A stretch of DNA of 64,000 nucleotides from Heliocybe sulcata (lineage: Eukaryota > Basidiomycota > Agaricomycetes > Gloeophyllales > Gloeophyllaceae), in assembly GCA_004369045.1 (NCBI GenBank), contig ML213503.1:2602924-2666923 (forward strand), written 5' to 3'. Positions 1 through 64,000 of the stretch are shown one piece after another. Each line of letters opens with the position of its first letter. Positions within the stretch are counted from its first letter, which is position 1. A program made the translations under genes and the position numbers. The notes beneath the pieces were generated by a model. The model did not search any database. It saw only the letters and a list, made by a program, of their open reading frames with translations, and was not told the DNA's origin.

Positions 1-523
1 GGCGTGGAATTGGTGAATATTAAGGGCATGGGCTTGCGGTTGCGAAGCGTTCATGAGGAAAGGAGCGACTTAGAACGTAGCGAGCCGTAGGGGAAGAGCG
101 TGCTACTGCATCCAAGCTGGCCGACGGATGGCAGACAGCGCGCGCTCTTTCAGAGGGACACGGGATCCGGCGCTGCTGTCAGCTTGATTGTTCAGACTGA
201 TATATTGGACACGCACCCAAAGGCCAGACTTGAGCGCTGGAGCAGAATAAAGGAGTGTATATCCCTTTCGAAGAGTACCGGCCCTAGCGCACACCGTGCT
301 CGACACCGCCAACCTGTATTAGAAACCTAAAGTTTAAAGGAGCGAGACGTAAATTGTGAACAGCGGTTTCCGAGCAATGAACGCTTCATGAGTGCTATAT
401 TTAGCAGAGTCCGCTGCTTAATGCGGATCGTGACAGCTCGGCTACATCCTGGGCACGGTTCGGCTTCTCGCGTGACCGTTCCTCGCCTCGTCGCTGCCGC
501 ACACAGCGCCGACGACGGTGGCG
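1..523. other. Gene-free upstream region
   Basis: No coding region can be supported here. Only short open frames are present, without splice-site patterns or recognisable protein similarity. The right part should hold the promoter and leader of the PXA-domain gene that starts at 524. No clear TATA box was found close to that start. Confidence 0.5.
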
Positions 524-2821
524 ATGGCTGCAGTCGCCCGTCACCGTCCAGCAGCTCGCTCAGTCAAGTCTTCTTCGTCGGTCTCGACGCATAATCCGCC
601 ACCACCCAAACAGACTCAGCAGTCCGTCTCTTTGGCGAAGCGGCTCCTGTTTCCTCAGCTCCCTGCCGGTACAGACCTGCCGCCTCTGCTTGCATCGTCT
701 TCGGCCCCGCCAGAACTCAATGCCGAGCTATACGACTTTATCGCGCTCGCTCTGCGAGCCTTCGTCAATCCTTGGTGGACGAAGATCACGCGTTATGACA
801 AGGAATTCGTGGTGGAAGTGAACCGCATACTTACTGTCGTCATCCGCACGCTTGAGGAGCGGCTAGTAAACACTGACTTGTCGCCCTTGATCTTCCGGGA
901 CATCCCAGCTCTTGTGACCCAGCACTACAAAGACTACCGGAACGCAGCAGCGAAAGTCTCCACCTCCTACGCGATCGGAGGCGCTGCTTCTCTTCCCCAG
1001 CTATTTCATCAACTGCAGCCCCACATGGCGATCACAGCCGAAGGCCAGATACATGAGGACTATGTACGCCAGGCTGTCGATCATATTCTGAAGACATGTC
1101 TGCCCTCGGAGGAATACGAGCCCGAGACGGAGCGTTATATGGTCCGAGAGATAATTCTGAAGGTTCTCCTGGGCAGTGTTGCGCCTAAGGTCACACAGCC
1201 GTGGTTCGTCTACAAGCTTATTTTGGACCAGCTGGGCCCACCCAAGTCCGTAGACAAGCTGTTAGCTGAGGTACGTGCACCTTTGTCGAACTTGTTCCTC
1301 CATTGTGACTGTTCTTCACGGATACAGTGTTTCTGGAGGTATCACCTTTTCGGTGGCGCTTATGTTGATACCGGCTCAGTGCCATGTATTGATATTATAT
1401 ATATAAAGGCAATGATACTATGTTTTGCGACTTGCGCTCGAAGGGTGATACATCCAGAACACCAGACTGCTTCCCGTCTTCTCACTTCATGTATTTTCCC
1501 TGCAAGGATGACAGAAAACTGATATTATTCTGCCAGCCGTCAGGAACCCCACCCTCACGACCCTTCTTCTCCCTCCACTCCCTTACCTTCCAATCCCTCG
1601 TCGTCTTCTTTCTCTCCGCCGTCCAATCCATTTCAACCCTCGGCCTGACCCTCATCAATGCATATAAACAAACTGTCCATACGATCAAGCTCGTTAACGA
1701 GTCGTCGTCTCGTTCCGCCTCTTCCACTCCACCTGTCAAGCCTACGCCCGAGCAAAGCGACAGTGATTCAAACGACCCTGCCCGAATTAGCGGGAATATG
1801 AAGAGGAATCCGTCTCCTGCACCGTCATCGGGGTACACCCTGAAATCTGAATATGATGCGGTTTCCGGGCTAAGCACGGGCCATATCGTGACGCCCTCGT
1901 CTCCGGAAGGGACTTCCAATTATCTGGACGGACCTCTAGAGATGGTGGCGGAGCTGCTAAGCATGCACGACCGGTTTGCCTCCGCGACAGTCATGGGCAT
2001 AGTAGAAATGGTTTGCGCCGCTTTCACGCCTTTCCTGGACAAGTACGTATCCTCGGATCGCATTCTCTGCGGAAGTAGTCCCTCACGGTGTCGTCCAGGT
2101 TCCTACCCTATATGCTGTACAAGCACGCTTTGTCTGCCGCGCAGATCACGAAGATAGTTGGGATCGCGAAGAACACGCTTTTCCCTAACGGTTACCCCGC
2201 GCCACCGCCCGTGGATCCTACGCCTGAAGAACAAGTTGTAATTCGAGAAAACCTAGGCAAGCGAATCCTGGAAAAGATACCATGTAAGTCTCGCGCCTTT
2301 CAAGCACAATTATATCGAGCTTGACATGTACTCCCAATTTCTAGCCGCTGCGTCGCCACTTTTCGGTCCGACACCTGCAGCCCGCTTGGAGACAGTCAAC
2401 GCCCTGCTGGATCCGCTTTCGTCGGCGGCATGCAATAAGCATCTGTTCCTCTTCATTCTGGACCTCATACTGCTTACGATATTCCCCGAAATGGGTGTCT
2501 CCAACGGCAGCCTAGGCTTGGATGCCTACAGTTCTGCGCCCGACGGGAGTGACCGGAATCAGTCGGCAGTGGGCATAGGGTTAAGGCCGGATTTGGGTCG
2601 AACGCTGTCGATTACTCCTCCTGGTTCAGCAACGTCGCGATGAGAGGCGTGAAGATGTTGCTTATACCCATCATGACATGGATAATGACCTTCGATATGA
2701 CATACTCTATAATTGTTCTAGTTCGGGATTATCAGGGCGAGAAATGTACGTTTTAATAACGTATTCGAGGTACATGGCTATCAGCGTCCCTCTGTCCGTC
2801 GCGAGGACAATGAAGAAGTGA
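524..2821 (+). CDS. PXA-domain protein (sorting-nexin-type)
   Basis: The PXA domain is a helical, membrane-associated module of Mdm1/SNX13-type proteins in endosomal or ER-contact traffic; no PX domain is visible, as in the fungal 'PXA domain protein 1' type. I start at the ATG at 524. The first exon (to 1270) carries the PXA core, including FVNPWWTKITRYDKEF and LVTQHYKDYR. Further exons give VAELLSMHDRF and FLDKFLPYMLYKHALS, joined over an intron at 2043-2098; another intron is at 2284-2343. Two or more introns lie in 1271-1515. The tail is hydrophobic (MLLIPIMTWIMTFDMTY), suggesting a C-terminal membrane segment. The 3' end is uncertain: this tail is in one frame, while the likely last residues (AISVPLSVARTMKK, stop at 2821) are in another, with no room for a normal intron. 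The neighbour on the right is convergent, about 110 bp away. Confidence 0.7.
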
Positions 2822-2928
2822 GTACGAAACATAAAGAGGGATAAAGATAAGTAAGACTAGTACAAGCTTCGATAACTTCTTTCCTTGCTGTTCCACCGCC
2901 AATACACTTTCTGACCCACTCCGGTATC

Positions 2929-3751
2929 TCACAACTTGAACGGCGTCCTGGGGTACTCGACCTTTGCCACAGCGGCGTCGTCGACGAACCAGTAAAGTTG
3001 GCCAGGAGAGGCCGGCCGAACGCGCGAGGCGGGGAGGCCCTCCTCCGGCTTGTCGAGCACGGTCTTTAGGATATCCTGCTTGCTCTCTCCAGCCGCGACG
3101 AACGCGACGCGCGCGGCGTGGTTGATGACGGGGAACGTGAGCGTGATGCGCTTGGGCGGGGGCTTGGGCGAGTCCTCGACGTACGCGACCCACCTGTCCT
3201 CCTCGGAGAGCAGCTCGTGGCCCGGGAAGAGCGAGGCGGTGTGCCCGTCCGGGCCCATGCCGAGGAGGATGAGGTCGAAGACGGGGAAGCGCGCGGAGTC
3301 TTTCTGCGCGAACTCGTGGATGAGCTCTTTCTCGTACGCGTCGGAGAGCTCCTCGAGGTCGTTCAGGAGAGAGGGGTCGAGTGTGTGGATGTTTTCTTTC
3401 GGGATGGGGACTTTGGAGTAGAACTCGTTCGTGCAGAGGAGATGGTTGGAGTCGGGGTCGTCGAGCGGGACGGCACGCTCGTCGGCGTAGAAGACTTGCC
3501 TGCACGTTCCCAGCGTGAGCGTCGTCGCAGACCAGTAGAATGGAAAGAGCGTACCACTTGTCCCACTTGACGCCGGAGCGCTTGGCGAGCGCGCTGAGCT
3601 GCTTCGGCAGCGACCCGCCAGACAGGGCGATCGTGAACCTGCCCTTCTTCTCAATGGCATCCTTCTGCGCCTTCACGACAAAGTCGGCGAGGGCGTCTGT
3701 GAGGTCGCTCGGAGTCGCGAATGAGCAGACGATGGGAGCGGAGGCGACCAT
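2929..3751 (-). CDS. SOL3: 6-phosphogluconolactonase
   Basis: It hydrolyses 6-phospho-D-glucono-1,5-lactone to 6-phosphogluconate, the second step of the oxidative pentose phosphate pathway, in the cytosol. Two exons (3751-3555 and 3499-2929) are separated by a 55-nt GT-AG intron and sum to 255 codons plus stop, the usual family length. Family motifs are seen in order: [11 protein letters not shown] near residue 42, [32 protein letters not shown], and [15 protein letters not shown]. The glycine-rich phosphate-binding segment and the DERxVP segment are intact, so it should be active. The next pathway enzyme, 6-phosphogluconate dehydrogenase, lies at 22.2-24.2 kb on the same strand. The symbol follows yeast; SOL4 or PGL would be equally fair. 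Confidence 0.95.
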
Positions 3752-4211
3752 GGCTAGTGCGCAGACGATGAAGGTAGTAACTAATTAGTTAGAACAAGAG
3801 TCGGGTAACACTGACTATATGGTCAGCAGAGGATTATCAAGTGTGATGTCATCGGATTCGTCAACCTTATCGTCTCAATCTTCAGCCACAGTTGGGCCAC
3901 AATTCGGCCACAGCGTACGTAGGCAAGAAAAGTTGGCCAGAAAGCCACATCGCGTCTGGTGAAGTGGGACACGCTTCTACGGCGCGTCTGTGATTCCTTG
4001 AACAGAGGTATCAAGTGACTCCACAACGTCTGCCAGGCACTCATATGGTTGCCACTCACGGGAATGCTTCCGCTCAGGCTTCTCTCGAAACGAAGAATTC
4101 AAGTTACATTCTGCCAAGCATATGTGGGTATAATTGATACTATTGTACATGTATTGATACAAGCATGGCTACATTATACATGAGATTGCAATTGTCCTTT
4201 ATTCATGTCGC
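3752..4211. other. Intergenic, promoter side of the lactonase gene
   Basis: No gene is supported. The left part should hold the promoter of the lactonase (minus strand) and the right part the 3' end of the F-box gene. The stretch is locally AT-rich, with two near-copies of ATTGATAC around 4133-4160. Open frames here are short and unlike any known protein. Confidence 0.5.
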
Positions 4212-5543
4212 TCAGTATTCCATCGCGTCCGAATCCAAATCTTTCTTCACGACCTTCCCCCCAAAGTCTTCGCTATACCACCGCATGCCGCCATTAACCA
4301 GACTTGCTACCCAATCATGCTGTCTCCTCTGCAGGTGAATATCCGCCTCTCGCAACTCCGAGCTCCTCGACTCCAACATCTCCTCGACAGCGTCCTCAGG
4401 GTAATCCTGCGGGCCCACACTAAGGTGAAGCCTGAAGGCCTCCAACCTCGGCAGCAGACAGCCATGCCCATCCGCCCTCCGCGTCAAAGCCTCGAATATC
4501 TGCTTCGAGGGGAAATTGAATCGCCCGACCCCATCAATCTCCAGGCGCTTCAGACTCGGCATGAGCTCGCAGAGCGTGATAAAGTCCTGGAACGCGTCGA
4601 TGCGGAACCCGGTGACGCTCAGGCTCTCGAGCTGGCACTGCGAGCGCTTGAGCAGCGGCGCGAGCTCGCGGAAGAGCGGCACGATGTGCCCTGGGATGCT
4701 GACTTCGAGGTGCCGCAGCGCGGGCGCGGCGAAGTGGTCCAGCGCGTAGATGAACCCGAGCACGCGCCGGGGGTGCAAGCGCAGCGTCTCCATGTGCGGG
4801 AAGGTGACGGGCACGGGGGCGCCGCCGACGAGGAAGACCTCCCCGCCCGGGGTAAGCGTGCACGACTTCAGGGACGTGCAGTCCCGCAGGACTTCGAGCC
4901 AGTGCTTCGTCGGCTCCCACCCCTCGACGCGGAGATCCGTGAGCTGCGACCAGGGGAGGACGAGGCGCGGGAGGCCCTTGCCTGTCAGGTCTTCGATGGT
5001 TAGACTCCGCAGGTGCGGCGAGTGTTCGAATGTGGTTAGATTGCTCTCTGGGAAGTCACGCTGGCGCGGGAACGTAATAGACAGGGTCTCGAGGTGTGGC
5101 ATGGGCGACTTGGGGACGTCGTCGTAGAGGCTAGTGGGGGAGGAGAGTTGGAGATCCTTGCAGCGTGGGATGTGGGTAGAGAGGGAGAGCGGAGGTCGGG
5201 CGTTCTCGATGGTGGGGATGGTGAGGGAGAGGGAAAGGGGATGCGCGCCAGAGTGCTCGAGCCAGGCGCTCGCGAAGGAGGTGAGGGACTCGAACGCGGC
5301 TTTGTTCTCCATCATTGGACTCTGGAGTTTGAAAGATGTCCAGAGACAGGACGTCATGAGCGCGCAGGCTCTCCAGGTCCTGCAGACGCGGGTGAGTAGT
5401 AGCGGAGCGCATTTCGCGCTGGGAGTCATGTAGGGCTCGGAGTCGTCGAGACAGTGGATAAATATCTCTGAGAGCATCTCGACGGGCAGTTTCTCTGCTG
5501 AAGAGAGGGGGACTGGGCGTCCGTCGATGTATTTTGCGGCCAT
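4212..5543 (-). CDS. F-box/LRR-like protein (copy A)
   Basis: F-box proteins bind Skp1 and select substrates for SCF ubiquitin ligases; the target cannot be read from the sequence. This is a single exon of 443 aa. The F-box is near residue 18 (LPVEMLSEIFIHCL), followed by LLLTRVCRTWRACALMTSCLWTSF, the usual Agaricomycete form. The rest is a series of degenerate leucine-rich repeats (HLETLSITFP, LRSLTIEDL, LTDLRVEGW, LKRLEIDG). The frame is open upstream to 5816, but I choose the ATG at 5543: the protein then begins just before the F-box, and a TTAAATA element sits about 85 bp upstream. A divergent F-box gene starts at 5917. Such families expand and turn over quickly in mushrooms. Confidence 0.8.
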   Translation of the reverse strand: MAAKYIDGRPVPLSSAEKLPVEMLSEIFIHCLDDSEPYMTPSAKCAPLLLTRVCRTWRACALMTSCLWTSFKLQSPMMENKAAFESLTSFASAWLEHSGAHPLSLSLTIPTIENARPPLSLSTHIPRCKDLQLSSPTSLYDDVPKSPMPHLETLSITFPRQRDFPESNLTTFEHSPHLRSLTIEDLTGKGLPRLVLPWSQLTDLRVEGWEPTKHWLEVLRDCTSLKSCTLTPGGEVFLVGGAPVPVTFPHMETLRLHPRRVLGFIYALDHFAAPALRHLEVSIPGHIVPLFRELAPLLKRSQCQLESLSVTGFRIDAFQDFITLCELMPSLKRLEIDGVGRFNFPSKQIFEALTRRADGHGCLLPRLEAFRLHLSVGPQDYPEDAVEEMLESRSSELREADIHLQRRQHDWVASLVNGGMRWYSEDFGGKVVKKDLDSDAMEY

Positions 5544-5625
5544 ATTGTGCTTGAGGAGAGTACTGGGGTACGGTTGTGAAGAAGAGTGCGCAGTGGTGTA
5601 TGTGCCGGTTGGAGTGGCAATGGAA

Positions 5626-5632
5626 TATTTAA
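5626..5632 (-). promoter_or_regulatory. TATA-like element of F-box gene A
   Basis: Read on the minus strand, TTAAATA lies about 85 bp upstream of the ATG at 5543. This is the same distance seen for the clear TATA boxes at 14215, 53346 and 62892, and it argues against using the upstream in-frame ATGs. Confidence 0.45.
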
Positions 5633-5916
5633 GGCGGGAGGGGAGTGGGTTTAGAGTGCAGGCTTCGCGAAGTTCGAAGGCCATGACCGAACGTTGGCCG
5701 AACGGTGGCCGAGTGCGAATACGCGACGGCCAGGCAGGATGTTCTATGATTGGCGCTGCCGTACGACAAGCCTGACGACTGTAGTGGAGACGCCACCGAA
5801 ATGCTTCCAGGGCCACGTGCTCTGACGTCCCCAGGAACTTGCCGAGAATCGAAGCACTCGCTTACTGGCCCTCTCATCTGTCAGCATATATCGCGTTTGG
5901 CCAGCAGTCACGAGAC

Positions 5917-7128
5917 ATGCAACCCGACCCACCCGCATCGTTTCTGTCGCTGCCTCACGAACTGCGCGAGGCCGTCGTCGCCCACCTACACACCCCGGCA
6001 CAACTTCTCTCGCTTGCCCTCACCTGTCGTCGTCTCTGCCTGCTCGTTATCCCTGATTACCTTCACTACTGCCGCATCCGCACCTTTATCTGCGCAGAGG
6101 AGCTCTGGGACCACCTCATAGCGTCCCCTGTGCTCGCACGCAATGTCAAGGAGGTCATACTATGCAGACGGGACTATCGCATCCCCAAGGGGTTTCACAT
6201 AGATGATTCGGCGTGTCGGAGACGGCAGGAACTCTATCATGAAGGCATGCTCCAGCTCGCCGAGGCGCTGAACCACATGCCGAACCTCAGGTCGTTTCAG
6301 TTCCCTCCCGGTGTTCGAGGGAAGAATGACGAGGTATGGGAGGCGCTCGCCGAGTCTTGTCCGAACCTGCGAGAGCTGGTCGTGTGGGATTGGTGTCCCT
6401 CTGACTTCGAGTTCCGTCCGATATACGAATCCAAGGTGTGGATGCTATTTTGGGATTCAAATACTGTATGAACGTCAGTTGTTTAGATGTTCGACCTGCA
6501 AAACCTGACCGTCTTCAAACTCTACAATGCCGCGTACGCAGGCAGCATCGTCGCTCCCCCAACCCACCGCCTGCGCCACTTCCTCCTCAACTGCCCGAAC
6601 CTCGAGGAGCTCGTCATCCTCTTCCAGTTCGTCGACAGGCGCATCACGACACCGCTCGACTCTGTCTTTGACTCTGTAGACTGGCCTAGGCTGCGGTCCC
6701 TCGAGCTCTCGTACGTGTCATGCGGCGCGGACATCGCGAGCAGATTCTTCAGGCGACATCCGTCTATTGAAAAGATACATCTGTTTGACGACTTCTACGA
6801 CCGCGTAGACATGACTTTTGTTGAGCAGAGCACGCTGCCCCGGTTGAAGACCTTCCATGGGACTGTCGCGAGTTTGAAAGCACTCGCGACGGCGGGCTCT
6901 CCACTTCAGGATGTCACCATCCGATGGGTCTTGCTTAATCAAGATATTGTTCTGACCTTGGTAGAGAAGTTCGAGGCTATCAAATTGGAAGAACGGAAAA
7001 ACGATCCGGATTATTGGATGATTAGGATATTCGAGAGCGTCCCTCGCGTTGTATTGACGGATGGGTCGGCACGCGTCAGGGCTCAGATGTCGTCTGGGAG
7101 GTTCAGCTTCCAGTGGGAGACGATCTGA
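5917..7128 (+). CDS. F-box/LRR-like protein (copy B)
   Basis: Two exons (5917-6435 and 6487-7128) separated by a 51-nt GT-AG intron with a TATGAAC branch region give 386 aa. The F-box is at the N-terminus (LSLPHELREAVVAHLHTPAQ followed by LLSLALTCRRLCLLV), then come LRR-like segments such as MPNLRSFQFP, CPNLRELVVWDW, CPNLEELVILF and RLRSLELSYV. I prefer the ATG at 5917 over the in-frame ATG at 5839, because the F-box then sits where the family normally has it. It is divergent from F-box gene A but clearly different from it in sequence, so the pair is not a recent duplication. Substrate and regulation are unknown. Confidence 0.75.
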
Positions 7129-7467
7129 AGGTACCGCTATTGGTCTCCAGTCTATGCTTGTCGCTTTTTTAATGATTGCTCTGTGTCGATTTGTTGAAAT
7201 TATGATCAGTCTCTGGATTTCTTACTCTCGTCTTTCCTTGCTCAGTTGCATATCGGTAAATCCTCGATAACTCTAGCAGGCTGTCCTCATAGTGTATGTC
7301 TCATAACTGTAGGCTTCCAGTTCCTTTATCGCAACTTAGATATTGAGCGCGGCCCGGCTCGGACCGGAAACCATAATTATTGGCGGCCATTAACCTCGTT
7401 CACAAGTTCTCGATCGCGGACATACAGGATCGCTTCATATCTCCCTGTGACTCGACTAATCACAGAT
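7129..7467. other. Intergenic, promoter of chromodomain gene
   Basis: No gene is supported between the F-box stop and the chromodomain start. The stretch is locally AT-rich and should contain the F-box 3' UTR and the chromodomain gene promoter. No clear TATA box was found. Confidence 0.45.
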
Positions 7468-10400
7468 ATGCCTCGCAAAAGCAAGAAACAGCCCGAACGC
7501 ACGCCATCTTTAGAACCAGATGATGGCCAGTGGGACGAGAGCGGCGAGGAACTATACACTGTCGGTCCGTACTGGGACGTCTGCGCGTTCGAGCGGACGC
7601 GCTCGCTGATGCGCGTGTAACTAGAGGTTGTTGAGCAAGCTAGGGTGGGCTCTGACGCGAAATGGGTGCGTTTCTAGCGGATACGCAGTTGCTGTAGCAA
7701 GACTGAGGCACGGCTTTCTCGATCGTAGGAGTACCTTGTCAAGGTACGCGCGCCGACTACGGTTCCTCAGGATGCATAGATTTATGGTGTGCTGTAGTGG
7801 GCCGGGTACGACTCGTCCGATGATACGTGAGTGGCAGTCTGCACTTGGCTCCCGCACGCGTGTGTTCATTTGTCCTCAGATGGGAGCCCGAGGAGAACCT
7901 CGAGGCGTGCAGCGAGCTGCTGAAGCGGTTTTGGAGCCACATTGGGCTCGACGATGAGGACTACCCGGTGGGGTATGTGGCACGCGCGCGGTCGGACTGG
8001 ATAAGTATGTGCTTTTCTATTTATTATGCTGGAGGTGCGGGTGATTGAGTGATTGGCTGCTGTGGTAGAGAAGGAGAAGAAGCTTTTTGCGCAGGTTGAG
8101 AAGGAGGAGAAGGAGAGGAAGGAGAGGGGAAAGAAGAAGAGGGAGAAGGCGAAAGAGAAGAGTTTGGTGAAGAGCGTGGGCTCGTTTTACTCGCGTGCTG
8201 TCGGATGAGCTGATTGATGGCTTTACAGAAGGAAAAGGAGAAGCGGAAGTCGCGGACATTGGCCTCCCCGGTGCGTTCCTCGCCCGACAGCCCGCTTCCA
8301 AAGAAAGACAAAGGAAAAGGAAAGGCGAAGCGAATTGAGCTTGTAAGCCAGTCTCTCCTGCACCGATACAGACCTCTTACTGATACCATACGCGAGGTGG
8401 GGGACCCCATATCAGAGGACGACATGCCCTTGTACGACCTTCCCCGCAAGAACTCGAATCCGCTCAAAAGGAGGATCGATTCGCCGGAGGATGAGGCAAG
8501 GTGTTTAGTCAACACACGCTGGCGCATGTTGGGCTGACACACTTTAGCTCCCCCCGGGCAAGGATGCTCCTAGTATGCCGGCCGTGGAGAAGACGGACAA
8601 GCCAGAGTCTAAGCGGCCTCGAATATTGATCGACACAAATGTCCCGGCTTCGTCTGTCCCTGCTTCAGTGCCAGTGCCGGTTGCGGAGGTCGGTCTGCCA
8701 GCTTGAAGATTTGCCTCAGAGCAGAGCTCATCTTGTTATTTAGGATACTATAGCGGCACCACCCCTGCATCGTTCACCGTCGCCGGCAGCATCCGAACAT
8801 GACTCTCTCTTCTCGCGAGAGTCCTCCCCTGAAGCGCCATTAGCCTCGCCGCCGAAACCACCACCACCACCTGTCCCCGCACACCGTGCGCCGCCAAAAG
8901 TGAAGATGATGGATATCCCCTCGAACGCTATCGCGGGCGGCAGCGCGCTCTCCACGAAGCAGCGGATCGTGGCCGCAGGCGGCGGCGCTTCGCCGACGGT
9001 ACCTGGCTCTGCGCCACGGCCGCCCGTGCCCAGAAAGAACTCGTCGCTCGCGAAGCTGGCGTTTAAGAAGAGCGTTGTGCGGGATCCGAGGAGGGCGGGG
9101 TCGAGCGGGCATGCGAGCCCCGCTGCGGCTGCTTCGCCTCCGGCTGCCCAGCCGAGTTGGTTTACGTCGCCTCCACCTGGGGATGCGATGGAGATGGTGC
9201 AGTCGCCGGTGTCTATTGACCATGAGTACCCCCCGCAGACGCCAGAGGCGATCTTCTCCGCTCCCGAGCCGGGGTATGTGATTTATTTAGAGACGCTAGG
9301 ATTTGATTTTTCGACTAAGTTACCCGTAGGCCGTCTCGCGTTCCGAGTCTGCCTACACTGGCTCGCTCGAAGCAGCATACCGAAGCTGACAAATTCCTTG
9401 CGTCAATTATGCCGCCCGAGTGCGTAATTCCCGTTTTATGCGATGCGTGTCTGACAATGTTGCAGACTGGCTGCACCGATGGAGTAGGTGTCAGCGTCTT
9501 ATCTGAGTGCGCTGCGTGTTGACAAGCCTTGACGCTTAGCGAGGACCAGCCAATGCCAGGTCCAACTGCAGGACCATCGGGAATGAAGACAATCAAGGGT
9601 CCAGCTTTCGGTCGGCAAGTCCTCCTTGTTTTGCATATCTTGACGGTAAGGCTCACATAACCGGCTGTTAGGATTCCCAAGAAGTGGAAATGGACGGGCG
9701 ACCTCTTCCTTCAAAAGGACCCGGGAAAGGCGGACCATTTCGCGCAGGTTGCACTGACAGACGCTACCGAACATCTGCAAGACGGCTTGCGTTTCAGCAT
9801 ATGCTTTGCGTCTGTCGATTCGTTACGGCTCAAGAAGATGTTCGACGTATCGGATCTGGACATCCTATTATCCTCGTGTGCCAGGCCACAGCAGCTCGCA
9901 AAGCTGTTTCCACTAGGCGATGCGGATACCAAGCCCGTTGAGACTCTGGCGAAGTATATGCTGAAAAGGAAAAAGGTTCGGTTTCCCTTGTCCTTCGCTG
10001 GCTGCCGTATCTGAGCGGTACCGGTTATAGATGACATACGCTACTCTTGTGGTAAATGATATCGCGCTAGGGATTCTGCTTGTTTTCCCTTCTGCTATGA
10101 GCAAGCTTGCAGACATTTTCAAAGCGCCACCGGATCTACGGGAGAGTAATTTCCTCACTGCCGTGCTGCTTCCTTGGAGACTTACCTCGGCAAGGTATGA
10201 GAAGATTCAGTGGCAGGGGAGAGGGGAATTGCCTGACGGGGACGACGGGCCAGACTCGGGAAGGGCCATTCCCACCGATGCTAGGGTGCCTGCATCCGTT
10301 CTGCAGGCAATTCACATTCTCAACTTTCCTCAATGGCTCTGGGACCACATGCGGAGCCCGAACAGACCGCATTGCGTGTGGAACACCAGTGACGGAACTC

Positions 10401-11448
10401 CCCTTAAGCCAGGTGTAGAAACGGTTGCTCTCCGGACTATCATGAAATACTGCAATGCCACAGACGTGGGCCATAAGGCCGACGTGCGCGTCGTTTTCGT
10501 TCACATAGGCTCACTAACTACCCTCCACAAAATCCCAGGCTTTGTCGAGCGCCGGCTCAGAAGAATGGAGGTACAGTTTGTCACCTACGGTACGCACCAA
10601 AAGGTACCGGTTGGGCGATGGGGCATGCGCGAAATTTTTGCAGCGGGTATGACCGGTAATAGTATTCTCGAGAACGTTCAGACTGATGTTGTTTTAGGGG
10701 GTGTTGTGACCTTCACTCCGAGTGCCTTCGTGGATACTCCCGTCACGACTTTCCAGCTCATTTCTCGTATAAACGAACATCCTCTATGGCAATGCTACGT
10801 GACGCCGGCGATGGTAGCTGCCGTCGTCCGGCACGCGTACAAGGACCAAAAAGAGAAAGCTCAGTCAGAGAGGTAGCTCATTTACCATGGTCCCATCCTG
10901 TCGTCGAGGTGCTAAATGAACTTGACAGCGATAAGGATCCATTAAATCGGCGAATTCTCGAGCTCATCGAAGACGGTCACATCTTGTTCCTTCAAACACC
11001 TCCTCTCATTCGCGGGACTAAGCAAGGAGCAAGCCCGAGTCAGGACTGGATCTCTCTACAAACAGTACTAATGCGGTTATCTGGCCGCGGGCTATTGAAC
11101 GAATGCACAAGACTCTTCCAGAGTCAATTCGCGAACGTCTCGGAGATGAACATTCATTCTGCCATGATACAGAACATCTCGCAAGGGCTGACATGGGTGG
11201 AGTCGCAGCCGGTGTTTCAAAAGGAATTCCGCCGTTTCGTGGTTGTGACCGGGCTCCAAGAAAAGAATATACCTTGGGATCGGGACGGCGTGCGTCTGTT
11301 TTCTTTCAATTCGCAACAGACCAAACGTTCTGACACTGCTCAGTTTGAATGGTACCCGGTATCAAATTTTAGGTTCAAGGACGACTGGTTCCCAGAAGAA
11401 ATATTGCATTCGATGGAGAAGGGGTTGAAAAACCCACACCCAAAATAA
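7468..11448 (+). CDS. Chromodomain protein, 15 exons, about 1056 aa
   Basis: A likely reader of methylated histone H3 in heterochromatin. Exons: 7468-7564, 7625-7665, 7729-7743, 7798-7826, 7880-8004, 8069-8166, 8229-8500, 8574-8688, 8744-9273, 9330-9419, 9466-9483, 9540-9614, 9672-9975, 10031-10872, 10929-11448. They sum to 1057 codons. The chromodomain is spread over exons 1-5: YTVEVVEQ, then WEYLVKWAGY, then TWEPEENLEACSELLKRFW. All three HP1-type cage aromatics (Y, W, Y) are present. A Lys/Glu-rich stretch follows, then a Pro/Ser-rich disordered region (residues about 250-450), then a globular C-terminal half I do not recognise, with VLPWRLTSARYEKI and GGVVTFTPSAF. No chromoshadow domain is visible, so this is not a plain HP1. 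A long C-terminal half recalls S. pombe Chp1 in layout only; that comparison is inference. Confidence 0.82.
9615..9671 (+). other. GC-AG intron in the chromodomain gene
   Basis: The exon ends ...TTCGGTCG and the intron begins GCAAGT, the known strong consensus for GC-type donors; it ends CTGTTAG. The join gives FGR-IPKKWKW in frame. No GT donor nearby joins these two coding segments. Confidence 0.7.
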
Positions 11449-11692
11449 TCGAGGCGTTTACAGTTGCTCATGCCTTGTCGCGCCGCAGCCGATAATCTTT
11501 CCGCACTGACATAATATGCATGTACCATTGCAAATCTACAGAAACGACAGCAAAGCAGTTAAGAACAAGGTATTTATTATACTGGAAAGGTGACGTTAAA
11601 AACACAAACAAGTCCAATCATGACGGCTCGAGAGGGAAAGCGGGCGGCGTTAAATCGTAAGAGGAGGTAGCTGTCGAGGGTTGAATTCGCAA

Positions 11693-12660
11693 TTAACAGT
11701 TGCAGCCGTAGCTCTGGGAACTCTCTGAGTCAATTCTGATGGGATCGGGGTAGTCCACGTAGCTGCAGCACAAATCCGGTTAAGTGGCGCGATATCAAGG
11801 AGGGGCTGGGAAAGACGTACAGCTGCTCCTCGGCCTCCTGTTGTAAAGCGTTCTTGGCCACTGTTTGGAAAGCCTGCTCCACGTTGATAGCTTCCTTCGC
11901 GGAAGTCTCGAAGTAAGGGATGTTGCCCTTTGATTGGCACCAAGTCATGGCCCGCTTCTGGGTTACCTGTAGTTTGGTTGAGCAACGAAGCACCGATACT
12001 CGTGGCACAGCCATGTACTGTCGAAATGACTACTGACCTGTCGTTTGTTCTCTTCCACGTCAATCTTGTTCCCCAGCACAACAAAGGGGAAGTTCTCCGG
12101 GTCATGCGGGCTAGCCTGGATCAGGAATTCGTCGCGCCAGCTGTCCAGTGTCTCGAAGGACTTTGCGCTGTTCACATCGTAGACGAGCACACAACAGTCC
12201 GCGCCACGGTAGAAGGCAACGCCAAGCGATTGGAAGCGTTCCTGGCCCGCAGTATCCCACAGCTACGGACAAAGGGCCTCAATTCATGCACAATAGAGAT
12301 ATGACGGGTGGGGTTTCGTACCTGCATTGTAACAAGCCGGTCGTCAACCATGACCTCCTTCGTCAAGCTGAGTGACAGGGTCAGTACAGTCATAGATGCA
12401 ATATAGTATGGGCGCACAAATCAGCTCCAATGGTGGCCTTGTACTGGTTGCTGAAGCGCTTGTTCACATATTGGTTCATGAGCGACGTCTTGCCGACACT
12501 AAGTTTCGCATGGAGAGTCAACAAGCAGTCGTAATTCCTTATTATCGCACACGAACCCACTGTCTCCAAGAATGATAACCTACACCGCGCTCACGTCAGC
12601 GCCCCTTTACGTTCCGGACATCAATTAGGCCACAAATACCTTCAGTAATACCCGGCCCAT
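11693..12660 (-). CDS. YPT7: Rab7-family GTPase Ypt7
   Basis: A small GTPase of late endosomes and vacuoles that drives HOPS-dependent vacuole fusion and autophagosome-vacuole fusion. It is read from six or seven exons on the minus strand. The pieces give MGRVLLK, the P-loop [19 protein letters not shown], the switch I region (ATIGADFLTKEV), switch [22 protein letters not shown], the NKID guanine-specificity motif, ETSAKE, and a C-terminal SYGCNC. The CxC end is the double geranylgeranylation site of Rab7 proteins. The first exon is very short and splits the P-loop from the start, as is common in fungal Rabs. ATG16 begins 230 bp away on the other strand. Confidence 0.95.
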
Positions 12661-12890
12661 GTTGTTGAATGCACGAGGATGAAGCTACGAGCGTGTGGAG
12701 ATGATAGCCAGGGAAGGAGACTGCGTGTGCACAGCGTAACGGATAGCGCTCGGGTGGCGGGGCCGTCTCGGATACGACGCCCGCCTCGGCGGCTTCGTGG
12801 TTTCGAGCTCCGTCTCAATCGACCTTGACTTCCATATCCATCGACATATTACTGGACCTGTTGCTCAGGTATACCTGAAGTCTTCTAGTA
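12661..12890. promoter_or_regulatory. Bidirectional promoter between YPT7 and ATG16
   Basis: A 230-bp GC-rich spacer separates the start codons of the two divergent genes. It must hold both promoters and leaders. No clear TATA box is seen. Confidence 0.6.
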
Positions 12891-13845
12891 ATGGCCGAGC
12901 CAGCATGGCAGGAGCTGCTACGGCTTCGACTGGTGGAGAGGAATGCAAGGGAGTCCGCATTTGCATCCATCATTGAGCAGTGTATGTCTTCCGATCCACG
13001 TGTTCGCTGAGTTCTCAAGGCTGAATGCACCTCTCAATCTTTGGGAAGACCGGAGATTGGCCCAGCAGACGAAGCTGTTGAAGGAGCGGAACAATTCGCT
13101 GCTGAGGGCGGTCAGGACAGTCGGGACTAACCCGAGTAGCTCGACTGTGAACGTTGCCGGCGGGGGAGATGCGTGAGTGGTTCCCTCCACTGTATCTGTC
13201 TAGCGTAGGGCTGATGTGATATCTAGTGACGGAGTCAAGGCAGCGTATATTGCGTCTTTGGAATCCCAGATATCTTCGCTCCGAGATGAATTGGCAACTG
13301 TGTACAAGACGCAAGGTCAGAATGCACAGCGTCTACTGGCTATGACGGAGACGCTTCGAGAGAAGGAGGAGATGTCGAGATTGGATGCTGAGGATCTGAG
13401 GAAGACAAGAGATGAGCTAGCAGTGCTACGGAGAAAAGTAGACCAACACAGCGAACTCATGGCAGAGAAGGAGCGGACAGTGGAGGTGCGTGGAACCGTA
13501 TTTCTATCATTCTATCTTGGCTCAGGTCCCTTTCAGGTTCTGACGGACGAGATTAACACCCTGCACTTGGAGCTTGGTCAAATAGAAGAGCGTAATCAGA
13601 TCATGACGAAGGATAACGCGAAACTACTGCAGCGTTGGCTTGATGCCAAACAAGCGGAAGTCAACAAGATCAATGAAGCGAACGATTTCTACGAGGACAT
13701 GCGGACTCGACATCAAGCTGTGCTGAATTGGAGGAACGGATCGCAAGACGATTCCGTATCTCAAGGATCGGTGTCGGGAAAAGGGGAGCGACTGGAGGAG
13801 GGAAGTCAGTCCGAGAAGGGGGCGAATCGGACACCGAATGGCTAG
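12891..13845 (+). CDS. ATG16: Autophagy protein Atg16
   Basis: Atg16 dimerises through a coiled coil and binds Atg5, forming the Atg12-Atg5-Atg16 complex that directs Atg8 lipidation at the phagophore. Four exons (12891-12981, 13049-13172, 13227-13485, 13537-13845) sum to 261 codons. The N-terminal Atg5-binding helix is clear: WQELLRLRLVERNARESAF, then the IIEQ and YRRLAQQTKLL segments, joined across the first intron. A long coiled coil follows (LESQISSLRDELATVYKTQ; LTDEINTLHLELGQIEERN; DFYEDM). There is no WD40 domain, as in yeast and other fungi. The C-terminal tail after residue about 225 is polar and probably disordered. The last intron (51 nt) has no in-frame stop, so its retention would give an insertion variant. 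Confidence 0.92.
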
Positions 13846-14307
13846 TGGTCGATGAGTGATTTCCCTTCCCCTCGTATATTGTACGCTTTCCACCCTGCTC
13901 TCACATACCCCTCGTTCGATACTCGTATACCTCGGTCACATTGCTGTGTAGTGGAATATTTACAACAGATCTAATGAACATTTATGTAGCAACTTTATGG
14001 TGAGCATCTTCAGTATGAATATGGGAGACAGTTCTTGGCCGCGGAGAGGCTTAATGCATGACTTGCCACCTCGAATCCGATTGGCTGAGCCATTCTTGAA
14101 GACCTGCCTTGTTTGGCATGCAAATGTCCTGAAGCGGCTCTGCCACAATCGACAGAAGCGTTGCATGTGACGTCGACGCGTCCGCCATGTCAAGTCGAAG
14201 TTCATCCTCCGGCATATAAAAGGGCGACCAAGTTCATTTTTCTTCCTCAGCCATCTTTCTTCCCTTCCCCCACCAGCAACCTCTGCCCAGCCTACCCTTC
14301 TACCATT
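13846..14307. other. Intergenic, promoter of secreted repeat protein
   Basis: No gene is supported. The left part is the ATG16 3' end; the right part is the promoter of the secreted protein, with a clear TATA box at 14215. Confidence 0.5.
14215..14222 (+). promoter_or_regulatory. TATA box (TATAAAAG)
   Basis: A perfect TATAAAAG lies 86 bp upstream of the ATG at 14308 and is followed by a pyrimidine-rich leader (CTTCCTC, TTTCTTCCCTTCCC). This pattern is typical of strongly expressed or inducible fungal genes. Confidence 0.75.
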
Positions 14308-15602
14308 ATGCGCACATCTACTATCGCTCTCGGCCTGGTTGCCGCTGCCCTTAGTCCGACCTTGGTCTCTTGCGCGCCGTTCCCTATGCCTGATGGTGGC
14401 TCAGCTTCCACCTCGTCTGGCGGAAACGCCAGCGGCGGATCGATCAACGGTCCCGCTAACCAGTCCGGGCTTGGTTCGGGCCTTGGCTTCGTGAATATAT
14501 TTTCGAACAAAGGCGGCAATGGAGGCAGCGCCAATTCAGGCAGCGCTATAGGCGGTTCTGGCGCAATGGCCACGACACCCTCGCCGTTCGCTGTGCCCAT
14601 CTCGTGAGTCCCATATATGCGCTTCCACCGGCGAGCGTTCACTCTGTCTCGGCAGGGCTGCCAAGGCCCCGAAGCCCAAGTCAAACTCTCAACGTCCCAA
14701 ATCAGCCCCGAAGCCGAATCAGCCTGCCACCGCTGCTAGCGACGCTCCTGCCCCAGGAGAGTCTCCTCTAGCGACAGCGCATGCGGGTGATGGTACCAAT
14801 GCGGGGGTAGCAACTTCCGGTGAAGGAGGGCAAACGCAGGGAGGTTCCATCAACAATCCCGATGGTGCTTTGAGTATCTTTGGCAGTAAGCAACTCCAAT
14901 ACATGCATAGGACAGACATCTGACTTCTCTCAACAGACGATGGTGGCAATGGCGGTTCAGGCGATTCAGGCGACGCGATGGGTGGGCATGAAAAGAGAAC
15001 TGGTTCAGGGTAACCGATATTAATACTTAGGCGACTACAAAGTGACTCACATTCTTTCATCAGCGGTTTCAACCTACCTTTTATGCGGCCGTCGCAGAGA
15101 AAGCGCACGAACGGGGGACCAGCCAGCACTCAGCAAGGAGGTAATGCCTCGGGTGGTTCAGTAACTGGAGGGAACGGCCAAGGTCTTGCGGGCCTCACCC
15201 TCCTCAATATTGGCTCAAGTGAGTCGATAGCTATGCAAAGTTTTGTGCAGGACTTAACCCTGCTCGTAGACAACGCAGGCGACGGAGGCCTTGCTGAGTC
15301 CGGAGAAGCACTGGGTGGTCTTGCGGGGCACGCCCCTGGGAGGCAAAACCATATCAGCCCGTCTCATCTTAAGGATGCGACGTCCACCGTCGGAAAAGGA
15401 GGGGAGGCTGCGGCAGGTGCAGGCGGCATGGCCCCGGGTGGCTCCGTGAATTCTGCTGGCGGCCTGGTTAATCTGTGGTCAAGTACGTGAACACTCAGTA
15501 GTCGAAACTAAAACTGATCTCTTCTTATTAGATAACGGGGGCGACGGGGGCGACGGGCGCAGCGGGTCTGCGAGCGGTGGTAGCGGAGGATTTGGTCTAT
15601 GA
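14308..15602 (+). CDS. Secreted Gly/Ser/Asn-rich repeat protein
   Basis: I do not recognise a known family. Six exons (14308-14603, 14656-14885, 14937-15009, 15064-15218, 15270-15482, 15532-15602) sum to 346 codons, giving 345 aa. Residues 1-22 form a signal peptide with a hydrophobic core (STIALGLVAAALSPTLVSC). The mature part is built of four diverged repeats, each with a GGS(I/V) segment, a short hydrophobic stretch (FVNIFS, ALSIFG, LTLLNIGS, LVNLWS), then an (N/D)GGNGG or DGG run and SGxAxGG. Repeats 2, 3 and 4 each carry a phase-1 intron at the same point, straight after the hydrophobic stretch; repeat 1 has none. No Cys-rich hydrophobin pattern or catalytic motif is present. A surface, wall or extracellular-matrix role is possible but is inference. 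Confidence 0.75.
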
Positions 15603-16042
15603 CGGATGGCTTTAGCACATTTCTAGAAAAACAACCTATACCCCTCACTCTTTGTATCCCTAGTCTTAAACAACTGTATCAATATCTTTCCCTGATTTAT
15701 TCGATATAAAATCAGATAAATATTTCAGAAGTGATTTACACAGGAACTTGGCGGTGAGCATCGAATTTGGTTCTTATGAACAGAGGAGTGGTGATGCGAG
15801 AACCGAAACGGAACAATTCAGAATGGCAAATGTAGAAAACCTATTTCGTCTCATGATAGAAACAGAAGCTTCAAGAAAAAGTGTGCAACGGAGAAAATGT
15901 TTGCATGGAAACAGTAAACTGAGGGCTACAGAGGCTGCTGTGGAAACGAGCAAGGACAATGTGAAGCATTGGAAGAGGAAGGCCGTTACAAGGGCCTGCG
16001 TACGCCGAAGTACACAGCGCAAGCATATGTTAGATGATAAGA
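15603..16042. other. Convergent intergenic region
   Basis: It holds the 3' ends of the secreted repeat gene and the RRM gene. The part near 15700-15730 is AT-rich (GATATAAAATCAGATAAATA) and may include 3'-end processing signals. No gene is seen. Confidence 0.45.
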
Positions 16043-17522
16043 TTAAGCACCACCCTGTTGACCACCAGGCGCCGCCCCTGCCTGGCCAGGTGCGGCCTGT
16101 TGCCCATAGTATCCTGCATAGCAGCATTAACAAGGAGACCTGGATTGCACAGATTCCACATACCTCCCCAGTAATTGGAGTAGTAGGAGTTCATGTCAGC
16201 ACCGGCAGGCCACTGGCCTTGGGCACCAGCTGCAGCAGCACCCGTAGGGTCAGTCGGGGACTGGGCTCCGGTCAGAGCGCCGGCGGCGCCGCCTGGCGGG
16301 GTCGGCATTCCAGGAGTTGCACCTCCCGCGGCGCCAAATCCGCTGTAGCCATACTGCCCATAGGTGTTCGGCTGCGGCATACCGTACATAGGCTACGCCC
16401 GTGAGTCAGCCAAACGATTCATATTACACCAAATAAGCCTAACGTACCATGCTGCCGTACGGGCTTGCGCCGGCAACGGGACTCAACGGAGCAGCAGTGC
16501 CTCCGTCAGCCCTGTCCTTGCCCCAGGAGCACTTGATGGGACGGCCGTGCACCATCTGGCCTTGCAGCTGGATGATGGCCATAGCGGCGTGCTCGTGCGT
16601 ATCAAGCTTGACAAAAGCGAACCCACGGTCGGCCTGCATGCGGATCTCTTGCAGATAGCCGATCGACTGGAAGAGCGGGATAAGATCCGCTTGGGTACAG
16701 TAAGGCACGAGGTTGCCGACGTAGACGGTAGAGTTGTACTGCGGAGTCTGACCGACGACAGACTCGTACGTGAGCGGGCCGCCCTGGAAGTTGATGGGCG
16801 CCGGGGCTCCGCCGCCGGTACTAGGCGGATGTCCACTGGGAGGTGCACCCTGGGTCTTCTGGTTGGCCCAGTTGACCCGGATGGCGCGCGATCCAAGCCA
16901 TTCACCGTTCATCGTGGCAATGGCCTGCTCAGCGTCGGTCTTGTCCCGGAAGGCGAGGAACCCATAACCACGAGACTTGCCCGAGTTCATGTCCCACATG
17001 ACACGGGCATCAGAGAGGGTGCCGAAAGCGGAGAAGGCTTTGGCGAGGACCTCATCGTTAACTTCGGGTGACAGGTCACCGACGAAGACGTGGTAGTGGT
17101 TGGATGTGTCCTCCTTATTTTGGTTGCCCTGGTAAGCCCAGTTTACACGGATCTCCGTGTCGAAAATCTTGCGACCGTTCAGGGTCTGCAGGGCGGTCTC
17201 CGCAGCGCGCATATCCATGTATTCGACGAAGCCGTAGTTGAGGCCGCCATGCTGGTAGTTGCGATCTGGGATGATTTTGACGTGTTGGACGGGGCCCGCG
17301 ACGGCGAAGATTTCTGTGAGCATGTACTCGGTAACCCGAGGACTGAGGTTGCCCACATAGAGATGGGCACGCCTCTGATCGCGACCGCCGAATCCGCCGC
17401 CGAAATTCAATGTAGAGAAACAAGTAATAGTCAATTTGTCGAGGGAACACGTCAAGAAACGTGGCGGTATAAACACTTACGGGTGCCTCGCCCATGCCCA
17501 TTCCACCAGACATATCCATCAT
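16043..17522 (-). CDS. PUB1: Three-RRM RNA-binding protein, Pub1/TIA-1 type
   Basis: Pub1/TIA-1 proteins bind U-rich mRNA, affect splicing and stability, and enter stress granules. Three RRMs are complete: RRM1 with HLYVGNLS and NYGFVEYM, RRM2 with HVFVGDLS and GYGFLAF, RRM3 with TVYVGNL and GFAFVKL. The C-terminus is rich in Gly, Pro, Ala and Gln (YGQYGYSGFGAAGG; GQQAAPGQAGAAPGGQQGG), a prion-like tail as in Pub1. The first exon is short (MMDMSGGMGMGEAP), followed by an intron of about 106 nt (17375-17480). Another intron is at about 16393-16448, and a third in the last 100 codons joins WGG to YYGQQ, ending at the TAA at 16043. Without that last intron the frame ends in an unlike tail. Confidence 0.88.
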
Positions 17523-18086
17523 GGCTTGAGACAGAGATGAAGGAAACTGTGAGACGAGATATCGTGTATTGATGAGAGCTTGAACACCGGGCGATATAGA
17601 CAGCGATTACAATAGGGAAACAGAAATCTGCAGAGCGAGGGAGACTGAACGGAAGAAAAACAAGTCCGACAGAGGAGAGACGAGGAGAGAGGAGAAGGAG
17701 ACAGAGATAGACAGAGGAAACGGAGAAAGAGGAAAACAGACAGAAAATGCAACAGCACCAGTCGACTTGCTCAATGTGATCCAGAGACAAGCTGCACTCT
17801 GCAATCTTCCTCCTCTCCCCGGCAATCGCCGACTGTGCCGCGGCATCGAGCCGGTCGATGCAGTGTGGTTGCTGACCACAGCGCGGAAACCTCTGCGACT
17901 TTCAGACAGGAAAGACAGTAGGGATTAGTGGATTAAACCGCATCACTTATATACAACAGCGCTAACAACTCAAGCGAAAGCCGAGAGGGAGATATGATTG
18001 GCCACCCGCTACACGCGAAGAACCCCGACCCTGGATCTCATTTAGACCGGACACAGATTGTCGATGCCGTACGTCCACGTTTGAGC
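17523..18086 (-). promoter_or_regulatory. Pyrimidine-rich leader and promoter of the RRM gene
   Basis: On the minus strand, 17600-17745 is almost wholly C and T (runs of TCTCC, CTTTCTCC and TCTCTGTCTCC). Long CT tracts just upstream of the start are typical of highly expressed fungal genes. The far part (about 17900-18086) is the 3' flank of the prohibitin gene. No coding region is supported. Confidence 0.6.
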
Positions 18087-19356
18087 TTACTTGTCCGTTG
18101 GGACGTTCAGCAGCACACTCCCGCCTCCGCTCGGGATATATGTAACGTTGCGGTTGGTCGCTAGAGACTGGGCGATAGCCTTGCTTGCTTCGATTTTGCG
18201 GAACGTGACAAAGCCGTCCCCTGCCTTGTCCAAAGCCCTTTGGATCGTCGCAGCCGCCTGCGCTTCACCTTCTGCTCGTATGACGGCTGCTTGACGCTCT
18301 TGCTCCGCCTGCAAGAGGACACCGAGTCAGAAATCCTGTCGAACAGTGCTACGCCGGAGAGCGGAGAGATTGCTTCCTCTTTCATGGTATGAACCATACG
18401 AAGGAAGCAAATCCCAAATGAAACAATTGAAAACCGTACCTTCTCGACAATGAATCTCGCTCGCTCAGCATCTGGACTGCCGTCAGCACCTCAGTGGCTC
18501 AGAAAGAAAGGCAGCATTCATACCTTGTTGTGCAATCTGCTTCGCTTCTACAGCCTACAGCGAGATTCAGTGGACTTGGTCACCAGCGGCCTGCAGTGCA
18601 CTACGGACCTGCGTGAATTCCTAGAAAGCAAGGATATTAGCATTAATTGCATATATTCTCCTAAGGCGAGACTCTCACCTTTCCGAACGTCAAGTGCGTA
18701 ATCGAGACATCTTCCAATTGGATGTTGAACTCCCCGGCACGTTGTAATAAGTCAGCTCGTATCCTTGAGGAGACAACTTCACGCTGCGTGATTAGCTCTG
18801 CAGCATCGAACTGGGCAACAATGCTCTTCAGCACTTCGTTCCCGATAGATGGAAGGACCCTCTCGTCGTAGTCTTGACCCAGGCTCTGGTAGATGCGGGG
18901 AAGGTGCTGCCTGTCCGGTCTTGACAGGACACGCAGAGTGATGGAAACCATTTGCAGGTCTTTTGAGCCAGTGGTCGTGGAGATGTTCTGAGTCCCTAGT
19001 CAGAGTGAGCTGAAGGAAACTCGTAGGGATAGACGAACCCGTGGCTTGATGCGGCAGTCATAGAGGATAGCGCGTTGAAGCCAGGGGACCAGGAAGTGTG
19101 TACCCTCCGGTTTTGCCTGTTGAATGGATAGTCAAGTGCACGTTAACGTCTTTAGAGGAAGATACAGACCTTGTCTCCAACGCCATTGAACCTGTCGAAC
19201 ATGACCGCCTGGTAGCCTCCGGGAACATCGTAGATACTTGCGTTCAAGACTGTCACGCCCACAATCGTAGGGACTGTCGCAGAGTCAGTTTACGCAGTCT
19301 CCTATTCCAATGAAAGGCTCACGCAAGAGACGGTTGAGGAGCTGAGCGGCCTGCAT
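18087..19356 (-). CDS. PHB1: Prohibitin 1
   Basis: With Phb2 it forms the large ring complex of the mitochondrial inner membrane that supports m-AAA protease control, cristae and respiratory assembly. The core is nearly identical in pattern to yeast Phb1: [47 protein letters not shown], and [20 protein letters not shown] further on. The N-terminal exon gives [10 protein letters not shown], then [20 protein letters not shown] and [11 protein letters not shown], and [16 protein letters not shown] comes across later introns. The end is VLLNVPTDK. At least six introns are present. I take the ATG at 19356; an in-frame open stretch just upstream (ELEQGFLSSLA) makes a slightly longer N-terminus possible. 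A divergent gene starts 144 bp away. Confidence 0.93.
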
Positions 19357-19500
19357 TGCTAACGAAGAGAGGAAGCCCTGCTCGAGCTCGACCGTGCCGC
19401 CGGGCTGAGAACAAGAGAATGACGAAAATACCCGGCTAACGTACGCGCTACGCCGGCGGCATCTATACGTCCGTCTAAGTCCTGCTTTCCTCTTGCCTGC

Positions 19501-22022
19501 ATGTGCGGTATTTTATTCTCTGCCAGGACCTACATCTCCGGGAATCCAGAGGATGACTCTCTGAAGGAACTTCTACTGAAACTGCAAACCGCCAATGCAC
19601 GCCGTGGTCCGTTTATCTTCAGACTCTCTAAGAGAACCCTATTGTGACAGAAGGCACAGGTCCGGACGCTCAGCAGAGCATCGAGTTTGTTGAATCGTCG
19701 AAAGATGGCAATGAACGATTGGCCCTGCGTTTTTACTCATCTGAACTACGGCTACGAGGAGATGAGCCAGTAGTTCAGCCTCATTATGCGGGGCATGGAT
19801 CGGACATCCTATGCTTCAACGGAGAAGTCTGTACGCTGTACCGTCTTGCCGTCCAAATTGAACTCAAACTGTGCTTGCAACGAAGATCTTTGATGGAGTA
19901 GATGTGAGTCGTACGGAGGGCTATCGACTGGGATGCTCATGGTCAGCAAGATTAAACCGCACGAGAATGACGGACGCAAATTCTACGAGCTGCTACAAGC
20001 CTGCCAGAGTTCTGAGGAAATCAGGGATTGCATAGGTGGTATAGAGGGCCCGTAAGCATGTTCATCCAGTTTCGATTCGAAGTGGACCGACCAGGCATCC
20101 TCAGATATGCCTTCGTCTTTTATCAAGTATGCGCGCCCAAGCCGGACAACGATTAACGTGCAGCTGCTGATGAAGACCTGCAGAATTCTACCGGGCGTAT
20201 CTTCTTTGCACGCGATCCCCTGGGGCGGCGATCTCTGCTCATCCACCGACCCACGGAATGCAATCCGCACTTCATACTTACCTCCGTTTCAATCGGATAT
20301 CATCCCGAATATCAGCTCGAGGAGATAGACACCACCATGCTCTTCTGTCTTGAACTGCGAGGAGTGGGCTCGAGTAATGTAAGAGATCCGGCCCGTTCCA
20401 TCAGGCTCGCTACCATCCTCTTTGCCGTGCTGTATTTCCGTTATTCTGCCCTCAATCTCGTAAGAGAGGGTGGTTACGAGCCTCCATCTCATATTAACAT
20501 GCAGCCTTTCGAAGTTAACCTCCACATTCTCGTCTGCTCTGAAACCTATCCTGAGACAATACAATGACGCTACATGTCGATACGTGAGTCAGCCCGGCTT
20601 CGGACTGTCTTGGCCTGACGCATTTATGCAGGGAAGCCTATGCAGAGTCAATCGTGACCTTCCGGAGAATCCTCCTCTCCTCTCATCTTTGGACGTTATA
20701 CCCGACTTCCTATCGGCAACAGTTGACGACCTCATTCGTGAGTTGGACCGTAGCGTCAGATTGAAGGTAGAGTGTATCCCTCGGCCAAGGCAGGTCCACG
20801 GGCTTCACAGGTCCGAACGTGCACTGATGCTGAGCTCTTCAGCGAAGCAAAAAGCAAGTCAAGCGTCGCGGTTCTGTTCAGCGGAGGCATAGACTCGGCT
20901 ATACTAGCCTTTCTTGCGCATCGGTATGGCACGTTACCTGCCTGAAGGGTCAACCCTTACATTGCAACAGACACATCCCATTGGAAGAACCTATTGACCT
21001 GCTCAATGTTGCCTTTGAGAATCCTCGTAAAATACAAGGAAAAGTCTCTGGATCCAAGAAGCGGGGAAATAAACCCAGGAATGAGCAAGAGGAGCAGATA
21101 ACTGCCGATGTCTCGTGGCTAGTCCCGGACCGAATTAGTGGTCTCAAAGAGACGGAGGAGTTGCGGAGACTCTGCCCAGGGCGGAGATGGAACTTCGTCG
21201 AAATCAACATTCCTTACCAGGTCAGCGGTTGTGCCACAATTACTTCATCGGAAGGGGGTAACCAACCGATGTCCGCTGAAGTAGGAATACCAAGACGCTC
21301 GGGAGACAGTAGAATCATTGATGTTTCCCAGCCAGACAGTCATGGATTTGGTATGCTTGCGTCTCTTCGCATGGCAAGGTACTTTCTGACATTGCGTGAC
21401 GGAAACAGAGTCTTGCCATGGCGCTATACTTTGCCTCTAGAGGCAATGGTATTACGAGGAAGCATCCGGATGCAGCTCCAGAGCCGTACAGTAGTCCTGC
21501 GAGGGTCCTTCTGAACGGACTCGGCTCAGACGAGCTGTTCGGGGGTTATAGCAGGCATCGGACAGCATACAATACTAGCGGGTGGACTGCTGTTATCGAC
21601 GAAGTCAGTCTTCTGTATCTCCCGATGTTCATATCCTTGCTGACGATATCTTGGCTATTGAGCAGTTGCAGCTAGAGCTCGAACGCATACCCACTCGGAA
21701 CCTGGGAAGAGACGACCGTGTCGTGTCCTCTCACGGCAAAGAGACACGCCACCCGTTCCTCTCCCTAGCATTCCTCAATTTCATCGCACAGCTCCCGGTC
21801 CACCACAAGATGGATCCAAGGACCGAGCTAGGAACAGGCGACAAGATGCTCTTGCGCCTGGCTACGCGGAAGCTGGGCTTGTTAGAAGCCAGTTCTAGGA
21901 GGAAGCGCGCGATGCAATTCGGCAGCCATTCAGCAAGAATGGAGGGCGGAGGTGTCCAGCGCAGGGGTGACCTGCTTGTCACAGGTGTATCTCGCAATTT
22001 CCCAGACATGACCATAGAATGA
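19501..22022 (+). CDS. Asparagine synthetase domain-containing protein (ASNSD1 type)
   Basis: The protein joins an N-terminal class II glutamine amidotransferase domain to a C-terminal asparagine-synthetase-type ATP-binding domain. It begins MCGILF, with Cys2 as the expected glutaminase nucleophile. Later parts match the ASNSD1 layout: RLRGDEP, DILCFNGE, the ENDG..FYELLQAC segment, and FARDPLGRRSLL. The synthetase half has VLFSGGIDSAILAFLAHR (the PP-loop SGGxDS), then MALYFASRG, LLNGLGSDELFGGYSRHR, ETRHPFLSLAFLNFIAQLP and GTGDKMLLRLATRKLGL. All key motifs are intact. There are many small introns (around ten), so exact borders are uncertain. It differs from true Asn1 by lacking the usual RGPD segment and by the ASNSD1-like spacing. 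The physiological reaction of this family is poorly defined. Confidence 0.85.
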
Positions 22023-22236
22023 AGACATCTACCCACAAAGCAATACGTATTACACGGGGGTCTTAGATGCAACGTACAAACCTTGTTTCTTCGTAATCCT
22101 ACCCTACACGTAAATGTGTACAGTACGCCATCCCAGACAAGGGACCGTACCAATGAAGTCTATTGAAACATGCTCATTCGATGATTCTTCTACGATTACG
22201 ACCGCCCTCTCCCCGCTTCTCGTGAGGTGACTGAAC

Positions 22237-24154
22237 TTAAGCAACGTAGCTGGAAGCAGACACGTTGCCGCCCCGACCAGTCCAGTTGACGTGGATGTCC
22301 TCGCCGGCCTTAAATTTGGCGTTCTCCTTGCCGGGCAGTACACGGAAGGTGTGGGCACCGAAGTAGTCACGCTGGGCCTGGAGGAGGTTGGCAGGAACGA
22401 TTTCACTGCGGTAGCCATCGAAGAAGGCCAGAGCAGTGCTGAAGGCAGGAGTGGGGATACCCCACAGAACGGCCTGCGCGATGATGCGCCTCCAGCCGGG
22501 CTGCGCCTTGTGGACGGCTAGAAGAGAGGAAGATCCAGTCAACGAAACGGTAAACCAAAGTAATCAGAAGCGACTGACCCTTGTTGAAAAAGTCGTCGAA
22601 CAAGAGGGACTCCAAGGCAGGGGTCTTGGTGTATGCCGACGTGATGTCACCCAAGAAGACGGACTACAGCAAAGTTAGCACCCATCCGGTCGGACTGATG
22701 TCGGATGCGTTACCTTGATGATGCAACCACCACGCCACATACGGGCAATGCCGGCGTAGTTCAAGTTCCAGTTGAGCTGTTAAGAGGATTCATTTTAGGA
22801 CGTGGAGGTAAGAACGACAGAAATTCAACGGACCTCTTTGGCAGTCTCCCTCATGAGCATGAAGCCCTGAGTGTACGAAATGATCTTGGAGGCATACAGG
22901 GCCTGCTCGAGGTCATCGATGAACTGCTGCTTATCACCACGGAAGGTCTCCTTCTGGGGCCCAGCAATGACCTTCGATGCCCGCGTACGCTCAGCCTTGA
23001 GCGCAGACAAGCAACGAGAGAAGACGGCCTCGCCGATGAGGGTAACTACAATGAGAGTGAATAAAAAAGGCAGATTTCGAGTAGGAGTTTCTTTACCTGG
23101 CATGCCAGCGTCCAAAGCGTTGATGGCAGTCCACTTGCCCGTACCCTTTTGACCAGCCTGGTCGAGGATTTTACTGACTACGGGCTCACCATCGTCATCC
23201 TTGAACTTGAGGATGTTGGCGGTGATGTCAATCAGGAAGGAGTCAAGGACACCCTTGTTCCACTTGAAGAAGATATCAGCGATCTCGTCCTCGCTCAAGC
23301 CGAGACCGCGCTTGAGGATATCGTACGCCTCAGAGATCAACTGCATGTCACCGTACTCGATACCTGACATCGAATACCGATGAACTCGTATCCTGAGTGG
23401 ATATATGCGCGTCTCTTACCGTTGTGAACCATCTTGACGTAGTGGCCGGCACCGGTCTCGCCGACCCAGTCACAGCAAGGATCGCCCTCGACCTGAGCAG
23501 CGGTCTTCTGGAAGATCTCCTTGATAGAGTCCCAGGCAGCGGGAGAACCACCGGGCATGAGAGAGGGGCCATAACGGGCACCCTCCTCACCACCAGAGAC
23601 ACCGGAGCCGACGAAGAGCAAGCCCTTTGACTCCAGCTCCTTGGTCCGGCGAATGGAATCGGGGAAGTGAGAGTTACCACCATCAATGACAATGTCACCC
23701 TGCTCGAGGTAGGGCTCGAGTTGCTTGATGAAGTCGTCGACGGCGGGTCCAGCCTTGACGAGGAGAATAATCTTGCGAGGGCGCTTCAGCTTAGCGCAGA
23801 GCTCCTGGATGGAGTGGGCGCCTTGGACTTTCGTGCCTGCATTGCGCATTAGTACTGCCGCTACCCATTTCTATATCGGACTACACTGACCCTTGGCCTC
23901 ATTTTCAAGGAAGTGGTCGACTTTGCTCGTTGTCCGGTTGTAGCAGACAACGGTAAAGCCCTTGTCATTCATGTTAAGGATCAGATTTTGACCCTAAAGC
24001 GCGTCGATTAGTTCGATCCTTTGGCGGATCGTACATAAAGTCCGAGTCCACTCACCATGACGGCCAAGCCGATGAGGCCAATGTCTCCGCTGTGCAAGAG
24101 TCAGCGAGCTCACCCTCAAAAACTACGCACAAATACGTACGTAGCACCCGACAT
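22237..24154 (-). CDS. GND1: 6-phosphogluconate dehydrogenase (decarboxylating)
   Basis: It oxidises and decarboxylates 6-phosphogluconate to ribulose 5-phosphate, making NADPH, in the cytosol. The N-terminal Rossmann part reads [20 protein letters not shown] and [15 protein letters not shown]. Catalytic and substrate motifs follow: [47 protein letters not shown] (with the catalytic Lys and His-Asn), and GTGKWTAI. The C-terminal helices and end ([25 protein letters not shown]) are complete. It has about seven introns; the first exon is only MSGAT, starting at 24154. Length fits the usual family value of around 490 aa. The preceding pathway enzyme is at 2.9-3.8 kb. Confidence 0.96.
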
Positions 24155-24997
24155 GATTGCAACGGTTGTGTAAGAGGCGAGTGAGGGAGATGGTAGGGAT
24201 TAAGAGGAGATGTCCTGTGTGATGTCGATGAGATTGCTGAGAAATGCACTTTCGGCCCGGATTACAGAGAAGATCCGGCGCATTAGATAAGCAGACCGGG
24301 GCGTCTCCGGGCGTCACCGAACCGGCCAGTCCCTCCCACTCGGCTGCCTAAATCTGACCACTGTTTCCCCAGCCTTGGCAATCGCTGGACTATTTGCTAG
24401 ATGGCGCATGCTTACAAGCGGTTACCGTGTGCCTCGTTGCCCAGAATTCGTCGTGAATGGGCGCTGGTTAACGGACCTGAGCGTTTCTCAGACCCCGCTG
24501 TGTAAGTCTACTGTGTAATGAGCAAAGAAAGGAACGCAACCCCGGTTAAACTTGCAGTCCCGGGTAAGGCGATGTTCGCCCTTACTTCTGCGTGCGACGC
24601 GTTCCCGCCGAGCTGACGCGTGTCAACGCCCGCCGAGCTGACGCGTACGGGTCAACGCCGACTGACCCGCCTTCCATACAAGAAGGCAGTCGAGTCTGCC
24701 TTGGAAGACTATCGCGTCCATAACGCGTCTGAGAGGATTCATGCAGCAATCCACATTTGGTGAAACGCCACAGATCCCTACGTACGCGCTCGAAGAGGAG
24801 TTCTTCGACGCCTTGAGCTACGTAGAGCCCGCCTGTTCCCATCCGAAGGACCCCGACAGCACCTTCCTACCAACCGACTCCCTGTTACAGCAGCCCCGCG
24901 CAGCCTTACTTGCACGTTTATCGTTTCCTGTCGAGCTCATTCTCGTTGTTTGATAGCCACCCGTCTTGTTAGACGACGTATTGGTCATTGCAGACCA
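24155..24997. other. Divergent intergenic region with ACGCGT repeats and an EFFDA-coding open frame
   Basis: It separates GND1 (minus) from the oxysterol-binding-protein gene (plus). It holds three ACGCGT boxes (24616, 24641, 24723), two within a direct repeat. An open frame at 24741-24953 encodes EEEFFDALS, a near-perfect FFAT core, but I could not join it in frame to the PH-domain exon. It may be an unplaced upstream exon, an upstream ORF, or chance. Confidence 0.5.
24604..24646. repeat. Direct repeat carrying ACGCGT boxes
   Basis: CCCGCCGAGCTGACGCGT occurs at 24604-24621 and again, identical, at 24629-24646 (25-bp period); GTCAACGCC also follows both. ACGCGT is the MBF (MluI cell-cycle box) core in fungi. 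Confidence 0.9.
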
Positions 24998-27785
24998 ATG
25001 CAGGCGCCGCGGCCCCTGAACGGCTCTGCCGTGGGTGCGTCAGTTGCATACGCCTCTCAGTCCCATCCGTTCGCTATTCCCAAGGCCGACAAGGGTCATG
25101 TAATCCAGGAGGGATGGATGTTGAAGAAACGGAGGAAGCGGATGCAAGGTGTGTAAGACGGTCCGATCGACTCCAGTCACTGCAACATGTATTCCCTCGA
25201 AGGCTTCGCACGGCGTTATTTCGCCTTGTACCAGACCGGGTTGCTTTGCTACTCTTTCGAACCTGGCAAGCCAGTTAGAGATCAGATTGCATTACAAACA
25301 GCCGCCATATCCAGCACGACTGGAAGGAATTACATTACGATCGACTCTAGTAGGACTACGTTCCATCTTAAATGCCTGACCACGGACGATTGGAATAGAT
25401 GGATGACTGCATTCAGGTACGTGAGCAGCCGTTCATCAGGATGCGGCTTGAATTGATCAAGGACCATAACATAGAAAGTTCATCTCCACAGCCGATGAAC
25501 GAACTGTTGGCAGGCGATCTTCCGCGGCTAGGAGTATACCGTTCATTGGATACATCAACAAAGCCGGACTTGTTACGGAAGAAATGGGTAATGTACGTGT
25601 GACAACATCCTATAAAGAGATGGAACTTGACCCTCTTATGTCGCAGACTATCGAGGAACTAGAGGACGCCCATCAAGCGTTGATACAGGAGCAGTCAGCT
25701 AAGCGACGACCGAGTTCCTCCAGAGGCAAGGGCGACAATGGTAATAAGCATCACTCGAAAGATGTATTCGGTCTCTTCAAGAAATGTAAGTCTCCCCGCA
25801 CATAAATAATATTTCTGTTACTCATGAACACCGGCGCATACAGCTAATCATCAGCATGAATCCGCCTCCGAGGATCAAATGTCCGCATCATCTTCGGTCG
25901 GATCACTTCAGTCTCCGGAACAACGCATACAAGCAGCCATCGCTGCTCTGAAGTCTCAGCATGCAAACCTGCTCAAGTCGCTTTCGACGCTAACAAATGC
26001 TGATGGGGCCGGTTCAGCGACTCTGCGCTCGTCCCCACTTCCGGCTACTCGGGAAGAAGACAGCACCGAAGACTTGCCGACTCCTACACGGAGCGGAGCT
26101 CGTACGCCATGGGGCAGTGTCAAACGCGCGAGTTTGACTGAAACTGCAAGCGACGGCACGAGTAGTATTTGGTTTGACGCGCCTGACGCTGAGCCAGAAG
26201 GCGCGGAAGAGTACATTATCGAGCATGATCTGACGCCGTTGGATGAGAACGGCGGTGGTAGTAAGATGTCGGCCACCAGTACCCAGATCAGCACGAGTAC
26301 CGCTGTGGAGGGCGAAGGAGATGAAGACGCTAGCTCGGAGGAGGAGGAGGAAGCAGAAGCTGAACTTGCGAGCGCCCCCACGCTTACCCAGGTCAAAGAC
26401 GGAAGTGAGAAGGAACATAAGGAGATTGTGCGCAGGACGCAGCTGCCTTCACCTCCTGTGGCAGATGAGGGAAGCCTGTTTGCAGTACTCAAGAAAAACG
26501 TCGGAAAGGTATCTATACTGTTATCTGGCGATTCAACTGTTAATGCAAGGAATTCTTTCAGGATCTATCCAGCGTGGCTCTACCAGTGACTTTCAATGAG
26601 CCATTAACATTGCTGCAAAGAGCAGCCGAGGAGATGGAATACTACGACCTCCTTCGGCAAGCCGCTGAGACCTCAGATCCAGTCGAGAGAATGTGTTACG
26701 TTGCGGCCTTCGCAGTCTCCGGTTATGCACACACGAGACACAGGACCGGCCGGAAAGGTTTGTGAGTGGGACAGCATGTCCTCCGGCGATCACTGACGCT
26801 AATGCGGACTGGCACGGAACAGCAATCCTATGCTAGCTGAAACGTTCGAGGACTCCAGGATGTGCCTCCTTGCTGAGAAGGTCTCTCACCAGCCGGTCAT
26901 CATGGCTTATCACGCCCAGGGTGACGGCTGGGAATTGCACGCGACATCCGCCGGTAAAACAAAGTTCTGGGGTGCGTGGCTTCTTCTATTGCATTCCCCC
27001 GGATGTCCTGCATTCCCCCGGATGTCCTGTTTACGAGGTTCTTGTTCCCAGGAAAAAGCCTCGAGATAATCCCGCTGGGTACCACGCATGTGCAAATCGG
27101 TGAGGATCATTTTCAATGGTGAGAGTCAAGCTCGGTTATCCATCGAATTGGGTGGCGTATTTCTCACTGCGGATACTGTACGTTCTACAGGAACAAGCCG
27201 TCGTCCTTCATGCGCAACCTCATGATGGGAACCAAGTACTTAGAGCACTGCGGTAAAATGGTAGTCGAGAATACCCTAACCAAGGCCAAGTGCGTGCTGG
27301 AGTTCAAGGAGGCAGGGTATTTCGGCACGTCGAATGAAGTTGCGGGCACTGTTTTCTCGCCAGCAGGTAAAGCCCAGACTCACCTCGAGGGCAAGTGGGA
27401 CGATACCCTGGCGCAGAAGATCGATGCATCGCACCTGCACATACTTTGGCGCATCTTGCCTTTCCCGAAGAACGCTCCGCAATACTACGGGTTCACGTAC
27501 TTCGGTATCACCCTGAACGAGATCACACCGGACCTCGAAGGAAAGCTTCCTCCGACTGATTCTAGGTACCGCACAGACGTGCGTGCGCTGGAGGAAGGGG
27601 ACCTGGATCGTGCCGAGGCGGAGAAGCTGCGAATTGAGGAGATGCAGCGGGACAGAAGGAGAAGCGGTAAGGAGAGACAACCGAGATGGTTCAAGCAGGT
27701 CGGTGACGAGTGGGTGTATATCGGTGGCTACTGGGAAGAGCGAGCGAAGGGGTGGAAGGGCGCGGAGGTCGAACCCTTGTGGTGA
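24998..27785 (+). CDS. Oxysterol-binding protein with PH domain (Osh3-like)
   Basis: A lipid-transfer protein at ER-membrane contact sites. It has about ten exons. The PH domain opens with [17 protein letters not shown], continues [20 protein letters not shown] across an intron at 25149-25202, and closes [14 protein letters not shown] disordered middle region holds [18 protein letters not shown] (about 26160-26215), an FFAT-like VAP-binding motif in acidic surroundings. The ORD domain includes [49 protein letters not shown], and near the C-terminus the WRILPFP...[13 protein letters not shown] segment; it ends at 27785. The signature EQVSHHPP reads EKVSHQPV, so the second histidine is replaced by Gln. 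The start at 24998 is the best ATG in frame but is uncertain; a longer N-terminus is possible. Confidence 0.85.
26991..27028 (+). repeat. 19-bp tandem duplication inside an intron
   Basis: GCATTCCCCCGGATGTCCT occurs twice with no gap (26991-27009 and 27010-27028), within the intron between KFWG and KSLEII of the oxysterol-binding-protein gene. Being identical, it is likely recent. Confidence 0.9.
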
Positions 27786-28131
27786 TAATCTTCGTGGATT
27801 ACATCTCACCATAATTTACAATATCCAGGCTCCTAATGTACGTATACATCAACACTCAATAATGCGGCACAGGAATCTGGCATCTGGCTATAATAATATT
27901 GCATGCGCAATCCTAGTTATGAGAGTAGACTGCCTGCTACAAGTATTGCAAGGAACTGACCTTCTTGAGACTGAAGTAGAATTTGAACATGTCTTGCTCT
28001 CGGCCGCACTTACTCCTTATATATAAGCCAGAGAAGGTACAATTCTTGAATATTCTTGAGACTGAATACATGTCGTAAAGTGCCTAGCGGAAGTACGAAA
28101 TGGTCTGGGTTCCGACCGTTTTTCAACCGCA
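27786..28131. other. Intergenic, 3' flanks
   Basis: It is AT-rich and contains no supportable gene. It lies between the end of the oxysterol-binding-protein gene and the decayed F-box gene, where the missing F-box C-terminus might have been; no LRR-like protein is readable here. Confidence 0.4.
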
Positions 28132-29130
28132 TTAGCATGAGGGACTCACAGGATTGCGAGAAAGGTTTGGAGGAGACACAAGCAATAAGAATACTGATGC
28201 CATCTCCAGAGGGTATCTCATAGCATGATAGGTTTGCCGACCGGATATTCCTGCCAGGATTCTAGGCGACCAATGAGACCAATACATAGATCCAGATGGA
28301 GCTCTGATAGTCAGAGCCTCAAGAGCACGGCAAGAGAGAGTACCCATATGTAGATTTGCTGGGATATTACGGAGGAAAATGTCAAGTGACTGGAGCTTTG
28401 GCGCAGTTGCAAGAGCGGAAAGGTGGTGCTCGGAAAGTGGCATGCACCACTGAAAGTGAGATAGACTGACCAGTTTCGATTACGCACCCAGGCCAGTCAA
28501 GTCGATGAGCATAATATGGTCCGTATCGCACGAACTGTCCAGAATTGTGGAGTCGAGTGCACGACTATTGTGGAACAAGTCAAGAAAATGGTTAAGGCGC
28601 CAACCGGGATGACTGTTGCTCACAGATATACACAAGTTCTTGACGTAGGGAACGAGAAATGTAGGGCTGTAGCGAAGGTCGGCGTCCGTGACGTACCAGC
28701 GTAGGGTGCGAAGCTTGGGAAGCAGGAATCGATGGCTCTGGACGCTTCGTCCTTATAGCAAACTGAAGGTCCACAACTTTCCGGGCATAGTAGACGAACC
28801 TATCCCAGTCTCCTGGATAGGTAAATCGCTGGGGCTCGTATGCACAGAAGTCATAACGGCTGTGGTCTACTTCCGCGAAGGCGAGTAGATGCTCATTATG
28901 ATTCATAATTTGGCGATAGGAAGTTCTTGTGGCATGAATGCATGACAGCCGATAATATGGTTAAGCCTGGAATATTGCCGATGCCACAGAGCATCCAAAG
29001 CCGGCTCCTGGAAGACCTTGCACGTGCGGGCCAGAGCATTCAGTTCGCTATAGTCTGTCTTATCCAGGGAGGTGGAGATATGCTCGACGACGAGGCTGCC
29101 AATCTCCGAGATAGTAAGGCAGTGGTGCAT
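28132..29130 (-). pseudogene. Decayed F-box/LRR gene
   Basis: The N-terminus is a typical Agaricomycete F-box protein: MHHCLTISEIGSLVVEHI, then LNALARTCKVFQEPALDALW. It continues in other frames with PGDWDRFVYYARKV, then LLPKLRTLRWYVTDADLRY and VPYVKNLCISVSNS, then LSALATAPKLQSLDIFL and ALEALTIRAP. At least two of the joins (near 28912, between MPQELPIAK and NHNEHLLAF, and near 28775) need a frame change in a space too short for a normal intron, and the C-terminal LRR part seen in relatives is missing. I therefore call it a pseudogene, though sequence errors could mimic this. It is divergent from the protease gene, 159 bp away. Confidence 0.6.
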
Positions 29131-29289
29131 GATTTCAATAGTCTCGGTGGGACGGGAGTAAGCAAAGCGACGGATGTGTTTGTGCACGATTGATTCAACT
29201 TCATGCCCACATTTGTGGCTGTCGGTGCACTTGCGGTCCCGGGTAATAAAGGTTGCAGTTAGCCTCTACTTTGGCGCGTCCGACTCAGG

Positions 29290-30507
29290 ATGCTGCGTGC
29301 TTGCCCGGGTCGCAGTGGCCTGCATGTATTGAAAGGCGCCTCTCTTTGGAGGAACTATGCTACGGCGGACTCTCCTCTTGTCTTAGGAAAGGTCCCACCA
29401 CCTCCGAAGAGCAATAACACTCGATTCGAATTGGATACGCGCATTCTGACCGAGCTCTGTAACAGACCTTCAAGCAGCCGGGTGAAGTTAGAGAACCTGG
29501 TTCTACAGTACATGGAGAGGGGAGGCCATGTTTTGGAGACGTCTTTACCGTACGAGTCTCGCCCAAGCAGCCGGAGGAAGGTAGGATTGACGTCCGCGGC
29601 GGAGGACGGAGTCGCGATGATAGCCCATTGCGTACGGGATGGGGAGAACCACAGGATTACTCTGTCATCCGGCTTCGCTCTAGAAGGGACCGGGAAGCAC
29701 GCGGGAGAATCTGTCGTGGTGTCGTGTGCGCACACGTTGGAGGAGGTGCGTCGTCCTGCAGAGCTTGCTTTATGTCGAACAAGAACCGATGGCTTGACTA
29801 CGCTAGGCAGATCCGTCGCTCACCTCTTGCTACTCCTGACGAGCTGAAACCTATTCTGGAGGCCTCCTCCTCCACATCGCGTCTTTCAGGCAGCTTTGTT
29901 ATCTCCGGATCGCGAGATGACACAGTATTTCACCCAGTCTCGGCCGTCCTCTCCGCTTTACATAGATCCGACCTCGTCCTCTTTAGCAAGAGTGATTCGT
30001 CACTGAAGACACTGCCCGTATCACCGTACCCTGCGCATCCTAATACCACCATCCGAGCACATTTTGTCGTGGATGAGGAACCTGAAGAGTCGGGATGGGT
30101 GCCTTGGATCGGTGGGACGTGGAGCAAGTGGGTGAGAGGGACAGTGCTGGGCTATCGAGACTTCGCTGGCCGGGAGGCGAAGGTGAGTCGTGCGCGAGTA
30201 AGGTAGAGCACCAGGATTGAACCTCCCCTTCAGCCTGGAACCTACGACACTCTGTCGCATCTCATATTTGAGCCCGCACCGACGCCAGGATCTAGTGGAG
30301 GCCCTCTTGTGGATGAAGAGTCCGGTGCAGTTATAGGCGTGATCCTAGGGACGAGGCAAGATTTGGGAATCCAGGGTCTTCGAGGATGGGGCGTACCTGC
30401 AGAAGCTATATTCGAGGTATCCCCTGCTGTTCCTCTTGTCGCTGACTCGGAAGACTTACTGTTCAGCCTAGATGTTCAGTCTGCCAGGTCTCGGCATCAA
30501 GCAGTGA
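29290..30507 (+). CDS. Trypsin-like serine protease, probably mitochondrial
   Basis: Four exons (29290-29745, 29811-30182, 30234-30416, 30472-30507) sum to 349 codons, giving 348 aa. The N-terminus is Arg-rich and ends near RNYATA, like a mitochondrial presequence. A chymotrypsin-fold triad can be proposed: His in VVSCAHTLEE, Asp in HRSDLVLFSK, and Ser in TPGSSGGPLVDEESGAVIGV, the GxSGGP motif. The spacing suits the trypsin-like (S1C/S64-like) peptidases found as single proteins in Agaricomycetes. No PDZ domain is present, so it is not a standard HtrA. The C-terminal exon is tiny (MFSLPGLGIKQ); without the last intron the frame runs on to 30524 with an unlike tail. Substrate unknown. Confidence 0.72.
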
Positions 30508-32461
30508 TAGGAAATGGGACGTAGGCTTGTTGAAGGAGAGCATACCTTTTGAAGCTGTATTTGAGGTATTCATTCATCCTTTTCTGCTGGCCTCATGCCC
30601 TTCGCTGTTTACTCAGTCTGTTACTTTCCGTTGTTTGGCATGGAACTCAGGATGCCGACTAGCTGTGATCTGGACTACATTACATGACGAAAACTTCACC
30701 ATGCTTTTCAAATAAAGGGCGGCTAAAACAGCGCAACCAGATCGCAGCGTGAGAATTCTTCGCCTTGAGCCAATCACGGCCTGTCGGAAAGCCAAATGAG
30801 CTCACAAGTATATAGACCCTGTTCCCCTCCATTTCGTTACGCGAGTGGTCCTTCTGCGCCCCATCTTACTCTTGCTTGTCCTCAGATACTCTGTCCTCAG
30901 AAACTCATCAGCCTCGCTGCCGCACTCGGTCACCAACTCTGCATCGGTGTCTTGTACGTCTGACTGCCGGACGCTCTATATCTGCCTCCTGGAGTACGTC
31001 TCTTGATATCTGGTCCCTCTACCTTAGGCCGGGTGCGCCTAAAACGCCCGGAGCTAAAGTGCATTACACCCCGCTCGACGGTGAGTGACCTCCATTAACA
31101 GCTGGATGTCGCTTCCTTTGATTACTTCAATCACTGTTAAGCTATTGGGTGGCATGGATATTGCCGGCATCCCGCGATGCCCTAGCTGATTTCGGGTCGT
31201 CTTCGCTGACTGCTCTGCGTAGTCAAGCCTTCTGCATCGTGAACGCTATGGAACTGCTCTGGGTCGTCGCCCTGTATCGGACTTAGCTCCCCTGGTACCC
31301 GCCGTGCCGCGTGCCTCGGCTTCCTCCTGCAGCTTCTTTGTCCTGGCCGTCGTCACCTCCTTCCCACAGAGTTCCGAGTCAGGGCGCTGACTCGGGGATT
31401 GCACGATGCTATCCTGTCATGCACGTCGCTGCGTCCAGGCACGGACCGCGGTTGAATGAAATCGGCTAGACCATCCGAATATTGGCTTGATGGCTTGTAT
31501 ATCTGGCATATGACTGGACTGGTACTCTTTCCGCGTTTATCTGGTACGCAGACATTTTGCACTGCTGCTGGCGGCCGACATTGGAAAGACAAGCAGGCGC
31601 GTCGGTTTTCCCGGATCCTAAGGCGACGGCTCCTCTGACCCAGCCCATGTCGTGCTCAAGTCTTAACCCCTTGGAACGTGGTGATGTCTCGGCTGTCGGG
31701 CTGGATACTGGAATTCTGATGACTTCGCCTGGTGTTTTGGCGCGTTACTCGGCGGAGACCGCGCTATCGACCCCTGTCCATGGGATAAAGTGAGCGCAGC
31801 ATAACCCTGGGCGCGAAGCGTAGCGCAGACAATCCTGAGTGCGCGGACTGCAGCTTAATGAATCATCATGATGGTGCGCAGGGCCGCTGGGAAGGTCCCC
31901 AAGTTGGATGTCGAGTCCACGCTCTCATTGTGTAGTCGAGACGTTCTCTTAGCTGATCATGTACCCACACAATCATGATTTGTGCCTTCAATATAAACCC
32001 ATTGACATGTCATGATTCTGCACCAAATTTTAGGTATCGAACAGCGTGCCATCGGGCGATATATGGATGGGTGATTTTGAAATTTTGATACTTTGTCTGT
32101 ACTCACAGACTGCCGTTTACACCTCTACCTGCCCTCCTCATTCGCAGCTGAGCGCTGAGCGCTGATTGCTTGACAAGCTCCGCCGTTACCGGGAGTTTGC
32201 GGCAAGAGGTCCTAACCAGCAGAGACACCAGAACCGAGAAACTGCTCTTCAGTCGGTTCAAATGGTAACCGAAACTGCATTATCCTAGGATTCTACTAGA
32301 TGAGCGTCAGTACGAAGGATAACCGGCAATTGCCGGTCAAACTTGCCTGGCAGACTCGCTGTATTCCTTAGCCTGAGCGACGTCGAAGGCAGCGTCTCGG
32401 TCGCCCTCGACGTCATCTCTATCGACCACCGCTGCAGAATCTGGTTTGACTTTTATTTCGA
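30508..32461. other. About 2 kb without a supportable gene
   Basis: No open frame or splice pattern gives a convincing protein. A CCAAT box (30770-30774) and TATATAG (30809-30815) followed by a pyrimidine-rich stretch look like a real Pol II promoter in plus orientation. Downstream are good splice-like sites (GTACGT near 30953, CTTAG near 31027, GTGAGT near 31081, GTTAAG near 31140), but no start codon opens a frame across them. It could be a noncoding transcript or a decayed gene. The last 400 bp should hold the promoter of the next gene. Confidence 0.45.
30543..30569 (+). repeat. Diverged copy of the protease exon-3 end
   Basis: The 27 bases here match 30394-30420 at 22 positions, including GAAGCT and the GAG|GTAT splice donor. 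In translation VPAEAIFE becomes IPFEAVFE. It is followed by its own pyrimidine-rich stretch and TTTACTCAG, so an exon-intron unit seems to be duplicated behind the stop. Confidence 0.6.
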
Positions 32462-35280
32462 ATGATTTTCGATCCACAGTCCGAGCCGAATCTCAAGTCA
32501 TGGCTTGTCAGGACTCTTGAACCAATGTACGCGCCATTTCATTATGGTCTGCCCGGAATCTGACCATCCTGTTCCATGTTAGATGCGACGCGGAGCCGGG
32601 CGCGTTGGCAGACTATGTTATTGCCTTACTACGGCATTCGGGGCCAGAGACAGAGATGCGGAAAGAGTTGAGCAATCAACTGGAGGAGTTCTTGGAAAAA
32701 GGCGCGTCGCGTTCTTCATTACCTCCTCATTCAGATTCTGATCTGCTACACTGCATTCTACAGAGGGTCCACCATTTATTGATCAGCTCTTTGCTGCACT
32801 GCGCTCCAAATCTTATCTCCCCTACTCCGCCGCCTCACCACCACCTCAGACACCCACGGGTCCCGCCGTAGACAACGGCATCCCCATCCCACTCGACGGC
32901 TTGCTCACGCCCTCGATACCCTTACCGGACCGCGGCCGTAAGCGAAGCTTCGACTACGATGATCGTGACGGGCGGCCCCCAGCAAAGAGCGCCCGTATGA
33001 GCAATGACGGTCCATTCTCGCGGTATTCCAATGGGAGGTCGACGGGGCAGTGGGGAGGCAGACCAGAGCGGCTCCCAAGGGGAAGAGGGAACGGGGACTA
33101 TGCGGATCCGATGGACTCTGGTATGGGGATGGGGGAAGGTATGAACGGGGGGATAAACGGGGGGATGGGTGGGATGAATGGACGGCCGGGACAATCGTAT
33201 CAGCCGCCGGGACAGAAGAGGGGAATATGCAGAGACTATTTCCGTGAGTTGCACATATACTGTCAGTCCATTGGCGTGTTAATAATATTGTCTGTTTCAG
33301 ACAAGGGATACTGCGCTCGCGGTGTGCTGTGTAAGTTCAGCCATGGCGAGGATGCCGTCGTTCCTGGGCAATTACTCCCCATGAACGGCCAAATGGGAGG
33401 AATGCCGTTCGGTTCTATGTTCCAGTATGGCATGCCCTTTGGTGGTGGCGCGTACGACCCCAACGAACGAATGGATATGCGGCCACAAGGGCGCACGAAC
33501 CGTGCGCCGATATTACCTCGAGTCCAACAAGAGGGTGGCGGCAGTCAAATGATGAACTCAGCTACGTCCGGTGAACTTCCAGTTATACAAGATCTGACGC
33601 CGCGGATGCCCAATGAGGAGGGAGGAGAAGTAACAAATGGAGAAATGTACGAGGCACAGGGTGCGCCGGGGGCAGGGCGGGCGGCGCATATTCCCATGGA
33701 TGTTGACATGGGTGGGCCTATGCCCATGCAGATGCAGATGCCCATGCACAGGCCACCGAGAGGAGGCATACGCGGGCGGGGCCGGGGAGGCATGTTCTCA
33801 GCCGAGGTGCACAACTTCCGACCCGAGCGGAAACGCGATGATAAGACACTTGTAGTGGAGAAGATTCCTGCGGACAAGCTCAGCCTGGATGTGGTGAACG
33901 GGTGGTTTAAGCAGTTCGGCACTGTCACAAATGTCGCGATCGACACACACACCAGCAAGGCGCTGGTAAGCTTCTCAACGCACGATGAAGCGCATGCGGC
34001 GTGGAGGTCGGAGGAGGCAGTGTTTGGGAATAGGTTCGTGAAGGTATTCTGGCATCGGCCTATGGAGGGCCATGGTCAGCTGGGTCAGCGATTATTGGCG
34101 GCGTCTGCTCCGCTTGTGGCAGGTATGGTTGGGAAGGAAGGATCGCCCTCTGCGCCAGGTGCGCAATCATCTACACCAACACCGGCACCTCATAGTCGCA
34201 AGCCGTCGAGGTCGAGTGCTGCAGCACTCGCGGCAAAACAACAGCTGCTTGAAAAGCAGATTGCTGAACAAAAGACGCTCATGGAGAAACTGGCCACCAC
34301 GACTGGCGACGAAAAGAAAGAAGTCCTAGCTCGACTACGTCAGCTTGGCCAGGAAATTGGCGCGTCGATGGGGAGTTCCGGTGCATCGTCACTGTCCACC
34401 GCGACAACAGGCTCTTCCGCCCCTCCCCCTCCTGCGCCAGCGCAAAAGATCCCTACACCCGTTCCATCGGACCAAGAGCAGAAAGAGCGGGAGCGGCTGG
34501 ATAAGGAGCTTGAAATGCATGCTGTTGCTACAGCAGCAGAGGGCGGAGGCGAGAGCACAGAGGAGTTAAAGGCTAAACTAGCCAAACTTCAGGCAGAGGT
34601 GTGTTCTAATTATGAATCTATATCGGTGTCGTTAGTCTCACCCATATCTTGATAGGCTGCTAGCCTCGGTCTGCCGGAAGCGTCCTCGAGCTATGGTAGC
34701 ACCTCTTACAGGCCGTACAGGGCCCGTGGTCGAGGTACTCGCGGTTTTCACCGGGGAATGATGCGCGCTGGCCCTCGCAGCTTGAAGCTAGATAACCGAC
34801 CTAAAAAGCTGCTTGTCAAGGATGTACCGGCCGACAGCGTGCAGGGTGTGAGGGATTGGTATGACGTGAGTGCCACCTCTATCATTCCGGTGCTGCATGA
34901 TTCTTATACCCTTGCGCAGACGACCGGCCTTGTGGACTCACTGGAGAACCTGCGCGATGGTGACATTGTCGTCTCCTTCAAAACTCGCGGAGCCGCTGAA
35001 CAGGTGATTTGCAATGGTTTCAGTTCATGTTTTTGGTGATCTGACCGCTTTGCAGGGCTTAGCTAAAGGTACCAATATACCCACCGTCGGTGAAGTACGG
35101 ATATCCTGGTTCACCGGCCAATCGCCCGACGGAAGTACCGGGGCTGCTACGTCTGGGCATAAAGAGGCAGAAAAAATGGAAGGACAGATGTACGACGCTG
35201 AAGTACGCCACTCACCACCACCAGAGGAGGTCGCTGCAAGTGGCTGGGGGGATGACGAAGACGGAATGGGATTACTATGA
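32462..35280 (+). CDS. RBM26/27-like RNA-binding protein (PWI-like, CCCH, RRM)
   Basis: Related to human RBM26/27 and S. pombe Rmn1, which work with MTREC/PAXT-type complexes feeding RNA to the nuclear exosome. The N-terminal PWI-like helical region reads MIFDPQSEPNLKSWLVRTLE, then DAEPGALADYVIALL and KELSNQLEEFLEK. A disordered Gly/Met-rich region follows, then a CCCH finger (C-x8-C-x5-C-x3-H: CRDYFHKGYC, CKFSH) formed across the intron near 33243-33300. An RRM is at about 33840-34060 (TLVVEKIPADKLS, ALVSFSTHDEA). Further on are a coiled-coil (LEKQIAEQKTLMEKL) and a second RRM-like part (KKLLVKDVPAD). The intron at about 32702-32763 may use a GC donor; a GT donor at 32711 would also stay in frame with three extra residues. 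Confidence 0.88.
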
Positions 35281-35505
35281 GCGAACTGCACAAGTTCCTT
35301 CTCGCTGATACTCACACATTATATTTATCTGTATTGCGTGTGGCTCACTGTATATGACTGAAACCCGGGGACGACATGCTCCCCGGAACAAGCTCATCCT
35401 TGCCAGTCGGGTTATAAGGAAACGGGACTATCCCGTCCGATACAATGAAGCTTGAATATCCGCTAATATGTAAGTCCTTGGGCTTTAAGTCCGAGTTTTA
35501 CGCTT

Positions 35506-38500
35506 CTACAACTCGCTGGAGCCTTCGTGACATGAGATCTCCGCATCATCATCCACCACAAAGCTACCGAATGCATAGTCGTCGGGCATGTCATTCTCCC
35601 GCGGAGGCGAACTTGATATTAATCGTCTGGATCTCGGTGGGCGATCAGGACCGAACTTGCCTTGCTTCACGGGGCGGTGGGCGAAAGCAGGCACTCTCAC
35701 ACCAGCTGGCGCTTGCGTGAACATGCTCTGACGGTACGCCACTTCCTGGTCATAGGAAGGCGACACTTGCGTCTCCGGTAGTTCTTGCAAGAAGCGCAGA
35801 TCATACTCATTAGCGACCTCCTCAAAGTCGTCTGACTCTCCTTCGCTGGAGTCTTCGCCAGAATGAACGGCTTCGGCCTCCACCCAAGGATTACGCGCTC
35901 TGGGATCCTGGGGCAGCTTTGGCCGTTTATACTTCGCTCGTGGAACGTTCTCGGTGCAAGGGTCTGCAGCATCTCGGCGGCGCAGACGGGTCGGAAGGGC
36001 CGCAACCGGGGAGGAATCCACCTCGGCTGCTGCAGCCGGCCGCTTTCTACGACGATTGGGAGCACGAACAGCAAAAGAAGGTTCTGGTATTGCGAAGTCA
36101 AGTTCTCCAGATAACTGTAGAACCGTCTGGAAGCGGACAGGCAACGGTGGAGGAGGCATGCTACGCCCACTGGGATCTATCTGGACGTTGGGGGAAGTCC
36201 GTATCGAAATCGAGGAGGTATCTGGGTTGTTCCGTCTCGCCGGCGTCGAGACACGGATATCGTCACCACTCATACGCCCAGAACCTGTTGCGGGGCGACT
36301 GGGAGATGAGTCGATGATCTGCATATTCAATTCATCGTCATCTTCCAATAGCCATGACATGTCTTGTGGCGCAGCATCGACCTCTTGCAATTGCTGGGGT
36401 GGAGATAGCGACACGCGACTATCTCTTCCAATGTTCAGTTGGTCTCCGTCATCCTCAATGAAAGCGACATCTTCCACAAGGGGATCGCTCCAGGGTATAC
36501 TCCGTGTCATCGCAGGCTGGTCGCGGGCACCAACAGCAGCAGAGGTCGAAGCCGGCAAGTCGCTGTCGCTATCGAGCTCGATGATGTCGGCCAGAGGCAC
36601 GTTGGGAGATGACAGAGTGCTCCTCGGTGATTCGGACGTGGGTCGCGGCGGACTGGAACAGCGCTGCGCGCTGGACTGGAGAGACAATGGCCTGCTGGGC
36701 ATGACAAGTCCTCGTTCTAACTCCATATCGTCCGAGTCATCTTCCCCTTGCCGAGAAAGTTGTGACAAGGGAAGGGCGTCAGCCTTCTTCTTCTTCCGCG
36801 TCTTTGTCTTCTTCTCACCCTCAGCCGTTGTCTTGGCCTTCCTCAATTTCTGTTTCTTCTGCTTCGGAGAAGACGGTGCAGCAGGAGTGGACGCAGTACG
36901 GCGAGGGGCAAACACGCCTCCTTCGATATCCGCGTCCACGTCGCCGTCCTCACAAGCATGCTCGTCGAACACTACGGCTTTCTTGCGCTTCTTGGGTGCC
37001 GACTTGGCAATCAAATCCCGCACAGAGACGAAGCCTGAAGCAGCGCCACCCGGGACATTCCTCATAGGATCGTCATCTCGCTTCCTCTTCTTACCCTTTG
37101 ACGGCGACTTGGTTCCAGTAGCTCTCTCCTTAGTCTCCCGGACATACTCTTGAATGTCCATCTCCATCTCGACGCACTGCGGCGTCACGTCGTCGGGCAA
37201 GAGCCGCTCGACATCGCCAAAGAGCTCGAGCTGTTCACCGCGAACAATGGCCTGTTGTACTTCCTCGTACTTCTCTTTCGCCTTTGCCCAGTTCGTCTCT
37301 TCCCGGTTCTCGGCCACCAGTACATGGATATAACCGTCCCGTTTGCGACCGGTGCGACCTATCCGCTGCAGCTGTGAAGCACATATAATGAGCGCAAAAA
37401 GGTGCAGTAGGACGATCGCTCGTACCATGCGAATGGGAGTAGACTGTACGTCATAGCAAATAACCATGTCAAGTTCACCGATATCAAGCCCCTCTTCCCC
37501 AACCGACGTCGCTACCAAGACATTAAACTCTCCAGTCTTGAACTTCCGAATGACCTGAACATCGACCCACTTCAGACGATAATGCCAATTACGAGAGTTC
37601 CAAGCTCACCTCCAGCTGCTCCTTCTGCCCAAACCCCTTATTCCCCTGCTTATCCGCGCCCTGCCCGACAAACTTCGTGGCCCTAATCATCGGACTCTCC
37701 TGATTCAGCCACTCCACCACCTCATCCACACACTCCCTGAACGACACGAACACCATCGCCTTCGTATCCTGCTCCCTCACTGGCTCCTCGCCAGCTTTCA
37801 CAAAATGGTCAAGCACGATAGCTTTCAGCTTCTCCATCTTCGGATGCGCAGCAAAGCTCCGGTTATACTGCGCTTCCAACTCTTTCATGAGCTCCTGGAA
37901 CACGGGATGCTTCTGCAAGCTGGTCTGGATTTGCTTCGAGTTGCCTTTCTTGCCATCGGGCACCATCCCGTGTGCAATATCCTGCAAGGAGTTGTAGCAC
38001 ATCCGTATGCTGCATTCCAGCTGCGTCGCCGGGGGGTATTAGCAAAGAAATAAGTTACGGAAGAACACGTACTAAGTACCCCATCGCCCGAGCAAGCTGA
38101 CCCAGAAGCTTCAAGCTCGGATAAGCCCAGGTCAGCGATCTCGAGTCCGGACGCTTTCCGACTTCTTGCATGGCCATGTTACACCTAAAGGGCTGGATAG
38201 TGGTGGGGTCGATATTGCCGAAGAGAAGTCCGTTGGATCTCAAAGGTTTGATCTTCTCCTGCGAACGCAACAAGGGCTGAGCTATGTGATAAACGGACAA
38301 AAATGACGCTGATACCGCGTACCTCCATAATCTTGGCCATAAGCGTCCGAATCTTCACAATATCCTCATTCATCATAATCTTATGCTGCTCCGTAATCTA
38401 CTTCCTAACTCAAACAACCATCCCTCTCAGACTCAGCACATCACGCACCTTCTTATGCATATACCCCCTTAAGTCAATACTATTCTCATCGCGAATCTCA

Positions 38501-40007
38501 ATCCTGCTAATGTGCAGCGAATCCACGATCTCTTGGACGACCTCCGACTTGCCCCCAGGCGTCGCCGTAAGCGCCAAGATACGAAAGTGCGGGTTCTTCG
38601 CCATCATGTAGCGCACGACCTGCGCGTACGCGTAGTCACCCGTGCCTTTGTGGGCCTCGTCTGTCCATGCATCATTCAGTGTGGGCCATGGAGAAGGAGG
38701 CGGGGACGTACCGACGACCAACAATACAATATCTCTAGGGTCACAGTTATACATGGCCAGGTCGTTCATGAGTGTCTGCGGCGTCATGTAGAACACCCGC
38801 TTTTGCTCCCACTAGTGAGAAGAAGTCAACTCTTCCTGCGCCGTTTCTGAGCCTGCATTGCTGACCTGCCTGCTTCGGACGCTCCGAGGCACGTCGCCGG
38901 TGAGTTCCGCGGCGTCGGAGCCTGGGATTCCGCATGTCTGGTGACACGCATCGATTTGCTGGGCTACGAGCGGCTTTGACGGGGCTACGAACACGACTTT
39001 GCCGTCTGGGAACCAGCGGTAGACTGTGACGCGTCGTCAGAAAGGGCAGGCTTCAAGGGAGACCGTCCACGCACAGTTGAGCATGACGACACCCGCAATG
39101 AAAGTCTTGCCGAGACCGGTCGGAAGCGCGACGAGCGTGTTCTCAAAGAGAGAATTTCGGACGATGTTGAACTGGTAGTCGCGCTTCGGCCGGTTGAGAG
39201 GGTATATCCAGGTCTTCATTGACAAGCGATCTGGTTCGAGTTTCATGGGAGGTGGCTAAGCGAGCAGGTGATTGGGATTCAGTATAGCAAAGACATGAGA
39301 CGTACTGGTCTGTTCGGACGCGAACGCGGTTGAGAGGAGTATACAAAGATAAAAGAATGGACAGGGACTCACTCGACTATGAGAGAAAGAATTTAGCGAG
39401 CTGAAGCAGCGTAAATAGGCAAGACATACGTACGGGACACTGCGGGGTTCGGGAACTGCTCGAATTCAACCTGCTCCTCCTCCTCCTCATCCGCTTGAAA
39501 CTTGTTCTTGCCTTTGGATTTTGAACCCTTCCTCCATCCCGTCTTGGCGAATGCAGTGTGGTCCCATTGCTTGGTCTTCCTCGCCGGCTTGCCAAAAGGG
39601 TTGCGGGAATTAGATTTGACGCGCTGGAGCGGAGGTCGTGGTCGACTTGACGAAGCTTGAGGCTGCAGCACGTCGCCAAAGAGAGTTGTTTGCACAGTGT
39701 TCTTGGACGCCGTGCGGGTCAGGGGTTGCTTGCTAGGACCAGCGTTAGACACCTGCTTGTTGTACGCATTCTGCTCTATCTTCTGCAGCTCTGCCTCGAG
39801 GTCGCCATAGTCGTCGAATGAAAAATCGAAGTCGGAATCTTCCCGGGCGATTGGTGTGGGGTGTACGGGTGCAGAACGCGCGCCGGGCTGAGCCTTCTTC
39901 GGAGAATTTGCAGGAGAAAAATGAGCAGCCTCGATAGCGTCGACCTGGTTGAGCAGAGACGCGTCGAAGTCGTCAGAAAAGTAGCCATCCGAGCTCAGAG
40001 CGCTCAT
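35506..40007 (-). CDS. MPH1: ATP-dependent DNA helicase Mph1 (FANCM family)
   Basis: An SF2 3'-5' DNA helicase that remodels stalled forks and D-loops and limits crossovers. The N-terminus ([15 protein letters not shown], start 40007) is acidic and disordered. The helicase core follows: [20 protein letters not shown], Walker [27 protein letters not shown], the DEAH box in [20 protein letters not shown], and in the second lobe [39 protein letters not shown] and [12 protein letters not shown]. The long C-terminal region after about 37200 is low-complexity, with Lys-rich nuclear-localisation-like runs ([16 protein letters not shown]). About ten introns are present. All helicase motifs are intact. 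Confidence 0.93.
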
Positions 40008-40179
40008 TGCGCGGACGAGAGTTGAACGTTGAACGCGTTCCAATAAAGCACCTGATCGTCTTGTTTGGCTTTATTTTGGCTTATGTACGGATTACCCTGG
40101 ATTATCGCGTTTCCAAGCCGAGCCACTTCAACCATCGGCTGTACGCCCCTGCTCGTCGTCATCTTCGTCGTCGGCAAAC

Positions 40180-41827
40180 ATGTCCGCAGAATCTATTGCT
40201 CGCTGGAATGCAATTCCTCTCAACCGACCTGATCCCGGGTCGCCTCATTTGAAGGTACTCTTTGCTTGCTTTCCCTTGGCCTAACGTGCGCCCGTACTGC
40301 CTCTCCCTTCCCTCCGTTCCTCCAGCGCTCAAAGTCGAACGATGGACAATCAGATGAAGAGGACGATGACGTCTCTCTCATGTCGCGATCTCCATCGCCC
40401 GTCGACCCAATGGATGTCGAACAACATATCGACAAGTACGATGAATACCACAGTGGCTCAGTCAGGGAAGTCATCACGGTGGAAACCAAGCTGAGAGCCA
40501 CGAATAAGGGCTTCGCAATGCTTGCCAAGATGGGCTGGGCTGAAGGACAGGGCCTTGGGATCTCAGGGGACGGTGCGTTCTTTGCGGATGTGCTCTCGAA
40601 CGTCTTTCCGAATGACGTCGACACAACAGGTCGCGTCGACCCGATCCCTTTTGCCGTCAAGAATGATTCGACTGGTCTTGGAAAAGTCAATCAGGACTTC
40701 CGTATGATCGAGACCACAGTGTCCCAGCGTCGAGAGCTCGATTCGGAGCGCCAGACAAAAGAGTCAGGAGAACAGCGGAAGGCGCGAGAAGTAAGCTCAG
40801 TTCACAAGCCTCTACACTTCCACTCTTTGACTGATCGCCCTAGGATGCTGCAGCCAAGAAAGCAGCCGTGCGAGACGAAATCTCAACTACCCTGCGCGCC
40901 TTCTACTGCGAGCTGTGCGATAAACAATTCAAAAATGTTGCCCAATACGACGAACACACAAACTCGTACGCGCACCACCATAAGGCCCGCGCACGCGACA
41001 TGCAAGCAGCGCAAAAGTTGATGCAAGGCCGCGGGAGCAAAGAGGACGTCGACAAGCGCAAGGAGAAAGAACGAAAGCGCGAGGAAAAGGAGATGCGCAA
41101 ACTGGCTGCTGCCGCTGGGATCAAGCTCGCCAGGCCTTCTGCCATGGCGTCAGAGTCCGCAGCCGGCGGCACTGCCGCTTCCGCTGAATCCAGCACAGGC
41201 TTGAAGAAATCTGGTTGGGCAGCTGTACCGCCAGCCTCGCAGACATCCGTCACGAACCGAGCGGCAGGCAGTGGCTGGTCGAGAGCGCAGCAACCACCAC
41301 AGCCACAATCGCCGCTGCCACCCTTGCAAGCACCTCGACAGCCCGCACCTTCAGCACCTGCGTTCAGTTCCGCAGGGCAGATGTCGCTGGGCTCAGGTCC
41401 TACTTTGACTGCTTCCCAGGGCGGGACACAGCCCAGTCCTTCCGCAGTGCCCAGCTCCGGATCAGGAGGTTGGTCATCTTTGTCACAGCCCGCTGCTCAG
41501 CCCCCACCGCCGTCAAGCAGTGCCATGCCAAATCTGCCTGCTCCTGCGTCCTCAGCCTCGGGCCCCCGCTGGGCAGCAGTTGGCCCCACCACTGAGGTAC
41601 GTTCGCAGGGAGCTTGGGCAACTGTATCAGCAGGGCCACCACCACCGTCGCTCATGGGAGGGCCTACGGGACCAGCACCTCCTGACTCTGGCTGTCCACT
41701 CCCTACAAGTACGGCTGTGTCGGAGGTGCCGAGTCGTGCTCCGCCCCCGGTGCAAAAGCAACGCAAGCCCGCACCAGAGGATAAGCGTTCGAGCTGGCAG
41801 AACTTCAAAAAGAAGGCTTATCGTTGA
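40180..41827 (+). CDS. G-patch and C2H2 zinc-finger protein
   Basis: The architecture (N-terminal G-patch, one U1-like C2H2 finger, disordered C-terminus) is that of the GPATCH8/ZNF804-type RNA-processing proteins; G-patches activate DEAH RNA helicases. Exon 1 (40180-40254) gives MSAESIARWNAIPLNRPDPG. After an intron to 40325 come DEEDDDVSLMSRSPSPVDPM and the G-patch NKGFAMLAKMGWAEGQGLGI with a later NDSTGLGK. A third exon starts at about 40844 and holds FYCELCDKQFKNVAQYDEH, with C-x2-C-x12-H-x5-H. A Lys/Glu/Arg-rich helix and a Pro/Ser/Ala-rich tail follow, ending RSSWQNFKKKAYR. It is divergent from MPH1 (172 bp between starts). Confidence 0.85.
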
Positions 41828-42072
41828 CATGGCTCCTGCTCATCCATGTATTGCAGCGACAATGCGTCCTATGGTAAAATATATTCTTTGCGACATTGTC
41901 AGAAGAGAATTTTGTTGCTGTACTAGGAGCTACTACACATATGCTTGCCTTTAGAAAATGACATAAAGTGAAGAAGACGACAGAACGCAAAAGAAGAGAC
42001 TGGCAATAAAAATGCTAAGATGTGGACCAACCTGGAGCTCTAGACGTGCCTTACAAGCCAACGCAAGTCCAT

Positions 42073-44732
42073 TTACTCCGAATCGCTGCCGGAGCTGTCA
42101 GACCCGTCGCTGGAGTCGGAGGAATGCTCGCTCATGTCCGCTCGCGGTACAGCGCCAGAGACGTTCGCGGCGCCTCCCTGCTCAAACAGCCTCATCCTCT
42201 CTTCAAGCTGGCGAATCTTCTCCGTCTCAACGTCCTCATCCATGCTCTTCCGCTTCAGCCCGCCGGTACCGGTCCCCTTGCCAGTACGGCTTCGCTTTGG
42301 CGCTGCATTGCGCTGCAGGGGGCGAAGGACAAAATTGTAGAGCTTCGTAAGGACCGCCGCTGGTAATAGATCAATCTCCAGCTCGATTTCCTCAGTGCTC
42401 TGTGAAAGTAGAGAACCATATAAAGCAAAGCAACGGTCAACATAGCAATGAGACTCACGTCGCGGATCTCGGGAACGCCCTCGTGGATGATCTGGATGAC
42501 CTTCTCGAGCTTCGACCCGTCGAGTTTCTGAATCGTCTCGCTGAGGTCCTTCTTCTGTTCAAAGGAGAGGACATCGTCGTCGGGAAGTGTCTTCTTGTTG
42601 CTCTTCTTCTTGCTCGAGCCACCCTGCTTCGGAGGCTTGCTGGAGGCCTTCGAAGATGAGGCAACAGGTGCGAGCTTCTCCCTCTTCTTCTCTTTTTTCT
42701 TCTCCTTCTGGGGCTTAGCCTTCAACCCAGCAAGGTTGGCTCTCATTGTCTCGATCTGGTTTTCCATCTCGGCAATCGCGCCTATAGAACATGCTATAGG
42801 AGTGTTACACCATTTGAACAGCAGGACTTACGAGCACGCTCATCATCGGTCTCGTCCTCTTCCTCGTCTTCGACATCACTGCCATCACGCAAGGGAGGAA
42901 GCAGGCTCCACTTCTCGTCGAAGTACCTGTCCAGCTCCACACCTGCTTGGTTCACAGGAGTCCCGACTGGGTTGAAGGTGTAGCAGTTATTGATCATCAA
43001 TTTGAAGTCGTCACGGAATTCCTTCGCGCTGCGATACTTGCGAAGATCAAGCTTGGAGCGCATGGTGGACATATCCATTGGCTTCTTGATGATCTTCGGG
43101 TATGCCGGAATGTCGAGCTTGACCCAGTCTGGAGTAACTTGAGCGAGGCAATCACAATGATATCAAGTTGATACTCACCGACGGGCTCGTAGAAGGGGCT
43201 GGCGATATTGTAATGCTGCTTGCGGTGAAGCTCCGTCAGGATCTTGCTACAGTATTTCAATTGATCTGCGGTCCCGTCGTCTCTGCCCGATTTAGTCTTG
43301 CGAGGTCGCTTGGGACCATCAGCGTAAGGCAGATCACGAGGGGGAGGAGGGTGGATGTCTCGCTTCGGTCGAGGGTTCAGACTCTCCTCCGATCGCCGAA
43401 TAGCAGGGACCGAAGTGGAAGGCCGACGTGTAGCCTTCTTCGCTGAAGCAGGAGGGGCTGGGGGAGGAATAGGAGACGGTTTCTTGGCGATGGTCTGCTT
43501 TGGCTGCACAAATATGTCAAAGGGTGTTAAGAATGCGCTGGTGAAGAGGACGAACCTCGCCAGGGGGCGGCATCTGCTTGATTTGCTTGTCGAAGACCCC
43601 CTCCACCCTCTTACCCATGGCCGCAATGACATGGTCGGGACCATTGAAGGTTTCGCAGTTTCTGAACATCGACCGCACATCGGCAACGAATTCATCTGCG
43701 TTATGGTAGCGCGGACTCGTGGAGTTGAGATCGGGTTTCGCGGGATTAGAGGCTGCGAGCTTGTTACTAATGGTCTCGAAGTCCATTGGGTGCTTGATTA
43801 TAGAGGGGTAATGTGGTATATTAAGAGCGACAATATCAACAGGCTTGAGGAAAGGGGCAGCGTCCTTAAGCTTTTTGAGAGTGCGAACAGTCGAGACACA
43901 AAAACGATGTTGTTGTAGGCTGAAAGTGGAGGGTCCCTGGTGCTGGGGAGATGTGACGCCATTAACGATAGAAGAGGTCGTGGAGGCTGGGGGCGGAGTT
44001 GCAGACTTCAGAAGAGCACAACGAAACCTAGATTAGAACGGCCATGATGGCACGTATAAAGTGAAACTCACGTGGTTCACTGACGCCTTGTCCGCATCCG
44101 AAAACTTGCGAGCTCGCTTCGCAGGTGGCTCATCCTCGTCACGATCATCGGGCACCCGGGCAGAGTCGACGGCAGTCGTCGACGATCCCGTTGGGATTGA
44201 AATCGGAGAATGGGCAGCGTCACCGTTCAGTGGAGTGGGCGTCTCCCCTTCCATTTCAACATCCACCTTCACGTCCTCTTCCTCTTTCGCGAATCCATTC
44301 GGCGCCGCCTGGTCTGCTGTCCCATTTGGCGTTGTATGTTCTGTCATCCCATTTGGCGACGCCTGCTCTGCCATCTTCACATCGTCCAACAACTCCCCTG
44401 TTGCTGGCGGCGGCGTGCCTTTAGGAGGGTCAATTGGGATGGATTCTGACGCGTTTTCAGCGATGACCGAAATCACGCTGCCCGACGCGTCGCTTACCTG
44501 GCGCTTGCGGAGAACCATTCTGCGGGCGCGTCGACGCGTCGTCCACCCTGGGCGCAGGTTCGTGGCGCGCGTCGCTCTCGACGGCGGCACTGTCAATGTC
44601 GATCTTGTCGGCGACGCCAGTCACGTGGGAGACAGGAGTAGCGGGGGACTGGGCGTCGGGATGGGACTCGACGGAGTCATCGGTAAAGGAGAGAGTCTGG
44701 TTGTTCGTGTTGTCTGAGAGCGCTGCGTTCAT
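42073..44732 (-). CDS. BDF1: BET double-bromodomain protein Bdf1
   Basis: BET proteins bind acetylated histone H4 and recruit TFIID and other factors. Bromodomain 1 is at about 43920-43540 (FLKPVDIVALNIPHYPSIIK, HPMDFETISNKL, FRNCETFNGPDHV). Bromodomain 2 is at about 43230-42830 (FYEPVDWVKLDIPAYPKIIK, PMDMSTMRSKL, INNCYTFNPVGTPVN). Both keep the acetyl-lysine-binding Asn (N in CETFN and CYTFN). The C-terminal ET domain follows (DDVLSFEQKKDLSETIQKLD, VIQIIHEGVPEI, ELEIDLLPAAVLTKLYNFV), then a Ser/Asp-rich end. The N-terminus is disordered, with repeated (A/T)(T/S)PNG segments. About six introns are present. Confidence 0.94.
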
Positions 44733-44821
44733 GGCGCGTGACGGTCACGCAGTCACTTCAGAGAGAGCAAGGGAAGATTTGGGGGAACAGGGGGGACTCC
44801 GAAGCGGGCTAGGTCTTTATA

Positions 44822-44855
44822 CCTGCGCGGAATAAGGTTCGATCTCCCGCGCAGG
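44822..44855 (-). promoter_or_regulatory. GC-rich hairpin in the BDF1 leader/promoter
   Basis: CCTGCGCGG (44822-44830) and its exact inverse CCGCGCAGG (44847-44855) flank a 16-nt loop, 90-124 bp upstream of the BDF1 start. If transcribed it would form a stable 9-bp stem in the 5' leader. Confidence 0.55.
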
Positions 44856-44949
44856 GACCATCCTTTTCCACACTCCTTTACCCTCTCTTTCCCGACATTT
44901 TCCTGCACATTTCGGGCGCGCTTTCGTATACAATGCACACGACCCGTAG

Positions 44950-47588
44950 CTACTTGTCCTCCTCCTCCTCTTCCTCCTCCTCGACCTCTTGGAAGACCGG
45001 TTTCGGTTGGTTTTGTCGCCATGCTGTGGGAACCAATTCCGGAAATATCCGCCACGTCAGCAACAGCCGAGCGCCAAACAACACCAAGCAACGATCGCGT
45101 GAATCATCAACAGCCACCTTTAGCAAAGATTCAAGTGCCAAAGGAGACGCTGCTTACCTCCAGTCCATTGCGGGTCCTCGTCGGCCTGCTGCGCGTACTT
45201 GAGCAGCGCCTCGCGAGGCTACAGACGCGATATCAGCCAGCCGCTCGCGAAGAAGGAAGTCCGCAAGAAGCAAAGACAGCTGATGATCAAGATGGACTCC
45301 AGCGACCGCTATCGCCGGCCACCGTCGGCTCACTTTAGACCGGAGAAGGTCCACCCGGCACCAAGAACTGGCAACCGCCACACATTCCCGGCTCGGAGAG
45401 ACCGTCTCCGTCCATCGATGCTCAGCGAACGCCGTCCTGGACACAATTGACGGGAGGAAAATCGAATACCGATACCGAGGAAAGAAATGAAACGTGGAGC
45501 AAAAATTTACAGCACTCACATCCTCGTCCCTGGTCGTGTTCCGAACCAGGTTTTGCACGACGTGTTGTGTCGCGCTCGCACCGACACGGCCCCCTTTGCC
45601 TGGACCAGTGACCGGAAGCTCTGGCCGCTTGCTCTTCCTCGGGTCCATCCTCTCCTTCTCCCTCTTGCGTTTGCTCCCCCGGCCAGTGTCCCCATCACGG
45701 TACATCGGGAGCGCGTGTGGAGTGATGATTGTAGGCGCGGCCAGCGCATCGGACATATCTTCGACGGTCGGTTTTTTCGCCGGACCCTTGTTGAGCAGCA
45801 GTTTGGCACCATTGATAGATGTGACAGGCGAGTAAAGGACATGAATAGAGCCGTTCGCAAGCCCAGTTACGATCTATGCGAGAATTGTTGATACTGGTTA
45901 TATCCGACCATCATGGACAGAAAAAGGAGCCTACCTGATTGATCTTTGTATGCCACATCACTTTCACAGGTGTCGTTTCCATTTCCATCTCTCGTGCGAT
46001 TTCCAAGTCATCTCTGTGCAAGAACATGAGCCTGCCATGGCCTCCCTTGATTGTCGCACCAGCTCCAGTAACAATATACTTCTCATCGGGACTGAACGCA
46101 GCATTAGTTGTTGGATACAGCGTCGTCAGTCCAGATCGAGTCGAGACCGGCTTCTTGAATGACCTGATATCCCATACTTAACGACAATTGTCGTCAATGA
46201 TACCCATGACAACAATTATATTTGTATTACTCACGCTTCACGGTGTCATCGCCACCTCGTGTTAGAACCGTTCGTCCATCTACTGAGAAGACAAGAGAGC
46301 CCGTCTCAGTGGTCTTTGTATGAGCGCCCTCGATGCTCATATCAGGCCGAACGAAGTTGGAATTCGTCTTCCAGATGTGCATGGCACCATCCAAGCACGC
46401 TGTACAATTGTCAACATATCGATTTACAGGTTTCCCAAGGATGGACTTGCCTCCTGCGATTAAGTTGCCATCAGGGGAGTATGCACAGGTATTGATTTTA
46501 GTGCGAGCGCCACGGTCCTTGGACTTCACAACAATAATGGACTTATGTTTACGCTTATTCTCTGCGTCCCATATCCTGCTCGACGTCAGATGATTCTCTT
46601 CCAAGGCATACATCTTCGGACATACCGTATGGTGGAGTCGGCAGAGCTCGTAATGAAGTATTGTGAATCTTTCGGGTGCCATGCGCAAGAAAGGACCTCG
46701 CCAACGTGGCCACTGTGTAACGAGAATTGTTAGGAGGGCACCTGAGACAAGACCTGATGCACGCACGCTGTGTGCTTCATGTCACGTATATATGGATCAC
46801 CCTTGATATATGTGGCACTAATCATCATCTTAGAACTTCCGCTGGAATAGTAATGCGTTGGCACTCACTGCTCCTCGCCGTCACGGTCATATAACTTGGG
46901 CTGCAGTGTACCAGAGATGGCAAGGAACCATTGACCGTCATGCGAATACTTCACATCGTGTATCTACGAAAGCGAGGGTAAGAGCGTGGCCGGTGACACG
47001 ATGCCTGAAAGCGAGAAACCCACATAGTAAGTGCCGGCAGGTTCCCAAGTCTTAAAAGGCTTACACCGCATATCCATTCCACCAAAGTCCCACAGCTTGC
47101 AGTCATAGTCGTGCGAGCCAGACACGATCCTCGCTCCGGAGGGGTCCAGGGCCAACGCAGAGATGACCTTAGTGTGGTCTTTCAACACCAACTCGTGCGT
47201 GGTAGGGAACTGAGGTGCATCTGAAGCTTCATATTCTGGTTCATCTGGATCGTACTCGGACTCGTCGCCGTCCGCCCGGGGCGGAGGAGGTGGACCCATC
47301 TCGTCTGGGTCGAACTCTGGTTCCTCCTGCGATTCGGGTGCTTTCGAAGGTCCAGGAGATACAGACATTGCATCTTTCTCCTCCTCCTTGATGTCGGAAA
47401 CAGCTAGCTTGGCTGGCGGCAACTGCATAGAACCGTCGTGAACTAGAGTTGCCTGCGGACCAGCGCGAAACGAATCATACCTCTTCTCTCTTCATTCTGT
47501 CAAAGCGCTTCGGGTCCAACGTCTTCTTCTTGTTAGTCTTCCCAAAGCCAGAGATGCCCATAGCTGCGAGCATGTCCATGTCCGACAT
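44950..47588 (-). CDS. WDR70: WD40 protein WDR70 (gastrulation-defective 1 homolog)
   Basis: WDR70 is a nuclear CRL4-linked WD40 protein needed for H2B ubiquitination and DNA end resection. It starts MSDMDMLAAMGISGFGKTNK at 47588. An acidic, Pro-rich part follows (FDPDEMGPPPP), then seven-bladed WD40 repeats with clear units: VISALALDPSGARIVSGSHD, HDVKYSHDGQWFLAISG, VLSCAWHPKDSQYFITSSAD, INTCAYSPDGNLIAGG, GSLVFSVDGRTVLTRGGDD, and NAAFSPDEKYIVTGAG. The C-terminus has the family's REALLKYAQQADEDPQWT segment and ends AWRQNQPKPVFQEVE plus a run of Glu. It has about ten introns; the last joins DPQWT to AWRQNQ, moving the stop to 44950. Confidence 0.88.
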
Positions 47589-47848
47589 CTTGAGTGATAG
47601 ACGCAGGTATATCGAGGACTGTCGGGGAGCTCTCTAGCGCTTATTGAATTCCACGACTTCCACAGTTGTGGCTCGTTACGTAAACGCTCGATTACGAGGC
47701 TTTCCTCTTTCGGGCTCGCGTTCTGCAATCCGTTCGGTTTCCTGGCTGCGTCCACCCGTTATTGTGCTTGCTCCCTGCAGTTCGCTGGGAGAACTCCTGG
47801 ATTCTTCTCTTTTGCTCCCCTTAACTCTGGATCTTCCTCCCTGTCGGC

Positions 47849-48537
47849 ATGCTAAAGCGTTCGCGTCCCCTTACCCCGCCGCCACAACCGGAGGAGCCAC
47901 CCAGCCTGCCACTACCGGTACCAGGTCCATCCTCCATCGAATACTACCAGCGCGACGCGAAACGACGAAGGACGGTAGCTCCGAGTTTGGACGGGCAAGC
48001 TCGCGGGTGGAGCGGGTCAAGTCTTGACGATGAGGAGGATGAAGAGGATTGGGAGCAGGACGAGAACGACGGGCGGGGTGCGGAGGCGTCACTAGAAACC
48101 TCAAAACAATACCAGGCGCCGAACAGCCTACTTCACGACTTGCATGCTGAGTACCAACATAGAATGCTCTTCTCCTCGCCACCAGCTTCGTCGTCACGGC
48201 ACGTCCCCGGCCAAATGAGCCCCTACTCACCGCAGCCACACACAACCCATGCAGCAAAACGGAACGCGCCGTATTTATTGGAGAGGCCCGTCATGACCGA
48301 GATGAACGGTCATCTGCAACGAAGTACAGCAGAACATATGGGGAAAGGAGGCCTCGACAGGGTCGAGGAGCAGCGGGTCAAGGAAAGATATGAAGAGAGT
48401 AATAGGTTCGTTCTAGTGGTTCATAGTCTTGAGTTACTTTCGACTCATGATGCCTTCTCTTCTTCAGATTGCTACGTTCGCTATTCCTCAATCGAAGACG
48501 AGAATCTCCTGAGGCAAGTGGTGGACCCTCGTCATAA
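47849..48537 (+). CDS. Hypothetical protein, Pro/acidic-rich N-terminus
   Basis: I do not recognise the family. Two exons (47849-48405 and 48468-48537, a 62-nt GT-AG intron) sum to 209 codons, giving 208 aa. The N-terminus is Pro-rich (MLKRSRPLTPPPQPEEPP) with a basic RDAKRRR patch, followed by an acidic run (DDEEDEEDWEQDENDG). The C-terminal part is more ordered (LLHDLHAEYQHRMLFSSP and, after the intron, NRLLRSLFLNRRRES). The basic and acidic patches suggest a nuclear protein, which is inference. The start is divergent from WDR70, 260 bp apart. Confidence 0.6.
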
Positions 48538-48990
48538 ACTGTAAATCACTCTTGGCATCCTTCAGGCGAGTAAAATCTCAGATATCTCTACCCCCGGTTC
48601 CTAATAGGAAACGAAGTCCACAGCATTCTTTCCATCTCCCCGCATTATTCTATTCTCAGGCACTGTTCAATTCGCACATTGCATTCGCATCTCGCATCAT
48701 CATTATTGCTCCGCATCGCGTTAACGTCATGTATGATTGCTCCGGTAATGCCTACCATACCATATCCTGTATGTATGCTCTCTTACATATGATGCATGTT
48801 CTTCTATATCATTCCGTCCATGTCCCAAGTGGTGATGAAGCTGGCGAGATGAGCGAGCTCGGGCTTGGGCTCAAACGCCCTCCAGCAAGCAATCTGCGTA
48901 AGATTAACACATATACAACTATATCACTGCTCTGAGAGGGGACAGACAATAGCTGGATAGCGATAAGCAGGCAACAGATAGTGATTGGTT
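48538..48990. other. Convergent intergenic region
   Basis: It holds the 3' flanks of the hypothetical gene and the frataxin gene, with an AT-rich middle. Open frames here have no recognisable protein content. Confidence 0.45.
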
Positions 48991-49780
48991 TTACGTTCGT
49001 AGTTTCGAAACTTCCCGAATACCAACATCAATCTCACGCCCGAAGACTCTGCTAAGCTCCTCGTTCAGCAAATCTCCCATTGCGCGCCCATCTCGACCAT
49101 ACACCCACTCGTCCCTCTGCTCACCAAGACCGTCCTTCGCGTAGTCGTAGCGTTTCGGCCCGCTGAAGGAAGACGCGATGAATACGGCGCAAGATCAGAA
49201 ACGCATCGATCGGCGTACCTGAACGGCGAGGACAGCCATATCTGTTTGTTTGGAGGCTGCTTGTTTATGACATACGTCCCATGTCGCCCGAGCTTAAGTG
49301 TCAGTACTCCGCTCTGAGGATATTCAGATAGTTATGAGCAACGTCACGATGAAGGTCACTGTAAAACGTACACTGTACTCCACTTCATATTCTGGATCTC
49401 CAGCTTCGTCTAGGAGGTTCTCCAGCTGATCGAGCAGCTGCTCCATAGTTGACTCGGCCAGTGCATCGTATTTGGATTGAGAAAGCCATTCGCTACTGCA
49501 GGTCACAACCCAGAGTAGGAGAGAGGTCCAGGCAGGTTAAAGAGGATTCTGTGCATCGATATCCCGTTGATATTCTCCCAGTCACGATTGTGGTTCCGTA
49601 CCTTGCGCTAACCTGCGGTAGAGGTGAAGCATAGTGCCTTCGTGGTACGAAAACTGGAGATCGACTTCGTAATACATATTCACGCAACGGTTGCGGGCAT
49701 ATTTGCGCTGGTGTCCGTAGTTTTCGAGGTAGACGGGGAGCTAGGTTTCTTGGGAGCACTGCAGAGGCTCGAGCAGACAT
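48991..49780 (-). CDS. YFH1: Frataxin, mitochondrial
   Basis: An iron-binding activator of the mitochondrial Fe-S cluster assembly complex (Nfs1-Isd11-Isu1). The first exon gives an Arg-rich presequence from [20 protein letters not shown] to [12 protein letters not shown]. The mature part starts [20 protein letters not shown], continues [20 protein letters not shown] and [20 protein letters not shown], then the conserved [17 protein letters not shown], and ends [15 protein letters not shown]. The acidic helix ridge and the iron-sulfur assembly surface ([10 protein letters not shown]) are intact. About four introns are present. The start is the ATG at 49780. Confidence 0.93.
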
Positions 49781-50006
49781 GACCGTTGTGTGCAAGGAGA
49801 GAGTTCCGCGCCAAGTCCCACGACGCGGGCTCTTCCGTGGTGCATTTACTCATGCTACAAACGAATGGTGCAATACATGTGGCATAGACCACGAAAGGTA
49901 TGCGATACTTCAGGCGATCGTAGCACATTATTCTGGGTGGAAACAAGAAGTGATTTCTTGCCGCGCTGAACTCCAGCATAGGACGCGATGGCACTAAGAA
50001 GATACT

Positions 50007-50634
50007 CTATGAAGAACCCTTATTTCCCTCTCGGGCTAGCCAGTCCAACCAAGAGCCCTCGTAGTTGAATATGCTATAAGAAATCATCAATGAGCCAGCA
50101 CATGCGCGGAAAGTGCTGGGCTCTTACTTCGTGTATTCGTTGCGCTTGGCCACATCTGCTGCTGAAGCGCTTCTCTTTCCACTCCGGCAGTAGAATATCA
50201 GCTCCTGGTCTTTCTGTGGCTTGTCAAACCCGTATTTTTCTCTGAACGTCTCCGGGTCAAGGCGGATGTCCCGGGCCATGACGGAGAGAGGGATATTGAC
50301 AGAAGAAGGTATGGAACCTTGCATCACTTCATCCGGTTCCCGAACATCAATCAGATAGGTTTCCTAACCTGATAGTTCAAAAGGCAGAAGGTCGAGGATA
50401 AACGCAGGTACGTACAGGGCTAGGCTGCTCGGTCTTGGGTTTAACCTGCTCGTAGGTAAGAATGCGAGCATCCCAGTCTTTCTGAAGTTCATCTCGTTGC
50501 TCCAAGATAGGTTTCACGGGGTTATTAGTCCAAGCATTCTTGTACCGAACAGACTGAGTAATTGCCAGTCGGGCGCGAGGCTGAATAGCACTATAAGCTG
50601 TTCGAGCACATCGTCCAGCAGCAAGACGGAGCAT
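50007..50634 (-). CDS. Single-domain rhodanese, probably mitochondrial
   Basis: A thiosulfate:cyanide sulfurtransferase-type protein. It starts MLRLAAGRCARTAYSAIQPR, an Arg-rich presequence. The rhodanese domain reads ILTYEQVKPK, then YLIDVREPDEVMQGSIPSSV, NIPLSV, FYCRSGKRSASAADVA, and NYEGSWLDWLAREG at the end. The active-site loop CRSGKRS has the catalytic Cys and is intact. The last intron joins NEYT to NIFNYEG; a further intron lies near 50360-50410. It resembles yeast Rdl1/Rdl2 and human TSTD1. It lies 226 bp upstream of the frataxin start on the same strand. Confidence 0.85.
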
Positions 50635-52257
50635 TGTGAGCCAGGTCAACTGGCCTTATCTTGGAATATGAGGAAGCAGAGACTGCAGCTGTACAAGCTC
50701 TACGCAACAGAAGTTGCAAGAATTCCGAATGTCTTCATGAAGGATGACGAATAGTTGCGAAACAGTGTGGCGTGCGCGACAGGGGTTTCCGGGGTGCACG
50801 TTTGCTGTCCTGGGTCCTTATCGTCTTTATTGCCATTGGCTGGCGGTGTCTCGAGGACGTGGGCGGAAATGCCGCAACGCTTGTCTACGACCACATCAGC
50901 GCCCCTCGCTGGATATGCCTCTCAGGCTGCTGGCTTCCTGCGCCCACCTTTCTTCAGCGACCTACTCGATGTCTAGCGCTGTGTATGTCGAGTGACGCGT
51001 ATTTGTCTCGTTGGGATGGCTTACCTGGGAAGCACAGAACGAGGTGGTGGGAGCGTAGTTCTCAACAAACCACCTCGATCACCTGACTCCATTCATTATC
51101 TATGATTCCTCGGCGATGGCAGCGATATTTGGACCTGGAGTATGCTCTTGTATTTCTGTGGATCTCATCTGCATCATATCATGCGAAACCGCGCTGGCAG
51201 GAGTGGTTCAATATCCGAGTCTTTTCGACACTCTTCATGGCTGCAGCTTGCTGTCGAGCGTGCTAAATCTCAAGAAAGCGAAAATTCGTGACGAGGCCAC
51301 CTTGCCATGCCGAATCGATTATGCCTTGAAATACTCCTCGAATCCTCGCCTATTAAACCGGGCTTCTGATTCTCAAACGTCCATTCTCACTTCCATTACT
51401 TCCTACGGCCGCCATTAAATCTGGTCTCCTCGTGTCCACGCTATCAGCCTCATCTCGAACTCGATGGTCTGACAATGCGAGAGCGTAGTTCTCGGTAGCA
51501 GAGTCGCCCGTCCTGAGGCACTTATAACGAAACAATCCCTCGCTAATGGCGTACATTCTTTTCAACACCACAATCCGGCATCGATGGCGACGACCGTGGT
51601 TTATGTGCTTTGGGTGGCTAACTTACTCGGTGACACTGGCTTATTCTTGGAGGTGGTTCTGCCTTACTCCTAATGACTCTGCTAAATATGCCCTCTTTCC
51701 TCACAGGCATCCCGGCAATGCATCCAAATCGCTACCCCGGGCTGCCCTTTTGGCCTTGGCAGTGACAGCAATGCGCAGCCTGGACAATGTTGGTGAGAGC
51801 GTAGTCCTCCGCAGCCGAACCTATTGGGCCATATCGCCTAACATCCGAGGACCGAAAAGGAGCTCTTCGTCTGCCTTGTACCCACCGGTGCTGAGTCCAT
51901 TGCTCCTACGGTACCAGGCTGATGGCCGCCGCCGATGTTAGCCACTTGGCACAGCGTTAATAATGTCCTCTTGCTACCTTTACATTGGTTACTGACATTG
52001 AAAATTTTGGGAGATGCCTGCGCAATAGCTGGGCAAGGCCACTGACTCCGTTACGTGACTCGTCACCGTCAGTGACGAGTAGGAAGAGCACATGAGGGCA
52101 AGGCCGATCTCGGCCTATGCCGGCACCATTGGCTAAATATGGACCAATGCCATCACAACCCTCGCTACCTCTTAATGCAGCAAGAGCGGTTCCTTATCGC
52201 TTTCAGCCCTTCCTTCACCAACTCCAGCCCGTGTTCCTGCAACTCAATACTGACACC
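50635..52257. other. Gene-poor 1.6 kb with three copies of a 13-bp motif
   Basis: No protein-coding gene is supportable. GAGCGTAGTTCTC occurs at 51051-51063 and 51481-51493, and as GAGCGTAGTCCTC at 51797-51809. Open frames are many but short and unlike known proteins. It may be an old, decayed element or a noncoding unit. The right end is the promoter of the copper transporter gene. Confidence 0.5.
52058..52080. promoter_or_regulatory. Inverted repeat upstream of the copper transporter
   Basis: ACTCGTCAC (52058-52066) and its exact inverse GTGACGAGT (52072-52080) flank a 5-bp spacer, about 180 bp upstream of the CTR start. The arms contain bZIP-like GTGACG halves. It is a candidate dimer-binding site. 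Confidence 0.6.
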
Positions 52258-52972
52258 ATGGATATGGGTTCTTCTGCGTCGAATACGTCCGTCATGGTCA
52301 TGATGACGCCCTGGCTGCACTTCGCATCGGGCGACAACCTCATCTTCAAGGCATGGCATCCGGATACGAAGGGTGCCATCGCCGGGGCATGCATTGCTCT
52401 CGTAGCATTCGCAATGCTGGAGAGATGGGTTTCTGCTTTCCGTAGGATTATGGAAACTCGTTGGCGGGCAGAGTGAGTGTCTCACTCGCATATACCGGAG
52501 CCTTTGTCCCTCCGAGAGCGGTTCTCTGAGCTGACTTTCCACCACAGGGCGCTATCTATGTTAGCTGACAACACGGAGGCTATCCCGCTCGAGAGGTCAT
52601 GCCATACAGCGAGCGATAGTAAGTCGGACGAAGGCGATGTTGTGGAGGTTCGCTATCGCTCCGATGATCCTGCGTCGCAAGAGAAATGCACGGCGAAGAA
52701 CTCTGTTAGGCAGCGCACTCGTGTCTTTGCGCCATTCATTCCGATGCACGACCTATCTCGGGGAGCGCTGTTTACTGTGCAGGCCATTATGGGTTACGCA
52801 CTGATGTTGTCTGTTATGTGAGCAGAGTGACTGTCCTCTTGGACGTGAGACTGAACATATCGTCAATTTTAGGACGTTTCAGGCTGCGTACATCATCTCC
52901 ATTATTTGTGGCTTGGGGATTGGGGAGGCATTGTTTGGGAGGATGGGTTCGCCGATGCGACACGCGCACTGA
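52258..52972 (+). CDS. CTR-family copper transporter
   Basis: A high-affinity Cu(I) importer of the Ctr type (homotrimer). Three exons (52258-52472, 52548-52817, 52873-52972) sum to 195 codons, giving 194 aa. I start at MDMGSS, because the upstream in-frame ATG adds only low-quality sequence. The N-terminus is short with few Met motifs (MDM, VMVMM) and leads to WLHFASGDNLIFKAWHP. TM1 is at about residues 40-60 (GAIAGACIALVAFAMLERWV). A polar loop of about 90 residues follows, then TM2 with the copper-selective MxxxM (MLSVM, split by the last intron) and TM3 with GxxxG (GLGIG). It ends RHAH, without a CxC motif. Next to it, 469 bp away on the same strand, is a BIM1-like copper protein. Confidence 0.92.
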
Positions 52973-53300
52973 GTTGCGAGAATGAAGAAAAAAATGGTTC
53001 ACCACAATTCCTACTCATGTCTGTAATGTACATTGCGATTGTGTATGCTCTTGGTTGGTGGAGAATGTAAGATTGCTCTGTTCTTTGCAAAATGTCGAAG
53101 TATTCTATAGGAGAGTGGCCTGTAATTAGTGGCGTGTTCGATGGGTGCCTTGTTTTGGTGTACTCGGTGGCCGCCGCTGCACTTTAGGTTTCCCTGTTGC
53201 AAAGTAAAATACTAAAGAGCGGCCGACGTCGCTTGATCGCTTGAGACTTGTGGTTTCTGATTCTGCGCCTAAGCGCCGAGCCAAAGTCATGACAACAATG

Positions 53301-53317
53301 GTGAAAAACTTTTTCAC
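53301..53317. promoter_or_regulatory. Perfect 17-bp palindrome (GTGAAAAACTTTTTCAC)
   Basis: Two exact 8-bp arms around a central C, 28 bp upstream of the TATA box of the BIM1-like gene. It is a candidate operator for a dimeric regulator. Confidence 0.75.
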
Positions 53318-53345
53318 ATGTGGCTGAAGGTCCCCTAATTGCTCG

Positions 53346-53352
53346 TATAAAT
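53346..53352 (+). promoter_or_regulatory. TATA box (TATAAAT) of the BIM1-like gene
   Basis: TATAAAT lies 90 bp before the ATG at 53442, directly after an ATTGCTC box. The distance matches other TATA-containing genes in this window. Confidence 0.65.
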
Positions 53353-53441
53353 GGCGGCTACAAGACTTCACGGCTTCTGCAGTCCAAGCCCACCTAGCAA
53401 TAGGCAATTTTGGTCTTTCACAAGGACTCCTAGATAACGAC

Positions 53442-54288
53442 ATGCGTTTCACAACCGCTCTGATTTTTTCTGGCCTTGCCGCCGTTGTGAGCGCGCACTT
53501 CCAGCTGCAATACCCCGCACCGAGAGGCCCTTTCGTCGAGGATGACGAGCCTAGCTTCTGCGGTATGCCTATGTTAGGTTCTTTAATATAGCTACATGTC
53601 GCTCACCCATAGTTGATTTAATTAGATGGTTACATCAATGCTGTGAGCAACCGGACGACGTTCCCCCTTTCAAACGGTGTCATCGAGCTCAACAGTGAGC
53701 ACCCCTCATGGACCGGTATGTCAAGCACCAATGCCGCAATTTATGATCTTTGTTTTACTGATGCTTAAATCCCCTCCAGTCGGCGTCATTATCTCCACGG
53801 CACAGAACCCTACCAGCCAGGACAACTTCACCAGCCCCAGCAATTCCAGTGCATTCCAGATGGTCATGGAGTACAACAGGCAGAGCGGAGAGGGTCTCTT
53901 CTGCCTTCCGATCGACATACAAGCCGCCGGAATTAGCGGCGTGCAGGATGGCAGCCACGTTACTATCGAAATCATCTTCGACGGCGGCGACGGCATGCTG
54001 TACCAGGTCTGTTACTTTGATTCGCGTTTTCTACTGATCACTAAACCCTATTTTCTCTAGTGCGCGGACTTGACCCTCTCGAGTAGCACGACCGTCCCTT
54101 CGAACGCTACGTCGAGTTGTACGAACGCGACGAACGTCCCGATAGGTACCTCCACGAGTGCAACCTCAACCGCTTCTTCCACTGCACCGGCTAGCTCAGG
54201 CTCGAGCAGCGCTGCGTCGTCCATCTCGATGCCCGTGGGACTGTCAGGATTGCTGGGTTTGTTGGGTGTGGCATTGGCAGCTCTATGA
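53442..54288 (+). CDS. BIM1: BIM1/X325 LPMO-like copper-acquisition protein, GPI-anchored
   Basis: In Cryptococcus, Bim1 is a GPI-anchored LPMO-like protein that helps the Ctr1 transporter take up copper. Four exons (53442-53562, 53626-53715, 53780-54006, 54061-54288) sum to 222 codons, giving 221 aa. The signal peptide is residues 1-18 and cleavage would expose His19 ([14 protein letters not shown]), the N-terminal copper-brace His. The second His is probably in SEHPSW. Family motifs [25 protein letters not shown] and GEGLFCLPI are present, with Cys in SFCDG, LFCLP and QCADL. A Ser/Thr-rich stalk follows (about residues 160-200), then a hydrophobic GPI-type tail ([16 protein letters not shown]). 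The CTR copper transporter is the next gene upstream. Confidence 0.9.
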
Positions 54289-54920
54289 GAAGGATATGAT
54301 ATTACGGCAGAGATGACCGCTATTTTTATACGGATGTATCTACACGTCGAGTCAAATAGACAGTCGTTGTTGCCCAGTTAGACGCCGCAGCGAGCCATAC
54401 TCCGCAGCCGGTCATATCGTCGAGACCGGGTCTAGGCCAGATCGGCCGACCGGAGGCCTCTGTCGGCTTAGTCAGCAACCGCGGCGGATGTGAACCGGCG
54501 GATCGGTGGGCAGCCGGGAGACTGACGGCGGTGGACAGGGTACTTGATTTCTCTGCTAGCGACTTTTAGCGTATTTTGTCGGTTGCGATTTGTTGGCTTC
54601 GCCTTGTCTTATACCACATCGTTCTCTCCTTTCGCTTCTCGCAAAGTACCTTTTGACAAGAGTTTTCGGCCAAGTGTCCTTGTTCTGTTCTGTCGGTCTG
54701 TCTCAGTTGGCGCTAGCCAGCTTTTCTGGCTTGCACCTATACCTCCTGCTTCATCAATACCCTCGCATCTCCCATACCCTCATTCCACTGCAATATTGCC
54801 CTGCACAGTACACCATCTGTTCTCCTAAAATCGCCTCTGGAACGGTATCTCTTGTATTAACTCCAACCGGGCGCTTCAGATAGGACAGGACAGCCAGCAG
54901 ATATCGAAGCCGAACTCACC
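54289..54920. other. Intergenic, promoter and long leader of the KH gene
   Basis: The first 250 bp are GC-rich with repeated CCGG-type words. From about 54600 the plus strand is T- and C-rich up to the KH gene start, as expected for a long pyrimidine-rich leader. No gene is supported. Confidence 0.45.
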
Positions 54921-57900
54921 ATGGACGTTTACACAACTTCCTTTCTCTACCCTCGCCGCCCGCGAAACACTCATTCTTCGGGGAACAATTCTTTCGACTT
55001 CCCTTCTTCCAATTCTTCTACCGATGGATACTCGGGTGGCTTGCAAAACGGTGGAGGCATCCCCTTTCCTCCCCAGGACCCTGCTCAGGTCGCAGCTTCT
55101 CAGTCGGAGTTCGAGGCACTGCAGAAGCTTCAGATGATAGTCACCACAATGCATGGGTGTCATCTCTCATATGACATAGCTAACAACGGGATGGACTGGA
55201 ACTTTTTGCTCTCGGGACCGTACCAGCAAGTCATGATGGCTCGCGGTCTCGTCTTGAAGGAATGTCCCTCGCAGGTGTGTACATTGGCGGATCCCAACAT
55301 ATGTGTTATATTGACGTCGAGTCCCATGTATCAAATCCTCTAGTTTCGCGCGAAGATAAAGGTGACGCGTTCGGAGATACTCGATGCGCCCGCCACCAAA
55401 GCTCCGGCTCTGAAGCCAGAGGTCAGGCAGCGGCTGGACGACATTGCATCGCAGACGCATGGGCACATTGCTGTCGTCAATAGCCCTTTCTCCTTGTCCA
55501 CGCGCACGCCTCCGGATGGCATTAGCAATAGCTCTGGCTGGTCCGGGTTGGAAACTGAACGTGTCTGCGAGCTTGTCATCACGGGCATAGGTGACTCCGT
55601 TGATCTGACGCGAGTGAGACTACTTGTCATGCTTGACGAGCTGGTACGTCATCGGTGTTCCCGTCTGAGCTTTGCGGCTGACCTGGTTTCGTAGAGTGGC
55701 CTGCATTCTGAAGCCGTTGAGATCGATCACAAACTGCATGCTATCATCGCTGGTCGCAAGCGTAGTGTCTTGCAGACCATCCAAGAAGAAACGGCGACTA
55801 ACATATATTTGCCTAATCCGCTCCAAGGACTTGTGGGCCCTGATCAAGGGTATGGAGCTGCTTCTACTGCTCCTGCAGGTTCGCCTGCTAGGTATAATAG
55901 TCCTAATGTCATATGGATCACTGGGGAGTTCTTTGGCGTGCAGAGAGCCAGGGATATGCTGCATCAGGTATCTATGAATAAAGTGAGCGGTCGTGGATGG
56001 CTTCGCAATGAAAGGAGCCCGCTGATGTTTATTGTGCAGAGCAAGGCGATCTTATCTCGTGACAGCGCCATCTTGCCGCGGAAGCTGGATTGGATGTTGG
56101 TTGAGCGTGCGGACGATCTGCGAAGTATCATGCAGGATAATGGCACCTTCATTCAGTTTCCGCCGATCGGTAGCTCCACGAGCGTGATCAGCGTCTATGG
56201 TGACAACCGCGTCAGCATCCAGAGAACCATCCGTTCTGTCATGCAACTGGTAAGTACAAACATTACATCCCGGCGGTCCCTTCGAACGATCTTCGTTTCG
56301 CAGGCCTGCCAGCATTATGTGGCGTCGTTCTGGCTGCTTCCGCTACAGTTCAACGTCCTGCTTCCACCTCCGGCACTCAACACGACCCAGATAGCCGCGT
56401 TGCTTAAGCAGATCTCCTGCGCTACTGGTGCTGAGGCAGTGTTCAAGAGCATGTGCTTCGAAATGCACGGTCTTGAGCACGAAATCCGGGCGGCCGTGAA
56501 TATGATAATGGAGCTGGACATAGTCAAGGTATCCATTCCCTTTGTAATTGTACACTGGCGCAACCAACTAAAACGCTTCATAGGCTTTCCATCATGAAAT
56601 CCGCTTTCAGATTGAACTCGCCAATGAACACCGGGAATTTATAAGTGGGAAGAAGAATGGAAAGATTAACAAGATAATGCAGACGACCAACGTCAAAATC
56701 AAGTTCGAGACGTTCAACGACCACAACTTCTTGATTGACGTCGCCGGGAATGACGGATCTGTTCTCCAGGGCTTGACTCTTCTCCAAGAGGAGTTACCCG
56801 CGGAGATCTCCTTCCATGTGCCAGAGTCGTACCACAAGCGCATCATCGGTGTTGGTGGCCGCAGCATCCAGAGGATCATGAAGAAGTTTGGCGTCTATGT
56901 CAAATTCTCCAATGCTGAAGAGTTTGCTGCATTGGGAGGCTACAATGATAATGAGGATAACGTCGTGGCGAGGACCCCTGCCAAGAATGCTATTAACCTC
57001 GAGAATCTCAAGCAAGCTGTTATGGAATTGGTTAATCCAAAAGTCAGAATCTCTCGATGTGTCGCTCTGTCAGCATACTCACCGTTGGCTCCAGGATAAG
57101 GACTATATGAATGAGACTGTATCTATTCCTCGACGCTATCATCGTACCCTCCTCGGGGAGAAAGCTATCTTCATCCACGATATCGAGACGAAGACTAACT
57201 CGCAAGTCCGGTTCCCTGACAAGGAGATCGCGTCTGATCTGGTGACCATCTTTGGACCTGAAAGCCAGGTACAAATCGCCGCCGCAATGCTGCTTGTATG
57301 AGTCTTATCCTTTCCGTGCTCTGTAATTATCTGAACCTTTTGTTAGGATCACGTTCCTTTTGAAGCTGATATGGCTGTCCCCATTCACCCTGACTTACCC
57401 ATGATATGTGCCTCTCAAGACTTCGGTACGTTCGCGGAGCGTGTCAAGCGTGAATTCCAGGTTGTCGTGGTTCCCAACATCAAGACGCCCGGAGGGACTC
57501 CAGTTGAACTGTCGGAATGCTCATTCAAGTTCCGTTGCCAGCGGAGCAATGCCGATTTCTTGGTGACGGCGAGGGAGATGCTTGAGCAATTCTTGCTGAG
57601 CCACAATGTTCATGTGTATCCATCGCCGACGTCGCATACACACAAGAGAGGTGACTCGTTCGCGGAAGCCTTCCCTCACTTCGACAGCAAGCTCTTGTCA
57701 ACAGCCAGGGTTAAGACTCGGCACGGTGAGTGGCTCATCCTAGGGACGTCTCAAGTAGATCTTAATGCTCTTGACAGACTCCACAGATCTGTCTCGTCCT
57801 TCTGAGAGTCTGGTGGAGAGACGCCTGAGGCTTGCCAACTCCTCGCCGGATGTGAAGGCTCTGTTCAACAATCATAGCAACCAACCTGCATATATCTATA

Positions 57901-58440
57901 ATCTGGAGGAGCACGAAGAGAACTACGATCAGCAATCCAACTATACTTCTACTCCGTCTAATGACTACTGGACTCCATTGCCCCCCATTGTAAGTTGCTC
58001 TGGTTTCATCATGCTACGCACTATTTACGCATCGGTACAAGGGAACTGGTTACCACCATCGGTCGAGGCATTCTGAGGACGGTCTGAAGCGCGGGTCGGA
58101 TTCGCTACTGGAGGCTAAGTTGAAAGAGCAGATCACGAAGCCCCGATCCTTAACGAACCGCGCTCAGTCTCTGGACCTCACGTACTCGTTGTCCCGCATC
58201 ACTGAGGCTTCTCCCCGTTTGCCTCCGCCCGATTCCCCGACCAATTCTACTGGGGATACGGGCGCTAATTCAAGCCCTACTTCCACTACGGCACCTTCAT
58301 TTCCGAGTGTCTATGGTCCTCCGATGACTAGGTCTGCTATCGTTGGCGGACCTTCCCAGCCGCTGGCAGGGCCCAGTCATGGGCTCGATCCAGACGGCTT
58401 GGAGGAGGTCACCAGGGTCATCTCTAACCTTGGATTGTGA
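54921..58440 (+). CDS. Multi-KH-domain RNA-binding protein
   Basis: KH domains bind single-stranded RNA. About eleven exons are present. The N-terminus is disordered (MDVYTTSFLYPRRPRNTHSS). Several KH-like units follow; the clearest are at 55690-55960 (HKLHAIIAGRKRSVLQTIQE, a GxxG-type loop read as AGRK), at about 56590-56890 (FISGKKNGKINKIMQTTNVK and YHKRIIGVGGRSIQRIMKKF, the canonical GVGG loop), and 57100-57290 (YHRTLLGEKAIFIHDIETKT). The C-terminus is Ser/Pro/Thr-rich, ending VTRVISNLGL. The layout, with five or more KH domains and a low-complexity end, resembles fungal multi-KH proteins such as Ustilago Khd4. That name is an inference, since no pairwise comparison was possible. Confidence 0.82.
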
Positions 58441-58834
58441 GCAGATCCCTGGAAGGCGCGTCTCTTCAAGCCGCGCCCTGTCGACAAAATGTCTGTACAA
58501 TGCTAGATGGACTGTGCTAAACATTGTATTACAATGGACTTTACATTAGAACTTCTTCAATGTTTGCTGCTGCCGCTCGCCTCTCGTCTCATTATTTAGT
58601 CTCGCATCCTCTCTCCCCAATCATGAAATACGGTAGTCCGATATTTGTGCATCGTCATCTCTTCTGCATCTGTCCCTCCATCTGCCTGGTTAACCGTGTA
58701 ACATAACAAATAAATCCCTTAAGCTAGCTGGCTGGTCCTATCATTATCCTCGTCTCCTTTCATGATGGCTGACTTGGATGTGGCCCCGCGTCAAGAAGTC
58801 GACTGCATGAAGGTAGCGCCAGGGCGCAACCCTA

Positions 58835-60462
58835 TTAATTGGTAATCCAGGGTACCTCGTATAATACAAAGTCGAAGAACTCTTGTTCCATCAAGGACTG
58901 GTATTCGCCCACCACCTCTTCGTTCGCACCGCTCTTCGTGTTCGCAGTGCGTTGGTTCGAACGAGGTGCAAGATAGGAGAATTGACTGCTGAGTATCGTC
59001 AATATCTTCTTGACCTGCTTGGGATCGGGCTGGTAGTGATGATAGTCAGGTCGCTGTAATCCATGCTGCTGTGTCCAACGACTCACCTTGATTATGAGAC
59101 CGGTATAGTTGGCGGGCAGGCCGTATCGCAGGACGCTTTCTACGAAGAGTCGTAGTACCTTCAGGTGGACTAGCAGCTGGAAGGATTCTGAAAAGTTCGT
59201 GCGGGACAGGCGTAGTAACTCAGTCTAGCACGGTTCTCACACAATCAATCGCAGTCGCAAGAAGTGAGTTATTATCGAGCTTACCCACAACTCCTTTTCC
59301 GTCGTATCAGCAGTGTCAAGCTCCTCCCGTTGCTTGGCCATAGCGTCTTCCGAGTACTGGAAATCGCGGACGATGAATCTAACGGAAGGAAATTAATGTA
59401 AGCGGTGTGTGGCGAGATGGAGATCCACGCACTTGTTCTCTCTGCACTTTTGCACGAACTCGTCGTGCACCTTGCGGAAGATGACGACGCCGAAAAGGGA
59501 GTATTCAGAGTCAGAAGAGATTGGTCTGCGTATTCGCACATCAATAAATCTGATGCAGTGCACAGATGATTGACGTACTGGGATGATCTGGGGACGACCA
59601 TGGATGTTAACCTCTCGTACTTCGAGTTCCAGTCCTTGACCAAGGTTCTGGTGCAAATTTAACATATGCCATGGCAAGTAAGGCAACTACTGACTGACTT
59701 GGGGACGGCAACCAGAAGGGTCTCCATGTATTCAGAATCCAGGAGGAAGTTGTCTTTCGTTACGACGTCCGTCAGTGACCGAACAGAGAGATTTCCTCTT
59801 GAAACGTAAGTAAATAGGAGAGTCATTGGAAGCATGCTTCCGGGTATACATACGTCTTCTTCCGCTGCATCTGCGTCAATGATCCTTTCGCCAGGTTATA
59901 GTTGTTTAGCTTGGTCTTCATGACGTTGTCGATAGATGTCATCTCCTGCAGGACACAAGCGGTCACTCATTCTGTAGATTATCTGGGGCAAGATAATAGG
60001 AAGCACCTTGTTCAAGACCTCCGCCATTTCAGGCAAACCTCTCTGTACACCATACCGGCCTTCGTTCCACGTCCAGTCGTGAAGCAGATAGTCGTCTACG
60101 GTCGCTTCGTTCACGAGAATATGTTGCAATAGTTTGGATGAATCGTTGTTCAGGAGGTTACGGAGGGTGTCCACGATCTTGGCTACTGTCTGCGTGAAGA
60201 ATGCCTCCTGCTTCGGAAGGTCTTCGGAGAGAGACACCAATGAGTCGAGAGTGCCTGTCTTAATACCATACATTCAGCCTCAGTCGGTAAAGACTCGACA
60301 GGTCTATCGTACCTTGAACGAGGGGATAGTCAAGGGTGCGATGTTGCTCGGGGGTAATGCCTTGGACTGTCTGACCAACTTGGTGGTGATCTCCTGCAAG
60401 AGACCCTCCGACTCGCCATCCTGCGGCACTGAAATAAACCAAGTACTCTGATCAGAAGGCAT
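58835..60462 (-). CDS. VMA5: V-type ATPase subunit C
   Basis: Subunit C of the V1 sector clamps the stator stalks and controls reversible V1-Vo disassembly. The start is [20 protein letters not shown]. Further segments: [136 protein letters not shown], and a C-terminal [20 protein letters not shown] with [10 protein letters not shown]. These are the hallmark segments of Vma5 in order. About ten introns are present. The start is divergent from TUM1, 214 bp apart. Confidence 0.94.
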
Positions 60463-60676
60463 GGTAGCAAGCAGTAGGCACTGTCGCAGTCGAGGTTGGC
60501 CAAATGAAGAGCGGTCTTCCCCTGTCCGAATGAGCGAATGGCGTCCAAGTATGGTAATTTCCAGGATTCGGACTAATCTCCAAGCTCAGAGACTTTCCTG
60601 CAGATATATTCTTCTTTTAGACGACGCGGGGTAACCTCGATTTTCGAACGCGTTCCTTCACTCCGTAACGCCATCC

Positions 60677-61947
60677 ATGACCATCCTGTTGCGATCGTTG
60701 AGAGGAACTTTATACAGACGGTCGTTATCTGCGATATCGTCGCGAGCCATGTCCTCTACTCCTCTGCTAGTGAAGCCGTCAGAGCTCCTTGAACTCACAA
60801 AGACTGGGGTGACCATCCTCGATGCCAGTTGGCATATGCCGAACTCTCCTCGCAAGGGGAAGGAAGAGTTCCTTCTGAACCGTATTCCGAATGCGCAATT
60901 CTTGGATCTCGACGAGGTGGCTACTCCCAATGAACTCGGATTGAAGCATATGATGCCGTCAGCTCGCCAATTCGCCGATGCATGCGGTAGGCGTTCCTCT
61001 AGACTCGGTGCTCTGAAGTCTAACCCTAAGTCAGAATACTGGGGCATCCAGCCCTCGACCCATGTTGTAATGTACACCCTTCTGATCATCCTAGCTGTAT
61101 ACCAGAAATCAAATACCTCTGTTCAGCTATGACTCGCATGGTGTATTTTCGTCTCCACGGGCATTATTCATGTTCAAAGCCTTCGGCCATGAGAAATCAA
61201 GCGTCCTAGACGGTGGTTTGCCTCGATGGGAAGCAGAGGGGTACCCCGTGGAGACCGGTCCTCCCTTGACCACAGTGAAGAAGACCGACTATCCGGAGCC
61301 TAGTCTCGATGAGAATGCCATCAGGAGTGACTATCTACGCCTCATTGCACTATCTTGGCCTATACGCTGAACCTTTGGGCTTGCAGGCTACAAGCAGATT
61401 GCGCACAATGCCAGTCTGAATCCCACAGACCCCATTTCCGAGCTCGTCCTCGACGCACGGCCTCGAGGCAGGTACGTCCCTGAGCTGCAGCATGCGGTCA
61501 GAGTAACCACGTACACTGACGATACATAGATGGATAGGGTCTGACCCAGAGCCCCGACCAGGTCTCCCATCTGGTCATATTCCCTACTCACGCTCTCTGC
61601 CCTTTAGCACGTTCCTCCAGACGAATAAAGTCCCAGGTTCCGATGCTACCTACACTACGTTCTTGCCATCAGCGGCTCTCCATGAAAAGCTGGTTAGCGC
61701 TGTTGGTCCCGACAATGCGGAGAAAATATTGAAAGGCGAGCGGTCGGTCGTCACCAGTTGCGGAAGTGGTATGACTGCCGGTGTTCTGTGGCTTGGTCTC
61801 AGGTTACTCGGTACATCCAAGATTGGCCTGTATGATGAGGTGAGGTTCACCCGCTAGTGCGCTCTTGCTGCTATTTCTGACCGATCGTAGTCTTGGACTG
61901 GTTATGCCGCTCGGCAATCGAGCATCATAGATACAGGTGAAAAGTGA
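60677..61947 (+). CDS. TUM1: Two-domain mitochondrial sulfurtransferase
   Basis: A 3-mercaptopyruvate/thiosulfate sulfurtransferase of the Tum1/MST family, supplying sulfur for tRNA thiolation and persulfides. It begins MTILLRSLRGTLYRRSLSAI, a mitochondrial-type presequence. Domain 1: TILDASWHMPNSPRKGKEEF, then YDSHGVFSSPRALFMFKAFG and LDGGLPRWEAEGYPVE. Domain 2: LVLDARPRGRWIGSDPEPRP, GHIPYSRSLPF, and the catalytic loop SCGSGMTAGVLWL with Cys in the CGSG(V/M)TA form typical of MST. It ends SWTGYAARQSSIID with the stop at 61947. About five introns. One splice (at about 61066, THVV to YDSHG) does not fit a standard GT donor in frame. Confidence 0.88.
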
Positions 61948-62194
61948 TCGTAGCAGTCATAATAACATACAGGCCTACAAGTGATGTTGATACAAGTTCA
62001 AGATGAACATAAAGATACAGACGTCCATGGAGTACCTACAAATACAAGACAAGCGATTACCCTATGACCCTAGATGCCCGTAAATACTCAAGAGTCCATA
62101 TTACTTTTCAGAGCCCATAACCCAAGCCGGCCGCTTCACAGAAGCACCGTAGAAGAAACTGCAGTCGAAACCGGATGACTTGCTCTCGTCAGAC
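61948..62194. other. Convergent intergenic region
   Basis: It lies between the TUM1 stop and the stop of the small minus-strand gene and should hold both 3' ends. No gene is seen. Confidence 0.45.
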
Positions 62195-62810
62195 TTAGTC
62201 CGACCTGTCCAGGATCGTCATGAGACCTGCGATACCGTGCGCATTGGCCAGCTGCACGGGCTTCTGCGTGTCTGGCCAGCACGACCGCCCTACTGTCGCA
62301 GAGTAGTGAATCTGGTACAGCAAGCACCCAATCAGGACAAGCATCATCTCCGAGATGATAGGACACTCACGGTGACTTTGTACCGATTATGCCTCCGGAA
62401 CGTGGGGTGCGAGATCTCATAAGACCACCTGCAGGCGCGATAAGGGTGAGCCCTGGACACAGTCACAAAGTCTAAAGCGAAGCTTACTCCTCGTCTAAAA
62501 GCACGTTCCCGCCGCAGTCGCGGGCTGTTGATAACATGTCTCGGCGAGAAAGATGGAGGAGCTTCGCGATGTCGACGGCGCCGCTGCAGAGGTAGGAGTC
62601 CAGGTGGACTAGTCTGCCATGGCGTGTTGCGGAGCGGTCGTGTAATGTGGGTTGCGTCCGTGCCGGACCAGAGTCGCTCTTGATGCAGTGGGTGCACCGT
62701 TTCTGTGGGCGAGTGACGCGGTGACGGCAGGCTTTTAGGATGTTCTGCGTCATGTCGGCGAGAGAAGAGGTAGAGACGTTGGGAGACGCAAACTCGAAGT
62801 GAGGAGCCAT
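62195..62810 (-). CDS. Hypothetical protein, 165 aa
   Basis: I do not recognise the family. Three exons (62810-62488, 62428-62371, 62311-62195) with two GT-AG introns sum to 166 codons. The N-terminus reads MAPHFEFASPNVSTSSLADM; the middle is basic with CTHCIKSD, then TARDCGGNVLLDEE. After the first intron come WSYEISHPTFRRHNRYKVTI and HYSATVGRS, and it ends NAHGIAGLMTILDRSD. The C-terminal part looks like a small globular domain. A clear TATA box lies about 82 bp upstream. I infer a conserved Agaricomycete protein of unknown role; no signal peptide or membrane segment is visible. Confidence 0.6.
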
Positions 62811-63532
62811 TGCTAAGTGCTGAGATCTGAGGCTGGGAGGTAGTGGGATGTCCTGCTGCTTCCTGGACTTCCGACTCATGCCATGGCCCCTCTTATATAT
62901 GACTGCAAAGCCTGTCCAGAGGGGATCAATGCGATATAGGTGAAGAGTAGTCTCGCCCACTTGACGTAGCAGAGAGCGCCTGTCAGAGGCTCCGATGAGT
63001 CGCGACCGACCTACAGCCGACATTTACGAGCATGCGGCATCAACGAAACAGCTAGCCGTAATTCTTGAAATAGAGGCATCCCGGCAACCAAGGGAGAAGA
63101 CAAGCCCTAGGATCCGCTTCGCTTGCGGATCAAGAGCTATTACCTACGATTATGTGGTGGTGGTGCATATTGGCAAACGCGCTAACACATGGGGGCGCGA
63201 TCGACCAAAGTCGAGACTCGACGGCTGTCGGGTACACGATGACTGATAAGCGAGGAGCTGGAGAGAGCCTCGAGTTGTTACATGATTGCTAGACATACAC
63301 ATGAGGCTACAATACAGAAAGTAAGTGTGCCGACGACCAATAGTATCTCCGTACCGGTGATAAATTATGTAAAGCTGCAATTATCCAGCAGCGCTAGGAA
63401 GGGAGGCGCGTGAATCTGCGGCAGCTTGCCCAATGCTGTCGCGGGTCTGCCACAGTACCGCACTTCTACGCGATGTTTCTTCCCCTTCCGAAAAAGCGTT
63501 AATCGCCATCTATAGGTAAGGTTGAGTTTCAG
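62811..63532. other. Intergenic, 722 bp
   Basis: It lies between two minus-strand genes. The left part holds the TATA box at 62892. The rest has no supportable gene; open frames are short and without recognisable protein content. Confidence 0.45.
62892..62899 (-). promoter_or_regulatory. TATA box (TATATAAG) of the 165-aa gene
   Basis: On the minus strand TATATAAG lies about 82 bp upstream of the ATG at 62810, close to the -85 spacing of other TATA boxes in the window. Confidence 0.6.
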
Positions 63533-63906
63533 TTACGACGATAATACGCCCAGTGCTGACGGCATCTCGTACCCCTCATATAATAATACATTGAACTTCT
63601 CCTTTGCTACTTCTGCAAGCAACATCTTACGCGAATACCACAGCGTGTTCGGCAGATGCTTATCCTTCTTGACGTCGAAGATGTAAGTCCTCCACACGTC
63701 CGTGTCGCTGACTCTTTCGATATCAAAATCTAGACCAGATGCAAAGGGAAAGAGGCGTCAGCTGCAGCTCGCTTATCTCTAGGATACGCGCTCAAAATCG
63801 TGTTTGGCATACCTTCCTCCTCATCGTACATGAAGATAGGTTCGACCTCGGCTTGATCAACGACTTCCCAAGGTGCGTCGTCGCGATAACGTAACCTGAA
63901 CTTCAT
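63533..63906 (-). CDS. Hypothetical protein, 96 aa (possibly partial)
   Basis: I do not recognise the family. Two exons (63906-63813 and 63729-63533, an 83-nt GT-AG intron) sum to 97 codons. The sequence reads MKFRLRYRDDAPWEVVDQAE, then IFMYDEEEDFDIERVSDTDV, WRTYIFDVKKDKHLPNTLWY, SRKMLLAEVAKEKFNVLLYE, and GYEMPSALGVLSS. It is compact, soluble-looking and rich in charged residues. The ATG overlaps a TATAAATG string, and an in-frame TAA stands just before it, so a further upstream exon outside or near the window edge cannot be excluded. Confidence 0.5.
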
Positions 63907-64000
63907 TTATAGCCCGGGTAGCAGGTCGCTTAGGAGTCGCCGGTGGTGCTCGGTGAGGTGGTGGCACGCCTTTGTTCGGTGTACAACGAACGGGTTTAGG

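Follow-up and report, generated by a model that had tools for sequence, protein, structure and literature searches.

The Cryptococcus neoformans protein Cbi1/Bim1, which has a His brace and a GPI anchor, is induced by Cuf1 when copper is limiting and serves copper uptake through Ctr1 (PMC9258870; papers are cited here and below from excerpts of their text). How copper is transferred from Cbi1/Bim1 to the importer is, according to the excerpts of that paper, not yet defined in detail. Bim1 does not cleave cellulose, and it releases its copper when peroxide is present (PMC7529816). In Fusarium oxysporum, the CTR/reductase pairs ctr3/fre9 and ctr1b/fre12 stand under Mac1 control (PMC11563359), while in Pseudogymnoascus destructans the BIM1-like gene BLP2 (VC83_03095) and the metalloreductase gene VC83_03096 are both upregulated under copper withholding (PMC12113139).

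The window considered here, the whole 64,000-nucleotide stretch of Heliocybe sulcata DNA that was analysed, holds members of the same two families as the C. neoformans system, a capture protein and an importer (PMC9258870, PMC13343922). While the excerpts of those papers do not present the Cbi1/Bim1 and Ctr1 genes as neighbours, the window genes adjoin one another, without the C. neoformans CuRE consensus. The F. oxysporum pairs resemble the window pair in that a CTR gene is joined to a second copper-uptake gene (PMC11563359), but there the CTR gene and its reductase partner diverge around a common promoter, whereas here the partner is an X325 gene and the arrangement is head-to-tail. The P. 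destructans BLP2 gene is also like the window X325 gene in being a BIM1-like gene beside a copper-uptake gene (an adjacency suggested by consecutive locus numbers), although its partner is a reductase and not a CTR. None of the matches listed in our full-text literature searches, and none of the excerpts, mentions CTR and X325 as paired genes; two founding papers (Nat Chem Biol 2020) lay outside the scope of these searches. Clustered copper-uptake genes, CTR/reductase pairs included, are thus already known, and the CTR/X325 pair is apparently new within the excerpted literature searched. Its parts, by spliced models, are as follows.

52258-52972, forward strand: CTR gene, 3 exons with GT-AG introns, 194 aa
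52258-52472, forward strand: CTR exon 1, N-terminus with MDM and MVMM, then TM1 (spliced model, Pfam Ctr)
52548-52817, forward strand: CTR exon 2, loop and TM2, its end falling in the Met162 codon of MLSVM
52873-52972, forward strand: CTR exon 3 and stop, TM3 with GLGIG, C-terminal HAH
52973-53441, forward strand: intergenic region of 469 bp, presumed X325 promoter
53442-54288, forward strand: X325/BIM1 gene, 4 exons with GT-AG introns, 221 aa
53442-53562, forward strand: X325 exon 1, presumed signal peptide of 18 aa, then mature His1
53626-53715, forward strand: X325 exon 2, copper-ligand His48 (mature numbering) within SEHPSW
53780-54006, forward strand: X325 exon 3, Asp ligand D123 (mature numbering) in the GGDG loop
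54061-54288, forward strand: X325 exon 4 and stop, Ser/Thr-rich linker and a hydrophobic GPI-type tail, as judged by eye

The CTR assignment made by the sequence-only reading, with its MxxxM and GxxxG motifs, was borne out. The protein matches Pfam Ctr (PF04145) over residues 19-183 with 119.9 bits (cut-off 25.3; E 1.8e-34), and there is a weak match to the solved CTR1 chimera (PDB 6m97/6m98, E 0.00067). MxxxM in TM2 and GxxxG in TM3 have a role in the CTR family, whose members carry Met residues in the extracellular N-terminus. Here the first motif is MLSVM at residues 158-162, in a hydrophobic stretch assigned to TM2, and the second is GLGIG at 175-179, in a hydrophobic stretch assigned to TM3. 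The N-terminus had been called short and Met-poor; it is indeed short, yet Met occurs at positions 1, 3, 13, 15, and 16. With five Met in the first 16 residues, the argument that a Met-poor importer would depend on its LPMO-like partner fails.

The neighbouring protein belongs to the X325 family. It matches the Pfam BIM1-like family (PF20238) with 104.7 bits (cut-off 27; E 7.3e-30), and a phmmer search of the PDB returns 6ibh, 6ibi, and 6ibj (E 9.8e-35), the structures of LaX325 from Laetisaria arvalis, 6IBJ being named as such in PMC7924993. The match begins at precursor His19, in agreement with the earlier proposal that this residue, followed by X325 motifs, forms the mature N-terminus; the cleavage site was set by eye and by where the LaX325 chain starts. 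The His brace, composed of the mature N-terminal His (precursor His19, H1) and a second His (H48), is present. In the alignment with LaX325 the copper ligands pair as H1/H1, H48/H49, and D123/D122, the last within the GGDG loop, consistent with the description of the X325 Asp ligand on a Gly-rich loop (PMC7529816). The four cysteines conserved in the family (PMC11766592) are also kept, at mature C22, C94, C129, and C148 against C22, C93, C128, and C145, such that family, ligands, and cysteines are all the same in the two proteins. Ser and Thr make up 55% of residues 155-203, the C-terminus is hydrophobic, and from this tail, judged by eye, GPI anchoring is plausible. Taken at the level of predicted proteins, the window pair has the features expected for the division of labour between Cbi1/Bim1 and Ctr1.

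The two genes, both intact, lie head-to-tail on the same strand, and the spliced models agree with the coordinates and the 469-bp spacing reported earlier. To place this arrangement in its genomic context, the genome was searched in six frames (31.6 Mb, 51 contigs, the window lying on contig C1). CTR genes occur at three loci, in the window on C1, on C5 (ATG at 767032), and on C11 (ATG at 969074), the same three being returned by one search with 5 matches and another with 7. X325 was found in the window only (2 matches with the family profile up to E 1; 3 with the window protein up to E 10), a count of one that is a lower bound, as exon-wise six-frame searches may overlook intron-split or diverged paralogues. 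Copper-fist (PF00649) loci number two, on C6 and C19. Given three CTR loci and one X325 gene, the chance of the X325 gene immediately neighbouring a CTR is about 5e-4, a figure judged after the fact and based on about 11,300 genes, a guess that allows 2.8 kb for each. The physical linkage of CTR and X325 is thus real and unlikely by chance, in one genome. No relatives of X325 were confirmed in viral contigs and plasmids, non-fungal collections that are silent on conservation. The closest recognised genes around the pair are these.

50127-50363, reverse strand: domain of a rhodanese-domain gene, upstream of CTR (Pfam E 8.7e-13)
55695-56594: domains of a KH-domain protein of Mug60/KHD4 type, downstream of X325
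58838-59224 and 59899-60273: frames of V-ATPase subunit C

Some 10 kb from the rhodanese-domain gene, the frame at 60635-61129 (forward strand) looks sulfurtransferase-like by eye, this exon giving no Pfam match.

A second copper-uptake pair is found on C11. The CTR encoded there is the one closest to the window CTR, with 39% identity over window residues 1-77 and 63% over residues 162-188, and the sequence GLGIGEALFGR is common to both. The C5 CTR shows 33% identity over residues 28-69 (E 0.03), differs in its third helix, and has a short N-terminus with His, Met, and Cys; it may resemble vacuolar Ctr6/Ctr2. Facing the C11 CTR in convergent orientation is a gene containing Ferric_reduct, FAD_binding_8, and NAD_binding_6 domains, which by this domain content encodes a predicted protein of ferric/cupric-reductase type. 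In the genome, 11 loci have Ferric_reduct (merged from 12 matches) and seven of these also have NAD_binding_6 (8 matches), and the chance of a CTR adjoining a reductase is about 0.4-0.6%. The partner is a reductase as in F. oxysporum, but the C11 genes converge and are preceded by two copies of one upstream sequence. This genome therefore holds at least two pairs of copper-uptake genes, and with one CTR/X325 and one CTR/reductase pair, copper uptake seems packed into two pairs.

The relationship of the upstream sequences was examined by comparing five regions, those of the C1 CTR, X325, C11 CTR, C11 reductase, and C5 CTR (1000 bp each, 469 bp for X325). A promoter common to the CTR and X325 genes of the window was rejected, since their upstream regions are unlike, the local alignment score being reached by 27 of 100 shuffles that preserve base composition only. 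Among the ten promoter pairs, the C11 CTR and C11 reductase alone stood out, with a local score of 120 where the shuffles reach at most 27 (0/100); the next pair, C1 CTR and C11 CTR (4/100), is not notable among ten. The two diverged C11 copies, at C11:967778-969011 and 972233-973597, are inverted relative to each other and align in three collinear blocks (68.5% over 311 columns, 77.5% over 71, and 85.4% over 41) that extend over about 1.2 kb in one copy and about 1.4 kb in the second. A genome search up to E 10 with a 294-base piece returned two C11 places and no third copy, so a dispersed repeat seems unlikely. In the simplest reading, an inverted duplication would have placed one upstream region before both the C11 CTR and the reductase.

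Known copper elements were looked for in the same five promoters. The TTTGCTCA element (PMC11563359), TTTGCTC, TTTGCKC, and the C. neoformans CuRE consensus WAAKGSCKCR (PMC7961099) have 0 sites in each, where the absence of TTTGCTCA and WAAKGSCKCR weighs against these consensuses and not against other copper-fist sites. Thus, of the earlier proposal that scavenger and importer are linked and may be co-regulated, linkage stands, while co-regulation finds no backing in the dissimilar upstream regions or in the elements searched for. The shorter core TTGCTC occurs once before the C1 CTR, twice each before X325, the C11 CTR, and the C11 reductase, and 0 times before the C5 CTR (background 0.74 per kb), giving 7 sites in four copper-uptake promoters, all on the sense strand. 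This excess is weak, and one of the C11 sites duplicates another through the C11 duplication. The elements located upstream of the window genes are listed here.

51049-51809, forward strand: GRGAGCGTAGTYCTC, a near-palindrome present three times (starts 51049, 51479, and 51795; 760 bp), upstream of CTR, candidate element
53073-53078 and 53339-53344: TTGCTC sites in the X325 promoter
53346-53353: TATA-like TATAAATG, 96 bp before the X325 ATG and just after the TTGCTC at 53339, found by eye

The possession of a TATA-like sequence of its own argues for X325 having its own promoter. AGATTGCTCT is common to the X325, C11 CTR, and C11 reductase promoters, with 71 sites genome-wide against 20 for the backwards pattern, and serves only as a lead. 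GAGCGTAGTYCTC has 7 exact sites genome-wide (backwards control 6), three clustered upstream of the window CTR and four scattered; no copper gene was obvious near these four among longer frames in 3-kb loci inspected by eye, and a Ferric_reduct match is found at a distance of 4.7 kb from one of them, C22:44535. The looser GNGAGCGTAGTYC, a pattern written after the C11 site had been seen, has 11 sites, of which three are upstream of the window CTR, one is upstream of the C11 CTR, and seven are elsewhere, with no overall enrichment genome-wide (backwards control 18). Within 20 kb of sequence surrounding the C11 pair, the closest match to the GRGAGCGTAGTYCTC motif has 2 mismatches and is at 968559, inside the promoter of the C11 CTR; the runner-up has 3 mismatches and is at 972745, the corresponding position in the alignment before the C11 reductase. 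Another five 3-mismatch sites were found outside this region, in the window and the C5 stretch. The GRGAGCGTAGTYCTC-type motif is, on these matches, a lead to a candidate binding site. A perfect 9-bp inverted repeat, ACTCGTCAC-CGTCA-GTGACGAGT, was also seen by eye at 52058-52080, some 180 bp ahead of the start codon of the CTR gene, and is a possible factor-binding site. No structured RNA was matched in Rfam up to E 1 within 48000-56000, and the stretch 50700-52257, searched as a possible dispersed repeat, matched nothing but itself, in a search that skips very common words.

What the adjacency means can be weighed against this evidence. We consider it probable that the two genes form a functional copper-acquisition pair, with X325 capturing the copper that the importer takes in and with an adjacency that is no accident. 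The idea of such a pairing gains from the C11 locus, where the most similar other CTR pairs with a metalloreductase and the upstream regions are related, and from the existence of Mac1-controlled ctr/fre pairs in Fusarium oxysporum. The sequence itself shows the two genes, their intact ligands and pore motifs, their adjacency, and one X325 gene detected. Beyond this, we infer a series of steps in which the X325/BIM1 protein would be anchored outside the plasma membrane, would bind Cu(II) via its His brace plus Asp, and would pass the copper, after reduction, to the CTR encoded next door; low copper would induce the genes through one of the two copper-fist factors (C6 and C19 loci), and adjacency would be kept for shared expression or inheritance. 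A further and tentative extension, which we hold as possible though far from established, is that there are two uptake modules with different front ends, one joining a CTR to a His-brace capture protein (window) and the other a similar CTR to a metalloreductase (C11), the C11 pair being co-regulated through the inverted upstream duplication.

The same facts could be read as ordinary copper genes lying side by side by accident in this lineage, their adjacency having neither functional nor regulatory meaning. The evidence comes from one genome, and the promoters of the two window genes neither resemble each other nor contain the known copper elements tested. The C. neoformans CTR1 gene is CNAG_07701. 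Set beside that of CBI1 (CNAG_02775, PMC9258870), this locus number does not suggest linkage in that species. Against accident stand the chance estimate for X325 beside a CTR and the second copper-uptake pair in the same genome, and we judge it rather unlikely. An X325 protein with a cell-wall or interface role (wall integrity, mycorrhizal contact, or secretion in wood decay) that does not feed this CTR, where copper regulation in common would explain the association, draws on the effect of C. neoformans Cbi1 on the cell wall (PMC9258870) and on X325 proteins being counted with the major proteins that Crucibulum laeve secretes (PMC11766592). This explanation is improbable in our view, as the copper site is fully kept by alignment, the gene adjoins an importer, and Cbi1 acts in uptake through Ctr1 (PMC9258870). 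Least probable by far is a true polysaccharide-oxidising LPMO that lies beside a CTR only for its copper need. The His brace is common to both and the family is LPMO-like, but the X325-type Asp ligand (GGDG) is kept, tested X325 members show no polysaccharide cleavage in the excerpts of PMC7924993 and PMC7529816, and the tail has a GPI-type look. In LPMOs, the position at the copper that Asp occupies in X325 stays free for an exogenous ligand (PMC7529816); this free position of the AA families is not found in the window protein, which by alignment has Asp there.

The question for X325/BIM1 proteins is how copper passes to importers, and to which one. The adjacency of capture protein and importer genes bears on the second part of this question: with one detectable X325 gene beside one of two similar CTR genes, the likely partner can be named, and partner specificity thereby becomes addressable by two single deletions. 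The C11 pair offers a concrete route, an inverted upstream duplication, by which neighbouring eukaryotic genes could gain one control. If the two-module reading is true, each importer would have its own loading route, and CTR/X325 would be a heritable two-gene unit. The arrangement suggests that a copper importer and its capture protein may be kept as one copper-uptake kit.
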